This document shows, one piece after another, positions 1 through 64,000 of a DNA stretch of 64,000 bases. How positions within the stretch are numbered: position 1 is the first letter of the stretch; each line of letters begins with the position of its first letter. The stretch lies in NCBI GenBank assembly GCA_913057235.1, contig CAJXNI010000002.1:1-64000 (forward strand). The letters run 5' to 3'. The DNA comes from an uncultured Bacteroidota bacterium (lineage in GTDB: Bacteria > Bacteroidota > Bacteroidia > Flavobacteriales > Schleiferiaceae). Below the pieces are notes generated by a model that worked only from the letters and a program-made list of their open reading frames with translations, ran no database searches and was not told where the DNA came from. The translations under genes and the position numbers were made by a program.

Positions 1-112
1 AGAGCTGGCCCGCCTCATTGATAATTACGATGTGCCCGAGTCAGACCGCCAGCGCATCCTGGCCGAAGCCGGGGTAGCGCCCGCCATCCTCAACTTAGAC
101 GCCAAAAGTTAG
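1..112 (+). CDS. 3' end of an unidentified (probably phage) gene
   Basis: The open frame enters from the left edge in the frame of base 2 and stops at TAG 110-112, giving 36 residues ending in LDAKS. It is hydrophilic and GC-rich, like the terminase fragment that starts 2 bases after its stop. Small terminase subunits often sit just upstream of the large subunit, so this may be the end of such a gene. That is inferred from position only, because no domain is visible in 36 residues. Confidence 0.45.
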   Translation, partial: ELARLIDNYDVPESDRQRILAEAGVAPAILNLDAKS

Positions 113-114
113 CC

Positions 115-423
115 ATGCCCCAAAATCCCCAAATCCCCAATGCCGATCTGCAGCTGGCCAACTGGGTCAAGCAGCTCGTGCTCATGATGGCCCCTAAAAA
201 CCTCTATTTCATTGGCGGTCGGGCCGGAGGCAAGACTACTGATGTGCTGGCCGAGCGCTGGCAGGATATTGTTTGGGACATGCCGGGTGCCCAATTCGCC
301 TGGGCGGCCGATACTTATCTCAATGCCCAAAAAAACGTGGTGCCCTCCCTGGTAGAAGGCTGGGAGCGCCTCGGCTGGATCTTACACATAGAGGGAAAGT
401 ATCCAAGAAGATGTGGCCACTAG
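115..423 (+). pseudogene. Truncated phage terminase large subunit (N-terminal ATPase fragment)
   Basis: This 102-residue frame carries a Walker A motif, GGRAGGKTT, at about residues 34-42, in the position and context (FIGGRAGGKTTDVL) typical of terminase large subunits, the motor that packages phage DNA. Full proteins are usually 400-600 residues and also have a Walker B motif and a nuclease domain, all absent here. The frame runs normally to about WERLGW and then passes into AT-rich sequence and stops, so the gene is broken at roughly 375-425. Its high GC and its codon use differ from the AT-rich integrase that follows. I read it as a prophage remnant. A frameshift in place of a deletion cannot be excluded, but no continuation is recognisable downstream. 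Confidence 0.7.
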
Positions 424-495
424 AAGGAAGATAGACAAGTGCTTACCACAAAATAGGTTTTATAATAATTGTGAAGAGGCCGCAAGAGTTGCTTT

Positions 496-1701
496 CTAGC
501 CATACATATTCATAACCGCCTCCATATCCTTACTAACTTTCTTTTCCAACACCCTAGCGTATATCTGTGTAGTGCTGATTTTGGTATGCCCCATCATTTT
601 GCTTACCGATTCTATGGGGACGTTATTTTGCAAGGTTACCGTGGTTGCAAAAGTGTGTCGACCCACCTTACATGTGAGACGCTTGGAAATATTGCACAGT
701 TTAGCAATGGTCTTTAGATGTTGATTGGTCTTGGAATTTGAGTAAAATGTAAATAGCTTGTTACTAGTTGAGAAATCACGGTGCCTCTCAAGTATACGTT
801 TTACCGGGTTAAAGATGGGAACTAAAAAAGACTCTCCATTCTTGGCGCGCTTTCCTTTAATAAAAAGCTTTCCATCGTTTTCCGACAGGCTTCCTTGATC
901 GAGAGCTACAATGTCACTGTAGTGAAGACCGGTAAAGGCAGAGACTATAAAAAACTCCTTGGCAAGCAGTAATCTATTGTTTTCGGGTCTAAAGTTTTGA
1001 ATCGCTCTGAGTTCAGTTTCATCCAAAAAGGTCCGGTCGTACTCCCCAGCTTTAAGCGTAATGCGATCAAATGGATTCCGCTGAATAATTTCGTCATTCA
1101 AGCCATGGTTTAATACTGCTTTTAAGGTTTTTAGGTATTTATTGGAGGTGTTTAGATTACATCTCTTCAGAAGATACAGCTTAAAGTCCTCAATAAACCT
1201 AACGTTTACGGTTCTTAGTGGCACATCACTGCGTTTGATTACCTTTTTTAGAAATCCTTGCAGATGCATGAATGTGCTCTTATATACTTTTTGCGTATTG
1301 GGTGAGAGGGAGTGGCCAATTCTTTCGTTATTCTGCGCAATTACTTTTTCAAAATAAGGCATTAGGAATGTTACCTCTCTTTCTCCTTCTATATAGGCCC
1401 AAAGGTCATCAAGACTGAAGTACTCTTTGTTGCGAGTAAGAATAATTAGAGCTTCGTTTAGTTCGTTTTTTGTTTTTTCTAGAACCTTATTGATCTTCCG
1501 AGCATTTGGGTCTGTTTTTTTTACCAAAAAGTGTTCGGGTTCCCAGTGCTTTTCAGCTGTAAAAAGTCCCGTGGACTTATCTTTTCGATGACCTAGGTGG
1601 CTGACCCTTAAATAAATAGGGACCCTTTCGGGGTTGGTAGATTTACTCTTTCTTAAATAGAAATAGTAGTTGAAATCTGGGTTAATCATAAGGTTTAGCA
1701 T
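496..1701 (-). CDS. Tyrosine recombinase / phage-type integrase
   Basis: Site-specific recombinase of about 401 residues. An N-terminal arm-type domain comes first (FYLRKSKSTNPERVPIYLRV, as in Bacteroidetes integrases), then a SAM-like core-binding domain at about 100-200, then the catalytic domain. The catalytic tyrosine lies in TTQIYARV and the second histidine in MMGHTKIS. The arginine of the HxxR box is present in KVGRHTFAT, but the box histidine is a lysine. The first catalytic arginine position reads TGLHYSD, i.e. histidine. Loss of the first arginine is known in the Bacteroides IntDOT group. The frame stays open upstream to 1809, but I prefer ATG 1701 (or 1689), where the conserved N-terminus begins. 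The gene lies next to the 3' end of tRNA-Phe, the usual place for an element integrase. Confidence 0.88.
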   Translation of the reverse strand: MLNLMINPDFNYYFYLRKSKSTNPERVPIYLRVSHLGHRKDKSTGLFTAEKHWEPEHFLVKKTDPNARKINKVLEKTKNELNEALIILTRNKEYFSLDDLWAYIEGEREVTFLMPYFEKVIAQNNERIGHSLSPNTQKVYKSTFMHLQGFLKKVIKRSDVPLRTVNVRFIEDFKLYLLKRCNLNTSNKYLKTLKAVLNHGLNDEIIQRNPFDRITLKAGEYDRTFLDETELRAIQNFRPENNRLLLAKEFFIVSAFTGLHYSDIVALDQGSLSENDGKLFIKGKRAKNGESFLVPIFNPVKRILERHRDFSTSNKLFTFYSNSKTNQHLKTIAKLCNISKRLTCKVGRHTFATTVTLQNNVPIESVSKMMGHTKISTTQIYARVLEKKVSKDMEAVMNMYG

Positions 1702-1789
1702 TTCCAGTAAATTTCGTGAAACAATAAGTTTTGTTCCAAATGCAAAACCCAGCAAACCAATGCAAAAGAGACAACCAGAAACGGTTAAA

Positions 1790-1852
1790 AGGTGCACCTG
1801 AAAGTGCACCTAAAGAATGCATCCAGGTGCACTTTTTTGCAAAAGTGCACCT
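1790..1852. repeat. Cluster of four GTGCAC repeats upstream of the integrase
   Basis: The core AGGTGCAC/GTGCACCT occurs four times in 63 bases: as the palindrome AGGTGCACCT at 1790-1799, as AAAGTGCACCT at 1801-1811, and as the two arms of a perfect 12-bp inverted repeat at 1825-1836 and 1841-1852 with a TTGC loop. The cluster lies about 90-150 bp upstream of the integrase start and 63 bp from the tRNA-Phe 3' end. This is where arm-type integrase sites, excisionase sites or an integrase operator would be expected. Function is inferred from position. Confidence 0.65.
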
Positions 1853-1890
1853 CAAAAAAAAGCCTGTAAAAGATTGTTTTACAGGCTTTT
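1853..1890 (-). terminator. Intrinsic terminator downstream of tRNA-Phe
   Basis: Perfect 14-bp arms at 1858-1871 and 1877-1890 enclose a 5-base loop. On the minus strand the hairpin runs into a T tract (plus-strand A run from 1854). It begins 25 bases past the tRNA 3' end, so it fits as the tRNA terminator. Confidence 0.8.
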
Positions 1891-1914
1891 GCATTCATTT
1901 GCAATTCGTAAAAG

Positions 1915-1987
1915 TGGTGCCAGCTGGAATCGAACCAGCGACACAAGGATTTTCAGTCCTTTGCTCTACCAACTGAGCTATGGCACC
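1915..1987 (-). tRNA. tRNA-Phe (anticodon GAA)
   Basis: The reverse complement folds into a full 73-base cloverleaf: 7-bp acceptor stem (GGTGCCA with TGGCACC), discriminator A, D arm GCTC/GAGC, anticodon stem AAGGA/TCCTT, loop CTGAAAA with anticodon GAA, a 5-base variable loop, and T arm GCTGG/CCAGC with TTCGATT. CCA is not encoded. The 3' end points to the integrase, so this is the likely attachment target of the element on the left. A promoter lies upstream at 2048-2078 and a terminator follows at 1853-1890. Confidence 0.97.
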
Positions 1988-2047
1988 TTCTAGGAAACGT
2001 TTGGCAAAATTTTAAGAATAAAATCGCCTTATTTCCTTAGCGGGGCG

Positions 2048-2078
2048 CAAATGTAAAACATTTTACATTTGAGCAAAA
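2048..2078 (-). promoter_or_regulatory. Bacteroidetes-type promoter of tRNA-Phe within a perfect palindrome
   Basis: On the minus strand, TTTTG (plus 2074-2078) is followed after 18 bases by TACATTTG (plus 2048-2055), matching the -33/-7 pattern TTTG...TAnnTTTG. The -7 box is one arm of a perfect 11-bp inverted repeat (2048-2058 and 2061-2071, CA loop). The other arm is TACATTTG on the plus strand, facing coaX. The plus direction has no clear -33 box. The same TTTTG-18-TAnnTTTG spacing occurs at the SRP RNA promoter in this window. Confidence 0.7.
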
Positions 2079-2120
2079 TTTTTAATCACCTTTATCAACC
2101 AAAAAAGAAGGAGCCTTTAA

Positions 2121-2828
2121 ATGAACGTTGTTCTAGATGCCGGTAATACCCGAATAAAAGTAGCTCATTTTGAGCGCAATAAATTACTTCACTCCTATTT
2201 GGTTAATGACTTGGCAGAGCTTAAAAAAAAATGGCCGCTCCAAGAAAATGACCGCGCCTTGCTTTCAAACGTGGGCTCCTGGAATTTGGAGTCCTTGGCT
2301 TTACCTAAAAGTACGGTGTGGCTTTCGCCCGAGACCCCCTTGCCACTTAAACTGCGTTACAAAACGCCCCAAACCTTGGGGAACGACAGACGCGCTCTTG
2401 CCGTAGCCGCCTGCAAAGAGTATAAAGGGAAACCCGTTTTGGTAGTAGATGCCGGCACCTGCATTACCTATGATCTAGTTACTGAGGCAGGGGAGTACCT
2501 GGGCGGGGCCATTGCTCCCGGGCTGGCTATGCGCTACCAAGCCTTGCATGAGCACACTGCCAACCTTCCGCGGTTAAGCGCACCAAATACAGCCATAGAT
2601 CTTATTGGCAACAGTACCCAAAACAGCCTGCATAGTGGGGTGGTATTAGGCTTTACAGCCGAGGTGGAAATGACAATAGAAAGGTACAAAGAGCGTTATG
2701 AAAACCTAGTGGTAGTGCTCACCGGAGGAGACGTAAACAGGTTTGCCCACTTCACAAAAAATGGCATCTTTGCACGACCAAATTTTTTACTCAAAGGACT
2801 CAATTATATACTCGAGTACAATGCTTAA
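2121..2828 (+). CDS. coaX: Type III pantothenate kinase
   Basis: Phosphorylates pantothenate with ATP in the cytoplasm, the first step of coenzyme A synthesis. At 235 residues it has the usual length of CoaX, an ASKHA-fold kinase. Visible motifs are the N-terminal phosphate loop DAGNTRIK (6-13), LGNDRRA (about 87-93), VVDAGTCITYD (about 108-118) and TGGD near residue 200. The start ATG 2121 is preceded by AAGAAGGAG. It is the first gene of a co-directional run that continues through lptC and the CNNM gene, and its stop overlaps the next start by 8 bases. coaE lies 54 kb away in the same window. Confidence 0.95.
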   Translation: MNVVLDAGNTRIKVAHFERNKLLHSYLVNDLAELKKKWPLQENDRALLSNVGSWNLESLALPKSTVWLSPETPLPLKLRYKTPQTLGNDRRALAVAACKEYKGKPVLVVDAGTCITYDLVTEAGEYLGGAIAPGLAMRYQALHEHTANLPRLSAPNTAIDLIGNSTQNSLHSGVVLGFTAEVEMTIERYKERYENLVVVLTGGDVNRFAHFTKNGIFARPNFLLKGLNYILEYNA

Positions 2829-4143
2829 GCGCCCAATTGGGATTATCTTTTTACTCTCGGTACTTTTCACCTTCACCCTTTCGGCTCAGGTAACTTCCGT
2901 ATCTCCCTATTCGCGTTTTGCTGTAGGCGACTTATTACCCCAAACTTTTACCAGATCTCTGGGTATGGGTAGCGCTTCTATGGGGCTTGCAACACCCTTA
3001 AATGTAGATATTACCAATCCGGCCTCGTATCACAATCTGCGCTTAACCACCTTTGAGGCCGGCATGGAATTTTCACTCTTGCAACAGCAACAAGCAGACC
3101 CACCTTTCAACATAAGTAACAACACCAGCGGCTTCAGATTTTTGACCTTTGGAATTCCGCTAACTGATTGGTGGGGCACCGCTGCGGGTTTAAAACCCTA
3201 TTCATTTAAAGGTTACAATATAAATACCCAACGTAGGCTTGCTGCCGATACCAATGTGGTAATTAATGACAATTTTACCGGAGAAGGAGGGATAAACCGC
3301 GTTTTTTGGGGCAACTCTTTTAAGCTGGCAGAAGGGTTTTCTTTGGGCGTGAATTTTTCGTACTTATTTGGCCCCCTCTCAGAAAGTGCCCGTGTAGATT
3401 TTGACGATAACACCTTTTTAGATACCCGCAGTTCTATTGAAACCAATGTAAGTGGTATATTATTGGAGTACGGTGCGCAATACACCTACCATTTAAGTAA
3501 TAATTCATTTATAGGGGTGGGCCTTAGTCTTGCCAATTCCAGCAATCTTAATGCGGATTTTAATCAGTATCAATACACTTTAGAAGGCAACCAGCCTGTA
3601 GACACTTTAAAAGGTGGGGTTACTCAACAGGGCACCCTAACGCTCCCCAGTGAATTCAGAGCTGGTTTTAGTTTCGGGAAAAATCACCCCAACTTGTTAA
3701 ATCCCGCCTGGGCCCTAAATTTTGATTTTGAAAACTATGCAGGCTCACAGTTTAGAGATGCACAAGGAGCCGCCCCTTTAGTGGATGGTTACACGTTACA
3801 GTTAGGGGGATTTTTTATGCCACGTTACACTTTTTCTAGATTAGAACGCAGTCCTGGATATTTTAACAACATTGAATACCGCTTTGGGGCCTACTATGAA
3901 AACACTCCGCTGAGCCTAGCAGGCATGCAACTTACAGACTATGGCATTACTTTTGGTTTAGGACTACCTATCCGACAAAAAAGCCCTGCACCAGGTGAGG
4001 TGAAGATTTCTACCTTAAACATCGGTGCTCGTTTAGGCCGCAGAGGAACATTACAAAACAACCTTATTCAAGAAGAGTATCTAAATATATACATAGGCAT
4101 CACCTTGAACGATAAATGGTTTATTGATTATAAGTATAGATAA
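2821..4143 (+). CDS. Outer-membrane beta-barrel protein, unnamed family
   Basis: This 440-residue protein has a signal peptide (MLKRPIGIIFLLSVLFTFTL, cut near SAQ) followed by SPYSRFAVGDLLPQTFTRSLGMGSASMGL. That opening is characteristic of a Bacteroidetes family of FadL/PorV-like barrels that occurs next to coaX. Alternating aromatic/polar strands continue to the C-terminus, which ends KWFIDYKYR as a typical final barrel strand. The frame is open upstream to 2743, but ATG 2821, which overlaps the coaX stop, gives the proper signal peptide. No enzymatic motif is seen. A role as a lipid or hydrophobic-compound porin is possible but unproven. Confidence 0.75.
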   Translation: MLKRPIGIIFLLSVLFTFTLSAQVTSVSPYSRFAVGDLLPQTFTRSLGMGSASMGLATPLNVDITNPASYHNLRLTTFEAGMEFSLLQQQQADPPFNISNNTSGFRFLTFGIPLTDWWGTAAGLKPYSFKGYNINTQRRLAADTNVVINDNFTGEGGINRVFWGNSFKLAEGFSLGVNFSYLFGPLSESARVDFDDNTFLDTRSSIETNVSGILLEYGAQYTYHLSNNSFIGVGLSLANSSNLNADFNQYQYTLEGNQPVDTLKGGVTQQGTLTLPSEFRAGFSFGKNHPNLLNPAWALNFDFENYAGSQFRDAQGAAPLVDGYTLQLGGFFMPRYTFSRLERSPGYFNNIEYRFGAYYENTPLSLAGMQLTDYGITFGLGLPIRQKSPAPGEVKISTLNIGARLGRRGTLQNNLIQEEYLNIYIGITLNDKWFIDYKYR

Positions 4144-4159
4144 TTTGAATCGCGTAAAA

Positions 4160-5578
4160 ATGAAGAAAACTGTTTTAACCCTTTTAATTGCTGTTTTCGC
4201 TTCGGCTGTGGGCCAAGCTCAAGATTACGGAGAAGACAGCGTAAAGTGTAGAGAGAATCTTTACATCTATTATGAGCTAGCTAAAAAGAAGCAATGGCTA
4301 GAAGCGTGGGACGGCTGGAAGTATGTGTATGAAAATTGCCCAGGCACCAAAAAATTTAATTTTATTTATGGCCCTTACATTGTAGAAGCTAAACTCAAGG
4401 AAGCGGCTAAGGCAGGACAAGATTCTGCCGAGCAGGAATACAAGGAGTTGCTTCTAGAGGTTTATGACAATCGTAATAAGTACTATCCTGGTCAGGAAGG
4501 TTATGTCTATCAGCGTAAGGCTCTGGATATGGCTCAACATTTCCCCGATAGTTCCATGGCGGCTTACAAGCTATTTAAAAAGGCCTTGGAAATGGAAGGA
4601 CCCGAGCAAAGTGCCGCCTTCTACAACTCTTATTTTATAACAGCCGCTCGCTTGTTTAACGATGATGCCTTCTCACTAGAGGACGTTTTTACTGCTTACA
4701 ACGTGGTAATGGAGGGTATAGAGGTGAATAACAATGCTTTAAACACTACTATTGCCAACATTAGCTATGAGCGAGATTCTAACGCAGTAGAGCTGGATGC
4801 TAAAACCAAGGCTAAATTAGCTAAGGCCGAAAGGGAACTGGAGCGTTACACCAAAGTAGAGTCAAACATTGAAAAGATTTTAGCGCCCATTGCTACTTGC
4901 GATAAATTATCTTCAATCTATAATGAAGAAACTTTTCAGGCAAATCAAACCGATACCCTTTGGTTGAAGAGAGCGGTGAAAATGCTTCAGAAAGAGCGTG
5001 AAAACAAAGAGGGAGAGATGGAAGATTGTACCGATAACCCCATCTACTTTAAAATATCAGACGCTCTTTATAAATTGCAACCTTCAGCCCCATCGGCAAG
5101 AGCCATGTATATTATGGCGGCTCGTGACCGCAACTATTCAAAAGCGGTAGACTACATTAAGGAAGCCATTGAATTTGAAATAGATCCGCTGAAAAGAGCC
5201 AATGATTATTTGAAATTAGCCAGGGCCAATTTAGCACTGGGAAGCTATGCCAGTGCTAAAAGTGCAGCCTTGAAAGCCGCTCAGCTGCGCAAGGGCTGGG
5301 GAACTCCTTACGTAGTTATAGCTCAGGCCTATGCTGCGGCAGATGGTACCTGCGGTAGCAACGTATTTGAGAAAAAAGCTGTGTACTGGGCCGCTATTAA
5401 TAAGTTAGAGTATGCCCGTAGTATTGATGGCAGTGTAAGTGCTAAGGCTTCTCGTCTTATAAGTAGCTATAAAAAACAACTACCGGCTAAGAGTGTGATC
5501 TTCCAACTGGGCCACATAGAAGGTGAGAAATATACCATTGGCTGCTGGATTAATGAGACCATCACGGTCACGTATTAA
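4160..5578 (+). CDS. Secreted tetratricopeptide-repeat protein
   Basis: A 472-residue protein with the signal peptide MKKTVLTLLIAVFASAVGQA and helical TPR-like repeats, clearest near 310-400 (RNYSKAVDYIKEAIEFEIDP and the next helix pair). A charged coiled segment lies around 205-245. Cysteines are spaced through the mature part (DSVKCRENL, ENCPG, ATCDKL, EDCTDN, GTCGS, IGCWIN), which suits an oxidising periplasm. ATG 4160 is chosen over the upstream frame opening because it begins the signal peptide. Its TAA shares one base with the lptC start, so translation is probably coupled and a role in envelope assembly is plausible. Exact function is unknown. Confidence 0.75.
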   Translation: MKKTVLTLLIAVFASAVGQAQDYGEDSVKCRENLYIYYELAKKKQWLEAWDGWKYVYENCPGTKKFNFIYGPYIVEAKLKEAAKAGQDSAEQEYKELLLEVYDNRNKYYPGQEGYVYQRKALDMAQHFPDSSMAAYKLFKKALEMEGPEQSAAFYNSYFITAARLFNDDAFSLEDVFTAYNVVMEGIEVNNNALNTTIANISYERDSNAVELDAKTKAKLAKAERELERYTKVESNIEKILAPIATCDKLSSIYNEETFQANQTDTLWLKRAVKMLQKERENKEGEMEDCTDNPIYFKISDALYKLQPSAPSARAMYIMAARDRNYSKAVDYIKEAIEFEIDPLKRANDYLKLARANLALGSYASAKSAALKAAQLRKGWGTPYVVIAQAYAAADGTCGSNVFEKKAVYWAAINKLEYARSIDGSVSAKASRLISSYKKQLPAKSVIFQLGHIEGEKYTIGCWINETITVTY

Positions 5579-6141
5579 TGTTCAGGTATTCTAAATTATT
5601 TAAAGGCATTGCTGGCTTGCTGGCAATGCTTTTTTTATGCTTTGCCTGTGAGAACGAGGTAGAGCAGGTACGGCTCCTTACACAGGATGAGCGTATACCC
5701 ACCGAAGTGCAAAAAGATTTGGAGGTGGTTTACACCGATAGCACCTTAAAAAAAATGCAACTGCAGGCACCACTAGCCGAAAACTATCCTAACTTAGAGC
5801 AACCACAAAGGGAGTTTCCGCAAGGCATTGAGGTAACTTTTTATGACGATTTTGGCAACCAAAACAGTAGCCTAACCGCTGAATATGCTTTGCAGCTAGT
5901 GAATAAAAGCCTTTGGGAAGCTAGGGGAGACGTGGTGGTAATTAACGTGAAAGGAGAGCAATTAAATACCGAAAAGCTTTTTTGGGACAGTCGCAAAGAA
6001 ATCATCTACTCAGATGAGTTTGTGAAAATTACCACTCCCCAGCAGGTGATAATGGGAGAGGGCTTTAAAGCCGATCAGGATTTTAACGAATACGAAATTT
6101 CAAAGGTTACCGGAACTATAAATATAGAAGACAATGCTTAG
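5578..6141 (+). CDS. lptC: LPS export periplasmic protein LptC
   Basis: A 187-residue predicted lipoprotein or membrane-anchored protein. The hydrophobic N-terminus ends in FLCFACENE, a lipobox-like site at Cys 24. The rest matches the LptC/OstA-type jellyroll: GIEVTFYDDFGNQNSSLTAE, then EARGDVVVINVKGEQLNTEKLFWD and a GEGFKADQDFNEYEISKVTG end, as seen in Bacteroidetes LptC. LptC links the inner-membrane LptBFG transporter to the LptA bridge during lipopolysaccharide export. The start ATG overlaps the preceding TAA (TAATG). An OstA/LptA-like gene sits at 12260-13798. Confidence 0.85.
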   Translation: MFRYSKLFKGIAGLLAMLFLCFACENEVEQVRLLTQDERIPTEVQKDLEVVYTDSTLKKMQLQAPLAENYPNLEQPQREFPQGIEVTFYDDFGNQNSSLTAEYALQLVNKSLWEARGDVVVINVKGEQLNTEKLFWDSRKEIIYSDEFVKITTPQQVIMGEGFKADQDFNEYEISKVTGTINIEDNA

Positions 6142-6352
6142 AATGCTTAAAGTGGTGGAAATAACCTGGATTGTAATGGCCGTTATTTCAGCCTTTGAGG
6201 TGGTAAACCTCTGGAACCAGCCAGGCGACAAAAAATGGTACTTTCTGGGGTTTATGGTTTTTGCCATTTTTATGTTTTTCTTTAGGAGAAGATACCGCCT
6301 CCGCTATGAAAAACGTAAAAAGGAGCAGGATACTCACAATAACACAAACTAA
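6134..6352 (+). CDS. Small two-helix membrane protein
   Basis: A 72-residue protein with two hydrophobic segments (about 6-24 and 35-50) and a very basic tail FFRRRYRLRYEKRKKEQ. ATG 6134 overlaps the lptC stop by 8 bases; ATG 6143, just after the stop, is an equally good start. It lies between lptC and a CNNM transporter gene, a position at which Bacteroidetes genomes commonly carry a small membrane protein. No function can be assigned. The operon position suggests an envelope role. Confidence 0.7.
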   Translation: MLRMLKVVEITWIVMAVISAFEVVNLWNQPGDKKWYFLGFMVFAIFMFFFRRRYRLRYEKRKKEQDTHNNTN

Positions 6353-6358
6353 ATAGGA

Positions 6359-7609
6359 TTGGAAATTTTAATCATTATTGCGGCTACGGTGCTTTTTTCA
6401 GCCTTTTTTTCAGGTATTGAAATAGCCTTTGTAAGCGCCAATAAATTTCACATTGAGGTTGAAAACAAGAAAGGGAATTTTGCCTACCAGATCATTAGCT
6501 ATTTAGTACAGAACCCCTCCCGATTTATTGCCGCCATGCTGGTGGGCAATAATATCGCGCTGGTGATTTACGGCATATTTATGCCTCAGGTACTAGCTCC
6601 TTTTATTTCGGTTGACAACCCTTATCTGTTATTGCTTTATAATACGGTTTTATCTACCCTCCTCATTTTGGTCTTTGCCGAATTTTTACCTAAGGCCATC
6701 TTTAATTCGCATAGCAATAGACTCTTAGAGGTTTTTGCTTTGCCTAGCGGTCTTTTCTATTTCTTATTTTTTCCGGTAGTAAGTCTCATGATTGGCGTAA
6801 GTAATTTTGTGATGAAGTACATCCTAAAGGCGAAAGAAGACGAGGAGCAAAAGGCTTTCAACAAAGTAGATTTAGACAACTACATCCGTGAACGAACCGA
6901 TACCATTGACCAGGATGAAGAAGTAGACCACGAAATTCAAATTTTCCGCAATGCCCTGGAGTTTGGTGATGTGAAGGCACGCGAGTTTATGGTACCCCGC
7001 ACAGAAGTGGTAGCCATGGACGTAAATAGCACCGTTGCAGAACTACGAACCGAATTCATCGACTCCAGTCTTTCGAAAATTTTGATCTACAAGGAGTCTA
7101 TTGACAATATTATCGGCTACGTACACAGCTTTGAGTTATTTAAGCAGCCCAAACAAATACGTGAGATTTTAAGGCCGGTGGGCTTTATTCCAGAAAGCAT
7201 GGCGGCCAATGAAATTTTAAATCTTTTAATTAAAGAAAGGCGCAGCATGGTGGTGGTGCTAGATGAATTTGGCGGCACCTCTGGACTGGTAACCATGGAA
7301 GATGTAGTTGAAGAACTTTTTGGCGAAATTGATGACGAGCATGATACCGAAGAGCTTTTGGAGAAAAAGCTGGCCGTTGACTTGTTTCTGTTTTCTGCCC
7401 GTCAGGAAATCGATCAATTGAATGATAAGTGGAACTTAGAGCTTCCCGAGAGTGAGAATTATTCCACCTTAGGAGGCCTGGTAATTAACCATCTTGAAAG
7501 CATACCGGAAAAAGGGGAGGAGCTGGCTCTGGGAAATTACTTGTTAAAAGTTGAGCAAGTAAGTAATGCCAAAATTGAGGTGGTACAGCTCAAAATTATT
7601 GAGGATTAA
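6359..7609 (+). CDS. CNNM/CorC-family transporter (hemolysin-like)
   Basis: A 416-residue membrane protein. The N-terminal CNNM (DUF21) domain has about four hydrophobic segments in residues 1-150 and the motif FFSGIEIAFVSANK. A CBS pair follows at about 205-330 (MVPRTEVVAMD; VVLDEFGGTSGLVTMEDVVEE is the signature of the second CBS). A C-terminal CorC/HlyC transporter-associated domain ends near KIEVVQLKIIE. The family is linked to magnesium/cobalt efflux. GldE of gliding bacteria is a relative, but no gld gene is near. The start is TTG 6359 with no ATG in range, 6 bases after the previous stop. It is the last gene of the coaX-lptC run. Confidence 0.88.
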   Translation: MEILIIIAATVLFSAFFSGIEIAFVSANKFHIEVENKKGNFAYQIISYLVQNPSRFIAAMLVGNNIALVIYGIFMPQVLAPFISVDNPYLLLLYNTVLSTLLILVFAEFLPKAIFNSHSNRLLEVFALPSGLFYFLFFPVVSLMIGVSNFVMKYILKAKEDEEQKAFNKVDLDNYIRERTDTIDQDEEVDHEIQIFRNALEFGDVKAREFMVPRTEVVAMDVNSTVAELRTEFIDSSLSKILIYKESIDNIIGYVHSFELFKQPKQIREILRPVGFIPESMAANEILNLLIKERRSMVVVLDEFGGTSGLVTMEDVVEELFGEIDDEHDTEELLEKKLAVDLFLFSARQEIDQLNDKWNLELPESENYSTLGGLVINHLESIPEKGEELALGNYLLKVEQVSNAKIEVVQLKIIED

Positions 7610-7645
7610 AAAAGCCCCGCGCCCTAAAGGAACGAGGCTTTAAAA
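7608..7645. terminator. Bidirectional hairpin terminator between the CNNM gene and hsp20
   Basis: An imperfect stem pairs AAAGCC.CG (7611-7619) with CG.GGCTTT (7633-7641), with A runs on the left and TTTAAAA on the right. It sits at the stop of the plus-strand gene and between two convergent genes, so it can serve both directions. Confidence 0.65.
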
Positions 7646-7661
7646 GGTTGTTTTAATCAGA

Positions 7662-8096
7662 TTACTTCACGTCAATCAAGCGGCTCGGAGCGGGTTTGTG
7701 CTCTTCGCGCTTAGGTAAAGCAATTTTTAAAATACCGGCATTATAACTGGCTTTTACCTTAGCTTCGTCTACCTTGCCTTCGGGTAAATTAAAGCTGCGG
7801 CTGAAGCTGGACGTATGAAACTCTTGCATATTGTAATGCGTTTCATGGTGCTCTTTCTGCTCTTCTAGCTCAGCGTTAATGGTAAGCACATTCTGGTTCA
7901 TCTCAATTTTAAAATCATTTTTAGCAAAGCCCGGTGCGTTTACCGCGATTTGATAAGCATCATCATTTTCAGAGATGTTTACAGCTGGGCTATTACCTCT
8001 AAAGCGATTCATCCAATGAATGGGTTCATCCCTAAAGAAATTGTCAAATAATTGATCTAAACCTGTCGCGTTGTGATTTCTTTTTATCAGTGTCAT
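7662..8096 (-). CDS. Hsp20 / alpha-crystallin small heat-shock protein
   Basis: A 144-residue ATP-independent holdase chaperone. The N-terminus MTLIKRNHNATGLDQLFDNFF is followed by the alpha-crystallin domain at about 36-130, with PAVNISENDDAYQIAVNAPG, FKIEMNQNVLTI and SFNLPEGKVDEAKVKASYNAGILKIALPK. The last two are the conserved beta-strand and A-x-x-x-n-GvL signatures of the family. The tail RLIDVK contains an I-x-V-like docking motif. It is transcribed alone, convergent with the CNNM gene and divergent from an M48 protease. A palindrome in the shared upstream region (8177-8193) is a candidate stress operator. Confidence 0.95.
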   Translation of the reverse strand: MTLIKRNHNATGLDQLFDNFFRDEPIHWMNRFRGNSPAVNISENDDAYQIAVNAPGFAKNDFKIEMNQNVLTINAELEEQKEHHETHYNMQEFHTSSFSRSFNLPEGKVDEAKVKASYNAGILKIALPKREEHKPAPSRLIDVK

Positions 8097-8176
8097 AGTA
8101 ATTTATTTTTATTGTTTGAATTTTCTGTAGTCAATTGCCGTACCATCGCTAATTTTGACTCTGAATACAGTTGCGG

Positions 8177-8193
8177 GATGCCAAAGTGGCATC
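8177..8193. promoter_or_regulatory. 17-bp palindrome between hsp20 and the M48 protease
   Basis: Perfect arms GATGCCA and TGGCATC are separated by AAG. The site lies 81 bp upstream of hsp20 and 48 bp upstream of the protease gene, in the divergent control region. Its symmetry and position suggest a repressor site. No known consensus is recognised. Confidence 0.4.
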
Positions 8194-8240
8194 TATTTTA
8201 CAAAACAACAGACATATAGTCACATAATTTTAATAGCACC

Positions 8241-9047
8241 ATGAAAAAGCTACCGGTTTTAGCATTTGTATTTTTCTTTTGGGCCTGTGGTTCCGTACCC
8301 ATTACGGGCCGTAAACAGCTCAACCTTATGGATGGCCAGCAATTACAAGCCATGAGTCTTACCCAATACCAAAAGGCCTTGCAACAGAGTAAAGTAGTAA
8401 CTGGCACAGCTGAGAGCCAGCGCGTTAAAAAAGTAGGGCAGCGTCTGGCTCTAGCGGCCGAGGAGTATCTACGCAGTAAAAATCAGGCAGATTTGGTGAA
8501 AGATTTTAATTGGGAATTTAATTTATTACAAGATGATGCCGTAAACGCCTGGTGCATGCCTGGTGGCAAAGTGGCCTTTTACACCGGTATTATGCCCATT
8601 TGCGAAACGGAAGTGGGTGTGGCCGTGGTTATGGGGCACGAAATAGCGCACGCCATTGCCCGGCATGGTAATGAGCGAATGAGCCAGGCCATGGTGCAAC
8701 AGGCAGGAGGCGTGATGCTGGCCGTAGCTTTGCGTGATAAGCCCGCAGAAACACAGGCTCTGTTTAACACAGCCTATGGCATTGGCAGCAGCCTTGCTGC
8801 TACGCTTCCTTTTAGCCGTTTGCATGAAAGAGAAGCCGATGAACTGGGCTTAATCTTTATGGCACAAGCCGGCTATGATCCAAAAGAAGCCCCCAGGTTT
8901 TGGGAGCGTATGAAAGCACGCTCTGGAGGCCAACAACCACCAGAGTTTCTATCTACGCACCCCAGCCATGAAAATAGGGTAGAGCACCTCAATAAAAAAA
9001 TGGGAAAGGCTTATACTATTTACCTTAAACAAAAAGATAAAATGTAA
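8241..9047 (+). CDS. M48-family metalloprotease, lipoprotein (LoiP/BepA-like)
   Basis: A 268-residue zinc protease. The N-terminal signal ends in a lipobox-like FFWACGSVP (Cys 16), followed by the ITGRKQLNLM motif found in exported M48 proteins. The zinc site is HEIAHAIARHG at about 133-143, and the third ligand is probably the Glu of HEREADELG near residue 197. The end ...FLSTHPSHENRVEHL is the standard THP.-..R motif of the family. Such proteins degrade or refold outer-membrane proteins in the periplasm. The next gene starts right at its stop. The shared upstream region with hsp20 fits a proteostasis role. Confidence 0.92.
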   Translation: MKKLPVLAFVFFFWACGSVPITGRKQLNLMDGQQLQAMSLTQYQKALQQSKVVTGTAESQRVKKVGQRLALAAEEYLRSKNQADLVKDFNWEFNLLQDDAVNAWCMPGGKVAFYTGIMPICETEVGVAVVMGHEIAHAIARHGNERMSQAMVQQAGGVMLAVALRDKPAETQALFNTAYGIGSSLAATLPFSRLHEREADELGLIFMAQAGYDPKEAPRFWERMKARSGGQQPPEFLSTHPSHENRVEHLNKKMGKAYTIYLKQKDKM

Positions 9048-9737
9048 ATGCAGCTTAAAGACTTTGCTAAGATTTATTTTGCCATCCTTTTACTGCATTT
9101 GGTAACCATTTTTAAACAAGATGAAGGCGTGCTGCACATTCTTAGTAAGGGATTATTGCTTTTTAGCCTTTTGACTTTTTATGCGCAGCATCCACAAGCC
9201 CGTTTGCAAACCTTTAAAAACATGTTGCTTTTGGCTTTTGGCTTTTCCTGGCTGGGAGATCTTTTTTTACTGGGAGAATCTTCTACTTTTTTTCTATTGG
9301 GGCTTGCTGCGTTTGCTGCGGCCCATGTTTTTTTCCTAGGTGTTCACTGGAGCGTAAAGGGCGCCCACTGGCAATATTCAAAAATAGCCATGGTGCTATT
9401 AGTAACTTTGGTATCTTGGTTTCTTACGGCCTATTATTTGCCATTGCCGCCCCAAATAAAAGTATACGCATTGGCCTATGCTTTTTTACTTTTAAGTCAT
9501 TTGGCAATGGCTATTTATAATTTTTGGGTAGGGAATCTTAAATTTTACCCCCTCTTGGGGATGGCTCTATTCCTTGCTTCAGATTTAGTCTTAGCCATTA
9601 ATGCATTTGTGCACGAAAGCTTGTATGCATCCTTAGCGGTAATGTTTTTATACGGAGTTGGTCAATTTTTAATCGCTATGGGTTTTTTACAATACCAAGG
9701 GGCTTCTGCCTTAGAGCCTACTGAAAGTAAAAGTTAA
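9048..9737 (+). CDS. YhhN/TMEM86-family membrane protein (lysoplasmalogenase-like)
   Basis: A 229-residue polytopic protein with about eight hydrophobic helices. The family signature is visible as LLAFGFSWLGDLFLL (about 63-77), AAHVFFLGVH (88-97) and a late ALFLASDLVLAINAF (about 173-187), in which the two aspartates (GD, SD) are the conserved polar residues. Eukaryotic TMEM86B hydrolyses lysoplasmalogen. The bacterial substrate is uncertain. ATG 9048 follows the protease stop with no gap, so the two genes form an operon. Its 3' end overlaps the opposite-strand barrel pseudogene by 20 bases. Confidence 0.85.
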   Translation: MQLKDFAKIYFAILLLHLVTIFKQDEGVLHILSKGLLLFSLLTFYAQHPQARLQTFKNMLLLAFGFSWLGDLFLLGESSTFFLLGLAAFAAAHVFFLGVHWSVKGAHWQYSKIAMVLLVTLVSWFLTAYYLPLPPQIKVYALAYAFLLLSHLAMAIYNFWVGNLKFYPLLGMALFLASDLVLAINAFVHESLYASLAVMFLYGVGQFLIAMGFLQYQGASALEPTESKS

Positions 9738-10369
9738 GGCTCAGCCGGGCGTAGGTAGGGTTTAAGCTAATGGAAAGGTCATCGGTAGCTTCTAACTCTT
9801 GTTGGTTGCCGGTATTAGGGTCAAAAACCACATCATTGGTGTAGGTGGTGTTTTGATTAAAATGAATCCAGCGTAGGCCAAACTCACCGCCAATGCTAAA
9901 ACTGGGTGCAAAGAAATATTCCGTACCAAAACCAATTTCACCGCCCCTTAAGCTTACTTCTTCCAGAGCCTCTTTTATGGGGTCTCTGTTTTGATTTTCA
10001 GTGGCAGAGTTACCAAAGGGTATAGGTTTGCATTACCGTAGGCCTTTAAGGGTTTTGCCTGGTAAAAGAAATACTTGAGGCCAAGGGTAGGAATAAGAAC
10101 GCTTACGCTTGTTTCAGTAGTGCGGTTAAAGTTTTCGATAACTCCAGAGTCAAAATTAAAGCGCTCTCCAGTGGTTTCCAGGGTGGTATTCAAATTATAG
10201 TGCTGAATGCCTAAATAGGGTAACCAAATTTCATTGATTACGTAACCAAAATGGGCGCTATTTAGGGTAAGTCCGGGTTGTGTACACTAAAATTAAGTTG
10301 GGCTTGGCTATTGCTGATTAAGATTACAAACAGACCTATTAGGCTTAGCGTCTTGAATGAGAAACTCAT
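9718..10369 (-). pseudogene. Outer-membrane beta-barrel gene with two frameshifts
   Basis: Three reading frames join into one protein. ATG 10369 gives the signal peptide MSFSFKTLSLIGLFVILISN and continues to FSVHN, where the frame breaks at about 10280-10286. The second frame starts GLTLNSAHFGYVINEIWLPY and continues through YFFYQAKPLKAYGNANLY, breaking at about 10018-10024. The third frame runs PFGNSATENQNRDP to the terminal strand YARLSLNFYFQ and stop 9718. Each break looks like one missing base. The joined product is about 217 residues, resembling outer-membrane beta-barrel domain proteins. It may be a real decaying gene or two base-call errors. Both breaks lie in or next to short C/G or A/C-rich runs. 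Confidence 0.8.
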
Positions 10370-10396
10370 AAAATTCAGGTTAAAGAAATCAAGTAG

Positions 10397-11596
10397 TTAT
10401 TCATCGGCTTTTTCAATCATCTTCATAAGGCTGGAGGCCTGCCTTACTTCCTTAGAATTGCTGCTTAGCGCCATGGCTTTGCGTACCTGTGTGAGCGCTA
10501 AATCATAGTTTTTGAGCAGGTAGGTAGTGTAGGCTTGCAACATTTTTGCCTTGTAGGTTTCTTCTTTGGCCAGTGACTCAGTAGCTAAGTGATTGGCTGC
10601 AACTAAAGCAGTTGAATCATTGTAGGTGTCTGCTAGGTTAAAGCCTTCGTCAAACAGGTATTGAGCGGCTTCTGAATTTTTGGCCATGCTTCCGGCCTTT
10701 AACAAGGCGCCTTTTTGCCAATATTGGAATAGCTCTGTTTCTTCAGCAAACAATTTGTAAGCGGCAGATTGCTGTTCTTTTTGATCGGCCGCAGAGCCCG
10801 GAAAAGAGGGAATTAGCTCTTGAGCTATTTTTTCCAAAAGCATTGTGTCTGCATTAACAATGGCCAAATCTAAATTATAGCTGTAGGCTGTTTGATAGTA
10901 TTCCTTGTAACTAAACTGGGGAAGTACCTTTTTGAGTTCCTGTTCATGGTTTTTAATGAAGTTGGGGTATTTGGTTTCTAGCGAAACCCCGTAGGTGGTG
11001 AGTAGCTGCGCCATGGGTTTTTGCATTAGCTGGTTTTCATTTAGACTGTTTAAATATTCTAAAACCAGCTTTGCCGTTTGGGGGAAACTAAAGTTTAAGC
11101 TGTACAAATCAATTATTTCCAGCCACTGTGCTTGGTTTAGTTGGTTCTTGTTGTAAAGATCTAAAAGAGCATCGTATCTATTTTTATGTTGCTCTGCGTA
11201 AAAGGCTTGTTCGCGCAGTTTTTCAGAATTTTGAAAACCTTCAAGTTTGGTAAGTAAAAACTCTTCTTGATTTAGAAAATAAAAGGTGGGCAAACTATCG
11301 GGTGGAAACAAAGAGACCCAACGTGCCCCCATTTCATCGCGCACATCAATGGCAATAGCGGTAAAGTTTTCAAAAGACTTTACCAAGTTGGGATCTTTAA
11401 AAACGTTGGCTTCAAACATGGAGCGGAAGGCGTTGCCACCATCATGCAGGGCTACAAACAACAAATGATCTTTTTCTCGGCTAACTTTTAAAACCGTTTG
11501 GTATTCTTCTAAAGTTTCAGCTTCTACAAACCGCACCTCTTGCGCGGAGATAGTAAAGAAGGCCAGGCTTAAAAATACCCCTACAACTTTTCTCAT
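10397..11596 (-). CDS. Secreted thioredoxin-fold/TPR protein lacking the CxxC site
   Basis: A 399-residue protein with a signal peptide (MRKVVGVFLSLAFFTISAQ). Residues about 30-140 follow a thioredoxin-like layout: a strand DHLLFVALH, the helix after it, FTAIAIDVRDEMGARWVSLF, then a cis-proline-like DSLPTFYFLNQEE. Where WCxxC should be, the sequence reads HDGGNAFRSM, so redox activity is unlikely. The rest is helical with TPR-like repeats (AYTTYLLKNYDLALTQVRKA near the C-terminus). It lies between the barrel pseudogene and a CAP protein. Such thioredoxin/TPR proteins are common in Bacteroidetes periplasm. The function is not known. Confidence 0.7.
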   Translation of the reverse strand: MRKVVGVFLSLAFFTISAQEVRFVEAETLEEYQTVLKVSREKDHLLFVALHDGGNAFRSMFEANVFKDPNLVKSFENFTAIAIDVRDEMGARWVSLFPPDSLPTFYFLNQEEFLLTKLEGFQNSEKLREQAFYAEQHKNRYDALLDLYNKNQLNQAQWLEIIDLYSLNFSFPQTAKLVLEYLNSLNENQLMQKPMAQLLTTYGVSLETKYPNFIKNHEQELKKVLPQFSYKEYYQTAYSYNLDLAIVNADTMLLEKIAQELIPSFPGSAADQKEQQSAAYKLFAEETELFQYWQKGALLKAGSMAKNSEAAQYLFDEGFNLADTYNDSTALVAANHLATESLAKEETYKAKMLQAYTTYLLKNYDLALTQVRKAMALSSNSKEVRQASSLMKMIEKADE

Positions 11597-11609
11597 TCTT
11601 TAAGTTTTT

Positions 11610-12263
11610 CTAGCGGGCACCAAAATTTTGAGTGACCAGTAGTTTGGGAATTTCTCCTTTTTCTGCATTGAAAATTACAGAAACTCCACAACCTAAATGG
11701 CTGTAATTACCCAATATATTTTTGCGGTGCCCTTTTGAGTCCATCCACTTGCCTACCACAATTTGTGCCAATTCTCCGTAGGTTTTCACCGGAAGGGGTT
11801 CTCCATTGGCATCAACGAGTTTTCCGCTTTCATTGATGTAAGCCTCACCATCACCAAAAAGATGGTATACGCCTGTCTCGGCAATATTTTCAGCAATAGC
11901 CCTGAAATTACCACCGTGGCGTTTTACGCGCAGTGCGGGAGTTTTTAAAGCCGATCTTCGCTTACTTGTGTGACTGAAAAAGTCAAAGCGTTTCATGTTT
12001 TTAGAATGGCTCTGAGCGGCTGCCCAGAGTTCTTTACTGGCTTCAAAGTGTTCCAGTCCGTAGCCTTCACGAGCCAAATTGGTGGCGTGAAAAATAGCCG
12101 CCTCAATTAAGCTGTAGTCGGGCTTATATAAATTAATTGGCTCATGTACTTCGTCTAGTCTAAAGAACTCATAAGAACCTAAACCGTACCATTTGGCTTG
12201 TGCCGATGCAGTAAACGGACATAGGAGAATCGGTAAAAAGCCAATTAGTAGAATAATTTTTAT
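11610..12263 (-). CDS. Secreted CAP (SCP/PR-1) domain protein, apparent ATA start
   Basis: The frame encodes 217 residues beginning, at codon ATA 12261-12263, with a perfect signal peptide: (M)KIILLIGFLPILLCPFTASAQ. The CAP domain follows: LIEAAIFHATNLAREGYGLEHFEASKEL, HSKNMKRFDFFSHTS, ENIAE, VGKWMDSKGHRKNIL, GCGV, all standard CAP motifs with the paired histidines. No ATG, GTG or TTG occurs between the upstream in-frame stop and TTG 12077, which would remove the signal peptide and part of the domain. ATA overlaps the upstream gene's TAA as ATAA, the same geometry as the common ATGA junction. So the start is either noncanonical or an ATG hit by a G-to-A change. Confidence 0.75.
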   Translation of the reverse strand: MKIILLIGFLPILLCPFTASAQAKWYGLGSYEFFRLDEVHEPINLYKPDYSLIEAAIFHATNLAREGYGLEHFEASKELWAAAQSHSKNMKRFDFFSHTSKRRSALKTPALRVKRHGGNFRAIAENIAETGVYHLFGDGEAYINESGKLVDANGEPLPVKTYGELAQIVVGKWMDSKGHRKNILGNYSHLGCGVSVIFNAEKGEIPKLLVTQNFGAR

Positions 12264-13798
12264 TTTTTGCTGGGTATAAATAGCTCTTGTTTGTTTTTAG
12301 GTCTTTCCGTAAAACGAAGAAAATACCCCTCTAGTTTGCGTTGATCAGCTGCTATTTGCCCCATAGGATGTAATTTACCTTCGGGCTTTTTTAGAAATAC
12401 AATTCGCTTTACCTCCCCATCTGACAAGTCAATTCTCAAGTTGGCACTTACGCTGCGGTTCATGCCAATAAAATCTCCATCTTCTTCTTTGGGGTAGTAA
12501 ATGGTTTGGCCATTGCCGTTTACGTATACAGTGCGCAGTTCATCTTTATTAAATTTTCCTAAAAGACGTTTACCGCTAACCTGATTGTCTTTGGTGCTAT
12601 CCACCTGCACCAGCATAAAGGCATTTTCAAATACCTTAAGGGTATCGGGCTTATTGTTTTTGGTCAGCATGTAAATGGTGTCACCGGTAATTTGGGTGCT
12701 GTCGTCCCAAATGACAGGCTTTTCATACATTTTAAAAGTGGAGTCTCTGCTGTTATAGGTTAGCGAGTCGCATTTTCCTTGTACGCGGCTTTTGTAGAAT
12801 TTCACATCGTAATAGATTTTAACCAGCCGTTGGGTCTGCAGTAAGGTATCTAGGTATTTCACGCTGTAAAGGGTATCTCCATGCACATGTAAGGTGTCAT
12901 TTTCTTTATCTACAATACTGTATAGTGGTTCCTGAGTAACGAAGGCGCTATCTGAAGTGCCGCTGTATTCTCCATAGCCGCCCGTTATGGTGTAATTTTC
13001 TACGGTATCATGAATAAGCACGTTGCCGTAGGCTTCTCCGTATTCGTTTAGCTTTTCGTAATAAATACTGTCCCCTGTTAGGTAAGTGTCTCCATCGTAC
13101 ACCTTGGCATTTTTTTCAAATTGAGCCACGTCTGCCACGGTGTTGTAAAGACCGTTTTCACAATAGATAAAACTGCTATCACTGGTAATGGTGGTAGGCC
13201 CTAAGAAATAGGCGATGCGGCTTTCACTGTTGTAATCCAGCGTGTCACAGGCAATTTTGTAATCTGGGTTGGTTAGGCGCACGCTGTCCTTGAAATTAAA
13301 AACTTTATTTCCGCTGTTATAATAGCCGCGTTGGCTCACCAGAATATTTTCAGCATTGGTAATGCGGCCACCAGTCGTGTAAAAGGCCAGGCTTAGGTTT
13401 CGGTCATAATTAAGCCGATCGGTAATTAGGGTCATCTCCGTGTCTTTGAGTTTCACTTCTTCACCGGTTACCAAAGCCTTGCGGGTGTTACCCGAGTACT
13501 CCAGGTAATCGCCCCAAAGGTTAAGCGTGTCACCTTGGTTGATGCGCACATTTTGAAAGGCTTCAATGCGGTTTTCGCTCCCGTAAAGCCAGGCCGAATC
13601 GCAGTACATGATGGCTCCCTCGTGTTCAAAAACCACATTTCCAATCAGGCGGTTTCTATCGCTTCCTTTGTTATAAAAACCCTTATCGGCCTGTTGAATG
13701 GTAATTTTTTTCCGCTTGGTTTGCGCAAGGGTATTGGCCTGAGCGTAAGTGGAAAGGCTAAAGATGAACGCCAGAAGCAGCCAGGCTACTTTAGCCAC
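12260..13798 (-). CDS. OstA/LptA-like periplasmic LPS-transport protein
   Basis: A 512-residue protein from GTG 13798, which begins the signal peptide MAKVAWLLLAFIFSLSTYAQ and overlaps the purA stop by 8 bases. The frame is open further up inside purA, but that part has no meaning as protein. The body repeats the OstA/LptA beta-jellyroll unit many times: GNVVFEHEGAIMYCDSAWLY, FQNVRINQGDTLNLWGDYLE, KVYDGDTYLTGDSIYYEKLN and so on, the pattern of LptA bridges and of the LptD N-terminal domain. It probably carries lipopolysaccharide across the periplasm. Long OstA-like proteins of this kind are typical of Bacteroidetes. Its stop overlaps the CAP gene start. Confidence 0.82.
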   Translation of the reverse strand: MAKVAWLLLAFIFSLSTYAQANTLAQTKRKKITIQQADKGFYNKGSDRNRLIGNVVFEHEGAIMYCDSAWLYGSENRIEAFQNVRINQGDTLNLWGDYLEYSGNTRKALVTGEEVKLKDTEMTLITDRLNYDRNLSLAFYTTGGRITNAENILVSQRGYYNSGNKVFNFKDSVRLTNPDYKIACDTLDYNSESRIAYFLGPTTITSDSSFIYCENGLYNTVADVAQFEKNAKVYDGDTYLTGDSIYYEKLNEYGEAYGNVLIHDTVENYTITGGYGEYSGTSDSAFVTQEPLYSIVDKENDTLHVHGDTLYSVKYLDTLLQTQRLVKIYYDVKFYKSRVQGKCDSLTYNSRDSTFKMYEKPVIWDDSTQITGDTIYMLTKNNKPDTLKVFENAFMLVQVDSTKDNQVSGKRLLGKFNKDELRTVYVNGNGQTIYYPKEEDGDFIGMNRSVSANLRIDLSDGEVKRIVFLKKPEGKLHPMGQIAADQRKLEGYFLRFTERPKNKQELFIPSKK

Positions 13799-15080
13799 GG
13801 GTAACAGAACGTAGTTCAATGGTTTGGGCTCTATCGGGCCCCACCGAAACAATACTAACCGGTACCCCCGTTTCTTCCTCCACAAACTGTATGTATTTTT
13901 TAAAGGCATCAGGCGCGTTTTCAAGGGAGTTAAGCAGGGTAAGGTCTTCTTGCCAGCCTTCTAGCTCGGTGTAAACTGGCTGAAGTTCTCCTTCTTCTGT
14001 GCTGTAGGGCAGGTGGTCAATTTGCGTGCCACGGTAAGTGTAGCCGGTGCAAACTTTTAATTGGTCAAAGCCGGAGAGTACATCTCCCTTCATCATAATT
14101 AAGTCGGTAACCCCGTTTATTTCAATAGCGTATTTTAAAGCGGGTAAATCTAGCCAACCGCATCTGCGCGGCCGGCCAGTGGTGCTTCCGTATTCATGTC
14201 CCTTATCTTGCATGCCGCGGCCATATTCGTCATCTATTTCAGTAGGGAAGGGGCCACTGCCTACACGGGTGCAGTAGGCTTTAAAAATGCCAAATACGCG
14301 CTTAATTTTAGTGGGAGCTACTCCTAAACCGGTACAGCTCCCTGCGCAAGTAGTAGTGCTGGAGGTTACAAAGGGGTAGCTACCAAAATCTACATCCAGC
14401 AGTGATCCCTGGGCGCCCTCGGCCAGTATAGTTTTTTGCGCGCGTAGAGCTTCGTGAATAAAATGCTCAGAATCAATTAAAGTCAGCTCTTTTAAATAGG
14501 CGATGGCTTCCATCCACTCACTTTCCATGGTTTGCAGATCTTGCTGATACGCAAAATCATAGTGGCTCAAGAGCTGCTCATGCTTTTTTCTGAGCATTTG
14601 ATAGCGTTCATAAAAGCTTTCCAGCTCAATATCGCCTACCCGTAAACCATTGCGGCCCGTTTTGTCCATGTAGGTGGGGCCAATACCCTTAAGGGTTGAG
14701 CCAATTTTATCTTTGCCTTTGGCCTTTTCACTGGCGGCATCAAGCAGGCGGTGAGTGGGCAGTATTAAGTGCGCTTTGCGCGATATTAAAAGTGACTGCT
14801 TTACATCTACCTTATGAGTTAGTAGGTTTTCTACTTCTTTTTTAAAAATAACCGGGTCTATCACCACCCCATTGCCCACTACATTGGCGCTGGTTTTATG
14901 AAATATGCCCGAGGGAATGGTATGCAGCACGTGCTTTTCACCGTCAAATTCTAAGGTGTGGCCTGCATTGGGCCCTCCTTGAAATCGAGCAATGATATCA
15001 TAGTTTTGGGTAAGAACATCAACAATTTTGCCTTTGCCTTCATCGCCCCATTGGAGGCCTAAAAGTACATCTACACTCAT
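13791..15080 (-). CDS. purA: Adenylosuccinate synthetase
   Basis: Joins IMP and aspartate with GTP to adenylosuccinate, the first committed step to AMP. The 429-residue length matches the family. Motifs: the N-terminal LGLQWGDEGKGKIVD (about 7-21, catalytic Asp and P-loop), GGPNAGHT (about 35-42), IGSTLKGIGPTYMDK with the IMP loop (about 126-140), LAEGAQGSLLDVDFGSYPFVTSS (about 218-240), and GRPRRCGWLD (about 301-310). ATG 15080 is followed directly by the conserved start. It sits between a Fur-family gene, 15 bases upstream, and the OstA gene that overlaps its 3' end. Confidence 0.98.
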   Translation of the reverse strand: MSVDVLLGLQWGDEGKGKIVDVLTQNYDIIARFQGGPNAGHTLEFDGEKHVLHTIPSGIFHKTSANVVGNGVVIDPVIFKKEVENLLTHKVDVKQSLLISRKAHLILPTHRLLDAASEKAKGKDKIGSTLKGIGPTYMDKTGRNGLRVGDIELESFYERYQMLRKKHEQLLSHYDFAYQQDLQTMESEWMEAIAYLKELTLIDSEHFIHEALRAQKTILAEGAQGSLLDVDFGSYPFVTSSTTTCAGSCTGLGVAPTKIKRVFGIFKAYCTRVGSGPFPTEIDDEYGRGMQDKGHEYGSTTGRPRRCGWLDLPALKYAIEINGVTDLIMMKGDVLSGFDQLKVCTGYTYRGTQIDHLPYSTEEGELQPVYTELEGWQEDLTLLNSLENAPDAFKKYIQFVEEETGVPVSIVSVGPDRAQTIELRSVTRG

Positions 15081-15095
15081 AGGTGTTGTAAAAAA

Positions 15096-15554
15096 TTATG
15101 ATTCAGATGATTGGTTCTCTTGTGGTTTACGGGTGCCGTATAAATAAAGAGAATGTGAGCTAATATTTACGCCAAAAATTTCAGCTACAGTGTCTTTCAC
15201 CTGCTGTAGGCGCGGATCACAAAACTCCAGCACCTCTCCGGTGTCAGTGAGTATAATGTGATCATGTTGCTTATTGTAAAAAGATTTTTCGTAATACGAT
15301 TGGTTTTGACCAAACTGGTGCTTGCGTACAAGCTTTGAGTCTAAAAGCAATTCAATGGTGTTGTACAGGGTAGCCCGGCTTACGCGATAGTTCTTATTTT
15401 TCATAAGAATGTACAGGCTTTCAATGTCAAAGTGCTCGTCATGCTCATAAATTTCTTTGAGTATGGCGTAGCGCTCGGGCGTTTTGCGTTGCTTGTTTTT
15501 CTCCAGATACTCGGTGAAAACAACTTTTACTTTTTCAAAATCCTGTTCATTCAT
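15096..15554 (-). CDS. Fur-family transcriptional regulator
   Basis: A 152-residue metal-dependent regulator. A winged helix occupies about 1-80 ([44 protein letters not shown]), followed by the dimerisation domain with [22 protein letters not shown]. The HDH site and EF...D are in the usual places. The structural zinc cysteine pair is not: the position reads TDTGE where many Fur proteins have TDCGK, and no C-terminal CxxC exists. ATG 15554 is used because the longer frame would start with TTG upstream of the domain. Whether it senses iron, peroxide or another signal cannot be told. It lies between spoT and purA on the same strand. Confidence 0.9.
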
Positions 15555-15586
15555 ATCGCGGGTGCGCAAAAGTGCGAAATTACAAA

Positions 15587-17809
15587 TTATCGCTCAGCAA
15601 ATCTGCGTTCTACAGAATCTACCCCTTCTACTTTTTTGAGCTTTTCAATGATCTTTTCTAAATGCAGTTTATCTTGAACCACCACGGTAATAATACCCTC
15701 AAAAATACCTTCAGCCCCGGCAATATTCATATTGCGGATATCTACGTTCAAATCATTAGAAATAATTTGAGTCACTTTATTCACCAAGCCTACGGTATCT
15801 ATGCCTTTTATCACCAAAACCGATGAGTAGCGTGTTTGCTCTGTACTAATCCATTTGGCCTTCATAATGCGTTGCGCCATGTTTGAATTGAGATACACGG
15901 CATTGGGGCAGTGTTTACGATGCACCTTTATTCCCTCAGTAGCGGTAATAAAACCAAACACATCATCACCGGGTATGGGGTTGCAACATTTGGCCATTTT
16001 GTAATCCAGCTTTTCTTCATCGTTGCCAAACACCAAAAAGCGCTTTTCACTGGTTTTTGCAGGTCGATCCTGGGCTTTTTGTTGGCTTTTTTTACTGCGG
16101 CCTACTATGCGCTTTTTCAAATAATTGTAAAAGCCTCCGCTTTGATCGCGCATGAATTGCTTAATCTGCGGATTGTCAATTATTTTCAGCCCCAGCTTGT
16201 AGTAGAGTTCCGAGCTATTTTTAAGCCCAAAATATTTGACCATCTCCTGAATGAGATTCTTGCTGGGCTTAACTTTTATGTAACGCAGTTTACGCTCCAA
16301 AATAGCCTTTCCATCTTCAGCCACCTCTTTGTGCTCGCTTTTAAGCGTGCTTTTTATGTTATTGCGAGCCTTGGAAGAGACCACGTAACCCAGCCATTCT
16401 TCTTTGGGCTTTTGCTTTTGCGAAGTAATAATTTCAATTTGATCACCGCTCTGCAGACGGTAGTTGAGGGGTACCAGGCGCCCGTTAACTTTAGCCCCCA
16501 AGGTGGTGAGGCCCACATCGGTATGAATGTTAAAGGCAAAATCAAGCGGGGAGGAGCCTGCCGGTAAAATCTTCATGTCTCCTTGTGGCGTAAACACAAA
16601 AATTTCATCGGCAATGAGGTTCATTTTAAACTCATCTACAAAGTCAATAGCGCTGGTGTCATTATTCTCCAGCATTTCCCTAATCTGGCTTATCCAGCGG
16701 TCTAGCTTACTCTGCCCGCTGGCGTCTTCTTTGTATTTCCAGTGTGCTGCGTAGCCTTTTTCCGCTACTTCATCCATACGCACGCTGCGTATTTGCACCT
16801 CTACCCAATGGCCATCGGGTCCCATAACCGTGGTGTGCAAACTCTCATAGCCATTGGCTTTAGGAGCCGATATCCAATCGCGCAAGCGCTCGGTATTGGG
16901 TCTAAAATGATCGGTTACCACAGAATAAGCCTTCCAGCACTCGGCCTTTTCGCGCTCTGGCGGAGCATTTATAATAATGCGTACGGCATATTTATCGTAA
17001 ATCTCATCAAAGCCCACTCCTTGATTCAGCATTTTTTTGCGGATGCTGTAAATGCTTTTGGTGCGCTGCTTTATGGTAAAATCAAGCCCTTCTTTCTTAA
17101 GGTGTTTATTCAAAACCTGGCTAAAGGATTTGAGATATTTCAGCTCTCCGGCCTGGCTGGTTTTAAGCTTGAGAACAATGTCTCTATACACCTCAGGTTC
17201 AGTATACTTAAGGCTCAGGTCTTCAAGTTCTGTTTTAATATTAAAAAGGCCAATCCTATGGGCCAGTGGTGCATAGAGGTAAAGGGTTTCAGAGGCAATT
17301 TTCAATTGCTTGTGCTGCGGCATAGACTCCATGGTGCGCATGTTGTGCAAACGGTCGGCCAGCTTGATTAGAATTACCCGGATATCATCTGAAATGGTAA
17401 GCAACATCTTGCGGAAGTTTTCCGCCTGGAGCGAAACGTCTAAATCAAAAACCCCGCTAATTTTGGTGAGGCCATCAATAATGCGGGCAATTTGGTCATC
17501 AAAAAGGCGCTCAATATCCTCAAGGGTATAGTCGCTATCTTCTACCACATCATGAATAAGCGCGCTGGCTACAGAGGCTGGGCCCAAACCAATTTCTTTA
17601 GAAACTATTTGCGCTACCGCAATGGGGTGCAAAATGTAGGGTTCACCACTTTTACGCCTTACTTCTGCATGGGCATCTTTGGCTAAATGAAAGGCTCGTT
17701 TAATCAAATCGCGGTCTTCATCGTCCATCCGATCCTTCATGCCGCGCATTAATGCCTTGAACTCCTTGTCTATAAGTTGCTGTTCTTGTTCTAGTTCCGT
17801 TTCCGTCAT
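15587..17809 (-). CDS. spoT: Bifunctional (p)ppGpp synthetase/hydrolase, RelA/SpoT family
   Basis: Makes and degrades the alarmone (p)ppGpp. The 740-residue protein has an HD hydrolase domain ([35 protein letters not shown] in about 45-200), a synthetase domain ([29 protein letters not shown] at about 270-345), a TGS domain ([32 protein letters not shown], about 410-470), a zinc-finger/CC region ([17 protein letters not shown]) and a C-terminal ACT domain ([22 protein letters not shown]). The hydrolase HD and synthetase ESLH motifs are intact, so both activities are likely. ATG 17809 is chosen; the frame continues to a TTG 5 codons upstream. Confidence 0.96.
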
Positions 17810-17887
17810 GCTAGTTTGCTGCAAAATTCTAAGTTAGTAATCCTTTAGTAACGGTACAATCATTTTAGAAAACTACGTTAGTTAACT

Positions 17888-19099
17888 GTGAAAAATAGCT
17901 TCATACTATTTCTGTTCTTGTACTTTCCCGTTTACGGTCAACTTCACTTCAGTGACTTACCTTTTTTTCCGGGTACCGCAAGAGATGATGCCGTTGCCGT
18001 GGTGCACAATCATACCTTGTACTGTGGCTTTGGCCTGGTCCAAGGCTTTTTTTATGAAAATGATTGGTGGCAATTTGACCTTACAACCCAAGAATGGACC
18101 TCTTTGCCGGACGCTCCGCTTTCACCCCAACAGTACCTAAGGTTTTTTGTAATTGGGGATAACTTGTACCTCTACGGGGGTACAAATGGCTCTCGGCCTG
18201 AAAATGCTACGCATGAATTTTGGCGCTTCTCTTTTAATACGCAGAAATGGAAACCATTACAAGTTCCTCCTTTTGAGCCTAGATGGGCCGGGGTAGGCTT
18301 CAGTCAAGATAATTACGGCTACTTGGGTTTGGGCTTTAATGGGGATCAGAACTTCAAGGACTTTTGGCAGTATCAACCTCAAAAGGATAGTTGGTTAAGG
18401 TTACCCGATTTTGGGGGCAAGCCGCGGGGCAAGTGCCTGGGCGTTGCCTCTCTGAAGGAGGGGCTGGTAGCCGGTGGTTTAAACGAAGAGTCAAACACTC
18501 TTGACTTTTTAAAGGATATATGGCATTTTAATTTTAAAACTAAAACCTGGGAGCAAAGCGCTGCTGAGCTAAAGCAGGAGGGTGCCTATTTTTACAGTAC
18601 GGCTTTGGCCAATGGCTTTTTGCTGGGAGGCGGCTATTACGCTGATTCTTCCACAGGTCCTGAGTTTTTAAAGAAGATGCAGTACTATTCGGGCTTGAAC
18701 CAAAAAATAGAGGTTATTGGTACCTTACCGCAAAATTTTGGAAGAGGAGGGAGTTTAGTACAGGCTGACGGTGGGGATTTTTATTTGCTATGGGGCCTCG
18801 ATAGCGATTTGCAGCGCGTAGATGCTTTCATGCAATTAAAATGGATGCAGGATCTGCCGCAGGAAATTTCTTTTTTCCCTAATCCTGTAAGGGGTGGCCG
18901 GGCCTATCTGCAATCAAAACCCGTAAGGCAGTGGGCCCTTGTTTCAGCGCAAGGTCAGGTAATACATAAAGGGCATTTTAAGCCCCCCAATAGTTTCCAA
19001 GTATTTCACTGGCAAAACCTAGCTCACGGTGTTTACTACCTGCGGCTTTCCTTTTGGAATCAATCTCGGCCTAAAACTATTCGGGTATTGAAACTGTAA
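17888..19099 (+). CDS. Kelch-repeat secreted protein with T9SS sorting domain
   Basis: A 403-residue protein starting at GTG 17888 with the signal peptide MKNSFILFLFLYFPVYGQ. Kelch-type repeats make a beta-propeller: NHTLYCGFGLVQG with WWQFDLTTQEWTSLPDAPL, then GDNLYLYGGTNG with FWRFSFNTQKWKPL, and IWHFNFKTKTWEQ. The last about 75 residues form a type IX secretion sorting domain: EISFFPNPVRGGRAYLQS, SAQGQVIHKG, LAHGVYYLRLSF and a basic end KTIRVLKL. The protein is therefore exported across the outer membrane by the T9SS (PorSS) and attached or released. No T9SS core gene is nearby. It is divergent from spoT. Confidence 0.88.
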   Translation: MKNSFILFLFLYFPVYGQLHFSDLPFFPGTARDDAVAVVHNHTLYCGFGLVQGFFYENDWWQFDLTTQEWTSLPDAPLSPQQYLRFFVIGDNLYLYGGTNGSRPENATHEFWRFSFNTQKWKPLQVPPFEPRWAGVGFSQDNYGYLGLGFNGDQNFKDFWQYQPQKDSWLRLPDFGGKPRGKCLGVASLKEGLVAGGLNEESNTLDFLKDIWHFNFKTKTWEQSAAELKQEGAYFYSTALANGFLLGGGYYADSSTGPEFLKKMQYYSGLNQKIEVIGTLPQNFGRGGSLVQADGGDFYLLWGLDSDLQRVDAFMQLKWMQDLPQEISFFPNPVRGGRAYLQSKPVRQWALVSAQGQVIHKGHFKPPNSFQVFHWQNLAHGVYYLRLSFWNQSRPKTIRVLKL

Positions 19100-19107
19100 T
19101 GCAGGAC

Positions 19108-19365
19108 TTAACCAATATTCCGTTGGTTATTGCTTTTAAAACGTTTGATATTGCCAGAGCGCTTTTGAGCGTGCTTGGTGCTGCGCCCTTGAACGCGTTT
19201 GCGCCACATTTTAAAGCTACTAGCTTTCATTTCCCTGCGCATCAGTTCAATCACTTCTTGTTCTTTTAAACCAAACTGAAATTCAATGGCGTCAAAGGTG
19301 GTGCGGTCTTCCCAGGCCATTTCTATGATGCGGTCTATTTCACGGGGTGTTAACTCTTTGTTCAT
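19108..19365 (-). CDS. TIGR03643/DUF2805 small basic protein
   Basis: An 85-residue protein of the conserved TIGR03643 family. The signature is clear: LTPREIDRIIEMAWEDRTTF, then FDAIEFQFGLKEQEVIELMR, then MKASSFKMWRKRVQGR. The first half looks like a helix-turn-helix and the second is strongly basic, so nucleic-acid binding is plausible. The biochemical role is not established. It is converged upon by the kelch gene, whose stop is 9 bases away. Confidence 0.88.
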   Translation of the reverse strand: MNKELTPREIDRIIEMAWEDRTTFDAIEFQFGLKEQEVIELMRREMKASSFKMWRKRVQGRSTKHAQKRSGNIKRFKSNNQRNIG

Positions 19366-19503
19366 TCCTTAAAAAACCAAGCGGGCTAAAATAGTTTTAA
19401 GGCCCATCAAAAAATAGGCTCTTGGCTTTTTGGGCTTTTGCCCGAAAGGATGAAAAATGAACAAACTCATAGTACTCAAAGTGTATTTGTAAACCCTGAA
19501 CAG

Positions 19504-19511
19504 TACATTTG
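19504..19511 (+). promoter_or_regulatory. -7 box (TACATTTG) of the TonB-domain gene
   Basis: TACATTTG matches the Bacteroidetes -7 consensus TAnnTTTG and ends 15 bases before the first ATG, implying a very short leader. A TTTG at 19486-19489 is too close (14 bases) to be an ideal -33 box. Confidence 0.4.
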
Positions 19512-19526
19512 CCCACCAAAATTTAA

Positions 19527-20027
19527 ATGATGAAAAACCTATTAGTAGCAATTATCTGGGTCACCAACTCTTCTGTGTGGGCACAAATAGAGGAAACTGA
19601 AAACACAATTCAAGAAAAAGAATATCTGCGATTTGATTTGGTTGAGAAAATTCCGCTTTCACCAGAGTGCGAACATTACATTGACAGCTCCACAGCCCTT
19701 CAGCAGGCCTGTTTTAGTGAGCACATGATAAAAATGGTAAGCTCCAATTATCAGTACCCTAAAAAAGCTCGTAAGGCCGGACTTAGCGCTAAGATATATG
19801 TAAACTTCATCATAGAGAAGGATGGTTCAATTTCCAATGTAGAGGTTCTGAAAGGAGCAGGAACGAAATACGAAAATGCGCCCCGTAAGTTTAGGAAGAT
19901 GGCTAAAGAAATGGATAATGAAGCTATGCGGGTTATAAAACTTTTAAAAATAGCATCGCCCGGCATGCAAAAAGGTAAGGCCGTTAGGATTCAGTACTGC
20001 ATGCCCATAAATTTAAAGCTCTCTTAA
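19527..20027 (+). CDS. Periplasmic protein with TonB C-terminal domain
   Basis: A 166-residue protein with a short hydrophobic N-terminus ending SSVWAQ, a signal peptide or anchor. Its C-terminal 90 residues match the TonB_C fold: YQYPKKARKAGLSAKIYVNFIIEKDGSISNVEVLKG, then EAMRVIKLL and GKAVRIQYCMPINLKL. True TonB proteins have a longer proline-rich spacer, missing here, so this is more like the secreted TonB-domain proteins frequent in Bacteroidetes. Two adjacent ATG codons (19527 and 19530) could start it. It stands alone. Confidence 0.82.
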   Translation: MMKNLLVAIIWVTNSSVWAQIEETENTIQEKEYLRFDLVEKIPLSPECEHYIDSSTALQQACFSEHMIKMVSSNYQYPKKARKAGLSAKIYVNFIIEKDGSISNVEVLKGAGTKYENAPRKFRKMAKEMDNEAMRVIKLLKIASPGMQKGKAVRIQYCMPINLKLS

Positions 20028-20088
20028 AAAACTACCCATTGCTTTTTTAGATTTAGTTGAACAAGCCAGTTCTTATCAGGGCTAAGAA

Positions 20089-20262
20089 TTAAGACTCCTT
20101 TTTGGGTTTGCGCCCAAAATAGAAGTAGCCATAGATCAAACTTGCACCGCACACCACTGGCAGAATTTGTTCAGTTAAACCTTGGCCCAAAAATAGGCCC
20201 AGCACCGCACTGCCTAAGCCAAGCAGACCTATTACTAAAAGTAAAATTCGTAGTGCTTTCAT
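20089..20262 (-). CDS. 57-residue predicted membrane protein
   Basis: ATG 20262 opens a 57-residue frame. It has one hydrophobic segment at about 5-25 (RILLLVIGLLGLGSAVLGLF), a second weaker one at about 33-49, and a basic end FGRKPKKES. The amino-acid composition is coherent and membrane-like and the frame fills most of a 350-base gap between the TonB-domain gene and the metal-efflux adaptor gene. It is not recognised as a named family. The rest of the gap (20028-20088 and 20263-20378) shows nothing else. Confidence 0.6.
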   Translation of the reverse strand: MKALRILLLVIGLLGLGSAVLGLFLGQGLTEQILPVVCGASLIYGYFYFGRKPKKES

Positions 20263-20378
20263 AGTCCCTGTTTACTAAGGGCAAGTTAACCATTAATCAT
20301 TTTGCGGCCTAAATAACTGCGAGCTTAGCGGGCCAAGCTGCGGTTCATTAGTATTCTGGCGCTTCACTCGAGTGCTTC

Positions 20379-21557
20379 TTAATGATGATGGCCTTCTCCC
20401 TCAGCCATATCTGAAAAGAGGAAGTAGGCATTGTTTAAGACTATGCGCTCTGAATTCCTGAAAACTTCTGGATTGTAAATGGGTCGATACCCATCTATTT
20501 CTTCCCCAGCCTTAACCAGTACTTTTTTAAGGTGAAATTCATTTTCAAATTCTTCTTCAATGGTAAAAGCAAAGAAGCCTTCATTATCTTGCACCAGAGC
20601 ATCGGCCGGTAGAGCCGCAACCTGGTTGGTGTCTGTAATAATGCTTCCACTGGCGTACATGCCTGCCACCAAATAGTTTTTTGGGCTTTTTAGTTCTGCG
20701 TGAATGTGCACCGCCCGGGGCGATTCTTCAATGTTTTTTCCCACCGCAAATATTTCCGCCAGGTAGGTGCTATCGGGGTGGGCTCGCAATTGTACCCGTA
20801 CTTTTTGACCAATTTGAATGAGGTGCACATCTTTTTCATAAACCATTAAGTCTACATGCAGGTGATGAATATCTAATATTTCACAAATGACGCTTTGGGG
20901 TTCTATAAACTGCCCGGTTTTCACATTCACTTTTTGTACAAAGCCCGCAATGGGCGACTTTAAGGGCACCCGCTGGTAGAGTTTCCCTTCCTGTAATTGC
21001 TGTGGATTCAAATGCAGCATGCGTAATTGGCTTTCTAATGATTGGGCCTGCGCTAAAGCACTTTGGTAGGCGCTTTGGGTTTGCTTTAACTCCTTGCCAG
21101 AACCTACTTTTTCTTTGTACAAGTTTTGCTGGCGTTGATACTCATTGGCTAAAAATTGCGCTTCATTCCAGGCCTTTACATAATTGCTCTGTAACTGCAT
21201 TAAGTTAGGATGTTCCAGATAGGCCAGTACGGTGCCTTTTTCCACCGGATCACCTTCCAGCACTTTAATTTCGCTAATGTTGGCGCCCAGTACGCTGGTA
21301 ACGGTAGCTTTATTTTGCGGGGGTACTGTGAGCATTCCTTTGGCACGCACTAAATTATTCAGGGCCTTTTGGGGTAAGGCTCCCACCTTTATACCTAGGT
21401 CTTTAAAGGCATCTTTACCTAGGGTCATTTCTTGAGCTTCTTTAGAGTGCTCTTGCGACTGGCTTTCAGCCGATTTTTCATCAGAAGGGACGTTTTCAGA
21501 TTGGCAAGCTCCCAACAAAAGCGTCAAGAGGCCAAGAGTTATCAGTTTTGTATTCAT
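20379..21557 (-). CDS. RND efflux periplasmic adaptor (CusB/CzcB-like membrane-fusion protein)
   Basis: A 392-residue lipoprotein (LLLGACQSE lipobox at Cys 18) of the HlyD/MFP type. Order: beta-barrel/lipoyl half (NKATVTSVLGANISEIKVLEGDPVEKGTVLAYLEHPNL), an alpha hairpin (about 120-180), the second lipoyl half (LKSPIAGFVQKVNVKTGQFI), then barrel and membrane-proximal domains. The end GEGHHH is a possible metal-binding tail. It bridges the inner-membrane pump and outer-membrane channel. Its start overlaps the stop of the CzcA-TolC fusion gene, so the two are co-translated. Confidence 0.92.
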   Translation of the reverse strand: MNTKLITLGLLTLLLGACQSENVPSDEKSAESQSQEHSKEAQEMTLGKDAFKDLGIKVGALPQKALNNLVRAKGMLTVPPQNKATVTSVLGANISEIKVLEGDPVEKGTVLAYLEHPNLMQLQSNYVKAWNEAQFLANEYQRQQNLYKEKVGSGKELKQTQSAYQSALAQAQSLESQLRMLHLNPQQLQEGKLYQRVPLKSPIAGFVQKVNVKTGQFIEPQSVICEILDIHHLHVDLMVYEKDVHLIQIGQKVRVQLRAHPDSTYLAEIFAVGKNIEESPRAVHIHAELKSPKNYLVAGMYASGSIITDTNQVAALPADALVQDNEGFFAFTIEEEFENEFHLKKVLVKAGEEIDGYRPIYNPEVFRNSERIVLNNAYFLFSDMAEGEGHHH

Positions 21558-24500
21558 GGGGTAGGATCTAAATAATAATGTAATTGGTAATAGCTAATAA
21601 GATATTTTTCAAAGGCTTGCCACGCTTCTAGTTCCAGCTGCATGGCATTTTGGGTATTTTGTATGAAGGCTAAGTAGTCAATGGCTCCGTTTTCAAAGGC
21701 TACAAGCGCGCCCTGCCGCTGCTCACGGGCTAGAGCCAGCGTTTCTTGCTGGTAAAAGCGCCAGGTTTGTTGCCATTTTTCAAAGTTGATGCGGCTGTTG
21801 GCCAGCTTTAGCTGCCATTCATTTTCTTGCTCCTTTACATTTTGCAGAGCCTGGGCCTTTTGAATTTTTAAAGCCTGGGTTTTTCCTAGCTGACTGGAAA
21901 AAACCAGCGGAATGGTTAACCCCGCCTGAAACTGGTAAAAACCACTTTCGCCATTGATGCTTTGCGGACCGTATTGCACATTGACTTGAGGCAGGTACTG
22001 CCAGCGTTGTTGATGGTACTTTTGTTCGGTTAAGAGCTGTTGTTGCTGTGCCTGTTGTAAAATTGGATGATCGTTAGGTTGGGCCGTGGGCGCTGCATTA
22101 AAATCCAGCTTTGGCTGCCAGTCTTCTGGAACCGTGTAGAGCGTATCGCTCATAAGCCAAAGGTTAAAGCGTTGCAAGGCCATTTGATAATCCTGAAAGG
22201 CTTGGTTACGCTTGATCTTTAATTGCCGAGCGGCATTTTGGGCGGCCAGGTATTCCAGTTTGCTGGTGGCCTCGTTTTCATAACGTAAGCGAGCAGCTCG
22301 CTCAAAATTCTGGTAGGCCGTATCCATGCTTTGGTAGCTTAAAAAGCGTTGCCGGGCTGCGTACAAGGTGCTGTAGCTTTTTTGCACCTCCAATTTTAGT
22401 TCCAGTTGGTTTAGGCTCAAGGCCGATTGGGCCAGAGCCACCTGTTGTTTTTTTACCGCCAGAGTAGGCGCCACGTTAAAAAGGGGTACATTCTGTTGGC
22501 TAATGCCAATAGGGGTGTAGACACCTTGGTTGCCGGCAATTTCCTCGCCCGCGGTAAAAATGGTGGTGTTGCCAAAATTCCAGGCTGTTTTCTTTAAGGC
22601 TTTCTGTCGGTCAATCTCCAAGCGGGACGCTTGCATGCGCGGATAACGTTCAAGCGCTTGCTCAACGGCCTGATTTAAACTAATCGCTTCTTCAACAGTG
22701 GTTTGCTCCTGAGCTTGTACATCCCCGAAAGGGATTGCCCAAAGCCCAATTGCTAACACGGCCACGGCCTGAGGATTTACCTGCACCGGACTTTTTTGCT
22801 CTAACCAACGGTAGAGCAGGGGTAATACCAAAAGCGTGAGAAAGGTGGCGCTTAGCATGCCCCCAATAACCACCGTGGCCAGCGGTTGCTGTACTTCGGC
22901 CCCAGCCGAGGTAGAAATGGCCATGGGCAAGAATCCTAAAATATCGGTAAGGGCGGTAAGCAAAATAGGTCTGATTCTGCGTTGAGCTCCTTTTTGGATG
23001 CGCTCACGCAGGCTAAGCTCGGGGTTTTGCGCCTTGATTTCATTCCAACTGCTTATGAGTACCAAACCATTAAGCACAGCTACCCCAAACAGCACAATAA
23101 ATCCTACCCCGGCCGAAATGCTAAAAGGCATATCGCGCAGCCAAAGCGAGAAAACCCCGCCAATGGCCGCCAGGGGAATAGCAATGTAAATCATGAGGGT
23201 TTGTTTTAGTGAGTTTAAAGCAAAAAAGATGAGGATAAAAATGAGGGCTAGGGCCAAAGGAACCAACAGCTGTAGGCGTTGTGTGGCACGCTCTAAATTC
23301 TCAAAAGCTCCTCCGTAACGCAGGTAATAGCCCGCAGGCAGAGTCAATTTCTCATCTAAAGTTTCCTGAATTTCCTGCACCAGGCTTTGCACATCGCGGC
23401 CACGCACGTTTATGCCCACGTAAATTCTGCGGTTGGTGTTTTCACGACTGATTTGCATGGGCCCGGGTTCATAGCTGATATGGGCTAATTCGTGCAAAGG
23501 CACCTGCTGGCCATTGGGTAGCTCAACCAAAAGATTTTGCACGTCTTTCATACCCTGGCGCTGCGCTTCTTGCAGCCGAACCACCACATCAAAACGTTTT
23601 TCGCCTTCAAAAACCACCCCAGCCTTAGAGCCTGCAAAGGCCGTTTTTAAAAGTTGGTTAAGTTGATTTACGTTTACCCCAAAGCGGGCCAGGCTGGCCC
23701 GGTCATATTCCACCGTTAGCTGGGGCAAACCACTGGTGGCTTCCACGCGTTTATCGCCTATGCCTTCAATACCGGCAATTAGGTCTGAGATCTCTTCGGC
23801 TTTGGTTTTTAAAACCTCAAGGTCTTCTCCGTAAAGTTTAATGGCTACGTCCTCCCGTATGCCGGTCATTAACTCGTTAAAGCGCATTTCAATGGGCTGG
23901 GTAAACTCATAGTGCAAACCGGTAATCTCATTTAAAGAGGTCTTAATTTTGGCAATGAGCTCAGGTTTTGTTTCAGCGCTGGTCCATTCATCTTCGGGTT
24001 TTAGGGTAATAAAACAGTCGGCCATGTCCATCGGCATCAAATCAGTGGGTACTTCTGAAACACCGGTGCGGCTTACCACTTTGGTGATTTCAGGAAACTC
24101 AGCCAGCAGTTTCCTCTCTACCTTGGTGGTGGCTTTAACGGCTTCACTCAAGGCGCTGCCCGGACGTAAAATGGTGTGAAAGGCGATGGTGCCTTCATCT
24201 AGCTGCGGGATAAACTCGCCCCCCAGGCGGGTAAAGGTGAAAACCGCTAAGGCCAGAATAGCTACTGCACCGGCTAGTACCCATCGCTGCAGGTTAAAGG
24301 CCTTTTGCAGGATGCCCTGGTAACGCTGCTCTAGCCAGGTTATAAGCTTATCGCCCCAGGTGATTTTAGTACTGGGGTTTACCCGTAAAAACCAGGCCGA
24401 CATCATGGGGACATAGGTAAGGCAAAGGAGCATGACCCCCAGCATGGCAAACATAAAAGTAAGGGCCATAGGCCGGAACATTTTTCCTTCTATGCCTTCT

Positions 24501-25897
24501 AATCCTAAAATGGGGATAAAAACAATGAGAATGATGAGCTGCCCAAAAAAGGCCGAACGCATCATTTTTGAGGAAGATTTCTGGGCCAGTTCATCGCGCT
24601 TAGACGCAGGTACTGTTTGGTGCTTGCGTAAATACTGCGTGATGCCAAATACGGTACCTTCTACAATAATTACCGCGCCATCTACAATAATTCCAAAGTC
24701 AATGGCTCCTAAACTCATAAGGTTGGCCCAAACCCCAAAAACGTGCATGAGAATAAAGGCAAAGAGCAGAGACAAAGGAATTGTGGAAGCTACAATGAGG
24801 CCCCCGCGCCAATTGCCCAGCAAGATTACTAAAACAAAAATTACAATTAAGGCGCCTTCAATCAGGTTGTTGGAAATAGTGGAAGTAGTGCGCCCAATTA
24901 GCTCACTGCGATCAAGATAGGGCTCAATATGCACCCCGGCTGGTAATGATTTTTGAATTTCAGCCATGCGCTTTTTTATGGCCGTAATAACATCATTAGA
25001 GTTAGCCCCTTTCAGCATCATTACCAGGCCGCCCACCGTTTCGCCTTCTCCATTTTCGGTTACGGCACCGTAGCGGATGGCACTACCGTATTGCACCTTA
25101 GCAACATCTTTAACCAAAATGGGCAGGCCATTGCGGTTGGCCACCACAATATTTTCAAGGTCATTGAGGTTTCGCGCCAAGCCTTCACCTCTAATGTAGT
25201 TGGCCATGTGGTTTTTTTCAATGTAGGCGCCCCCGGTATTTTCATTATTGACTTCCAAAGCTTTGAAAATATCGGCCATGCTTACGTTAAGGGCGGCTAA
25301 TTCATCGGGGTTTACTGCTACCTCATATTGCTTTATAAAACCACCAAAAGAGTTTACCTCTACCACCCCCTCCACCATGGCCATTTGCCTGCGTACAATC
25401 CAGTCTTGAATAGTCCGTAAATCGGTGGGACTGTAAGCATCGCGGTAAGCTGAGTCTACGTGTAGGGTATACTGGTAGACTTCACCCAAGCCCGTTGAAA
25501 TAGGGCCCATAAAAGGTTGGCCAAAGCCTTTGGGAATTTTATCTTGCAAGGTGGTGAGCTTCTCATTCACTAACTGCCGCGGCAGATAGGTACCCATGTC
25601 TTCCTCAAATACTATGGTTACCGCTGAGAGGCCGCTGCGCGACACGGAGCGAATTTCGCGTACACCCGGCAGGTTGGCCATGGCCACTTCTACCGGGTAG
25701 CTAATGAATTGCTCAATTTCTTCGGTACCCAAATTGGGTGCTTGCGTTATTACCTGTACCTGGTTGTTGGTAATGTCAGGTACAGCATCTATGGGTACGC
25801 GGGTTAAACTGTAAAGTCCCCCGGCAATGAGTGCCAGGGTGAAAAGGCCCACCACCAGTTTGTGGCGAATGGAAAAGGCAATGATCGCGTTAATCAT
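21554..25897 (-). CDS. CzcA-type heavy-metal RND pump fused to a TolC-type outer-membrane factor
   Basis: A 1447-residue fusion. Residues 1 to about 1035 are an HME-family RND transporter with 12 membrane segments. In the fourth segment IDFGIIVDGAVIIVEG keeps the Asp/Asp/Glu pattern of CzcA (Zn, Co, Cd) and not the CusA pattern, so divalent cations are the likely cargo. From about 1060 the protein is a CzcC/TolC-like outer-membrane factor with two long coiled repeats (SLNQAVEQALERYPRMQASR onward). Between them lies VLAIGLWAIPFGDVQAQEQ, which looks like a retained signal peptide. The adaptor gene follows. Bacteroidetes carry similar fusions. How one chain reaches both membranes is unclear unless it is cleaved. 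Confidence 0.92.
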   Translation of the reverse strand: MINAIIAFSIRHKLVVGLFTLALIAGGLYSLTRVPIDAVPDITNNQVQVITQAPNLGTEEIEQFISYPVEVAMANLPGVREIRSVSRSGLSAVTIVFEEDMGTYLPRQLVNEKLTTLQDKIPKGFGQPFMGPISTGLGEVYQYTLHVDSAYRDAYSPTDLRTIQDWIVRRQMAMVEGVVEVNSFGGFIKQYEVAVNPDELAALNVSMADIFKALEVNNENTGGAYIEKNHMANYIRGEGLARNLNDLENIVVANRNGLPILVKDVAKVQYGSAIRYGAVTENGEGETVGGLVMMLKGANSNDVITAIKKRMAEIQKSLPAGVHIEPYLDRSELIGRTTSTISNNLIEGALIVIFVLVILLGNWRGGLIVASTIPLSLLFAFILMHVFGVWANLMSLGAIDFGIIVDGAVIIVEGTVFGITQYLRKHQTVPASKRDELAQKSSSKMMRSAFFGQLIILIVFIPILGLEGIEGKMFRPMALTFMFAMLGVMLLCLTYVPMMSAWFLRVNPSTKITWGDKLITWLEQRYQGILQKAFNLQRWVLAGAVAILALAVFTFTRLGGEFIPQLDEGTIAFHTILRPGSALSEAVKATTKVERKLLAEFPEITKVVSRTGVSEVPTDLMPMDMADCFITLKPEDEWTSAETKPELIAKIKTSLNEITGLHYEFTQPIEMRFNELMTGIREDVAIKLYGEDLEVLKTKAEEISDLIAGIEGIGDKRVEATSGLPQLTVEYDRASLARFGVNVNQLNQLLKTAFAGSKAGVVFEGEKRFDVVVRLQEAQRQGMKDVQNLLVELPNGQQVPLHELAHISYEPGPMQISRENTNRRIYVGINVRGRDVQSLVQEIQETLDEKLTLPAGYYLRYGGAFENLERATQRLQLLVPLALALIFILIFFALNSLKQTLMIYIAIPLAAIGGVFSLWLRDMPFSISAGVGFIVLFGVAVLNGLVLISSWNEIKAQNPELSLRERIQKGAQRRIRPILLTALTDILGFLPMAISTSAGAEVQQPLATVVIGGMLSATFLTLLVLPLLYRWLEQKSPVQVNPQAVAVLAIGLWAIPFGDVQAQEQTTVEEAISLNQAVEQALERYPRMQASRLEIDRQKALKKTAWNFGNTTIFTAGEEIAGNQGVYTPIGISQQNVPLFNVAPTLAVKKQQVALAQSALSLNQLELKLEVQKSYSTLYAARQRFLSYQSMDTAYQNFERAARLRYENEATSKLEYLAAQNAARQLKIKRNQAFQDYQMALQRFNLWLMSDTLYTVPEDWQPKLDFNAAPTAQPNDHPILQQAQQQQLLTEQKYHQQRWQYLPQVNVQYGPQSINGESGFYQFQAGLTIPLVFSSQLGKTQALKIQKAQALQNVKEQENEWQLKLANSRINFEKWQQTWRFYQQETLALAREQRQGALVAFENGAIDYLAFIQNTQNAMQLELEAWQAFEKYLISYYQLHYYLDPTP

Positions 25898-25974
25898 GCG
25901 CTTAAAAATTTAATCAGAAAAAAGGTTGAACAGCAGCAAAATCTTCGGCCGCTTGGCGCGAAGAGGAATTGGAT

Positions 25975-26370
25975 TTAGGCTAGAGAGTAAGGAGGGGGGC
26001 TGCGTAGCGATTGCAAACTTATCCTTAGCCACTTAGGTAAAGGGGTTAGCTGGGTAGAAACTTTAGAAGCGGGCTCGGGCAGAAGTGCTACTGGTAACAC
26101 CCAGGTTTGGACAGGCATGGGACCAAACAGCAGGATACTAAGGTCCTGAGCCTGGCCTTTTTGAAAATTCTCGAGATGCTCAGTTCCGTGACTAAACTCA
26201 AAAATGGAACTTAACCAATGTAAAAAGCTAATTTCAGAATGGGGCTCTTCACTAAAACTAAGGCTATGCGCCACGGAAGCATCAAAATTGTGGTGGTGAT
26301 GCGGCACAATGCTGTGCATTAGGCCCAAGCCTAAAGCAATGAAAAGTACGGTTTGCCTCAGAATTTTCAC
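25975..26370 (-). CDS. Histidine-containing exported protein upstream of the metal pump
   Basis: A 131-residue protein from GTG 26370 with a hydrophobic N-terminus (LRQTVLFIALGLGLMHSIVP) followed at once by HHHHNFDASVAH, then more scattered His/Glu. A second hydrophobic stretch is near 85-100. No family is recognised with confidence. It is on the same strand as the pump and adaptor, 77 bases upstream, and the HHHH motif suggests a periplasmic metal sensor or chaperone for that system. This is inference from context only. Confidence 0.65.
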   Translation of the reverse strand: MKILRQTVLFIALGLGLMHSIVPHHHHNFDASVAHSLSFSEEPHSEISFLHWLSSIFEFSHGTEHLENFQKGQAQDLSILLFGPMPVQTWVLPVALLPEPASKVSTQLTPLPKWLRISLQSLRSPPPYSLA

Positions 26371-26429
26371 GTGGCAAAACTACTAAATAAACAAGAATTG
26401 TTTGTGAATGGAATTATAAGCAAGCACAA

Positions 26430-27329
26430 TCAGGCCAAATGAAAACGTTGGGCATACGTCTGTGCCATTTTATTTAAGGCCCATTCAGCGTCTTTTGGAG
26501 TAATACCACTGGGGGGACCTTGGGGCGTGTTGTTTACGTCTATCACATAAATTTTGCCGTCATCGCGGTTGCGGAGTACGTCCATCTCGCCATAGTCTAA
26601 CTGAAAGCGTTCAATAAACTGGTTAAGCAAGTCAATTTCATCCTGCGAAAGCAATTTCTCAATAGGCGTGGGTTTACAGTAAATGGGGTTTTTAAAGCGA
26701 ACCTTAATATCGCGGTGTTTGAGGTACACAAAGTCAAGCGTGCCTTTAATAACCGGCACGCGGATGTCTTCTACGCGGGTGCCATTTTCCACTTCGTTAT
26801 TGATCAGTATTTGATAAAAGTCGCCTGTTTGCGTTTCCACGATGGGGCACTCAATGACCGCGTAGTTGTGAATGGCATTGATGTCGCTTTTTCGCACTGC
26901 CTTTCCTTGGTATTGCGTGGGGTCAATGCGAGTATTGTAACCAAAAATCTCTTGATGAATGCGGTCTACGCGCTCCTTGCTGATGTCGCGGTTGTGCAGA
27001 TTCACCACTTCAAATTCAGCACTCAGTTTATCCATAAGGGCAAACTCTTCCCGAAAGGTGAGGTACTCCCAATACACCACGTGATTAAATGAGCGCGAGG
27101 GTTTATTGGTTACGTTGTACCCTAAAATTTTAGCAATCTTGTAAATGGTGGAACCACGGCTGGGGAAGTGCGGATAGCACAGCATAGTTTTGGTTTTAAA
27201 ACCATTTTTAAAGGTATTGCTGAGGTAGAGCGCTGCTTCGCTGAGATCTTTGGTGAAACGCTCAAAAAGCGGCATTTTTTTATGGTATTTATTAAGAATA
27301 CCACGTTTGAATGGTTTTAAAAAATACAT
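26430..27329 (-). CDS. ATP-grasp-like protein next to a glycosyltransferase
   Basis: A 299-residue protein. Its C-terminal third ends with the ATP-grasp metal-binding signature: LDYGEMDVLRNRDDGKIYVIDVNNTPQGPP, in which E/D, D and N coordinate Mg-ATP. An earlier segment TLDFVYLKHRDIKVRFKNPIYC resembles the central strands. The typical N-terminal pre-ATP-grasp domain is short and basic (LKPFKRGILNKYHKKMP). ATP-grasp enzymes usually form amide or thioester bonds; some act on cell-surface glycans or peptides. Its start ATG shares one base with the stop of the GT4 gene, so the two are translationally coupled. Substrate unknown. Confidence 0.72.
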   Translation of the reverse strand: MYFLKPFKRGILNKYHKKMPLFERFTKDLSEAALYLSNTFKNGFKTKTMLCYPHFPSRGSTIYKIAKILGYNVTNKPSRSFNHVVYWEYLTFREEFALMDKLSAEFEVVNLHNRDISKERVDRIHQEIFGYNTRIDPTQYQGKAVRKSDINAIHNYAVIECPIVETQTGDFYQILINNEVENGTRVEDIRVPVIKGTLDFVYLKHRDIKVRFKNPIYCKPTPIEKLLSQDEIDLLNQFIERFQLDYGEMDVLRNRDDGKIYVIDVNNTPQGPPSGITPKDAEWALNKMAQTYAQRFHLA

Positions 27330-28423
27330 CAGCCTTGCGCTAAATCATGGTAAAATTGATAATACTGCTCAACACTGCGTGCGCTGGAAAATCGGGTACG
27401 AATGCGCTCCTTGGCGGCCAAACCCATAGCTGCCGTTTTTTCGGGGTCACGTATCATTTTCAAAAGGGCTTCGGCCATTAGTTTGGGCTGGGCCTTAGGC
27501 ACCACATGACCGGTTTTCCCTTCAATCATTAGCTCTCGGTTACCGGGTATATCCGTAATTACAGCTGGGGTGCCCAAACTCATACTTTCCAGCACAGATT
27601 TGGTAATGGACTCGCCATACAAACTAGAGAGCACAAAAGTGTGGGCCATTTTAACAATACGCAGACTGTCTTTACGCCAGCCTAAAAAATGTACGCGGTT
27701 TTCTTTACCGGCTTCTTTCACAATTTTCAAGTTCTCTGCTGTGTCAAAATCTTTGCCCAGTAGTAAAAGATGCGCATTCAAATGGTCGGGAATGTATTTG
27801 AAGGATTCCAATAAATAGGGGATGCCTTTCATTTTACGATTGTTGGCGGCACACACTGCGTAAAAACCATCGGCTGGTAAGCCTAACTCTTGTGGGGTGG
27901 TGGCTTCAACGTCTTCATACCATTCTAATTTATGCCCCTTGTTAATGGTTACGGTTTTATTTTTTACAAAAACCATGGCTTTATCAACGTACTCGGCCAC
28001 TCCCTCTGAGTTGCATAAAATGGCGTCTACCCGCGGATTTAAGAACTTGATGTAGGCGCTGGGATCGTACCATTTGATGTGGCCTTCAAAACCTCGGTAC
28101 AAAACCACTTTAACCGGTAAACCCTTAGCGGCCGGGATGCCATTGTAGGTGGCGCGGCTGCTGAATAAATGCATGACATCATATTGCCCGCGCTTTAATT
28201 CTTCACGAATAAACTGCCGTTGTTTTTTGTTGTAGCGCTCCACCGGGTAGTACTCAATCACCTTGATGCCAGCCTTTCTAAATTTAGGAATGTATTCACT
28301 ATCGCCATAGGTCATAATGGTGATGTCCATGCCCTTTTGGGCCAAGCCAATCATAATTTCAGCCTCAGGCCTAACGGTGTGGGTAGCGCGGTAGTTACTT
28401 ATTACCAATAGCTTTAAAGCCAT
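27329..28423 (-). CDS. Glycosyltransferase family 4 (GT-B fold)
   Basis: A 364-residue glycosyltransferase. The N-terminal Rossmann domain opens with KLLVISNYRATHTVRPEAEIM. The C-terminal GT1-type nucleotide-sugar domain (about 180-340) has AANNRKMKGIPYLLESFKYI, LLLLGKD, RVHFLGWRKD and the E-x7-E motif GESITKSVLESMSLGTPAVI. It transfers a sugar, probably to a lipopolysaccharide or capsule precursor at the cytoplasmic face. It sits between a PH-like membrane protein gene and the ATP-grasp gene, in the strand-wise continuation of the kds genes, which points to LPS-core or O-antigen work. Confidence 0.88.
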   Translation of the reverse strand: MALKLLVISNYRATHTVRPEAEIMIGLAQKGMDITIMTYGDSEYIPKFRKAGIKVIEYYPVERYNKKQRQFIREELKRGQYDVMHLFSSRATYNGIPAAKGLPVKVVLYRGFEGHIKWYDPSAYIKFLNPRVDAILCNSEGVAEYVDKAMVFVKNKTVTINKGHKLEWYEDVEATTPQELGLPADGFYAVCAANNRKMKGIPYLLESFKYIPDHLNAHLLLLGKDFDTAENLKIVKEAGKENRVHFLGWRKDSLRIVKMAHTFVLSSLYGESITKSVLESMSLGTPAVITDIPGNRELMIEGKTGHVVPKAQPKLMAEALLKMIRDPEKTAAMGLAAKERIRTRFSSARSVEQYYQFYHDLAQG

Positions 28424-28453
28424 GCCTTCATTTTAGGGGCCGCAAGGTATAGA

Positions 28454-28924
28454 TTATAGCAGAGAAGACTCAAAGGTCACACGATCACTTAAGCCATGGT
28501 TGGCAATTTTACCTTGTAAGGCTTTTTTAAAATCCTCAATTTCATCTACAACCATCGGCATGGCCTCAAATTTATGGTAGAACACCTCTAAGCAGTAGGG
28601 CGGCTTTTTAGCAATGAGAAACTTTTTTGGTTGAAAGTTTTGCGTTTGCCGCACTTTGTACATGCTGGCGTAGGCTATGCGCTTGGTTTTTTGCAAAGGG
28701 CGCTTAACCGCCAGGTGTTCGTCCTCTAGTTGGTACGTGTTTCGATTGCTCAAAAACAGGCTGGAAAGGGAAAATAGAAAGCTGGAAAGTATGGCGAAAT
28801 TTAAAGTGGTTATTCCTTGATACCAAAGTACAAAGGCCGCCAAAAGCCCATAAATAGCCAAAAAGAGAATCAGATAAGTACTGTTTAAGGTGAGTTTGTA
28901 GGCCTTTTTCTCCGGGTTTCCCAT
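28454..28924 (-). CDS. Two-helix membrane protein with PH-like C-terminus
   Basis: A 156-residue protein. Two hydrophobic helices lie at about 15-35 and 40-58. After them comes a beta-rich part, NTYQLEDEHLAVKRPLQKTKRIAYASMYKVRQT, resembling the bacterial PH domain in which a short strand pair leads to an I-x-Y/S-I segment. ATG 28924 is only 6 bases from the kdsC stop. Family membership is tentative. The position ties it to the kds-GT4 run. Confidence 0.62.
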   Translation of the reverse strand: MGNPEKKAYKLTLNSTYLILFLAIYGLLAAFVLWYQGITTLNFAILSSFLFSLSSLFLSNRNTYQLEDEHLAVKRPLQKTKRIAYASMYKVRQTQNFQPKKFLIAKKPPYCLEVFYHKFEAMPMVVDEIEDFKKALQGKIANHGLSDRVTFESSLL

Positions 28925-28930
28925 CTCGGC

Positions 28931-29599
28931 TTATTCGGGTAGAAGATGGTCGTCAATTAACTCACGCACGCAGCCTTCCCCGCCTTTGAGCTCTAAAACT
29001 TTACTCACACATTCTTTTACAGTCTTTACGGCATCAGCCGGGCAGGCGCTAAAGCCTGCTGCTTGTAAAATGGGTAGATCTGAAATATCATCGCCTATGT
29101 ACGCCACCTGATTAAAACTCAACTGCAGGCGAGCTAGCCAAGACTTTAAAATCTCAAGTTTGGGTTCTTTGCCTACGTATACGTTTTCAATTCCTAGCAT
29201 CTTGGCACGGTGTTCCACCAGTCCGGTGCTAATGCCCGCGCTAATGATTCCCGTTTGCCAACCGGCCTTTTGCAGACGTTTAATCCCCATGCCGTCTTTG
29301 GCATTAAAGCGCTTAATTTCATCGCCATTCTTGGTGAAAGTCATGCCGCCATCGGTAAGCACGCCATCGCAGTCCATCACTAAAAAGCGTAGGTCTTGTG
29401 GGGTATGGTCTAAAGCCTTAGTGAGCAAAGTACTCAAGCTGTGGCCACTGCGCTCACTGAGGTCTAGCAGTTGCTGAGCACTGAAATTTCCGGGGCTCTG
29501 CTGCATCAGGGCTTGCTCATCGGCCGAAAGGCTAATTTGCCCCTGTGCCTGCAAATACTGGAGGTTGGCTTGAAGCCGATGAAGGCTGGCTTTAGGCAT
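28931..29599 (-). CDS. kdsC: KdsC-like Kdo-8-phosphate phosphatase with an N-terminal extension
   Basis: A 222-residue HAD-family phosphatase. The catalytic motif is FLVMDCDGVLTDGGMTF (residues about 72-88), with motif II IISAGIS, the Lys in EPKLEILK, and the acidic motif YIGDDISDLPIL. It removes phosphate from Kdo-8-P to give Kdo for lipid A/LPS. Typical KdsC is about 170-190 residues. Here about 65 extra residues precede the domain: PKASLHRLQANLQYLQAQGQ then FSAQQLLDLSERSGHSLSTL, similar to the first and last helices of an XRE-type HTH with the recognition part missing. The start overlaps the kdsA stop by 8 bases. Confidence 0.85.
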   Translation of the reverse strand: MPKASLHRLQANLQYLQAQGQISLSADEQALMQQSPGNFSAQQLLDLSERSGHSLSTLLTKALDHTPQDLRFLVMDCDGVLTDGGMTFTKNGDEIKRFNAKDGMGIKRLQKAGWQTGIISAGISTGLVEHRAKMLGIENVYVGKEPKLEILKSWLARLQLSFNQVAYIGDDISDLPILQAAGFSACPADAVKTVKECVSKVLELKGGEGCVRELIDDHLLPE

Positions 29600-30368
29600 G
29601 GAGGGCGTTTTTAATCTTCATAGCGTCTGCCAGTAAATCTTCCAACTTATCCAGCTGCAGCATGGTGTGGGGGTCACTGAGCGCTTCTTTGGGGTTGGGG
29701 TGGGTTTCAATAAAAAAGCCGTTGGCTCCGGTGGCTATGGCGCTCAAGGCGATGGTTTTAATCAGGGAAGGATCGCCTCCGGTAACGCCTTCGGTTTTAT
29801 TGGGCTTTTGCACACTGTGGGTACAATCCATAATTACGGGTACTCCGTGGGCTTTCAGCCGATGGATGGCGGTGGCGTCTACCACTAAATCGGAATAACC
29901 AAAGGTAACGCCCCGTTCACAGACCCAAACCTTGGAGTTGCCCGTGCTTTGTACTTTTTCAATGGGAAACTGCATGGCTTCTGGAGAAAGAAATTGCCCT
30001 TTTTTGATGTTTACGCTTTTTCCGGTTTTGCCCGCGGCTAACAGTAATTCGGTTTGCCGGCAGAGGAAAGCCGGTATCTGCAAATGGTCTACGTACTGCG
30101 CAACCTTCTCAGCCTCGTAACTTTCGTGGATGTCGGTAATGGTTTCCACGCCCACTTCCTGGCCAATTTCCTGTAAAATATGCAGGGCTTTTTCATCTCC
30201 AATACCGGTAAAACTGTCTAAACGACTGCGGTTGGCTTTGCGGTAGCTACCTTTAAAAATGTAGCGGATGTCATGCTTATCGGCTAAAGCCTTAACCGTT
30301 TTAGCAATGTGCAGGGCGGTGTCTTTATCTTCTATGGCGCAGGGGCCGGCAATAAGGGTAAACTTCAT
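29592..30368 (-). CDS. kdsA: 3-deoxy-8-phosphooctulonate (Kdo-8-P) synthase
   Basis: Condenses arabinose-5-phosphate with phosphoenolpyruvate to Kdo-8-phosphate. The 258-residue protein has the class I aldolase-like barrel with family motifs LIAGPCAIED (4-13), FKGSYRKANRSR (about 38-49), TDIHE, IPAFLCRQTELL, KKGQFLSPEAM and MDCTHSVQKPN, ending FIETHPNPKEALSDPHTML. It is slightly shorter than the E. coli enzyme (284). The start overlaps the kdsD stop by 4 bases and the kdsC start overlaps its 3' end, so the three genes are tightly coupled in pathway order. Confidence 0.97.
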   Translation of the reverse strand: MKFTLIAGPCAIEDKDTALHIAKTVKALADKHDIRYIFKGSYRKANRSRLDSFTGIGDEKALHILQEIGQEVGVETITDIHESYEAEKVAQYVDHLQIPAFLCRQTELLLAAGKTGKSVNIKKGQFLSPEAMQFPIEKVQSTGNSKVWVCERGVTFGYSDLVVDATAIHRLKAHGVPVIMDCTHSVQKPNKTEGVTGGDPSLIKTIALSAIATGANGFFIETHPNPKEALSDPHTMLQLDKLEDLLADAMKIKNALHA

Positions 30369-30964
30369 TTTAGGCGAGCTTTAGAACCCAGGTAACCACT
30401 GTGGTGGCGCTTGGCGTATTCTTCTTTGCTAAACTTTATTTTTTCCATGAGCAGTACTACCAGAATATCGCCTACTACGGTCATAACCGTGGTAGAGGTG
30501 GTGGGCGCTAAACCCAAGGGGCAAACTTCTTTGGGGTTACCGGTGTGCAGCAACACATCGCAAAAGGCAGTCATCTCACCATCGGGGTTACCGGTGAGGC
30601 CAATTATTTTGAGGTTGGGGTGCAAGCGTCTGGCTAAAAATTCCAACTCTAAAATTTCGCGGGTTTTCCCCGAATTGGAAATTAGAAAAAGTACGTCATT
30701 GGATTGCAGCACGCCTAAGTCGCCATGCTGTGCTTCACTGGGATGCATAAAGATAGCGGGGGTGCCCGTTGAGCTCAGGGTAGTGGCCATATTGTTGCCT
30801 ATTTGTCCCGCTTTACCCATGCCGCTCACCACCAGTTTACCATTTTTCTGATGTATCTGCTGGTGAATCAGATCCAGAGCCTTTTCAATAACCCCATCTA
30901 CCGGAATATTTTGAATGGCTGCTATTTCCTGATCAATAATATTTTGAATGCGTGTTTTAATCAT
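30365..30964 (-). CDS. kdsD: Arabinose-5-phosphate isomerase, SIS domain only
   Basis: Converts ribulose-5-phosphate to arabinose-5-phosphate, feeding KdsA. The 199-residue protein is a single SIS domain: KLVVSGMGKAGQIGNNMATTLSSTGTPAIFMHPSEAQHGDLG and ISNSGKTREILELEFLARRL, with the distal LGLAPTTSTTVMTVVGDIL motif. E. coli KdsD (328 residues) has two extra CBS domains, which are absent here. CBS-free isomerases are known from Bacteroides. It is the first gene of the kds run (ATG 30964) and is followed with overlap by kdsA. Confidence 0.92.
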   Translation of the reverse strand: MIKTRIQNIIDQEIAAIQNIPVDGVIEKALDLIHQQIHQKNGKLVVSGMGKAGQIGNNMATTLSSTGTPAIFMHPSEAQHGDLGVLQSNDVLFLISNSGKTREILELEFLARRLHPNLKIIGLTGNPDGEMTAFCDVLLHTGNPKEVCPLGLAPTTSTTVMTVVGDILVVLLMEKIKFSKEEYAKRHHSGYLGSKARLK

Positions 30965-31081
30965 GGCCGCAAAAGTAAGAAACCGTAAGCTGATCGAGAG
31001 GGGTGAAGACCGATTGCAAAACGGACTGTTTTATTTGGCTTTTGGGTACTATTTTAGCCGACCCCAAAAAAAAAAACAACT

Positions 31082-31600
31082 ATGCTTTCCAATACCATCC
31101 AATCGCTTCTAAACCAACAGGTAGAATCTGAGGCAGCTTCATCACAATATTACCTGGCCATGGCTTCATACGCTGAAACCAAAGGCTACAATGGCGTAGC
31201 GGAGTTCATGTACCGCCACAGCGATGAAGAGCGCCAGCATATGTTAAAATTGGTACGCTTTATTAATGAGCGCGGTGGTCATGCCATAGTGCCGGCTTTA
31301 AGCCAGCCACCTACCGCATTTGAAGGTATTACCGAAATGTTTGCCAGTTTACTTGAACATGAAATTTCCATTACGCAGAAAATTAATGAGCTGGTAGCAG
31401 CCACACTGGATGAAAAGGACTATACCACTCATAATTTTTTACAGTGGTACGTGAGCGAGCAAATAGAGGAGGAGGCCTTGGCTCGTACCATTATGGACAA
31501 GCTGAACCTGATTGATAATGACAAGGGCGGCTTGTACCTTTTTGACCGGGATGTGGCGGGCTTTACGGTAACTTCGGCTAATGATGCACCTGCGGGCTAA
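31082..31600 (+). CDS. ftnA: Ferritin (iron-storage)
   Basis: A 172-residue bacterial non-haem ferritin. The four-helix bundle carries the ferroxidase ligands in order: Glu in LNQQVESEAASSQYYLAMASYAE, Glu and His in RHSDEERQHMLKLVRFINERGG, Glu in LLEHEISITQKINEL, and the late FLQWYVSEQIEEEALARTI helix. It oxidises ferrous iron and stores it in a 24-mer shell. An A-run of 12 bases sits directly before the ATG in place of a Shine-Dalgarno. It is monocistronic, divergent from kdsD and convergent with lolD. Confidence 0.96.
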   Translation: MLSNTIQSLLNQQVESEAASSQYYLAMASYAETKGYNGVAEFMYRHSDEERQHMLKLVRFINERGGHAIVPALSQPPTAFEGITEMFASLLEHEISITQKINELVAATLDEKDYTTHNFLQWYVSEQIEEEALARTIMDKLNLIDNDKGGLYLFDRDVAGFTVTSANDAPAG

Positions 31601-31658
31601 ATCAGAAAAAGTTAGAACAATACATTTAGACCGTTTTTAGGAAGCCTGCTTTGCCTTA

Positions 31659-32318
31659 TTAACCTTCCTTCAACATTACCCCATCTTTCATAATCAACAT
31701 TCTATCGGCTGTAGCCGCTAGTTCTTTATTGTGGGTAATAATTACAAAGGTGGTGTTGAACTCTTGCCTAATTTGCCCAAATAGCTCATGCATTTCCCGG
31801 GCATTACGGCTATCCAGATTGCCAGTGGGCTCATCGGCCAAAACCACTTTGGGTTGATTCATGAGTGCCCGGGCTACAGCCACTCGCTGCTGCTCGCCAC
31901 CCGACATCCCAGAAGGTTTGTGCTCCATACGCTCTTTTAGCCCCATGAAATCCAAAAGCTTTTCTGCCTTTTCCAGCGCCTGTTTACGAGGTTGCTTTTG
32001 AATAAAACCTGGAATGGCCACATTCTCTAAAGCGGTGAACTCGGGAAGCAAATGGTGAAACTGAAACACAAAGCCAATATGGTCATTTCTAAACCGAGCC
32101 AGGGCTTTGGCCTTAAAAGTGCTAAGATCTTGATTATCAAAAAGAATGGTGCCAGTATCGGCCTTTTCCAGAGTTCCTAAAATTTGCAGGAAGGTGGTTT
32201 TGCCCGCACCGCTATCGCCCATAATGGATACGATCTCTCCCGCTTGAACTTGAAAGTCTACACCTTTAAGAACTTTAAGTTGACCAAAAGATTTTTCAAT
32301 TCCGCTGCAGCTGATCAT
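31659..32318 (-). CDS. lolD: ABC transporter ATP-binding protein, LolD-like
   Basis: A 219-residue ATPase of the lipoprotein-release (LolCDE)/MacB type. Walker A is [12 protein letters not shown] (about 35-46), the Q-loop [19 protein letters not shown], the signature [16 protein letters not shown] (about 137-152), Walker [14 protein letters not shown] and the H-loop [15 protein letters not shown] and EPTGNLDS are typical of LolD. The membrane partners LolC/LolE are not in the window, so the pump may also be another small exporter. The gene lies 42 bases from the DUF5916 gene on the same strand. Confidence 0.88.
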
Positions 32319-32360
32319 GCGTTGCTCATTTATGCCGTAAACCTAGCAAGAAACAGACAA

Positions 32361-34772
32361 TTACCCTTTTTTGCGTCTAAAAAAATTACGGGTACGGTTG
32401 TAGTCTAAAAAGTAGTTTAAGCGAATGGAAATATTGTTTTGCACTGGCGCCTCTAGTACTTGCTCTAAGTTTTGCTGGTAGCTCAAATTGGGACGCTCTC
32501 CCGTTTGAGCAATGGCCACGCGGTATAAAACGGTCATTTCACTGGCAGGGGCAAACCACCAGCTAAAGCGCAAATCCAGATTAAGGGTGTTAAAGTTGAT
32601 ATCTTCAATACCATCTACGTCAATGGCGTTAAGCCCACCGTTATTTTGCAGAGCAAAGAATTGCTCGTAATCTACCTGGCTCCAAAATTGGCGCAAGCGT
32701 AGGCTTAGGGTACTTACCGGATTAAACACGTAGCGCCCATCAATAATAGTGGTGAGATTTGTTACGTTTCTCCGCCCCATGAATACCTGGCCGTCTCGCA
32801 AATCGGCAAAACCGTGGTCATTCAAAATGCCTTCATACACCACTGAAGGCACCACAAAAAAATGATCGCCAATGCGGATGCGCGGCTCGGCATTGATGCG
32901 GTAGTACTCTCGGTTAAAAGTGTTAGTATGTTGGTAGGCTACCCGTAAATCCAGAGCCAGGGGTTTACGGTAGTCGGTGGAGATAAAAGATTCTATCCGG
33001 GCGTTTGCGGGTCTAAGAAAATAGGCCCCGGGTAGGCGCGGTTCAAAATAATCATAGCTCTCAACGGGTTGGGTGCGCAGGTTTACGCCCAGGCCGGTAA
33101 AGTCTCGTAAGAGAAAAAAGGTGTTAAAGCCCAAGGCCAGCTGCTCGTAGCGCTGCGGCTCATACAAACTGCTGTAAATGCTATAAAGCGTGTAGCTGGT
33201 ACGGTTAAACCAGCCCTTGGGTTTAAAGGTGAGGTACTCTATTTCACTGTAGGTTCGTATTTCATTATTGCGCTGCAAAAACCCCAGGTCGTTAGGATCG
33301 TAATCATCGGTTTTGAGGCTGGGTAGTACGGCCCAGCGCCAATGACCGTCTACATCGCCAAAACGCAAGGCGGCCTCATAACCGTCAGTGGTTTCTGTTT
33401 CATCAATTTGTACACTGCGTTTGGCCGTTACATCTAGTTTGTAGGTGCCGGTTTTATCAAACACAGAGGCCAGTAAAGCTGAAACATTGGCGTCTAAAAA
33501 CTGACCGTTGCGCAGCACATTGGTGTTTACAAAACTCACGGATGAATTGCGATTGAAGCGTTGGTCTAAGACCAAAACATTGTAATTGGTAAGCGGCTCA
33601 ATGAGCTGTTGCGAGGTGAGTCCGTTGGTGTCTGTAACGGTGCGGTAGTTATTATCAGTGATGGCGTTGAGTACCCCTATACCCAAATTACCCTGGGTGC
33701 GCCCCGAAACTTTGGTGGCGTTAATTAAACGGGTGAATTCAGTACGTACCTCGGCCAGACTGCTATCGTTGAGATTTTGGTTGGTTATATTTTTAGGTGC
33801 CCCACCAATTCTGCGGGAGTAAAACAGGTCACCAATGTTGAATAGCTCCGTACCCTCAGTGAAAAACTGTCGGTTTTCGGCAAACTGATTTTCAAAAGGG
33901 GAGAGGTTGAGAAACTGATTGTCAAAGGCTACCTGACCAAAATCAGGAATTAGGGTCATATCCAGCGTGAAACTTTGGTTGATGCCGTATTTAAGATCCA
34001 ATCCGGCATTAAAATCATAATTGGTTTGGCCTTCGAAATTATCGGCATAAGCCGACACGTAAGGCATAAAAGACAAGCGCACCGGAGCGTCAATATCCTT
34101 GACACCTTGTAAAATACCGGCCTGAAACTCGGCCGAGTAGCCCGAACCGCGGTCTATGAAATTCCAGCTGTATTGGTGCCGGTTGCGCCTGATGCTGCGA
34201 ATCATATTCAGGCCCCAATCCTGGTTGCCATTCTCGGGGAACCGCAAGGAGATGTAGGGAATTTCAATTTCACACACCCAGCCAAACTCCGTGATTTGCA
34301 CGGCACTGTGCCAAATACTGTTAAGACTAGGGTCATCGCCCGAAAGGGTGGTGCGGCTATCGGCTTGGGTGCCGGCAGCGGTTACGGCAAAATTGAAGTC
34401 ATTTAAGCCATCGTTAAAGGGGTTGATCCCAATCAGCACATAGTCTGTATTTTCATTGTAAGTGTCTCGTTCGGTTAGTTGCGTTAAAATGCTGTCTGGG
34501 TGGGGGTCATACATGGTTATGCCTAGGTAGAGCGCGTCATCGCTGTAAAGCACCCGCATTTCGGTTCTAAATTCCTGGGGTATGGGTTCCCCGTTTCCGG
34601 GGATGAGCATCCTGAAATTTTCACCCACGGGCGCCTGGGCCCAGGCAGAATCCTCTAAACTTCCGTCAATTACAAAGTCAGCATTGGTTTTTACGGCCGG
34701 CAATACCTTCTTTTCCAGCTGGGCAAAAAGCATAAAAGGACTAAGAAAAAGGGAAAGGAATGCAAACTTCAT
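32361..34772 (-). CDS. DUF5916/CBM9-like outer-membrane protein
   Basis: An 803-residue exported protein. After a signal peptide (MKFAFLSLFLSPFMLFAQ) comes a carbohydrate-binding-9-like beta-sandwich: VKTNADFVIDGSLEDSAWAQAPVGENFRM, LYSDDALYLGITMYD, EIEIPYISLRFPENGNQDWGLNM. The remainder (about 230-803) is a large barrel-like DUF5916 domain with QFAENRQFFTEGTELF, FYSRRIGG and a final strand NISIRLNYFLDYNRTRN. Such proteins are common in Bacteroidetes outer membranes. The ligand is unknown. No TonB-box or SusD partner is nearby, which argues against a PUL. Confidence 0.88.
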   Translation of the reverse strand: MKFAFLSLFLSPFMLFAQLEKKVLPAVKTNADFVIDGSLEDSAWAQAPVGENFRMLIPGNGEPIPQEFRTEMRVLYSDDALYLGITMYDPHPDSILTQLTERDTYNENTDYVLIGINPFNDGLNDFNFAVTAAGTQADSRTTLSGDDPSLNSIWHSAVQITEFGWVCEIEIPYISLRFPENGNQDWGLNMIRSIRRNRHQYSWNFIDRGSGYSAEFQAGILQGVKDIDAPVRLSFMPYVSAYADNFEGQTNYDFNAGLDLKYGINQSFTLDMTLIPDFGQVAFDNQFLNLSPFENQFAENRQFFTEGTELFNIGDLFYSRRIGGAPKNITNQNLNDSSLAEVRTEFTRLINATKVSGRTQGNLGIGVLNAITDNNYRTVTDTNGLTSQQLIEPLTNYNVLVLDQRFNRNSSVSFVNTNVLRNGQFLDANVSALLASVFDKTGTYKLDVTAKRSVQIDETETTDGYEAALRFGDVDGHWRWAVLPSLKTDDYDPNDLGFLQRNNEIRTYSEIEYLTFKPKGWFNRTSYTLYSIYSSLYEPQRYEQLALGFNTFFLLRDFTGLGVNLRTQPVESYDYFEPRLPGAYFLRPANARIESFISTDYRKPLALDLRVAYQHTNTFNREYYRINAEPRIRIGDHFFVVPSVVYEGILNDHGFADLRDGQVFMGRRNVTNLTTIIDGRYVFNPVSTLSLRLRQFWSQVDYEQFFALQNNGGLNAIDVDGIEDINFNTLNLDLRFSWWFAPASEMTVLYRVAIAQTGERPNLSYQQNLEQVLEAPVQNNISIRLNYFLDYNRTRNFFRRKKG

Positions 34773-34900
34773 GAATCAACCTGAATTGGCGTGCAAAAGT
34801 AATTTTTTGCCTTTAAAAAAGACCAGAACCTCAGTAAAGCGGGGCAGGTTTAAAAGGTTTCTAAAATATTAATCAGAATCGTTCACAAAGTGGCTGAAAA

Positions 34901-34932
34901 TTTTCGTGCTATGGTTCTTCCGTCTATTTTTG
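34901..34932 (+). promoter_or_regulatory. Candidate promoter of sucC
   Basis: TATTTTTG at 34925-34932 matches the -7 consensus TAnnTTTG. A weak -33 box, TTTTCG at 34901-34906, lies 18 bases upstream. The implied leader to ATG 34957 is about 20 bases. Confidence 0.5.
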
Positions 34933-34956
34933 CGCAAGCATTGAAAAAATTCAAAA

Positions 34957-36144
34957 ATGAATCTACACGAATTTCAAGGTAAAGATATTTTAGCCTCTTA
35001 CGGTGTAAACGTACAAAAGGGCATTGTAGCCACTACCGCTGATGAAGCCGTAGAAGCCGCTAAAAAATTAAACGCTGAAACCGGTACTGAATGGTATGTG
35101 GTAAAAGCGCAAATTCACGCAGGTGGCCGTGGTAAAGGTGGCGGTGTAAAGCTGGCCAAGTCTTTAGACGAAGTACGCAGCATTTCTGAAGAAATATTGG
35201 GTATGATGCTGGTAACCCCTCAAACCAGTAAGGAAGGTAAAAAAGTACATCAGGTAATGATTGCCGAAGATGTGTACTATCCTGGCGAGAGCGAAACCTC
35301 TGAAATTTATATGTCGGTTTTATTAAACCGCGAGACGGGCCGCAATATGATCATGTATTCAACTGAAGGGGGCATGGACATTGAAACCGTTGCGGAAGAA
35401 ACTCCAGATCGCATCTTTACCGAAGAAATTGACCCTAAGGTAGGTTTGCAAGGTTTTCAGGCGCGTAAAATTGCCTTCAACTTAGGCCTTAGCGGAAAAG
35501 CCTTTAAGGAAATGACCAAGTTTGTAAGCAGCCTTTACAATGCGTATGAAGGTATTGACGCCAGCCTGTTTGAAATTAACCCGGTTTTAAAAACCAGTGA
35601 CGATAAAATTTTAGCGGTTGACGCTAAAGTAACCCTTGATGACAACGGACTATTCCGTCACAAAGACTACGCAGCTTTACGCGATAAACGCGAAGAAGAC
35701 CCCACTGATGTGGAAGCCGGAGAAGCGGGCTTGAATTTTGTGAACTTAGACGGTAACGTAGGCTGCATGGTAAATGGAGCCGGTTTAGCCATGGCTACTA
35801 TGGATATTATTAAAATGGCAGGTGGCAACCCCGCTAACTTTCTAGATGTGGGAGGTACCGCTGATGCGGCTCGTGTTGAAAAGGCCTTCCGTATTATTTT
35901 AAGAGACGATAAGGTGCAAGCCATTCTGGTAAATATTTTTGGTGGTATTGTACGTTGTGATCGTGTGGCACAAGGGATTATTGATGCTTACAAAAACATT
36001 GAAGACATTAACATTCCCATAATTGTGCGTTTGCAAGGAACCAATGCGGTAGAAGCCAAGAAAATGATTGACGAAAGTGGGCTGAAAGTGCACTCAGCCA
36101 TTGCTTTGCAGGAGGCAGCCGATAAAGTAAAAGAGTTGGTGTAA
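34957..36144 (+). CDS. sucC: Succinyl-CoA synthetase beta subunit (ADP/GDP-forming)
   Basis: The beta subunit of the citric-acid-cycle ligase that couples succinyl-CoA hydrolysis to nucleotide phosphorylation. The 395-residue protein starts MNLHEFQGKDILASYGV, the standard ATP-grasp opening. It has QIHAGGRGKGGGVKLAKSL (about 51-69), LFEINPVLKTSDDKILAVDAKV (about 207-228), and the C-terminal CoA-ligase domain NGAGLAMATMDIIKMAGGNPANFLDVGGTADAARV, then NIFGGIVRCDRVAQGII. The alpha subunit gene sucD is not adjacent. An intrinsic terminator follows at 36162-36197. Confidence 0.97.
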   Translation: MNLHEFQGKDILASYGVNVQKGIVATTADEAVEAAKKLNAETGTEWYVVKAQIHAGGRGKGGGVKLAKSLDEVRSISEEILGMMLVTPQTSKEGKKVHQVMIAEDVYYPGESETSEIYMSVLLNRETGRNMIMYSTEGGMDIETVAEETPDRIFTEEIDPKVGLQGFQARKIAFNLGLSGKAFKEMTKFVSSLYNAYEGIDASLFEINPVLKTSDDKILAVDAKVTLDDNGLFRHKDYAALRDKREEDPTDVEAGEAGLNFVNLDGNVGCMVNGAGLAMATMDIIKMAGGNPANFLDVGGTADAARVEKAFRIILRDDKVQAILVNIFGGIVRCDRVAQGIIDAYKNIEDINIPIIVRLQGTNAVEAKKMIDESGLKVHSAIALQEAADKVKELV

Positions 36145-36161
36145 AACCTTACGCTTGATAT

Positions 36162-36197
36162 AAAAAAAAGCCCACTGAATTTCAGCGGGCTTTTTTT
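36162..36197. terminator. Intrinsic terminator between sucC and msrB
   Basis: The stem pairs GCCCACTG with CAGCGGGC (one mismatch) around a short AATTT loop, flanked by A8 on the left and T7 on the right, so it works on either strand for the convergent sucC and msrB. Confidence 0.88.
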
Positions 36198-36217
36198 ATG
36201 GGTGCTATTCCAATTTC

Positions 36218-36733
36218 TTACTTTTCTTCCTTGGATTTTGGGCTCTTGGCGCCTTCTTTCTCAAAATCAAGAGCCGCTGAGTTTATGCAGTAGCGCAAGC
36301 CGGTTTCAGTGGGGCCATCGTTAAAAACATGGCCTAAGTGCCCACCGCAGTTCGCACAAAGTACTTCGGTACGCACCATGCCGTGGCTACGGTCTTCGCG
36401 TTCAATAATGGCGTCATTTTCGGCCACGTTATCAAAGCTAGGCCAACCGCAATGACTTTCAAATTTGTCATCGCTGCCAAAGAGTACCGCATCACAACCT
36501 GCGCAGCGGTACTCACCTTTTTCAAAATGCAAATTGTATTTACCCGTTCCTGGGCGTTCGGTGCCTGCTTCGCGTAAAACAAAATATTGATCAGGGCTTA
36601 GTTCCTGCTTCCATTCTTCATCTGTCTTTTTAACCTTCACTTCTAACTCTTCTTTTGCGGTTTCACTTTTATTTTGGGCGGTGCAACTTATGGCCACTAA
36701 AAAAGCCAAAGCACCTAAATAACTATTTTTCAT
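36218..36733 (-). CDS. msrB: Peptide-methionine (R)-S-oxide reductase, lipoprotein form
   Basis: A 171-residue enzyme that repairs methionine-R-sulfoxide. The N-terminus carries a lipobox (LVAISCTAQ), so it acts in the envelope, followed by a lysine-rich linker. The MsrB domain has both zinc CxxC pairs, YRCAGCDAVLF and VLCANCGGHLGHVFNDGP, the SHCGWPSFD motif and the catalytic cysteine in GLRYCINSAALDF. Length after the linker is the normal 120 residues. The gene ends near the terminator shared with sucC. Confidence 0.95.
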   Translation of the reverse strand: MKNSYLGALAFLVAISCTAQNKSETAKEELEVKVKKTDEEWKQELSPDQYFVLREAGTERPGTGKYNLHFEKGEYRCAGCDAVLFGSDDKFESHCGWPSFDNVAENDAIIEREDRSHGMVRTEVLCANCGGHLGHVFNDGPTETGLRYCINSAALDFEKEGAKSPKSKEEK

Positions 36734-36771
36734 AAGACTGCTTTATTAATATAAACGAGAAAAAGCCCTAC

Positions 36772-37566
36772 TCAGTTCTTAAAGAAATCATAAAGTAATT
36801 TCAGCACCTTTGGGTCCATCAAAATTCTGCGGTGACCTAAGCCTTTGGTTAGGTGTAATTTAGCGTGACTCCAAGCCGCAGCCGATTCACTAGCATTCTT
36901 CACCGGCACATCGCGATCGTCTTTGTCATGCAGAATTAAACCTTTAGGGTTGTACTTTTGGGCGAGGCTTACCGTGCTCACTTCATCTACGCTCAGTTGG
37001 TAACGCTTTTCCAGATACTGAATAATGCCTTTTGCCACCTTGGCATTGGCCTTTACCTGAGCGCAAAAATCGCCAATCACATTGGGAATGGTGCTGGGAG
37101 TACCAATGATGGCCAATTGTTGAAAATGAATACCACGCTCCATGGCGTTAAACAAAGCTAATCCCCCCAGTGAGTGGCCTATGGCACCATAGACTGGCCC
37201 CAGTTTTTGCTGGGTAGTTTCAATAGCATCCACAAACTCCAGCATGTGGGAGCGTTTGCCACGATGGTCTCCATGGCCTGGTGCATCAATCGCCAAAAGG
37301 CGGTACTGTTTTTTGAGGTCTTCCGCTATTTTAAAAAACTGGCTGCCCCGGCCGCTCCAGCCGTGAATCAAAATAAGGGTTTGGCGGCCTTCACCCAGTT
37401 CAAACACCTTAAAGGGCTTTCCTTCTGCGGTTTGCAATTCATGGGTGATGCTTTCTGTGCGAAAGGGTTTTTCCCTTTCGGGGATGGGGAAGGGGATGGG
37501 TTGAAAAAATAAGCGCAGTGCAAAGCGCGTAGCCCCGCGGGTAGAAAGGGCGCAAAGCAAGCGCAT
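36772..37566 (-). CDS. Alpha/beta hydrolase
   Basis: A 264-residue alpha/beta-hydrolase. The oxyanion region is LILIHGWSGRGSQFF (about 68-82), followed by LLAIDAPGHGDHRG, the nucleophile elbow GHSLGGLALF (Ser near residue 130), the acid in LILHDKDDRDVP and the catalytic His in GLGHRRI. All three triad residues are visible. The N-terminal 45 residues (MRLLCALSTRGATRFALRLF) are basic and hydrophobic, perhaps a membrane association segment. The substrate is unknown. The gene stands alone. Bases 37567-37750 upstream show no gene. Confidence 0.85.
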   Translation of the reverse strand: MRLLCALSTRGATRFALRLFFQPIPFPIPEREKPFRTESITHELQTAEGKPFKVFELGEGRQTLILIHGWSGRGSQFFKIAEDLKKQYRLLAIDAPGHGDHRGKRSHMLEFVDAIETTQQKLGPVYGAIGHSLGGLALFNAMERGIHFQQLAIIGTPSTIPNVIGDFCAQVKANAKVAKGIIQYLEKRYQLSVDEVSTVSLAQKYNPKGLILHDKDDRDVPVKNASESAAAWSHAKLHLTKGLGHRRILMDPKVLKLLYDFFKN

Positions 37567-37750
37567 GGTTAGGGTAATGTAAACGGGAAGCTCAAAGCTA
37601 CGCTGTTTCTCGGGAGTCGAAGTCTCGATAGCATTAGAATTTAACCCAAAGATACAGGCATTTCTAACAGAAACTAATAGCTATTTAAATGGTATCTGAG
37701 AATTTTTTAAAGCCCTGGAGCCGAGTTTCAATAAGCAAACACTCTTAAAC

Positions 37751-38455
37751 TTAGAACACAAAGGTGAGATAAATGGCTACCGGCAGGTTTATCGAAGTTA
37801 AGGTGAGCCGGCTCTGGTCTTCATCTTCGTTACGGGAGTATTCCAGGTTGCCCGAAAAATCTTCAATAAAGCGCTCGTTTACTATTTTCTGATTGTCGTT
37901 AAAACGCGTAAAATACAGGCTAGCTTCCGTACCCAATTTTAAGCGCGGAGTAATATAATAGTCAAAGGTTAGGCGCGGCCCACCTCCAAAGCCAATGCTT
38001 GAAGAAGTGGTGCGGGTAATGCTACTGTCAGTAACGCCACCGCCTCCAAAATTATTGACACTTACCGTTTTTACGCTTTGATTGCTGAAGAGCAAATCAA
38101 AGCTAATACCAGCTTCAAAACCTTTGCCTAAGTCACGCTTAAGCGCATAGCCCGCTCTAAAATCAATCGAGAAGTTATCGCTTTTCAAATCGTCTTCGTC
38201 AACGTCTTCCAAAAAGCTAAGGCCCAGGCCAAAGTTGAATTCATTTTGGTTGTTGGGGTTGCGGATGGCGTAGCGCAGCAGGTAAGGATTAGTAACCTGA
38301 TCTGAAGCGCCCAAACTCAAAATTTGCCGTAAAAGCGGATTGGCCTGTATGCCTATGTGATGCGTGGTTTGATTTTGCAAACGGTTGGTTTGTGCTTTTA
38401 AACTGCCGGTGGTAAAACCGAGTGCCAAAAGCAAGGCAACAGAAAAATATTTCAT
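37751..38455 (-). CDS. Outer-membrane beta-barrel protein (unnamed)
   Basis: A 234-residue protein with a signal peptide (MKYFSVALLLALGFTTGSLK, cut at AQ). It has repeated amphipathic strands such as EFNFGLGLSFLED, FSIDFRAGYALKRDL, GFEAGISFDLLFSN and LKLGTEASLYFTRF, ending LPVAIYLTFVF, a typical barrel C-terminus. It resembles outer-membrane beta-barrel domain families (PF13505/PF13568 type). It lies one base past the stop region of the cytochrome c peroxidase gene on the same strand, so the two form an operon. Confidence 0.75.
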   Translation of the reverse strand: MKYFSVALLLALGFTTGSLKAQTNRLQNQTTHHIGIQANPLLRQILSLGASDQVTNPYLLRYAIRNPNNQNEFNFGLGLSFLEDVDEDDLKSDNFSIDFRAGYALKRDLGKGFEAGISFDLLFSNQSVKTVSVNNFGGGGVTDSSITRTTSSSIGFGGGPRLTFDYYITPRLKLGTEASLYFTRFNDNQKIVNERFIEDFSGNLEYSRNEDEDQSRLTLTSINLPVAIYLTFVF

Positions 38456-38456
38456 G

Positions 38457-39563
38457 TTAGTTTTTGGTAAAAGGGTCTGAGAGTAAAGGATTTGTAAGCA
38501 GGTCGTTAGAAGTGAGCGTTTTTAGAAAAGCAATTAAGTCAGCTTTTTCCTGGGCCGTAATGTTTAAACGCATGGGCGAGCCATTAGGTCCTTTGAGGCG
38601 CTCATCTAAATTGGGGTGGTTTTGCACCCCCGTACTGTAGTGATCAATTACCTGCTCTAGGGTTTCAAAGCGGCCGTCATGCATGTATGGGGCTGTAAGG
38701 GTTACGTTACGCAGGTTGGGAATTTTGAATTTCCCACGATCTGCATGGTTTAGCGTTACGTCTGCTCTTCCTTGGTCACTGTAATTTTGGTCAAGCCCGA
38801 TGTTTACCAATTCGCCATCATCTAACTGGTTGGGGTTGTACCCGATGGGGGAGTGCAAAGCATGGCAACTGCCACAGTTGTATTTGCCAAAAAATAAATT
38901 TAAGCCGCGGCTTTCAGCTTCATTAAAACTTAAATGCTCATTAAAGGTAAAACTGTTTTGGTCAAACCGGGTATCATCGGCCCTGAGCCTAAACACAAAT
39001 TCACTTAGGGCAGTAGCAATACGTTCCATGTTCACGGTATTGTCTCCAAAAGCCTTGGTAAAAAGGTTGGCGTAATAAGAACGGCTTTGCACTCTTTCAA
39101 TTAGTTCGCCTGTATGATCCATACCCATTTCTACGTGGTTGAAAAAAGGCATGGTGAGTGCTGAACCTAAATTTTCTACGCGGCCATCCCAAAATAATTT
39201 TTGACTGCCAAAATTGCCATTGGCCAGGGGGCGGGCAAACATGCCCAGGTTTTGAATAGGAGGGGTGTTTCTAGCAGCGGGGAGCCTTTCCATGCCAGGA
39301 CTGAATTTTTGATCATCGGCAAAAGCCAAAGACTGTTTGTGGCATGAACCGCAAGAAACGGAGTAATTGGCAGAGAGCGCTTCATCATAAAACAAAACGC
39401 GCCCTAATTGCTGCACGTCACTAAAGACCTCGCCATTGGGCCCATTGTAGTTTAACTCTAATTTGGTTTGCGAAGCTCCTTTAATGAATTCATCTTCATT
39501 ACAGGCCACCACAAGAATGGCCAGGCTTAAAGCCGATAGAACAATCAATGATTTAATACGCAT
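38457..39563 (-). CDS. Di-haem cytochrome c peroxidase (MauG/CcpA-like), lipoprotein
   Basis: A 368-residue protein from ATG 39563, chosen because it begins the lipoprotein signal MRIKSLIVLSALSLAILVVAC. Two haem-binding CxxCH motifs are visible: VSCGSCHKQSLAF and YNCGSCHALHSP. The family motifs LFYDEALSANYS, RNTPPIQNLG, FWDGRVENLG, FKIPNLRNVTLTAPYMHDGRF and LIAFLKTL are all present. It reduces hydrogen peroxide in the periplasm with electrons from cytochromes, or acts as a MauG-type oxidase. Its stop is followed within a base by the barrel gene. Confidence 0.94.
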   Translation of the reverse strand: MRIKSLIVLSALSLAILVVACNEDEFIKGASQTKLELNYNGPNGEVFSDVQQLGRVLFYDEALSANYSVSCGSCHKQSLAFADDQKFSPGMERLPAARNTPPIQNLGMFARPLANGNFGSQKLFWDGRVENLGSALTMPFFNHVEMGMDHTGELIERVQSRSYYANLFTKAFGDNTVNMERIATALSEFVFRLRADDTRFDQNSFTFNEHLSFNEAESRGLNLFFGKYNCGSCHALHSPIGYNPNQLDDGELVNIGLDQNYSDQGRADVTLNHADRGKFKIPNLRNVTLTAPYMHDGRFETLEQVIDHYSTGVQNHPNLDERLKGPNGSPMRLNITAQEKADLIAFLKTLTSNDLLTNPLLSDPFTKN

Positions 39564-39758
39564 GATGAGAGAATTAAGGCAGAAAGGTAAGAAAAATAGG
39601 AAGCTTGCTGAATTTTTTAGGCAGACCTTAGGCAGGGAATGATTCACCGCGCTTTTTAATAATTAATAGAACACCTTGAGCCAGGGTATAGAATTTAAAG
39701 CGGCTGGAATTAAAGGCTAGGGTAGTATTAAGCAATTAAAACTCATGAAGAATTAAAC

Positions 39759-40832
39759 TTATGAACCCTCAGAGCGGTAGGAAAGAATTTCGTAATCCTT
39801 CATCACACGCAGGCCTAGTAGTCCATCCGCGAAAGCGTACTTAACCGAATGGCCATACCGCAAGGCCTTACCGGGATAGACCAGCCGGATACCCAGATAG
39901 TTGGTGTAGGCATCATTTTCAAGCAGCAAAATGGGCGCTTCATCATAATTGGGTTTGTTGCTGTAGTGGCTGTAGGTTTTAGTAGTGTAAGGCCTAAAAG
40001 TATAGGTTTCGGTCTGTAGGTTAGAGGCAAACAGGTAGTTCACCAAAAAGAAAAGGTTAAAGAGACCTGGCAGCAGTCCGTAGGCATAGAAAGAGCGGGT
40101 GTAGGGATTGCGCGGAATACGCGGGTTGTATTTTACCAGGGTAAAACCCAGCGCAATGCTTAGGGCCAGTAAGCTGCCCGAGAGCCATAGTGGTATTAAA
40201 GTGTGCATAACCACTTTTAGAAAAAGAAAAAGGTTGAGCCCCGCCAGAGCCAGCACCAAAAAGGTACGGGTGGTAACTATGCGATAAAGGGCCGAAAATA
40301 GCAACGAAAGCCGAATGTTGCTTTCGGGCTTTAAGGCTCCCTGCCAAATGGGAATTCCGGCCAAGCCAATCACTAAGGTAAACCAAAAGCCCAGGTAGGT
40401 TTCTCGGCTGAGGCCTAAAATGGGTGGCACTATACACATGCTGAGCAGGAGGTAAAAGCCCATATTGTCGCCAATAATATCCAGAGCCAGTTCATTTTTA
40501 TAATAGCTACTGTTCTTAAAAGCGCGGTATTTCATGCGGGCATGTTTACGCGCTCTTTCCCGGGCTTTTTCACGTTCTTCCTCACGCCATTGGCGGTAGG
40601 TTTTTCGTACTGGGCGTGCCTGGTAACTGCGTTTTTGCTCTGAGTAAATTTTACCCGTTTTACGGTTGATTAAATACTCGTAGGCTTCATTGATCTCGAC
40701 AAAGCGCTCCTGCGCATCTTCCGCAGGATTTAAATCGGGGTGGTATTGTTTGGCTTTTTTGCGGTAGGCCTTTTTTATTTCGCTTAAGGTGGCTCTAGGC
40801 TTTAAGCCGAGTAATTGGTAGTAGGCAGTCAT
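39759..40832 (-). CDS. J-domain (DnaJ-like) membrane protein
   Basis: A 357-residue protein. Residues 1-60 form a J-domain with the HPD motif: [46 protein letters not shown] basic linker (about 65-105, [20 protein letters not shown]) is followed by about five hydrophobic segments (about 120-270) and a soluble C-terminal part. It presumably recruits DnaK to the inner membrane. The HPD triplet is intact. It is monocistronic. The 203-base space upstream holds a GC-rich palindrome (40953-40975) and no gene. Confidence 0.88.
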
Positions 40833-40952
40833 TTTTTACAGAAGACAGAATGCCGGCAAGATAGGGGAAAAGGAGGTTTTTGAGAGATGTTACACAGCGT
40901 CAAATTCTGGGCATAGGGCCCAGCAGGCGAATTAAATAAGTGCGTTACAACG

Positions 40953-40975
40953 CGAACGCGCATCATGCGCGCTCG
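40953..40975. repeat. GC-rich 23-bp near-perfect palindrome
   Basis: Arms CGAACGCGCAT and ATGCGCGCTCG match at 10 of 11 positions around a central C. It lies 121 bp upstream of the J-domain gene and 62 bp past the carboxylase stop. There is no T tract, so a terminator is unlikely. An operator or dispersed repeat is possible. Confidence 0.4.
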
Positions 40976-41036
40976 AACAGGGAGATTTTCTCAAATCCCA
41001 CCTCTCACATCTAAAGTCTAATATCTCAGCTCTCTT

Positions 41037-42665
41037 CTATGCCTGTATCACCCCTGGATTATAAGCTCTTTCTTGTGGCGCCTGGTTGGCTGCTTCAATG
41101 CCCATGCTAATCCATTTACGGGTTTCTAAGGGATCAATAATAGCGTCTGTCCAAAGGCGAGCTGCAGCATACTCAGGTTTGGTTTGCTTTTCGTAGCTCT
41201 GCTCAATTTTATCCAATAGCTCTTTTTCTACCTCCGGAGTAATCTCTTTGCCTTCGGCCTTGAGCCTGCCTTTTTCTATTTGCAGCAGCACTTTGGCCGC
41301 CTGAGAGCCGCCCATTACTGCCAGCCTGCTGTTAGGCCAGGCCACAATTAAACGCGGGTCATAAGCTTTGCCGCACATGGCGTAGTTTCCTGCTCCGTAG
41401 CTGTTGCCCATAATTACGGTGAATTTTGGCACTACGCTGTTGCTCATGGTATTTACCATTTTAGCGCCATCTTTAATAATGCCACCATGCTCGCTGCGTT
41501 TGCCTACCATAAAACCGGTTACGTCTTGCAAAAACACCAGCGGAATTTTCTTTTGGTTACAGTTGGCAATAAAACGGCTGGCTTTGTCGGCACTGTCTGA
41601 ATAAATAACTCCACCAAACTGCATTTCGCCTTTTTTACTTTTTACCACCTGGCGGTTGTTGGCCACAATGCCTACAGCCCAGCCGTCAATGCGGGCGTAG
41701 CCGGTAATAATGGTTTGGCCATAGCCTGCTTTGTATTCCTCAAATTCAGAGTTGTCTACCAGCCGATCTATGATTTCTTGTGTTTTGTAGGTTTTGGTAC
41801 CGTCACTGGGCATTAAACCATAGATTTCTTTGGGGTCTTTCTTAGGAGCCTGGGGCTTAATGCGGTTGTAACCCGCTTGATGCGGATCACCCATTTTGTC
41901 TACTATATTTTTGATGGAATCCAGGCAGTCTTGATCGTCTTTACTCTTGTAGTCCGTAACGCCTGAAATTTCGCAATGGGTAGTGGCTCCGCCCAAGGTT
42001 TCATTGTCAACGTCTTCACCAATGGCCGCTTTCACTAAATAGGAGCCCGCCAAAAAGATAGAGCCGGTTTTATCTACAATTAAAGCCTCATCACTCATAA
42101 TGGGAAGGTAAGCACCACCGGCCACGCAACTACCCATAATGGCCGCTATTTGCGGGATGCCTTTGCTGCTCAACACCGCATTATTGCGAAAAATGCGTCC
42201 GAAGTGTTCCTTGTCTGGGAAAATTTCATCTTGCATGGGCAGGTACACCCCGGCCGAGTCTACCAGGTAAATAATGGGAATATGGTTTTCCATGGCAATT
42301 TCCTGGGCGCGTAAATTCTTCTTCCCGGTAATAGGGAACCAGGCACCGGCTTTTACAGTGGCATCATTGGCCACCACAATTACCAGGCGCTCTTTCAAAT
42401 AGCCCATTACTACAACCACCCCTCCGCTGGGGCAGCCGCCATGCTCGGCATACATCTCATAACCAGCAAAAGCACCAATTTCAATCTGGGGTTTGCCTTT
42501 GTCCAACAAATATTCAATCCGTTCACGGGCGGTAAGCTTTCCTTTGGCGTGGTGTTTTTCAATCTTCTTAGTGCCTCCACCTTTATAAATGGTGGCTAGC
42601 TTGGCTTTGAGGTCACTCACCAGAAGTTTTAGAGCATCTTCGTTTTTGTTGGCTTCTAAATTCAT
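41037..42665 (-). CDS. Acyl-CoA carboxylase beta subunit (methylcrotonyl/propionyl-CoA carboxylase-like)
   Basis: A 542-residue carboxyltransferase that moves CO2 from carboxybiotin to an acyl-CoA. The crotonase-like halves show KGKLTARERIEYLLDKGK, GAFAGYEMYAEHGGCPSGGVVVVMGYLK, YLVDSAGVYLPMQDEIFPDK, GSCVAGGAYLPIMSDEALI and the C-terminal IMGNSYGAGNYAMCGKAYDPR, IVAWPNSRLAVMGGSQAAKVL. The length and the LVDSAGVYLP..DEIFPDKEHFGRIF stretch favour the methylcrotonyl-CoA type (leucine degradation). The biotin-carrying alpha subunit is not in the window. It starts 6 bases after the SH3 gene's stop region on the same strand. Confidence 0.92.
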   Translation of the reverse strand: MNLEANKNEDALKLLVSDLKAKLATIYKGGGTKKIEKHHAKGKLTARERIEYLLDKGKPQIEIGAFAGYEMYAEHGGCPSGGVVVVMGYLKERLVIVVANDATVKAGAWFPITGKKNLRAQEIAMENHIPIIYLVDSAGVYLPMQDEIFPDKEHFGRIFRNNAVLSSKGIPQIAAIMGSCVAGGAYLPIMSDEALIVDKTGSIFLAGSYLVKAAIGEDVDNETLGGATTHCEISGVTDYKSKDDQDCLDSIKNIVDKMGDPHQAGYNRIKPQAPKKDPKEIYGLMPSDGTKTYKTQEIIDRLVDNSEFEEYKAGYGQTIITGYARIDGWAVGIVANNRQVVKSKKGEMQFGGVIYSDSADKASRFIANCNQKKIPLVFLQDVTGFMVGKRSEHGGIIKDGAKMVNTMSNSVVPKFTVIMGNSYGAGNYAMCGKAYDPRLIVAWPNSRLAVMGGSQAAKVLLQIEKGRLKAEGKEITPEVEKELLDKIEQSYEKQTKPEYAAARLWTDAIIDPLETRKWISMGIEAANQAPQERAYNPGVIQA

Positions 42666-42670
42666 AAAGT

Positions 42671-43813
42671 TTAGTTACAGGTTTCTACGGTAAAAACAGC
42701 TTCCCGGGTTAATAAATTATTGGTGCTGCGGCTGGTCAAAAGGGTAAAAACATTTTTAGTTTCGTACACCGAAACCAGAATAAGGTCAGGGCGCCCGTCT
42801 CCACTTAAATCTCCATACCAGTAAAGCTCAGGCATGCCACAATCTCCGGCTCCTTCTAACAATTCCAATAGATTTTGTTCCTGTTTTTCCCCGTTCTTGT
42901 TGGCGCTGGCCTGGAGTTTATAATTGTTTATTTCAGGGCAATCTCCTCCGCTTACCACGGCTCCGGTAGCACTGAGCGTTAGGCCAGAAGAGCCTCCCAA
43001 ACGTACCGTTTGCCCGGGGAAAATTCTGCGTCCTCTAATGCGCAGCTCATTGCTCACATCGGGTAGGGCCAAATCCGCTAGGTTTAGACTACGGTTTACG
43101 CCCAAAAGAAAAAGGCTGCGCGCCTCATTTTCAGTAATTATATCAAACTCCAGATTATCACTCAACCTGCGCTTACTCAACTGTACGGTTAGCACTACCG
43201 GCTCTACACTCAGCAGGCCGGTGGGTTTGTCTTCGTTATCCGGAAAAACCCCGTACCAAAGCAGGCCGGGGTCAATACTTTGCACATCTCCGCAGAAATT
43301 ATAGGTTTCAGTAGCAATTTGCAGTTGGGTAGCATCCCCTAAAATAGGGTGCATTTTAGCCATTAGTTTTTCAGGAGGCTCGGGGGCCGATGCCTCTTGC
43401 CTGGGAATCGGGTCATTAGCCGAGCTATCAACCAGTAAGCTATCGGCTCTAGACATTAGGCGCTCACTGCTTTTGCGCAAACTGTCTAGCTCAGCGCCTG
43501 AAATACCGCCAAAGTTTTTCACCTCTAAAAATCCATCAAACATGTAGCCTTGCTTATTTTTATACTCTACGGGGCGCCAGTTTCCTGAGATGCCTTCTAC
43601 GGTGAGTTTTCCATAGGTGCCCATGCAAGCGCTAACCACTGAGTTGGCTGGAGCATAGGTGAGCACTGGGGCGTTCAGGTTAGGAGCTGCTCTAAGGGTA
43701 AGACCGCTAGGAGCAATTACTTTACAGGTAAGCCTGTACTCGCAGTTGAGATTTTGCCCCCAGCTGAATCCGCTGTAAAGCAAGGCCAGAAGTAAAAGGC
43801 GAAGTGTTTTCAT
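42671..43813 (-). CDS. Exported SH3-domain protein
   Basis: A 380-residue protein with a signal peptide (MKTLRLLLLALLYSGFSWGQ). Residues about 30-95 form a bacterial SH3-like fold (CKVIAPSGLTLRAAPNLNAPVLTYAPANSVV, GNWRPVEYKNKQGYMFDGFL). The remainder is beta-rich with a central Ser/Asp-rich linker and ends with a segment, GDLSGDGRPDLILVSVYE, that looks like an FG-GAP/dockerin-style calcium loop. Function is unknown; it is probably a periplasmic or surface protein. It lies between wbqC and the carboxylase gene, all on the minus strand. Confidence 0.72.
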   Translation of the reverse strand: MKTLRLLLLALLYSGFSWGQNLNCEYRLTCKVIAPSGLTLRAAPNLNAPVLTYAPANSVVSACMGTYGKLTVEGISGNWRPVEYKNKQGYMFDGFLEVKNFGGISGAELDSLRKSSERLMSRADSLLVDSSANDPIPRQEASAPEPPEKLMAKMHPILGDATQLQIATETYNFCGDVQSIDPGLLWYGVFPDNEDKPTGLLSVEPVVLTVQLSKRRLSDNLEFDIITENEARSLFLLGVNRSLNLADLALPDVSNELRIRGRRIFPGQTVRLGGSSGLTLSATGAVVSGGDCPEINNYKLQASANKNGEKQEQNLLELLEGAGDCGMPELYWYGDLSGDGRPDLILVSVYETKNVFTLLTSRSTNNLLTREAVFTVETCN

Positions 43814-43821
43814 GCAGGTAT

Positions 43822-44457
43822 TTATGAGGGAGACGAAAATACAAATTCTAGCTGCGCCAGATAATCATAGGCAGCCGGACCTTCATTGAAGAGCAAGTCT
43901 AAAATGCAAAGGTTTTTGCGGAAGCCAAATTTTTGGTCAAAAACCTGGGGATAAGCAGGGTAGTGGTGGCAGAGCCTCTCAGTGCTTTTAGGGTGGATGG
44001 CCTTGCGCCAGTCCACAAGGTTCTGCGGGTTACTCTCCCACTGGGAGGATAGGTTTACCGGTTTCTCAATTTGCAGCCAATTTTGGATTTGCAGCCTAAA
44101 GACCTGGTTGAACTCCCAAAGACTGGTCATTTTTTGCTGATATACCTCCTGAATGGCCGGACCTATGGTATCAAAAAAGGGGCTGTTACGGTAGGTAGTT
44201 TGGAGCGCTTGCCAGTGCTTGGCACTCCAGTTCTCCCGGTACGAGATTTCTATTTCCGTGATGGACTTTGTGGTTTTGTGCTGTAGAGGGATGTTGAGCA
44301 TCAGCGCTCCGTTAGGGCCATCTATGTAACAACGGTTGCGGTAGCTTTGCTTTACAAAGTTTTCGTGGGCCTCAAGGGAGACTTCTTGAAACTGCACCAA
44401 TGCGGCCCACCAGGTAATGCTGCCAAAATAACTGGTGCTTAAGAGTACTTTCCTCAA
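43822..44457 (-). CDS. WbqC-family protein
   Basis: A 211-residue protein of the WbqC family, found in polysaccharide loci and, in Bacteroidetes, after lepB. Visible family motifs are STSYFGSITWWAALVQFQEV, ETHENFVKQSYRNRCYIDGP-like LEAHENFVKQSYRNR, LNIPLQHKTTKSITEIEI, NWSAKHWQALQTTYRNSPFFD and the final LCILDLLFNEGPAAYDYL. The biochemical role is unsettled. TTG 44457 starts it within a TTGA overlap with the lepB stop, so the genes are translationally coupled. Confidence 0.9.
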   Translation of the reverse strand: MRKVLLSTSYFGSITWWAALVQFQEVSLEAHENFVKQSYRNRCYIDGPNGALMLNIPLQHKTTKSITEIEISYRENWSAKHWQALQTTYRNSPFFDTIGPAIQEVYQQKMTSLWEFNQVFRLQIQNWLQIEKPVNLSSQWESNPQNLVDWRKAIHPKSTERLCHHYPAYPQVFDQKFGFRKNLCILDLLFNEGPAAYDYLAQLEFVFSSPS

Positions 44458-46049
44458 GACTTTTTCACCGCTTTTTTCTTTTTGCGCGTGCGGTTTACCA
44501 CGGTTACAATCACCACCACGCCAACAAAGTACCAGAAGTAACTGGTGCGCTCGCTATCTCCACTAACGGTGGTAAACACCCGGTCAAATCTAATTTTATC
44601 GGCCAGGCCTTTGCCAAACTTGTCAAAGCTCATCCAAATAAAAACTGGTTTTCCCACTATGTGGTCTTGTGGCACAAAGCCCCAAAAACGCGAGTCGTCT
44701 GAACTGTGGCGGTTATCGCCCATCATAAAATAATAATCTTGCTCAAAGGTGTAGCTGGTGGCTGGCTGGCCATTTAGCACAAACTCTTCCCCTTTGCGCT
44801 GCAGATCATTTCCTTCGTAAAAGCGAATCACGCGCTCATATTTATAATAGTTGTCTTCATTTAGTGTAATGGATTCCCCAGCCTTGGGAATGTAAAGCGG
44901 CCCGTAATTATCGCGTGTCCACTGGTATTTTAAACCGTTGCTGTGAAAAGGATTGGGATTGGGAAAAACCGGGTTCGCCATATTGGGCTCATCGGCCAGA
45001 TTGGGAACCACTCTTTTAACCGAGGCAAAATTGCGCAAGGCTTCTACCTTATCATCGGGTACATCCATCACGTAGCGTACCTCTCCATTTTGGGTATAGG
45101 CTGGTTGTTCCTTTAAGGCTTGCATGATGTCAATGTCCAATTCCTTTTTCAAGATCTCCTCAGTAAGTTGGGTACCATCGGTGAAAACCTCATAACTGAT
45201 TTGCTTGATGGTGCGGCGCGGCAATTGATTTTCTTTACCATTGATGTACACGGTACCATCGCTAATTTTGAGGGTATCTCCGGGCAAACCAATCGCTCTT
45301 TTTACGTAATGTTCCCGCTTGTCTATGGGCATTACCTTTTCTTCCATCCCAAACATTTCTCCTCTAATATCCTGGGCGGGATAATTGAACACCACTGGAT
45401 CATTTTGGGCAATGGGCGCCAGGGCCGGTAGTCTAAAATAGGGCAGGGTAAGGGCATCAGAATAGGAAGAAATGCTGGTGCCCGGTATTTTGTTGTGCAC
45501 TAGGGGCAGAGCTAAGGGGGTCATGGGGGTGCGTATTCCGTAGTGCATTTTACTCACAAAAAGGAAGTCGCCCACCATCAGCGATTTTTCCATACTGGGC
45601 GTTGGAATGGTGAAGGCTTCAAAAGTAAAGGCCCTAATTACGGATGCGGCTACCACAGCAAAGATGATGGAGGAGACCAGCTCACTAATGTGTCTGCGAA
45701 TTTCTTTGATATCGCGGCCTTTGTAATTCAGTTCCTCGGTGTAGCCCAGGTAACCAAAATAGAGCCCAGCCGTTAGGGTGGCAATAAGAATATTTTTAAA
45801 GGAGCCCAAGCGGTACACATGCAGCAGCTCATACATCATTACCACCAGCATTACATTGCCTACACCCGGTATTAGGGCTAAAATTACCCACCACCAAGGG
45901 CGTTCAATTACCTGAGTGATTACATACAAGTTGTAAATAGGCACCAAAGCCAAAGCCTGGTTTTTACCGGCATTTTTAAGAAAAGGCAGAGCCAGAATTC
46001 CGAAATACAAATAGATTCCGATGAAATAGATGAGAAGACTGCTAAGCAT
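44454..46049 (-). CDS. lepB: Signal peptidase I with an extra N-terminal membrane domain
   Basis: The 531-residue inner-membrane peptidase removes Sec signal peptides. The first about 110 residues are an additional membrane region with three or four helices (DUF5684-like: NAGKNQALALVPIYNLYVIT, RPWWWVILALIPGVGNVMLV). The peptidase proper follows: FTIPTPSMEKSLMVGDFLFVSK with the catalytic Ser, DKREHYVKRAIGLPGDTLKI with the catalytic Lys, and MMGDNRHSSDDSRFWGFVPQ. A long insertion separates the last two. A C-terminal helix and basic tail close the protein. It starts 1 base into the dapB stop. The 531-residue length is usual for Bacteroidetes LepB. Confidence 0.95.
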   Translation of the reverse strand: MLSSLLIYFIGIYLYFGILALPFLKNAGKNQALALVPIYNLYVITQVIERPWWWVILALIPGVGNVMLVVMMYELLHVYRLGSFKNILIATLTAGLYFGYLGYTEELNYKGRDIKEIRRHISELVSSIIFAVVAASVIRAFTFEAFTIPTPSMEKSLMVGDFLFVSKMHYGIRTPMTPLALPLVHNKIPGTSISSYSDALTLPYFRLPALAPIAQNDPVVFNYPAQDIRGEMFGMEEKVMPIDKREHYVKRAIGLPGDTLKISDGTVYINGKENQLPRRTIKQISYEVFTDGTQLTEEILKKELDIDIMQALKEQPAYTQNGEVRYVMDVPDDKVEALRNFASVKRVVPNLADEPNMANPVFPNPNPFHSNGLKYQWTRDNYGPLYIPKAGESITLNEDNYYKYERVIRFYEGNDLQRKGEEFVLNGQPATSYTFEQDYYFMMGDNRHSSDDSRFWGFVPQDHIVGKPVFIWMSFDKFGKGLADKIRFDRVFTTVSGDSERTSYFWYFVGVVVIVTVVNRTRKKKKAVKKS

Positions 46050-46759
46050 TAGGCATTAATTTTTAAGACATCTTGCATGGTGTACACTCCGGTTTTACCG
46101 GCTAAAAACTCGGCCGCTAAAACGGCCCCCAAGGCAAAGCCTTTGCGGTTTTTAGCGCGGTGGATAATTTCAATTTGGTCGATTTCAGAATCATACTGCA
46201 CCCTATGCGTACCGGGTACTTCTGGCTCCCGAATGGCTTCAATTTGAATTTGCTCAGGCCCGGTAGGCGCATCCAGGGTCCACCCGGTTTTGGCGCTTAC
46301 AAATTCCTGAATCTGCTCGGCCAGGGTAATGGCCGTGCCGCTGGGCGCATCTTTTTTTTCGGTGTGGTGGGTTTCACAAATATTTACATCGTATTCATAA
46401 GGAGCCATTAGTTGGGCCAGGCGCTGGTTTAGGGCAAAAAAGAGATTTACACCTAAACTAAAATTAGAGGCAAAAAGCATAGCGCTTTGCTTAGCGCGGC
46501 ATAAATCAGCTGCTTCTTGGTAATGTTGCAGCCAGCCGGTGGTACCAATCACTACCGGCACTTTAAGCGCTATGCAGCTGCTGATGTTGGAGAAGGCGGC
46601 TTCAGGGCGGCTAAATTCTATGGCCACATCGGCATTAGCTAAAGTTGATTCATCCAAACCTTCCTGACCAAAGCGAGCTATGACCTCATGCTCACGTTCT
46701 ACTAAAATTTCTTCTATGGCTTTTCCCATTTTGCCATAGCCAATAATTGCTACTTTCAT
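46049..46759 (-). CDS. dapB: 4-hydroxy-tetrahydrodipicolinate reductase
   Basis: An NAD(P)H-dependent enzyme of the lysine/diaminopimelate pathway. At 236 residues it has the usual length. Motifs: nucleotide-binding MKVAIIGYGKMGKAIEEI, VVIGTTGWLQHYQEA, FALNQRLAQLMAPYEYDVNICETHHTEKKDAPSGTAITLAE (the HH.KkDaPSGTA signature) and the C-terminal FALGAVLAAEFLAGKTGVYT. It sits in the conserved run parA-parB-DUF5683-dapB-lepB, overlapping both neighbours. Confidence 0.97.
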   Translation of the reverse strand: MKVAIIGYGKMGKAIEEILVEREHEVIARFGQEGLDESTLANADVAIEFSRPEAAFSNISSCIALKVPVVIGTTGWLQHYQEAADLCRAKQSAMLFASNFSLGVNLFFALNQRLAQLMAPYEYDVNICETHHTEKKDAPSGTAITLAEQIQEFVSAKTGWTLDAPTGPEQIQIEAIREPEVPGTHRVQYDSEIDQIEIIHRAKNRKGFALGAVLAAEFLAGKTGVYTMQDVLKINA

Positions 46760-47307
46760 TTAAACTGTAAAGATAAACTGAAGCCCACGGCCGGCACATT
46801 GCCAAAACCAGGCATCAGTGAAGGTTCAAATTTGAGTGAGAGGTTATCATCTATATCGTAGTAATACAAATGGGCGTCTACATGGGCGTCAATTATTTGC
46901 AAGGCGTAGATAACGCCACCAATAATCAGCGATAAATCGCGCCACTTGCGGTAAATATTCTGCAGAACAATAAGCTGTGAGGGGTCTTCATAAATACCTT
47001 CAAATTGATCGGTTTGGGTACTGTCTATGCGCTTGTAAAAAGCATTAAGGTAGGTACGGTACTGGCGATTGTTCTCAATAGCCAGGTACCCGCAAACACC
47101 CAAACCAGCATATACAATGGGCATTTTCCAGTACTTTTTGTTGTAGGCTTGCCCGGCTCCCGGTAAGGCTGCTGAAAGCCAAGTAGCACGGGCTACTGAG
47201 TGGGGTTTGTTTTCAACTACAGGGGCATCTTCCACCGCTGAACCAGCCATACGCACCGTGTCTGTGCTTTGCCCCGTAAGAAGGCATGCGGTGCAAAAAA
47301 GCAGCAC
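46756..47307 (-). CDS. DUF5683-domain protein
   Basis: A 183-residue exported or membrane protein of the DUF5683 family. Signature motifs are ATWLSAALPGAGQAYNKKYW, PIVYAGLGVCGYLAIENNRQYRTY, KRIDSTQ and YALQIIDAHVDAHLYYYD followed by a beta-rich end. GTG 47307 is the only ordinary start codon in the space after the in-frame stop. Starting instead at ATT 47340 gives (M)FTNKNIGATLVLLFCTACLL, a more complete signal peptide. So the start is uncertain. It lies between parB and dapB and overlaps dapB by 4 bases. Confidence 0.88.
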   Translation of the reverse strand: MLLFCTACLLTGQSTDTVRMAGSAVEDAPVVENKPHSVARATWLSAALPGAGQAYNKKYWKMPIVYAGLGVCGYLAIENNRQYRTYLNAFYKRIDSTQTDQFEGIYEDPSQLIVLQNIYRKWRDLSLIIGGVIYALQIIDAHVDAHLYYYDIDDNLSLKFEPSLMPGFGNVPAVGFSLSLQFK

Positions 47308-47344
47308 AAGGGTTGCCCCGATGTTTTTATTGGTAAAAATGGCT

Positions 47345-48232
47345 TTAGTCTTTTAAGAGCTTTATCAAGCGATTTAATTCACGGTCGTTGTTAAACGGAA
47401 TAACAATGCGACCCTTGCCTCGCTTACTTCTTTTTAAGTCAACATTAACATCTAAGAATTCTGTAAGCTCATCTTTAATGTCTACAAACTCTGCGGGCAA
47501 TTCCTGTGCCGTTTTGGCGGTAGCCGTTTTTGGCTCTTTGTTTTTACGTACAGCCTCTTCTACCTGACGCACACTCCATTCTTTTTCGATGGTTTTATGG
47601 TACAGGTCTAATTGAAGTTCTTCATCATCTACATTGACCAAAGCACGGGCGTGCCCCATGGATATCATTCTATCGCGCAAGCCGGCCTGAATGAGGGGCT
47701 GCAACTTGAGCAACCGAAGATAATTGGTTATGGTAGAGCGCTTTTTACCCACACGGCCACTCATGGCTTCTTGGGTAAGGTTGCACTCCTCAATGAGCCT
47801 CTGATAGCTAAGGGCAATTTCAATAGAGTCGAGTTCTTCGCGTTGAATATTTTCTACCAAGGCCATTTCCAGCATGGTTTGGTCATCGGCCAAACGTATG
47901 TAAGCGGGAATGCTGCTTAGACCTGCTTTTACGCTGGCCCGGTAACGCCTTTCACCACTGATGATTTGGTATTTATCAACTCCTATTTTGCGAACGGTTA
48001 TGGGCTGAATAATGCCCAACTCACGAATAGAGGTAGCCAATTCTTCCAGTGCCTCTTTGCTGAAAATAGACCTTGGTTGATCTGGGTTAACCTCTATTTG
48101 GTCGATGTCAATTTCGGCAATGTTGCCCACTACCTTTTCGGCCTTTTCATCTTTGGCCGAAGTGATTTCTGCATTATCTTTTAATAGGGCCGCCAAGCCT
48201 TTGCCCATAGCTTTTTTCTTAGGTGTTGCCAT
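47345..48232 (-). CDS. parB: Chromosome-partitioning protein ParB
   Basis: A 295-residue DNA-binding CTPase that loads at parS. The N-terminus KKKAMGKGLAALLKD is typical. The ParB/Srx domain reads IDIDQIEVNPDQPRSIFSKEALEELATSIRE and the CTP/GxxRR motif YQIISGERRYRASVKAGLSSIP. An HTH follows with LTQEAMSGRVGKKRSTITNYLRLLKL. The C-terminal dimerisation part ends NRLIKLLKD. A search by eye for the parS palindrome around CACGTG found none in the window. parA lies 53 bases upstream. Confidence 0.97.
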   Translation of the reverse strand: MATPKKKAMGKGLAALLKDNAEITSAKDEKAEKVVGNIAEIDIDQIEVNPDQPRSIFSKEALEELATSIRELGIIQPITVRKIGVDKYQIISGERRYRASVKAGLSSIPAYIRLADDQTMLEMALVENIQREELDSIEIALSYQRLIEECNLTQEAMSGRVGKKRSTITNYLRLLKLQPLIQAGLRDRMISMGHARALVNVDDEELQLDLYHKTIEKEWSVRQVEEAVRKNKEPKTATAKTAQELPAEFVDIKDELTEFLDVNVDLKRSKRGKGRIVIPFNNDRELNRLIKLLKD

Positions 48233-48285
48233 TGGTAATGTTCTGTTTTATGAGCCTGGGACGCTCTAATTGCAGGGAGTAGAAA

Positions 48286-49068
48286 CTACGCGGTTTCTTC
48301 CAGTTTCTCGTTCTTCTCCAAAAATTCGCGGGCCAAATTTAAGTAATTCTCAGCCCCATTACTGGAAGCATCGTACATGATTATAGACTCACCGTAACTG
48401 GGTGCTTCACTCAAGCGCACATTGCGTTGGATAATGGTATTAAAGACCATCTTGCTAAAGTGCGTTTTCACCTCTTCAACCACCTGATTGGAAAGCCTTA
48501 AACGTGAATCATACATGGTGAGTAGCAAGCCCTCAATATCTAGTTTGGGGTTGTGCAAATTTTGTACACTTTTAATGGTGTTCAGTAATTTACCCAGGCC
48601 TTCCAGCGCAAAGTATTCACATTGTATGGGTATTATAACGCTATCAGCAGCGGTGAGTGCGTTAAGGGTGATTAATCCTAAGGAGGGCGCACAGTCAATC
48701 AGAATGTAATCGTATTGGTCTTTAACTTCTTCCAAGGCCAAACGCAGCATGTGTTCTCTGCGGTCTTTGTCTACCAATTCAATTTCAACCGCCACAAGAT
48801 CAATTTGTGAAGGAATTAAATCTAAATTGGGGCTGGGGGTTTTTAGAGCCAGGGCATCAGCTTTAGCCTCATGCTCAATAACCTGGTAAGTACCGGTGGT
48901 AATATTGTCTGGATCAAAACCTAGGGCAGAGGTAGAGTTGGCCTGTGGGTCCGCATCAATGAGCAAGACCTTTTTTTCCAAAACACCCAGGCTGGCGGCC
49001 AAATTTACGGCTGTGGTCGTTTTTCCTACTCCTCCCTTCTGATTAGCGATGGCTATAATCTTTCCCAT
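48286..49068 (-). CDS. parA: Chromosome-partitioning ATPase ParA
   Basis: A 260-residue Walker-type ATPase that moves ParB-bound origins. The deviant Walker A with the signature lysine is IANQKGGVGKTTTAVNLAAS (residues 7-26); the A' box is VLLIDADPQANSTSAL, and the Walker B region DYILIDCAPSLGLITLNALTA. It has the short ParA (Soj) length. It is transcribed divergently from the FMN-reductase gene, across an interval with overlapping palindromes, and with parB forms the origin-proximal segregation operon. Confidence 0.97.
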   Translation of the reverse strand: MGKIIAIANQKGGVGKTTTAVNLAASLGVLEKKVLLIDADPQANSTSALGFDPDNITTGTYQVIEHEAKADALALKTPSPNLDLIPSQIDLVAVEIELVDKDRREHMLRLALEEVKDQYDYILIDCAPSLGLITLNALTAADSVIIPIQCEYFALEGLGKLLNTIKSVQNLHNPKLDIEGLLLTMYDSRLRLSNQVVEEVKTHFSKMVFNTIIQRNVRLSEAPSYGESIIMYDASSNGAENYLNLAREFLEKNEKLEETA

Positions 49069-49121
49069 AAATCTATTCTGATTAAATCTTTTTTACCCTT
49101 GTACGGTTACTCTCGAAAAAT

Positions 49122-49146
49122 AAAAGGAAATCTTCCTTTTAAAAGG
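49122..49146. promoter_or_regulatory. Overlapping palindromes between parA and the FMN reductase
   Basis: AAAAGGAA...TTCCTTTT (49122-49129 and 49133-49140, ATC centre) overlaps the 12-bp palindrome CCTTTTAAAAGG (49135-49146). They sit 54 bp upstream of parA and 77 bp upstream of the reductase gene. A shared operator is possible; no consensus is known to me. Confidence 0.35.
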
Positions 49147-49222
49147 AGGCCCAATTTACAATTTTAGCGACAGTGTTTTGGTTCTTCTTTCGCATTAAAT
49201 CTTATTAATTTTTAACAGTCTA

Positions 49223-49744
49223 ATGATAACAGTTATTTGTGCCACCCACCGTCCAAAAAATCAGACTCAAAAGGTGGTTTGGCGTTACAAGAAGCTTTTG
49301 GAATCGCACAACCAAGAGGTTAAGGTTTTGTACATGAGTGAGTTGCCTAGAGATTTTGTGTATGCCGATAGTTTTGGAAACCGAACCGATCGTACAGAAG
49401 TTCTTTTGGAAGAGAAGATAGTGCCAGCCGAAAAACTGGTGATAATTGCCCCTGAGTACAACGGCAGTTTTCCGGGGGTTTTTAAAGCTTTTTTAGATGG
49501 CGTGAATCCTAAAATTTGGAAAGGGAAAAAGGTAGCCTTGGTGGGTGTGGCTTCAGGACGAGCCGGAAACCTTAGAGGTATGGATCACCTGACCGGAATT
49601 TGCAATTACCTGCGGATGGAAGTGTTTTCTTTAAAGGTTCCCATTTCTAAATTAGATAGCGTTTTGGACGAAGAAGGGGAGCTAAAAGATGAAGAGACCA
49701 ATCAGGTTTTGCGGCAACAAATAGAAGAGTTTCTTACTTTTTAG
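49223..49744 (+). CDS. NADPH-dependent FMN reductase
   Basis: A 173-residue flavodoxin-like reductase of the NADPH-dependent FMN reductase family. The phosphate-binding region after strand 1 reads VICATHRPKNQTQKVVWRYK, which is less glycine/serine-rich than usual. PEYNGSFPGVFKAFLDGV is the family's flavin-contact motif (IAPEYNgs.PgvlKn.iD). KKVALVGVASGRAGNLRGMDHL covers the third loop. It may reduce quinones, flavin or azo compounds. It is monocistronic with a strong terminator after it. Confidence 0.88.
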   Translation: MITVICATHRPKNQTQKVVWRYKKLLESHNQEVKVLYMSELPRDFVYADSFGNRTDRTEVLLEEKIVPAEKLVIIAPEYNGSFPGVFKAFLDGVNPKIWKGKKVALVGVASGRAGNLRGMDHLTGICNYLRMEVFSLKVPISKLDSVLDEEGELKDEETNQVLRQQIEEFLTF

Positions 49745-49751
49745 AAATAAG

Positions 49752-49784
49752 GAAGCCCGTCATTTGCGGGCTTCTTTATTTTTT
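49752..49784 (+). terminator. Intrinsic terminator after the FMN reductase
   Basis: Perfect 8-bp arms GAAGCCCG and CGGGCTTC enclose a 7-base loop and run into TTTATTTTTT. It lies 8 bases after the reductase stop and before the convergent PUR gene. Confidence 0.9.
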
Positions 49785-49795
49785 AATGCTGCTCT

Positions 49796-50215
49796 TTAAA
49801 TATCTTCAAAACTTACATCGGTGTAAGCTGAGGGGGCGCCAGAATCAGAACTTTTTTTGGTGTCGTCAGCTTCTTCTTCTTTGGAGAGGTCTACCTTCTC
49901 CGTATGCTTTTTGTGGAAATCAGGCTGATGCTTTTCAGAAATCACCTCTTCGCCTTTTTGGTCAATAATGAAATTGGTGGTGTTATCTAAAAGCTCTTTG
50001 AAATTTTCAAAGTCTTCTTTATAGAGGTACAGCTTATGCTTTTTGTAGTAGGCCTGGCCATTTTCATTAGTGTGTTTTTTACTCTCTGTAATGGTTAGGT
50101 AAAAATCTCCGGCCCGGGTGCTACGCACGTCAAAAAAGTAAGTCCTTCTTCCAGCTCTTAATACTTCAGAATGAATTTCCTCTTGATCATGTTTCTCGTT
50201 ATCGCTCATATTCAT
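49796..50215 (-). CDS. PUR-family nucleic-acid-binding protein (DUF3276)
   Basis: A 139-residue protein with the Bacteroidetes/Spirochaete PUR-alpha-like domain (DUF3276): VLRAGRRTYFFDVRSTRAGDFYLTITESKK then KHKLYLYKEDFENFKELLDNTTNFI. A charged tail of about 45 residues, rich in Lys/Glu/Asp, follows. PUR domains bind single-stranded purine-rich DNA or RNA. The cellular role in bacteria is unknown. ATG 50215 or 50209 can start it. It is monocistronic and converges on the reductase. Confidence 0.92.
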   Translation of the reverse strand: MNMSDNEKHDQEEIHSEVLRAGRRTYFFDVRSTRAGDFYLTITESKKHTNENGQAYYKKHKLYLYKEDFENFKELLDNTTNFIIDQKGEEVISEKHQPDFHKKHTEKVDLSKEEEADDTKKSSDSGAPSAYTDVSFEDI

Positions 50216-50270
50216 TTTTTTTCTTAATGAGCAAAGCTAAAAAAATATTGAGCCCCGCCCAGATTTTTAG

Positions 50271-52049
50271 CTAGGCCGTTTTTTTGCTTTCTTCGGAAAG
50301 TTGTTGGTGATACATTTCGGCATAGTAGCCTTTGTTCTCCATTAAAGTTTCATGAGAACCCCGCTCAATAATCTTCCCTTTTTCCAACACAATGATATGA
50401 TCTGCATTTTTTACCGAAGAAACCCGGTGGCTAATAATGATGGAAGTTCGCTGCTTTATTAGTCTTTTCAAATTGTTTAAAATGCGCTCTTCGGTTTCCG
50501 TATCCACTGCCGAAAGGCAATCGTCAAAAATAAGTACCCGTGGTTCTTTCATGATAGCCCGGGCAATGCTTACCCGTTGCTTTTGACCACCACTAAGGGT
50601 AATGCCGCGTTCACCCACCTTGGTTTCATAAGCCTGCGGGAAATCCATAATATTGTGATGCACCTCGGCATTTTTAGCCGCCTTCTGTATTTGCTCAGCA
50701 CCGGCTCCCTCTATGCCAAAGCCAATATTTTTGGCAATGGTGGTAGAAAATAAAAAGGCCTCTTGCGGCACATAGCCAATGGATTTACGCAGTCCAAATA
50801 GGTTTACACTTTCAATGGGTTTTCCATCAACCAGTATTTCTCCGGAATCGGCATCGTACAAACGACCTACTAAATCAGCAATGGTAGATTTTCCTGCTCC
50901 GGTACGGCCCACAATGGCCAAAGATTTACCTGCTTCTAGCTTAAAGTTAATCTCATCCAATGCTTTAATGCCAGTATCGGGGTAGGTGAAGCTTACGTTT
51001 TTAAACTCCAGGTTGCCCTGAAACTCAAAATCTTCCTCAACATTTTTGTTCTTGATTTCAGGATCTACGTCAAGAAACTCATTAATTCTTTCCTGACTGG
51101 CAGCAGCCCTTTGAACCAAAGAAGTAACCCAGCCAATAGAAGCAACGGGCCAGGTAAGCATGTTTACGTAAATAATAAACTCGGCAATAACCCCGGTGGT
51201 AATTTCGCCTCGTATAGTTTCCAAGCCCCCTATGTACACGGTTAAAATGGTAGAAAGACCAATTAATAAAATCATTAGGGGAAAGAAAAGGGCGTTGATA
51301 CGGTATAGCTCGCGGTTACGCTCAAAGTATAGGTTGGCTTCATCTGAAAAGCGCTCCAGTGAGTGCTTTTCTCGTGTGTAGGCCTTTAAAACTCTGATTC
51401 CTGAAAAAGACTCTTGCACAAAACTAGAAATAGCACTGAGCTGGCGCTGTACCCGTTCACTTTTGATGTTAATTTTACGACTTACATAATAAATAGAAGT
51501 AGCCAAAACGGGGAGGGGAGCCAGCACATAAAGGGTAAGCCGGGGGCTCAGATATACCATAATGGGGATGATAATAAGCAATGAAATGCCCACATTAATG
51601 GTATACATAATAGCCGGACCCAAATACATGCGCACGCGGCTCACATCTTCACTAATGCGGTTCATTAAATCTCCGGTTTTATTGCGTTTGTAAAAGCTTA
51701 ATGAGAGGTCTTGGTATTGCTTAAAAACCTCATTCTTCAAATCGTATTCAATATGCCGGCTTACTACAATGATAGTTTGGCGCATCAAGAACATGAAAAG
51801 ACCTTTGAGCAGAGAGGCCCCAATAATTATGGCCCCGTACAGCATGAGCTGATTGCGCAGATCGGTATAGTCAAAATTGGGGTTATCTCTAAAGCCTTCT
51901 ATGGCTTTTTCAACTATGTTAAAACTTTTGCGTACCAATTGCGCAGGCAGCACTCCAAAAAACACGGAGATTCCTACAAAAAAAACTCCCAAAAGGAGCT
52001 TAGCGCGATACTTGTAAAGATATTTATTTAAAACTTTGAGGGATCTCAT
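50271..52049 (-). CDS. ABC transporter, fused membrane and ATPase domains (MsbA-like)
   Basis: A 592-residue exporter half. The N-terminal transmembrane domain has six helices (about 20-310), and the coupling-helix region is KNEVFKQYQDLSLSFYKRNKTGDLMNRISED. The nucleotide-binding domain has Walker A VGRTGAGKSTIADLVGRL, Q-loop SIGYVPQEAFLF, signature ITLSGGQKQRVSIARAI, Walker B VLIFDDCLSAVD and H-loop SIIISHR. It works as a homodimer or heterodimer and probably exports lipid or drug. It is divergent from leucine dehydrogenase. Lipid A flipping is plausible, but no lpx gene is near. Confidence 0.93.
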   Translation of the reverse strand: MRSLKVLNKYLYKYRAKLLLGVFFVGISVFFGVLPAQLVRKSFNIVEKAIEGFRDNPNFDYTDLRNQLMLYGAIIIGASLLKGLFMFLMRQTIIVVSRHIEYDLKNEVFKQYQDLSLSFYKRNKTGDLMNRISEDVSRVRMYLGPAIMYTINVGISLLIIIPIMVYLSPRLTLYVLAPLPVLATSIYYVSRKINIKSERVQRQLSAISSFVQESFSGIRVLKAYTREKHSLERFSDEANLYFERNRELYRINALFFPLMILLIGLSTILTVYIGGLETIRGEITTGVIAEFIIYVNMLTWPVASIGWVTSLVQRAAASQERINEFLDVDPEIKNKNVEEDFEFQGNLEFKNVSFTYPDTGIKALDEINFKLEAGKSLAIVGRTGAGKSTIADLVGRLYDADSGEILVDGKPIESVNLFGLRKSIGYVPQEAFLFSTTIAKNIGFGIEGAGAEQIQKAAKNAEVHHNIMDFPQAYETKVGERGITLSGGQKQRVSIARAIMKEPRVLIFDDCLSAVDTETEERILNNLKRLIKQRTSIIISHRVSSVKNADHIIVLEKGKIIERGSHETLMENKGYYAEMYHQQLSEESKKTA

Positions 52050-52176
52050 GTGCTTGTTGTCTCCAAAAAATTAGACTACTTTCGCAGCGCTTTTGCGAGC
52101 GCCTTCAGCCGTTCTGTATCGGGCAAAGGTAGACTTTAAGACTTTTCTCATTTACATGCCATTATAAATTATACCA

Positions 52177-53268
52177 ATGGAAAATTTTAAGGCCGTGCAA
52201 AAACCCATTAAAGAGGGACCGGTATTTTTCTCAGAAGCGTTTAAAGATCATGAACAGGTAGTTTTTTGCAGCGATTCCGAAACAGGACTTAAGGCGATCA
52301 TTGGTATACATGATACTACCTTGGGCCCTGCGCTGGGCGGCACACGTATGTGGAATTACGCCAGTGAACGTGAAGCCATCCGCGATGTGCTCAGACTCAG
52401 CCGCGGAATGACTTACAAAGCAGCCATAACCGGCTTAAATCTAGGGGGAGGTAAGGCTGTAATTATTGGCGATAGTCGTAAGGACAAGTCAGATGCCTTG
52501 ATGCAAAAATTTGGAGAGTATGTCAACTCTTTATCGGGCCGTTACATTACGGCAGAAGATGTGGGTATAAACCCCCATGACATGGAGATGGTACACACCA
52601 AAACTAAACACGTCACGGGCCTGCCAGAGGCTAAAGGAGGCAGCGGAGATCCTTCGCCCGTAACGGCCTATGGTGTTTTTATGGGCATGAAGGCTGCGGC
52701 TAAATTTAAATACGGTTCAGATAGTCTGGAAGGTAAAAAAGTGGTAGTGCAAGGCATAGGCCACGTGGGAGAAACCCTGGTTAAACATCTTACCGAAGCA
52801 GGCGCTTTGGTTACCATTCATGATTTACATGAGGACACTATGGAAAGGGTAGCTCTAACCTACAATGCCCAAGTTTACCGAGGGACTAATTTGTACGCTG
52901 AGCCTATGGATATATACGCGCCCTGTGCCTTGGGGGCTACTATAAATGACGAGTCACTGGCCGTTCTAAATTGCGATATTATTGCCGGTGCCGCCAATAA
53001 TCAACTCGCCAATGAGGCGCAGCATGGTGAAGCCGTGCAGCGCAAAGGCATTTTGTATGCGCCCGACTTTTTAATAAATGCAGGAGGCCTCATTAATGTC
53101 TACTCAGAAATTGTGAACTATACACGCGATGAGTCCTTGCGCAAAACAGAGGAAATTTATAATACGGCCTTGGAAATTTTTAAAACCAGCGAAATAGAAG
53201 GTATTACTACCCACCAGGCCGCTTTAAAAATTGCGGTGCAAAGAATTAAAACCGCTAAAAAACCATAA
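52177..53268 (+). CDS. Leucine (Glu/Leu/Phe/Val family) dehydrogenase
   Basis: A 363-residue NAD-dependent oxidative deaminase of branched-chain amino acids. The N-terminal domain has TTLGPALGGTRMWNY, the active-site glycine loop and lysine GLNLGGGKAVIIGD, and the second conserved ITAEDVGINPHDMEMVHTKT. The dinucleotide fold is VVVQGIGHVGETLVKHLTEAGALVTIHDLHED. The GGSGDPSPVTAYGVFMGMKAA motif is standard. It feeds leucine degradation, which the carboxylase at 41037 would continue. The nusB gene starts 13 bases after its stop. Confidence 0.95.
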   Translation: MENFKAVQKPIKEGPVFFSEAFKDHEQVVFCSDSETGLKAIIGIHDTTLGPALGGTRMWNYASEREAIRDVLRLSRGMTYKAAITGLNLGGGKAVIIGDSRKDKSDALMQKFGEYVNSLSGRYITAEDVGINPHDMEMVHTKTKHVTGLPEAKGGSGDPSPVTAYGVFMGMKAAAKFKYGSDSLEGKKVVVQGIGHVGETLVKHLTEAGALVTIHDLHEDTMERVALTYNAQVYRGTNLYAEPMDIYAPCALGATINDESLAVLNCDIIAGAANNQLANEAQHGEAVQRKGILYAPDFLINAGGLINVYSEIVNYTRDESLRKTEEIYNTALEIFKTSEIEGITTHQAALKIAVQRIKTAKKP

Positions 53269-53281
53269 AAGAACTTGCTTA

Positions 53282-54223
53282 ATGCTAAGCAGAAGGCACA
53301 TACGAATTAAAGTACTTCAGGCGCTTTACTCTTTTTCACATGATGGGGACAAAGGCTTATCGGCCGGTGAGCGAAAATTGCGAAAATCCATTGAGGATAT
53401 TTACAGATTGTACCTCCATGAATTGAGAGTTTTACATTTGCTTCACTCTTTTGCGGAGGAGCGGATTGCCCTTAAAAAGCAAAAAAAGCTGCCCACACAC
53501 GAAGATTTAAATCCCAAGCTCAATTTTGTAAACAACCGTTTTTTACGTTGGCTGGAAGAGAGCCATCCGCTGAAAAGCGCCTGGGAAGACCATAAGGTTA
53601 ACTTTGGTGAAAGTAAGGAAGTGATACGCACTCTTTTTAAAGAGATTCTGGAGGATGATACTTTCAACAATTATCTCAATCAAGAACGGACCACTCTAGC
53701 AGAAGATAAAAAGCTTGTTAAGTACCTTTATGGCACCTACGTGGTTGAAAATGAAACGCTTCACCAAGTTTATGAAGACCACAGCTTGCACTGGGCTGAT
53801 GATTTGGATGTGGCGCAAATGATGGTCACTAAAACGCTTAAGCAGTTTAATGAAGCATCTGATGAAACTACCCCACTGCCCAAGCTTATAAAGGACGAGG
53901 ACGATTTAGATTTTGCTTTAAAGCTTTTTAGAAAAACTATTAACGAGGGTAAGCAGTTAGAACCCCGTATTCAAGAAAAAGCTAAAAACTGGGAAACCGA
54001 ACGGATAGCCCAGGTAGATTATCTTTTACTTAAGATGGGGCTAGCCGAACTGATTCACTTTGAGCAAATTCCCATTAAGGTAACTCTTAATGAATACATA
54101 GAAATTGCCAAACAATACAGTACGCCCAAGAGTGGAAATTTTGTAAACGGTATTATGGATCGTATAAAAGATGAAATGCTAGAAAGCCGTCAAATACGCA
54201 AAATTGGCAGAGGCCTGCTTTAG
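53282..54223 (+). CDS. nusB: Transcription antitermination factor NusB
   Basis: A 313-residue NusB. ATG 53282 gives MLSRRHIRIKVLQALYSFSH, the expected opening; the frame is also open further upstream inside the previous gene, but without meaning. NusB proper is the C-terminal part: KTLKQFNEASDETTPLP, then WETERIAQVDYLLLKMGLAELIHFEQIPIKVTLNEYIEIAKQYSTPKSGNFVNGIMDRI. E. coli NusB is 139 residues; the longer form with an N-terminal helical region is normal in Bacteroidetes. It binds boxA RNA with S10 during rRNA synthesis. Confidence 0.94.
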   Translation: MLSRRHIRIKVLQALYSFSHDGDKGLSAGERKLRKSIEDIYRLYLHELRVLHLLHSFAEERIALKKQKKLPTHEDLNPKLNFVNNRFLRWLEESHPLKSAWEDHKVNFGESKEVIRTLFKEILEDDTFNNYLNQERTTLAEDKKLVKYLYGTYVVENETLHQVYEDHSLHWADDLDVAQMMVTKTLKQFNEASDETTPLPKLIKDEDDLDFALKLFRKTINEGKQLEPRIQEKAKNWETERIAQVDYLLLKMGLAELIHFEQIPIKVTLNEYIEIAKQYSTPKSGNFVNGIMDRIKDEMLESRQIRKIGRGLL

Positions 54224-54234
54224 CATTATTTTTG
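54204..54234 (+). promoter_or_regulatory. Candidate promoter of the DUF1573 lipoprotein gene
   Basis: TATTTTTG at 54227-54234 matches the -7 consensus. A TTG at 54204-54206 lies 20 bases upstream. The box overlaps the end region of nusB (stop 54223) and predicts a leader of about 30 bases before ATG 54272. Confidence 0.5.
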
Positions 54235-54271
54235 TTGAACCCAAGTAAATTCAAATTTTAAAACCAGTACA

Positions 54272-54820
54272 ATGAATAGAGTTTTTATTGCCGCATCAGC
54301 ATTGTCAATTTTGGCTTTAGGGGCCTGTAACAACGCTGCCAGTAAGATCAAGTCTGAGCAGAGTGCTTCTAACAATGAAACCACTGAGCAGCCTGCTATT
54401 ACCAATCAACAAATGTTGAATGAGCAGGTAAACAACAACCAGCAGCAACAGCAACAACAGGTAGATCCTGAAAATGCCGGTAAATTTTCTTTTAAAGAAG
54501 AAAGCCACAACTTTGGTACCATTGAAGAAGGCACCATTGCCAAGCACGACTTTGAATTTACCAACACCGGAGAAGCACCATTGGTAATTACCAATGCGCA
54601 AGGGAGCTGTGGCTGTACCGTACCTGAATGGCCCAGAGAACCCATTGCACCTGGGGAAACTGGTAAAATTCACGTGGAGTTTAACAGTACCAATCGTACG
54701 GGTAATCAAACCAAGCAGGTTACCTTAACGGCTAACACCATTCCTAACAAAAAGATTCTTAGAATTTCCGCTCAGGTGAATCCTAAGGACAAAAACCAAG
54801 AAGAAGCCCCGCAGGGTTAA
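54272..54820 (+). CDS. DUF1573 lipoprotein with a poly-Q linker
   Basis: A 182-residue lipoprotein (lipobox LALGACNNA, Cys 19). After a low-complexity linker rich in Asn/Gln, including seven consecutive Gln, comes a DUF1573 domain (about 68-170): FKEESHNFGTIEEGTIAKHDFEF, GEAPLVITNAQGSCGCTVPEWP, IAPGETGKIHVEF. This beta-sandwich, related to the ASPM/SPD-2/Hydin group, is very common in Bacteroidetes; the CGC motif is conserved. Role unknown, likely in envelope structure. yajC follows 14 bases later. Confidence 0.9.
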   Translation: MNRVFIAASALSILALGACNNAASKIKSEQSASNNETTEQPAITNQQMLNEQVNNNQQQQQQQVDPENAGKFSFKEESHNFGTIEEGTIAKHDFEFTNTGEAPLVITNAQGSCGCTVPEWPREPIAPGETGKIHVEFNSTNRTGNQTKQVTLTANTIPNKKILRISAQVNPKDKNQEEAPQG

Positions 54821-54834
54821 TAAAAGAAGAACGA

Positions 54835-55188
54835 ATGATTTTAACTATATTATTACAGGCTCCTGGTGGCGGAATGAATAGCTTTGTGATGCTCGCCTTA
54901 ATTTTGGTGGTGATGTACTTTTTCTTTTTCAGGCCGCAAATGAAAAAGCAAAAAGAAGAGCGTAAATTCCAAGACCAAATTTCAAAGGGTATGCGGGTGG
55001 TAACCAACAGTGGCATACACGGTAAAATTCTAGATCTCCAGGAAAAAACCCTTACCCTGGAGAGCGAGAATAGCCGTTTAAAAGTTGATAAAACGGCCAT
55101 TAGTCGTGAGCTGAGCGCGCAGTATCTACCCAAAGAAGAGTCTAAAAAATCTTCCAAAAAAGAGAAAAGCGATAAAGAAGAAAAATAA
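54835..55188 (+). CDS. yajC: Preprotein translocase subunit YajC
   Basis: A 117-residue accessory subunit of the Sec translocon that works with SecDF. A single transmembrane helix (about 12-30, FVMLALILVVMYFFFFRPQ) is followed by the family motif RPQMKKQKEERKFQDQISKGMRVVTNSGIHGKI and a lysine-rich tail. The KGMRVVTNSGIHGKI strand-loop is diagnostic. A hairpin terminator follows at 55210-55266. Confidence 0.95.
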   Translation: MILTILLQAPGGGMNSFVMLALILVVMYFFFFRPQMKKQKEERKFQDQISKGMRVVTNSGIHGKILDLQEKTLTLESENSRLKVDKTAISRELSAQYLPKEESKKSSKKEKSDKEEK

Positions 55189-55209
55189 GTTTTTCTAAAG
55201 AAGACGCTG

Positions 55210-55266
55210 GCACCCAAACCAGGCCTTGCATGCTTTGCAGTTCATGGTCTAGTTTGGGTGCTTTGT
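55210..55266 (+). terminator. Hairpin terminator after yajC
   Basis: Ten-base arms GCACCCAAAC (55210-55219) and GTTTGGGTGC (55252-55261) pair perfectly around a 32-base loop and run into TTTGTTTGG. The long loop and imperfect T tract make it weaker than the other terminators here. Confidence 0.6.
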
Positions 55267-55304
55267 TTGGTAATAGCGTGCTTATCTTTTGCTACCTTTA
55301 ATTT

Positions 55305-56297
55305 ATGTCACAAGAAAAAAGGCGAAACATATTTACCCGCACCCTGGGGTGGGTTTTTAAAGGAAATTACCGCGTAAAAATTTTTTTCTTAATTCTCTCT
55401 TTCTTCCTTTGGTCTCTCATCAAGCTCTCAAAGCCGGGTTACATTAAAGACTATAGCTTTCCCTTAGAGTTTGTAAATCTGCCCCAAAACCAGCTGTTGG
55501 TAAACCAGCCCCCCAACAGCCTTAAAGTTAGCCTCAAGGGCGATGGCTTTATTCTTCTCAAGTACCGCTTTACGGGTTTTAAACCCCTAAGCATTAATTT
55601 AGAAAAGCTACCCAAACGCAAGCCCGGCCGCTATTATTGGTTACCGGCCGAGCATCGCCAAGAGCTAACCCGGCAGTTGGCTGATGAGGTAGAAATAATA
55701 AATCTAAGACCTGATTCATTGATTTTTGAAATGAGCCGGCTTAGTGAGAAAAAAGTGCCTGTAAAAGCTCAAATAGACATTGACAAAGACTTGGGGTTTA
55801 AATTATACCAAGCGCCTGCCATTAACCCAGATAGTGTGCTCTTATCGGGGCCACCAGAACTGCTAAACCCCATTACCCAAGTATTTACGCAAACCTGGGA
55901 AATCAGTGAGAAATCGGGCGAGAGCCAGATGGAAAAGCTGAAACTAAAGCTGCCCAAGGGGGGGCAAATAAAGAGCAATGTCACCGCTGCTGAGGTACGT
56001 GTGAGCTTGGCCCGTATTACAGAAGAGGTGCTGCAAACAAGCATAGCCATTGAAAATGTGCCAGACTCCTTGCAAGTAGAGCTTTTCCCTAAAACAGTTC
56101 AAATTAGATACCGGGTTGCTTTACGGGATTACGAAAAGGTTAAACCTGAAGAGCTAAGCGTATTTGTAAACTTTCAGGACGCGACCAACAATCCTGAGAG
56201 ACGTTACCTCACCCTGCAATTGGAAGAAAAGCCGGAATATATTGAAGCGATATTTCTGGATCCTAAGCGGGTAGAATTTATAGCCACGCCCAAATGA
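55305..56297 (+). CDS. YbbR-like domain protein (CdaR-related)
   Basis: A 330-residue protein with one N-terminal transmembrane helix (VKIFFLILSFFLWSLIKLSK, about 24-44) and extracytoplasmic YbbR-type beta domains: LVNQPPNSLKVSLKGDGFIL, MSRLSEKKVPVKAQIDIDKD, PDSVLLSGPPELLNPITQVFTQTW. In Firmicutes YbbR/CdaR regulates the c-di-AMP cyclase CdaA; no cyclase gene is present in this window. Its stop overlaps coaE by 4 bases (ATGA). Confidence 0.88.
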   Translation: MSQEKRRNIFTRTLGWVFKGNYRVKIFFLILSFFLWSLIKLSKPGYIKDYSFPLEFVNLPQNQLLVNQPPNSLKVSLKGDGFILLKYRFTGFKPLSINLEKLPKRKPGRYYWLPAEHRQELTRQLADEVEIINLRPDSLIFEMSRLSEKKVPVKAQIDIDKDLGFKLYQAPAINPDSVLLSGPPELLNPITQVFTQTWEISEKSGESQMEKLKLKLPKGGQIKSNVTAAEVRVSLARITEEVLQTSIAIENVPDSLQVELFPKTVQIRYRVALRDYEKVKPEELSVFVNFQDATNNPERRYLTLQLEEKPEYIEAIFLDPKRVEFIATPK

Positions 56298-56881
56298 TAG
56301 TAGGCTTAACGGGAGGCATAGGCAGTGGGAAAACCACGGTAGCGGAAATTTTTAAGCACCTAAAGGTACCGGTCTTTACAGCCGATGAAGAATCCAAAAA
56401 ATTGTTGGACACAGACAAAGAGCTCCAACAAAAGTTAAAAGAGCTGTTAGGGCCTGAACTGATGAAAGATGGGCAAATAGACAAAAAGTGGATGGCCACC
56501 CAAATCTTTAGTGATGAGACTTTGCTGCAAAAAGCAAATGCCATCATTCACCCGGCTGTGGGCAAAGCTTTTAAAAACTGGCATCAGCAACAAAAAGCAC
56601 CTTACGTGCTTAGAGAAGCGGCCATACTTTTTGAGAGCGGCACTCATCAAGACTGTGCCCAAATTGTGGTGGTAGTGGCTCCTGAAGCACTCAGGTTAGA
56701 GCGCGTAATGAAACGCAGCGGTGAAACTGAAGCACAAGTAAAAGAGCGCATGAATAAACAGTGGCCTCAAGAAAAGAAAGAAGCTTTAGCCGATTACGTA
56801 ATTCGAAATTACAACCAGCACTCGCTCATAAAACAAGTTATAGCAGTACATGAAAATCTTATCCGCACAGCAAACGCGTGA
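56294..56881 (+). CDS. coaE: Dephospho-CoA kinase
   Basis: Catalyses the last step of coenzyme A synthesis, phosphorylating the ribose 3' hydroxyl. The 195-residue protein begins IVGLTGGIGSGKTTVAEIF, the Walker A motif at residues 8-15, with the substrate motif VPVFTADEESKKLL, IIHPAVGKAF and APYVLREAAILFESG (CoA site), then RSGETEAQVKERMNKQWPQEKK in the lid and ADYVIRNYN. Together with coaX at 2121 both ends of the CoA pathway are in this window. It overlaps the next gene by 32 bases in another frame. Confidence 0.96.
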   Translation: MIVGLTGGIGSGKTTVAEIFKHLKVPVFTADEESKKLLDTDKELQQKLKELLGPELMKDGQIDKKWMATQIFSDETLLQKANAIIHPAVGKAFKNWHQQQKAPYVLREAAILFESGTHQDCAQIVVVVAPEALRLERVMKRSGETEAQVKERMNKQWPQEKKEALADYVIRNYNQHSLIKQVIAVHENLIRTANA

Positions 56882-58340
56882 TGCCGATGCGTATACCATT
56901 GCGCAAGAGCCTATTTCATCTTTAGATTTAATGGAGCGGGCGGCTAGCCGGGCAACAGAGCGCCTTTTGTCACTAGAGCTTGGCCAACGTTATATAATTT
57001 TTTGCGGTAAAGGAAATAATGGCGGGGATGGCCTGGTAATGGCTCGCCTTCTGGTAGAGAAAGGCTTGGATGTTACAGTGGTAGTGGTGGAGCACACCAA
57101 AGAAGCCAGTGCAGATTTTACCAAGAACCTTGCACGGCTTAAGGAAATAGGGATTGAGACGCAGCACATGAAGTCCGTGGCAGATTTGACTGCACCGGAG
57201 CAGCCTTCCGTTCTGATAGATGCGCTTTTGGGTTCAGGTTTAAACCGACCCTTAGAAGGCCTGCTGGCGGAGGTAGTGAAAATCTTGAACAAGATGAAAA
57301 TGCTGCGGGTAGCGATTGATATTCCCACCGGGCTTTTTGCCGATGACAATTCAGAAAATGATCTAAAACGGGTTTTTCAAGCGCATTACACGCTAACCTT
57401 CCAGCATCCTAAAAAAGCCTTTTTGAATGCTTTTACAGCACCCTTGGCGGGTAAAGTAGAAGTTATAGACATTGGCTTGACTAGTGCATTTTATAAAAAT
57501 GCAGAGAGCCACTCATTTTTTGTGGAGCCCTGGGAAATATCCAGTTGGTATCAACCACGCCAAAAATTCACCTACAAGGGTTCTTACGGCCACGCTTACC
57601 TTTTAGCTGGCAACGAGGGCAAGGTGGGAGCAGCTTTACTCTCAGCACACGCTGCCATGCGCGCAGGCTGTGGTTTACTCACCCTCAATAGTAAACCCAT
57701 CGTGCAAAGCAGCCTCAACCAAAGGCTACCGGAAGCCATGTTTACCAACCGAGATGAAGGTATTGATTGGCAGCATTTTCAATTTGATGCGGTAGGTCTT
57801 GGGCCAGGTATGGGGCTAGACCTTGCCTCTCAGGAATTAGTGAAGCAGGTTATTCAGAATACCTCGGTGCCTAGAGTGCTGGATGCTGATGCCCTGACCA
57901 TCTTGAGTCAGAATAGAACCTGGCTGTATTTTTTAGACCAGCAAACGGTGCTTACGCCTCACGTAGGGGAGTTTAAAAAACTGTTAGGGGTCAATAAGCT
58001 CAAAGAGAACTATTTAGACCAATTGCAGGAAATGGCCCAGAACTATGGCGCGTATATCTTACTCAAAGACAGTATCAGCACCTTGGCCAGTCCTAGTGGT
58101 CAATTGTTTTTTTGTGATTTCGGCAGTCCAGCTTTGGCTACTGCCGGCACCGGTGATGTGCTTACCGGCATACTTTTAGGCTTATTGGCGCAAAAGATAC
58201 CGGTTTACAAAGCGGTTTTAATGGCGGTATATCTGCACGGAACAGCCGGAAAGCTGGCCGCTGAAAAAATGGGAGCTCAAGAAAGTGTGTTGGCCTCTGA
58301 TCTGGTGGCTAATCTAGGGGGCGCTTTTGCTAGTTTGTAA
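56850..58340 (+). CDS. nnr: Bifunctional NAD(P)H-hydrate repair enzyme (epimerase + dehydratase)
   Basis: A 496-residue fusion. The N-terminal epimerase (YjeF_N, about 1-210) shows FCGKGNNGGDGLVMARLL and VLIDALLGSGLNRPLEG, with IDIPTGL. The C-terminal ADP/ATP-dependent dehydratase (YjeF_C/carbohydrate-kinase fold, about 225-490) shows GSYGHAYLLAGNEGKVGAALLSAHAAMRAGCGLLTL, VLDADALTIL, VLTPHVGEFKKLLG and the GTGDVLTGILLGLLAQ loop. It repairs damaged NAD(P)H hydrates. It converges with the next gene, whose 3' end overlaps by 11 bases. Confidence 0.95.
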   Translation: MKILSAQQTRDADAYTIAQEPISSLDLMERAASRATERLLSLELGQRYIIFCGKGNNGGDGLVMARLLVEKGLDVTVVVVEHTKEASADFTKNLARLKEIGIETQHMKSVADLTAPEQPSVLIDALLGSGLNRPLEGLLAEVVKILNKMKMLRVAIDIPTGLFADDNSENDLKRVFQAHYTLTFQHPKKAFLNAFTAPLAGKVEVIDIGLTSAFYKNAESHSFFVEPWEISSWYQPRQKFTYKGSYGHAYLLAGNEGKVGAALLSAHAAMRAGCGLLTLNSKPIVQSSLNQRLPEAMFTNRDEGIDWQHFQFDAVGLGPGMGLDLASQELVKQVIQNTSVPRVLDADALTILSQNRTWLYFLDQQTVLTPHVGEFKKLLGVNKLKENYLDQLQEMAQNYGAYILLKDSISTLASPSGQLFFCDFGSPALATAGTGDVLTGILLGLLAQKIPVYKAVLMAVYLHGTAGKLAAEKMGAQESVLASDLVANLGGAFASL

Positions 58341-59748
58341 TTGAATCAACCGGTTTAAAAAGCACGTAATGCTTCCCCTCATAGGGTGTTTGCCAATGCT
58401 TCACTTCTTGCAAATAGGGCTTGGCCCGCATTTTTTCTAGTGTAAGGCCGTGATGAACAGGCACTACTTTATCGTCCCAAAGAATAAGCGTACTATCCGT
58501 AAGTCTTTGAAGCAAATCACTTTGCAAGGTAAACCAGTCAGAAAAATGTAAGGTGTCTTTGGGGTTTTTACCCAAGGCTATACCTAAATAGGCTTCGTCT
58601 GAAATAAGATGCAAACCTTTTTCATTTTCAATTGACTGTAAGTAAGGCGCAATTTCTTGTTGCACAAATCTCTGTTCTTTGGTTAAACGGGTGCCTTGCT
58701 TGTAAAAGAATTCGGTAAAGCGGCTGGTAGCAGTAACTGTAACTTGAAAGGCTATAAACAGCACTGCCAGACTAAAAGCCCATTTGGGGTATCGCTTTAA
58801 GCGGAACAAAAGTAGGTCTAAACCCTGCACCATGAGCACCCAGGCCATGGGAAAGACAATCACTAGAACACGGTCTAGCCCGGCACTGGCAAAAATGCCC
58901 AAAGCCCAAACGGTGGTATGCGCGCTAAACATGGCCAAAAACAAGCCGGGTATCAACCACATTTCGTTTTGTCGGTAAGAGCCATCGGTGAAAACCTTAT
59001 AAAATGCCCGTGCCAAGCCCAGGCAGAGCAAGACGAAAGAGGGCAGGGCCAGCATTACAAAAAGACGGTCCACAAAATGAGTCCAGGGTCCTGAGCCATA
59101 CACACTGGCACCGGAGGCATAGGGACTGTCAAAAATCCAGAATACACTGCCGTGCACTAAACTTCCCGCCAAGGCATAGACCACGCTGCCCAAGAGCAAC
59201 CAAGGTACATACTTGTAATGCCGCTGAAGGATGGTAAAGGCCAGGAAAAAAAGTAGAAAAATTTTGGCCTCGCTGCGGCAATAAGGTAAAAAGGAGATTA
59301 AGATGTAAGCAGGCAGAGGTTTCTCATACAAAAAGAGCCAGACAATACTAATGAGCACTAAAGCGGCAAAGGGCTCGGTTAAACCGGTTTGCAAATAAAA
59401 TGGGTAGGCCGGTGCCAATAAGGCCAGGAAGGGTAAAAGGTAAAAGAATTTCACCTTCAGTTTTTTGGCTACCAAACTGGCTACAAACACGGCAGCCGTG
59501 CCGCACAACACATTAAAAATTTTAATGCCCGTAAAACCCAGTGTGGCCACAAAGGGGTAGGCAAAGAGGGTGAAAAAGGGCTTACCCCAAAGGTCAAAAA
59601 AGTATTGAGGATCGCGCTGTGCCTGGTCTACCAGGTAATAGTGAAAAATAGTATCACCATCGCCCCCAACGCTGGGGCTGTTGATGGCCCAATAAAGCAA
59701 CACCCCAAGAAAAGGAAGGTGTAGCAACAGCAGCTTTAGGTTAGACAT
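58330..59748 (-). CDS. Polytopic membrane glycosyltransferase-like protein
   Basis: A 472-residue protein with about ten hydrophobic helices and a soluble C-terminal part (about 370-472). The early loop INSPSVGGDGDTIFHYYLVDQ (with Asp pair) resembles the first periplasmic loop of GT-C family enzymes such as mannosyltransferases, which use lipid-linked sugars. LPFLALLAPAYPFYLQTGLTEPFAALVLI is typical of that group. No family can be named with confidence. It is 4 bases from the sua5-like gene on the same strand. Confidence 0.7.
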   Translation of the reverse strand: MSNLKLLLLHLPFLGVLLYWAINSPSVGGDGDTIFHYYLVDQAQRDPQYFFDLWGKPFFTLFAYPFVATLGFTGIKIFNVLCGTAAVFVASLVAKKLKVKFFYLLPFLALLAPAYPFYLQTGLTEPFAALVLISIVWLFLYEKPLPAYILISFLPYCRSEAKIFLLFFLAFTILQRHYKYVPWLLLGSVVYALAGSLVHGSVFWIFDSPYASGASVYGSGPWTHFVDRLFVMLALPSFVLLCLGLARAFYKVFTDGSYRQNEMWLIPGLFLAMFSAHTTVWALGIFASAGLDRVLVIVFPMAWVLMVQGLDLLLFRLKRYPKWAFSLAVLFIAFQVTVTATSRFTEFFYKQGTRLTKEQRFVQQEIAPYLQSIENEKGLHLISDEAYLGIALGKNPKDTLHFSDWFTLQSDLLQRLTDSTLILWDDKVVPVHHGLTLEKMRAKPYLQEVKHWQTPYEGKHYVLFKPVDSITN

Positions 59749-59751
59749 GTT

Positions 59752-60375
59752 TTAGAGCAGGTTGATGTCGCCTTTTCCTTCACGGATTATTTCAGCCGTG
59801 CCGCTGGTCAAGTCTACTACCGTACTGGCAAAATGATCGCCCATGCCGCCATCAATTACTAAATCTACTTGATGCTCATACTTCTCGGCAATCAATTCGG
59901 GGTCAGTAGTGTACTCAATAATCTCATCCTCATCATGCACTGAGGTAGCAATAATAGGTCTTCCCAATTTGTCTACAATCGCACGCGGAATCGCATTATC
60001 GGGAATACGAATACCTATGGTTTTCTTTTTGTTTTTAAAAAGCTTGGGCACGGCATTATTGGCCGGTAAAATAAAGGTGAAGGCCCCAGGTAAACAGCGC
60101 TTTAAGGTTTTGAATAACGGGGTATCAATTTGCTTAGTGTAATCAGAAAGGCGGCTCAAATCGTCAAAAATGATGGAGAAATCTGCTTTTTCCTTTTTCA
60201 AGCCCTTTAGCAAGGCCACTTTATCTAAGGCCTTAGGCTTGGAGATGTCGCAACCAAAAGAGTATACGGTGTCAGTAGGGTACACAATCACGCCCCCATC
60301 TTCAAGTACGTCAATAATCTGCTGCAGTACCCGGGGGTTTGGGTTTTCAGGATAAAGTCGAACGATTTGAGCCAC
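59752..60375 (-). CDS. Sua5/YciO/YrdC-family protein (threonylcarbamoyl-AMP synthase-like)
   Basis: A 207-residue protein from GTG 60375 with a YrdC fold: GGVIVYPTDTVYSFGCDISKPKALDKVALLKG, a segment ADFSIIFDDLSRLSDYTK, PGAFTFILPANNAVPKLF, KTIGIRIPDNAIPRAIVDKLGRPIIATSVHDED and ASTVVDLTSGTAEIIREGKG. The motif pattern is closer to YciO than to TsaC, so a direct role in tRNA t6A is uncertain. Family assignment is secure. It lies 12 bases from the aldolase stop. Confidence 0.9.
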   Translation of the reverse strand: MAQIVRLYPENPNPRVLQQIIDVLEDGGVIVYPTDTVYSFGCDISKPKALDKVALLKGLKKEKADFSIIFDDLSRLSDYTKQIDTPLFKTLKRCLPGAFTFILPANNAVPKLFKNKKKTIGIRIPDNAIPRAIVDKLGRPIIATSVHDEDEIIEYTTDPELIAEKYEHQVDLVIDGGMGDHFASTVVDLTSGTAEIIREGKGDINLL

Positions 60376-60387
60376 CTTTCTAATGCT

Positions 60388-61041
60388 TTAGTTTCCTTTT
60401 TTGTAATCGGCTAAAAACTTCTCCAAACCAATATCGGTAAGGGGATGCTTCAAGAGACCGGTAATGCTGGCCAGCGGACCTGTAATTACATCAGCACCAA
60501 TTTCAGCACACTCAATAATGTGCATGGTATGACGTACACTAGCCGCTAAAATTTCGGTTTCGTAACCGTAGTTATCGTAAATAACTCTAATCTTCTCAAT
60601 TAGGTCCAGGCCATCGGTACTGATATCATCTAATCTACCAATAAAGGGCGACACATAGGTGGCGCCTGCCTTAGCGGCCAAAAGGGCCTGCCCTGGTGAG
60701 AATACCAAGGTACAATTGGTTTTAATGCCTTGGTCTGAAAAGTATTTTAAGGCCTTTACGCCTTCTTTAATCATGGGCACCTTCACAATTATTTGGGGGT
60801 GTAAAGCGGCCAATGCTTCGCCTTCCTTTACCATTCCCTCAAAATCGGTAGAAATCACTTCAGCGCTCACATCACCGTCCACTAATTCACAAATTTTCAG
60901 GTAGTGCTGCTTAATATTTTCTTCGCCTGTAATGCCTTCTTTGGCCATTAGGGAAGGGTTGGTGGTTACCCCATCTAAAACGCCCAGGTCTTGTGCTTCT
61001 TTAATTTGGTCAAGGTTGGCGGTGTCAATGAAAAATTTCAT
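60388..61041 (-). CDS. fsa: Fructose-6-phosphate aldolase / transaldolase family
   Basis: A 217-residue TIM-barrel enzyme of the small transaldolase (FSA/TalC) type. Motifs: [63 protein letters not shown] with the Schiff-base lysine in KVPM, and [23 protein letters not shown]. It cleaves or forms ketose phosphates in the pentose phosphate network; the small form lacks the extra helices of TalB. A TAACTTTG -7 box at 61063-61070 (minus) likely drives it. Confidence 0.94.
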
Positions 61042-61092
61042 TTCTAATTTTTAAAATTTGTACAAAGTTAAAAGGCTTTGCCCACATTTGGC

Positions 61093-63537
61093 TTATGCCG
61101 ATGGATCTAATGGCACTTTAAAGCAAAATGTAGTGCCTACGCCTATTTCTGAAGCTACTTCTAAGCGGCTTCCTTGCAGGCTTAAAAATTGATGACACAG
61201 ACTTAAACCTACTCCTGAGCCTATTTCTCCATCTGTTCCAGCTTGGCTTTGGAGGTTTTCTCTACTCATAATTTTGTTTAAAGTAAGCCGATCTATTCCG
61301 GTGCCATGGTCTATCACTTGCACCTCGCATTGGTCTTCTTTTTTAACCAAATGCACCTGTATGGGTTGCCCCGATGCAGGCGTAAATTTGATGGCGTTTG
61401 AAATTAAATTACGCAGTACGGTGCGGGTAAGATTAGGGTCGGTCTGCACCCTCATAGCCGCATCTCCCTCAACCTTAATCTGCAAGTTTTTAGCTTCTGC
61501 GGTAGAGCGCATTGAGTTGGCTAAATCATTTACTAAATGAAGCAGACGTACCTTTTGCTGGTTTACTTTCAGACCATCGGACTGCTGTTTTACCCACTCC
61601 AAAGTTTTGAATAGTAAGGTTTTTGTTCGACCTAAACTACTATTTATTAAGGTTATTGCTTGTTCCATTTCGTCTTTGGAAAAAGTCATCTGGGAGTCCA
61701 TCATTTGCTTGGTTAGCTCATAACTGCCAATAATGCCTTCTTTAAGGTCATGGGCTAAAACTGAAAGAACCTTATCTTTTGCGCTTACGGCTTTTTTAAG
61801 TTGGTTTCGCTGCTGGGTCAGTTCAATATTTTTCTGGAAGCTCTCCGTAAAATCTGTAATCAAAACGGCCAGGCCCTCATAATTATCAGAATGATGATCG
61901 TAAAAACTAGAGAATGCCTGGAGAAAATAATGTTCTTTTCCCTGCGAATTCTTCAATTGCACCGTATTCTGCCAACTAATCTTATTTTTAGAGTCTTTCA
62001 AAAGTGCAGTCCAGTATACTTTGGTGGTGTCGTTACTAATTTGTTCTAAAAAAGGTAAGTGCAGTCTCGGTTCAAAACCGAGAAAATTTTCAAAATAATC
62101 TTGAGCGGCATGATTGAAGAAAATCAAGTTTTTTTCTTGGTCAAGGGAAAAAATGACTTGTTCTACACTATTGGAAACAGATAAAGCGCGTTTAGCAAAG
62201 AGAATTAGATCTAAACGCGCCTTTTTTAAACGTTTGTAGAAATAACCAAGTGCAAGCAGGCATACCAAAATAACCAAACTGGCTAAGGCCAACATAGTCA
62301 CCCAAAATCGCTGATTTTCTATTGTTTTACTCTGCTTTTTCGCTTCAAGTTGAAGACCACTCAAAGTGCCTTTATTCTCTTGATTCTTGCGTATGGTCCG
62401 CAACAGCAACTCCAATACCTCTTGACGTTCATTCTCGAGAATGTCTGAAAGAGGTATTAGTTCATGGTAATAGTATTCTACCTTAGGTTGCTCTCCTAGT
62501 TGCTGATTCAGGTCAATTAACTGGCGTAGGAAATAGCTTTTCTTGGCATTTTGGCCAAAATCTTTAGATAAAGAATAGCCTTTCATGGCAAATATGACCG
62601 CACTATCTAAAAGGCCCATTTGCTCATAGCTTTGCGCTAGAATGCGGTAGGCCTCAATGTCATAGAAAAATCCAAAAAGCTCGCTTTCGTCTTCAAGTAT
62701 TTTATTGGCAAAAAAAAGAGCCTTACGGTTACGGTTAAGCTCTAAATAAAGATCAGACCATTGGGCATAAATCTCTTTATCAAAATTTCGCTCCTTGGCA
62801 TTAACTTGCGCCAGCTCATCCGCAATTTGCAAGGCTTCTCGTGCCTCAGCCAGTAAGCTGTCGGCTATGTAAGCCTGCGCTTTATATAAATAGCAATGAG
62901 CAATGAGCATGGGGTCATTACAGTAAAAAAGCCTCAATTGCAAAGCTTTGTCATAATAATAGATGGCACTATCTTGCTCTTTGAGCCGACTTTTTACCAA
63001 GCCTTTGTTATTAAGCGCCACACTCATTCCAAAGCCATCATCTATTTGTTGGAAACAGTTGTGCGCTTCTTGATAAATCAAGTAAGCCTCTTGGTATATC
63101 TCTAATTTGTAGAGCATGTTGCCTAAATCGATTGTATACCAACCTTTATCTTCAAGGTCTGCCAGTGCAAAGGCGGTGGAGTCTTCCAGGCCTTCAATAT
63201 AACTAGCGGCCGTTTTCACATAATGGCCCCGCTCATTGTAGAAACGAGACTTTAGACCATAAAGATGCAGCGTGGAATAACCCGGTATTTGTTCGCGAGC
63301 AATAGTTATAGCCTTGTTGATGCAATCTAAAAATACTTTGGGCTTATTTGGGTTCCGTTCGGCTTCGGCTATGTAAAAATGAAGATATGCCTCAGGATCA
63401 TCCAGGCTATCTGCGTTGGCTCTTAGGGAGGCAATGTTAGTATAAGGGGAACCCTCTGTTTTTGACTGCTGCGCTTCCGCATAGCAAACCCTCAAGGCAA
63501 AAATTAGAATAGCCAGAGTGAGAGAAGCTTTGCGCAT
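61093..63537 (-). CDS. TPR-PAS sensor histidine kinase
   Basis: An 814-residue two-component sensor. ATG 63537 begins a signal peptide or anchor (MRKASLTLAILIFALRVCYA). Periplasmic TPR-like repeats fill about 40-390, e.g. GMSVALNNKGLVKSRLKEQD. One transmembrane helix (about 405-425, FWVTMLALASLVILVCLLAL) follows, then a PAS-like domain (VEQVIFSLDQEKNLIFFNHA). The kinase core has the H-box VLAHDLKEGIIGS, N-box VLRNLISNAIKFTPASG, G1 VIDHGTGID and G2 SGVGLSLC. No receiver or regulator gene is next to it. The SRP RNA lies directly upstream. Ligand unknown. Confidence 0.9.
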   Translation of the reverse strand: MRKASLTLAILIFALRVCYAEAQQSKTEGSPYTNIASLRANADSLDDPEAYLHFYIAEAERNPNKPKVFLDCINKAITIAREQIPGYSTLHLYGLKSRFYNERGHYVKTAASYIEGLEDSTAFALADLEDKGWYTIDLGNMLYKLEIYQEAYLIYQEAHNCFQQIDDGFGMSVALNNKGLVKSRLKEQDSAIYYYDKALQLRLFYCNDPMLIAHCYLYKAQAYIADSLLAEAREALQIADELAQVNAKERNFDKEIYAQWSDLYLELNRNRKALFFANKILEDESELFGFFYDIEAYRILAQSYEQMGLLDSAVIFAMKGYSLSKDFGQNAKKSYFLRQLIDLNQQLGEQPKVEYYYHELIPLSDILENERQEVLELLLRTIRKNQENKGTLSGLQLEAKKQSKTIENQRFWVTMLALASLVILVCLLALGYFYKRLKKARLDLILFAKRALSVSNSVEQVIFSLDQEKNLIFFNHAAQDYFENFLGFEPRLHLPFLEQISNDTTKVYWTALLKDSKNKISWQNTVQLKNSQGKEHYFLQAFSSFYDHHSDNYEGLAVLITDFTESFQKNIELTQQRNQLKKAVSAKDKVLSVLAHDLKEGIIGSYELTKQMMDSQMTFSKDEMEQAITLINSSLGRTKTLLFKTLEWVKQQSDGLKVNQQKVRLLHLVNDLANSMRSTAEAKNLQIKVEGDAAMRVQTDPNLTRTVLRNLISNAIKFTPASGQPIQVHLVKKEDQCEVQVIDHGTGIDRLTLNKIMSRENLQSQAGTDGEIGSGVGLSLCHQFLSLQGSRLEVASEIGVGTTFCFKVPLDPSA

Positions 63538-63565
63538 GTTTGGTTTTAAGAAGAAGAAAAAGAAA

Positions 63566-63660
63566 GGCAAGCTACCCGTATCACACCGCTACGACCGAAT
63601 ACCCTTGCTGCGTTCCCGCCCTGGGGGAGTTCTTCAGGAGCTGGTTGTACGGGACTTGCC
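63566..63660 (-). ncRNA. ffs: Signal recognition particle RNA (4.5S, small bacterial form)
   Basis: The reverse complement begins GGCAAGTCCCGTACAACCAG and ends GTAGCTTGCC; the ends pair over a long helix. The tip holds the conserved bacterial SRP domain IV: CAGGGCGGGAACGCAGCAAG, with the symmetric and asymmetric internal loops that bind Ffh and a tetraloop region. Length 95 bases. A promoter with TTTTG-18-TAATTTTG sits directly upstream (63669-63699). It guides membrane proteins to the translocon with Ffh. Confidence 0.96.
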
Positions 63661-63668
63661 TTAGCTGG

Positions 63669-63699
63669 CAAAATTACGCTTTAAACTTTAACCGCAAAA
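63669..63699 (-). promoter_or_regulatory. Promoter of the SRP RNA
   Basis: On the minus strand TTTTG (plus 63695-63699) is followed after 18 bases by TAATTTTG (plus 63669-63676), an exact TAnnTTTG -7 box. The expected start is about 6 bases further, close to the RNA 5' end at 63660. The layout equals that of the tRNA-Phe promoter. Confidence 0.8.
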
Positions 63700-63710
63700 C
63701 AATTTTCAAC

Positions 63711-63740
63711 TTTTGCAGGATAGAGTTTTGGCTATATTTG
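63711..63740 (+). promoter_or_regulatory. Promoter of the DUF4199 gene
   Basis: TTTTG at 63711-63715 and TATATTTG at 63733-63740, 17 bases apart, match the -33/-7 consensus. ATG 63764 follows after about 23 bases. Confidence 0.75.
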
Positions 63741-63763
63741 TGGCTCATCAAACACCCATCATC

Positions 63764-64000
63764 ATGGCGCAGTCAAACAAGAATATAGCCCGCACCTTTG
63801 GTATGTATTACGGCCTATTCTCCATAGTATTGGTAATCATCCAATACGTAACCGGAGATTTTACCGTGCAATCTGATCCCGGTGAAACCAACTGGTTTTA
63901 CACATTACTGAGTCTTGTGGGCGGTGTAGCTTTCCCCATTTTTGCCTTAATTAAAATCAAACAGGCCAATGATGGCTATCTTTCTTTTGGCAAAGGCTTT
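63764..64000 (+). CDS. DUF4199 membrane protein (5' part, runs off the window)
   Basis: The first 79 residues of a gene continuing past the right edge. Two hydrophobic segments (about 15-29 and 48-65) and SNKNIARTFGMYYGLFSIVL match the start of DUF4199 proteins, small polytopic membrane proteins of Bacteroidetes with no known function. The family is often next to a glycosyltransferase and a dihydroorotase gene; that cannot be seen here. A good promoter lies upstream, divergent from the SRP RNA. Confidence 0.75.
   Translation, partial: MAQSNKNIARTFGMYYGLFSIVLVIIQYVTGDFTVQSDPGETNWFYTLLSLVGGVAFPIFALIKIKQANDGYLSFGKGF

Follow-up and report, generated by a model that had tools for sequence, protein, structure and literature searches.

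Metal-efflux systems of the CusCBA and CzcCBA type combine an HME-RND pump, a channel of the TolC/CusC fold and an adjoining adaptor gene, and the same three components occur in the window, by which we mean the whole 64,000-nucleotide stretch of DNA that was analysed. In E. coli, the channel CusC, a lipoprotein, and the pump CusA each have a gene of their own. In the window, by contrast, pump and channel share one reading frame, and the predicted N-terminus of the channel is Gln. The joint between the two holds no lipobox Cys of the kind sought for a lipoprotein-type outer-membrane factor (CusC, OprM), which speaks against a lipoprotein-type channel. A second described system offers a parallel for the joint. 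In Bradyrhizobium, the fbcH gene (cytochrome b-c1 precursor) encodes a multi-pass membrane protein together with an exported protein, and signal peptidase parts the two at a signal peptide inside the chain. Both fbcH products stay in the inner membrane. The joint anatomy in the window appears to fit an fbcH-like polyprotein, although, unlike in fbcH, one of the products should go to the outer membrane. The usual reading of genes such as this one is that of a single transporter of 1450 residues, and a single chain of that kind could hardly be placed in the envelope. Among the titles and abstract beginnings covered by a literature search, no RND-channel fusion was described as having an internal signal peptide.

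A further point of comparison is the Q-rule of Bacteroidetes. According to the accessible part of one report, predicted signal peptidase I substrates of this group start with Gln in a mean of 71%, averaged over species, and in reanalysed mass-spectrometry data such Gln residues are present as pyroglutamate (PMC5837995). A cut site followed by Gln is what these substrates share with the window joint; as described in that part of the source, which makes no mention of internal ones, they carry ordinary signal peptides, whereas the signal peptide in the window would be internal (PMC5837995). The joint Gln, which directly follows the predicted signal peptidase I cut, fits the Q-rule. We consider it very probable that the gene encodes a polyprotein with an internal signal peptide, where signal peptidase I severs the channel from the pump. 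The sequences themselves show the domains, the anatomy of the joint, the conservation of the joint, and the existence of unfused relatives.

The fusion frame lies at 21554-25897 on the minus strand and has 1447 codons. The initial annotation, which gave no strand, had described pump and outer-membrane factor as a single 1447-residue frame; this is confirmed as an open reading frame, and both domains are matched by profile. In order of translation, the locus reads as follows.

22793..25897, minus strand: CusA/CzcA-type (HME-RND) pump domain, residues 1-1035 (TIGR00914, ACR_tran)
22769..22792, minus strand: linker ahead of the hydrophobic core, residues 1036-1043, SPVQVNPQ (sequence)
22727..22768, minus strand: putative h-region, residues 1044-1057, AVAVLAIGLWAIPF, with a Pro close to its end (hydropathy, AlphaFold helix)
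22712..22726, minus strand: putative c-region GDVQA, residues 1058-1062, with the predicted signal peptidase I cut after A1062 (sequence)
21557..22711, minus strand: predicted mature outer-membrane factor (TolC/OprM/CusC fold), residues 1063-1447, first residue Gln (Pfam OEP, model)
20379..21557, minus strand: periplasmic adaptor, CusB/CzcB-like (HlyD_D23, RND_mfp, ORF coordinates)

The TIGR00914 match covers residues 1-1036 (model positions 1-1039 of 1051) and scores 1196.7 bits against a cut-off of 701.45, while Pfam ACR_tran matches residues 5-1032. In the C-terminal part, Pfam OEP matches two stretches, the best at 1276-1443. The adaptor has a lipoprotein-type N-terminus (LLGAC, by eye), and its start codon overlaps the stop codon of the fusion (ATGA). 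A scan for promoters and terminators around this operon found sites no more numerous than in shuffles (7 vs 7.6; 10 vs 9.9).

The pump domain ends with its last membrane helix and a short tail, and from that tail onward the joint reads LLYRWLEQK-SPVQVNPQ-AVAVLAIGLWAIPF-GDVQA/QEQTTVEEAISLNQAVEQAL, where the slash marks the predicted cut and the residues after it begin QEQ. The initial annotation had seen here the form of a signal peptide with a signal-peptidase-like AQA site, directly followed by the TolC domain. The form stands, with a hydrophobic segment and a V1060-Q-A1062/Q1063 site; the string AQA is absent, and the site is VQA/Q. The placement of the domain also stands, as residues 1063-1447 correspond to a complete TolC-like channel. 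With regard to Sec and signal peptidase I signals, the window has an h-region (best 12-residue KD hydropathy 2.57), V-x-A at positions -3 and -1, and a positive n-region, whose net charge of +1, counting K1035 just upstream, is weak. The Gln that the Bacteroidetes Q-rule places at +1 is Q1063.

The comparison of joints covered 195 fusion frames, represented by 96 sequences after thinning to 60% channel identity. The loci were the best matches to the window protein, so distant fusions are under-sampled; the 195 do not include one locus at a contig end (L200) or seven later additions (L245-L251), of which five belong to a single distant family. The hydrophobic core was taken as the best 12-residue stretch within 72 residues. 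Fusions with no internal hydrophobic segment had been named beforehand as the case that would speak against a signal peptide at the joint, and none is present in the sample: a core follows the pump in 195 of 195 fusions (in L160 by eye, the script having picked a wrong core), and at all seven of the later joints. It is preceded by a net positive stretch, mostly K/R-rich, in 94 of the 96 representatives. Right after the core, a small residue followed by Gln occurs in 191 of 195 fusions and 92 of 96 representatives. The motif was defined as small-x-small/Gln, permitting A, G, S or C at -1, and the residue found there within the motif is A in 72, S in 16 and G in 4 of the 92. The exceptions among the 195 are L123 (GYT/Q), L187 (LYG/K), L190 (AEA/C) and L160; the last failed through the script's wrong core and has TQG/Q after the core by eye. 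Among L245-L251, the Gln motif is seen by eye in five of seven, the others being L245 (AHA/D) and L248 (LTQ).

The same motif is found at 34 of 1121 hydrophobic membrane segments of the same pumps and at 7 of 318 outward-facing pump segments, the latter control being drawn from the 53 of 96 representatives that have exactly 12 pump segments, with the other 43 set aside; these null comparisons concern the motif, not the core alone. Shuffled joint tails give the motif in 37%, so composition explains it partly, but does not explain its rate at the joints (92 of 96). Since the motif itself includes Gln, an alignment not anchored on Gln is a fairer test. Such an alignment was made of 45 fusions, namely that of the window and those of 44 loci after a filter at 85% channel identity. 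Nine of its columns are invariant, Q1063 among them, and A1062 is at least 90% conserved, while the rest of the joint region is variable, with little consensus. The initial annotation had proposed such an alignment of Bacteroidetes CzcA-TolC fusions as a check on its idea, and in this one the two residues flanking the predicted cut are conserved. In a second alignment, confined to the 92 representatives that bear the motif, 79 of the 92 predicted cut sites fall in a single column. Gln is encoded by both of its codons and Ala by all four, so it is the protein in which these residues are conserved. For free channel proteins of the phylum, the motif is present in 16 of the 24 frames that could be scored (one of 25 was unscored). 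By sequence, the joint segment has the hallmarks of a signal peptide of the signal peptidase I type.

An AlphaFold model of residues 1015-1447 (45 sequences, mean pLDDT 88.4) contains the last pump helix, a 16-residue joint helix (1042-1057), and then a complete TolC-type protomer. The only stretch of at least three residues with pLDDT below 50 is model residues 44-50 (1058-1064), which lies over the predicted cut. The channel model has the four long strands and long helices of the outer-membrane-factor fold, and its best Foldseek matches against the PDB include OprJ, OprN, OprM, CusC, SilC, and TolC, at TM ~0.65-0.73; the confidence of the model in a TolC-type fold for the channel is good. 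The C-terminus of RND pumps is cytoplasmic, an established fact for CusA and AcrB, and the joint therefore has to traverse the inner membrane. Hydrophobic segments number a median of 12 per pump across the 96 representatives, with exactly 12 in 53 of them (by a hydropathy count, which is not a topology prediction), so it is the joint that must supply the crossing.

Such a crossing could also be made by a 13th transmembrane helix that is permanent. A helix oriented N-in/C-out would be enough to export the channel domain without cleavage, and a helix is predicted over the joint in the model; the channel would then be exported but tethered, in an uncut chain spanning both membranes. However, the uncharged run at the joint is short (median 16, range 12-26), and the conserved small-x-small/Gln site would not be needed by a plain anchor. 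Distance is a further obstacle. From the cut to the first channel helix there are a median of 6 residues (range 3-23, 10 in the window; alignment of 92), and the 16 residues between the end of the joint helix and the first channel helix in the window model would reach at most ~60 Å when extended. By comparison, the accessible parts of the structural reports place that first helix of OprM in an equatorial belt, at mid-height of a 100 Å periplasmic barrel (PMC8277102), and have TolC standing on the adaptor hairpins tip to tip, as in TolC-AcrA (PMC5404916). Judging from these related structures, and from the height that pump and adaptor take up below the channel, a chain that stayed uncut, with its anchor in the inner membrane, would hardly be able to put the channel in position. 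As the linker is short and the site is conserved, the uncut membrane-spanning chain is disfavoured, and we regard it as quite unlikely.

The channel might instead be made, also or only, from a second translation start in the joint, in which case the hydrophobic segment would be an ordinary N-terminal signal peptide. This would be in keeping with the linker ATG present in 58 of 195 fusions (35 of 96 representatives), some of which open typical starts, for example MKKKS in L113. On the other hand, ATG, GTG and TTG are all missing from the stretch between pump end and core in 95 of 195 fusions (36 of 96 representatives), so an internal start cannot explain about half of the fusions. The window linker itself has GTG codons only, and a start at one of these would yield a signal peptide without a positive side chain. 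We find this alternative about as unlikely as a permanent helix.

Matches to the fusion protein occur in 393 of 395 genomes of the phylum, many in the pump part only; among the matches listed for the 395 genomes, most are full-length fusions. Of the 150 TIGR00914 matches listed (148 genomes), 66 lie in frames of at least 1350 codons after one exclusion, and the other 84 are not counted as such; this count rests on frame length, with the channel checked in part of the rows and at most four candidates scored per genome. Eighty contigs taken for comparison come, by their titles, mostly from Flavobacteriaceae, and also from Cyclobacteriaceae, Pedobacter, Chitinophagales, and Bacteroidales. The fusion layout is widespread in the phylum and not peculiar to the window. 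One 1777-aa frame (G135:C78) was excluded as a fusion, being a pump with an open GC-rich frame ahead of it. Single stop codons part the two domains in L095 and L161, as they might if the fusion were a sequencing artefact or a decayed gene, but this is very unlikely, and the least probable of the alternatives, given the number of cases in which the long frame is found (195 fusions, 96 when thinned, and the 66 listed matches). For L095, which comes from a draft genome, the split may itself be an error of sequencing.

A phylogeny of 131 pump domains, 104 of them fused and 27 unfused, requires nine changes between these two states, all nine forced by starred branches. The tree was built with FastTree and rooted at the midpoint, with the first set of fused rows thinned to 60% identity and the later fused and the unfused rows unthinned. 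Rooted in this way, it has the fused state gained once and undone about eight times, which leaves 14 unfused rows nested among fused ones; the direction, one fusion and several separations, rests on the midpoint root. In 13 of the 14, the gene that directly follows the pump encodes the channel, and L206 is without an adjoining one. From the pump stop to the channel start, taken as the first plausible ATG, there are no more than 50 bases in 10 of the 13, and 155 in L208, 245 in L205, and 249 in L211. For example, the pump and channel genes of L161 lie 15 bases apart in the same frame. The channel there starts MKTSISTIFLLLISSFSLAQ, which resembles MSKPIVTVIILLFSTFSFAQ, the joint of L164, a fused locus of that genus. 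The motif is present in 11 of 11 scorable split channel partners; the other two of the 13, L202 and L211, had no core over the threshold, and both end in AQ by eye. These separate CzcA and outer-membrane-factor pairs (L161, L202-L205, L207-L213) have the same pumps, channels and order as the window, and an equivalent signal peptide at the N-terminus of the channel; unlike in the window fusion, a stop codon and a new start intervene. By this comparison of sequences, the joint segment and a genuine N-terminal signal peptide have been interchangeable in evolution, whatever the direction. As unfused versions occur repeatedly, the fusion is dispensable. The main reading of the initial annotation, an internal signal peptide that is probably cut, is supported. 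What these comparisons add to the initial annotation is that the apparent internal signal peptide is a general feature of the sampled Bacteroidota CzcA-channel fusions, that it obeys the Gln rule, and that pump and channel have been split or joined repeatedly at the same point.

If the gene is a processed polyprotein, as we favour, we infer the topology, the cleavage, the pyroglutamate, and the 1:1 benefit along the following lines. The ribosome would make a 12-helix CusA/CzcA pump with its C-terminus in the cytoplasm, after which the hydrophobic segment (~1044-1057) would re-engage Sec as an N-in/C-out signal peptide and take the channel domain through the inner membrane. A cut after A1062 by signal peptidase I would then release a 385-residue TolC-like outer-membrane factor, whose N-terminal Gln would probably be cyclised to pyroglutamate and which would reach the outer membrane as such proteins usually do. 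The spent signal peptide would be kept by the pump as a 13th helix, or trimmed. Both products, in equal amounts from one message, would join the adaptor from the neighbouring gene in one tripartite metal-efflux complex. A 1:1 supply of both subunits, as proposed in the initial annotation, may be the reason for the fusion, although the unfused relatives manage without it. An internal signal that follows 12 membrane helices may be cut poorly, with some of the chain left uncut.

With regard to the machinery, a signal peptidase I gene is present in the same genome, at 44631-45686. A search of the window's genome for a glutaminyl cyclase gave no Glu_cyclase_2 match and four Peptidase_M28 matches, none of which was identified as a cyclase. 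Three of these four M28 peptidase frames have signal-peptide-like starts that end in A/Q by eye.

More broadly, we think it likely that such fusions form a widespread class of Bacteroidota efflux polyproteins, in which signal peptidase I parts pump and channel, the 13th helix stays behind, and shared translation fixes a 3:3 ratio, possibly with local co-assembly. If the joint is cut, the long frame is a precursor, and for this common Bacteroidota metal pump the topology, the mass and the stoichiometry, as well as the structure models, would have to be worked out afresh for two products. The fusions would also offer a natural and widespread test case for whether signal peptidase I cuts signal peptides that follow a dozen membrane helices, and for whether the coupled synthesis of inner- and outer-membrane partners aids their assembly.

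In one locus from a related genome, L095, the pump and channel are separated by a single stop codon near position 6088, right after the last pump helix, at a place where relatives carry Trp. Because the channel frame runs on past this stop, where a Met and then a signal peptide follow, the stop codon could represent either a new separation of pump and channel or a sequencing error. The unfused pump of L206 is nested among fused pumps in the tree; a channel gene was sought beside it and none was found, and an adaptor gene directly follows the pump.

Joints also vary among the fusions. The linker that precedes the signal peptide in L201 holds an additional Pro-rich insert, PHPNPSPEGRG, which looks like a translated repeat element. 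In L036, L038, and L107, the joints are longer and contain more than one AQ in succession (e.g., AIAPAQSAVEGKAQQ), as if the predicted cut region had been duplicated. The contig of L075, which bears a fusion, is labeled Ectothiorhodospiraceae, a gammaproteobacterial name; its fusion groups with Bacteroidota in the pump tree, and the contig is probably mis-binned.

Two further features lie in the same window as the fusion:

25975-26370, minus strand, small ORF with a GTG start, immediately upstream of the fusion

44631-45686, minus strand, signal peptidase I gene (Pfam match)

The small ORF is His-rich near its N-terminus (PHHHH), had no match in Pfam or NCBIfam at an E-value of 0.001, and is possibly a metal-binding partner. 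The signal peptidase I gene belongs to the same genome as the fusion. Its Pfam match falls in two stretches, with 435 bases between them, inside a 533-codon open frame, and this divided match may reflect an insertion within the enzyme.
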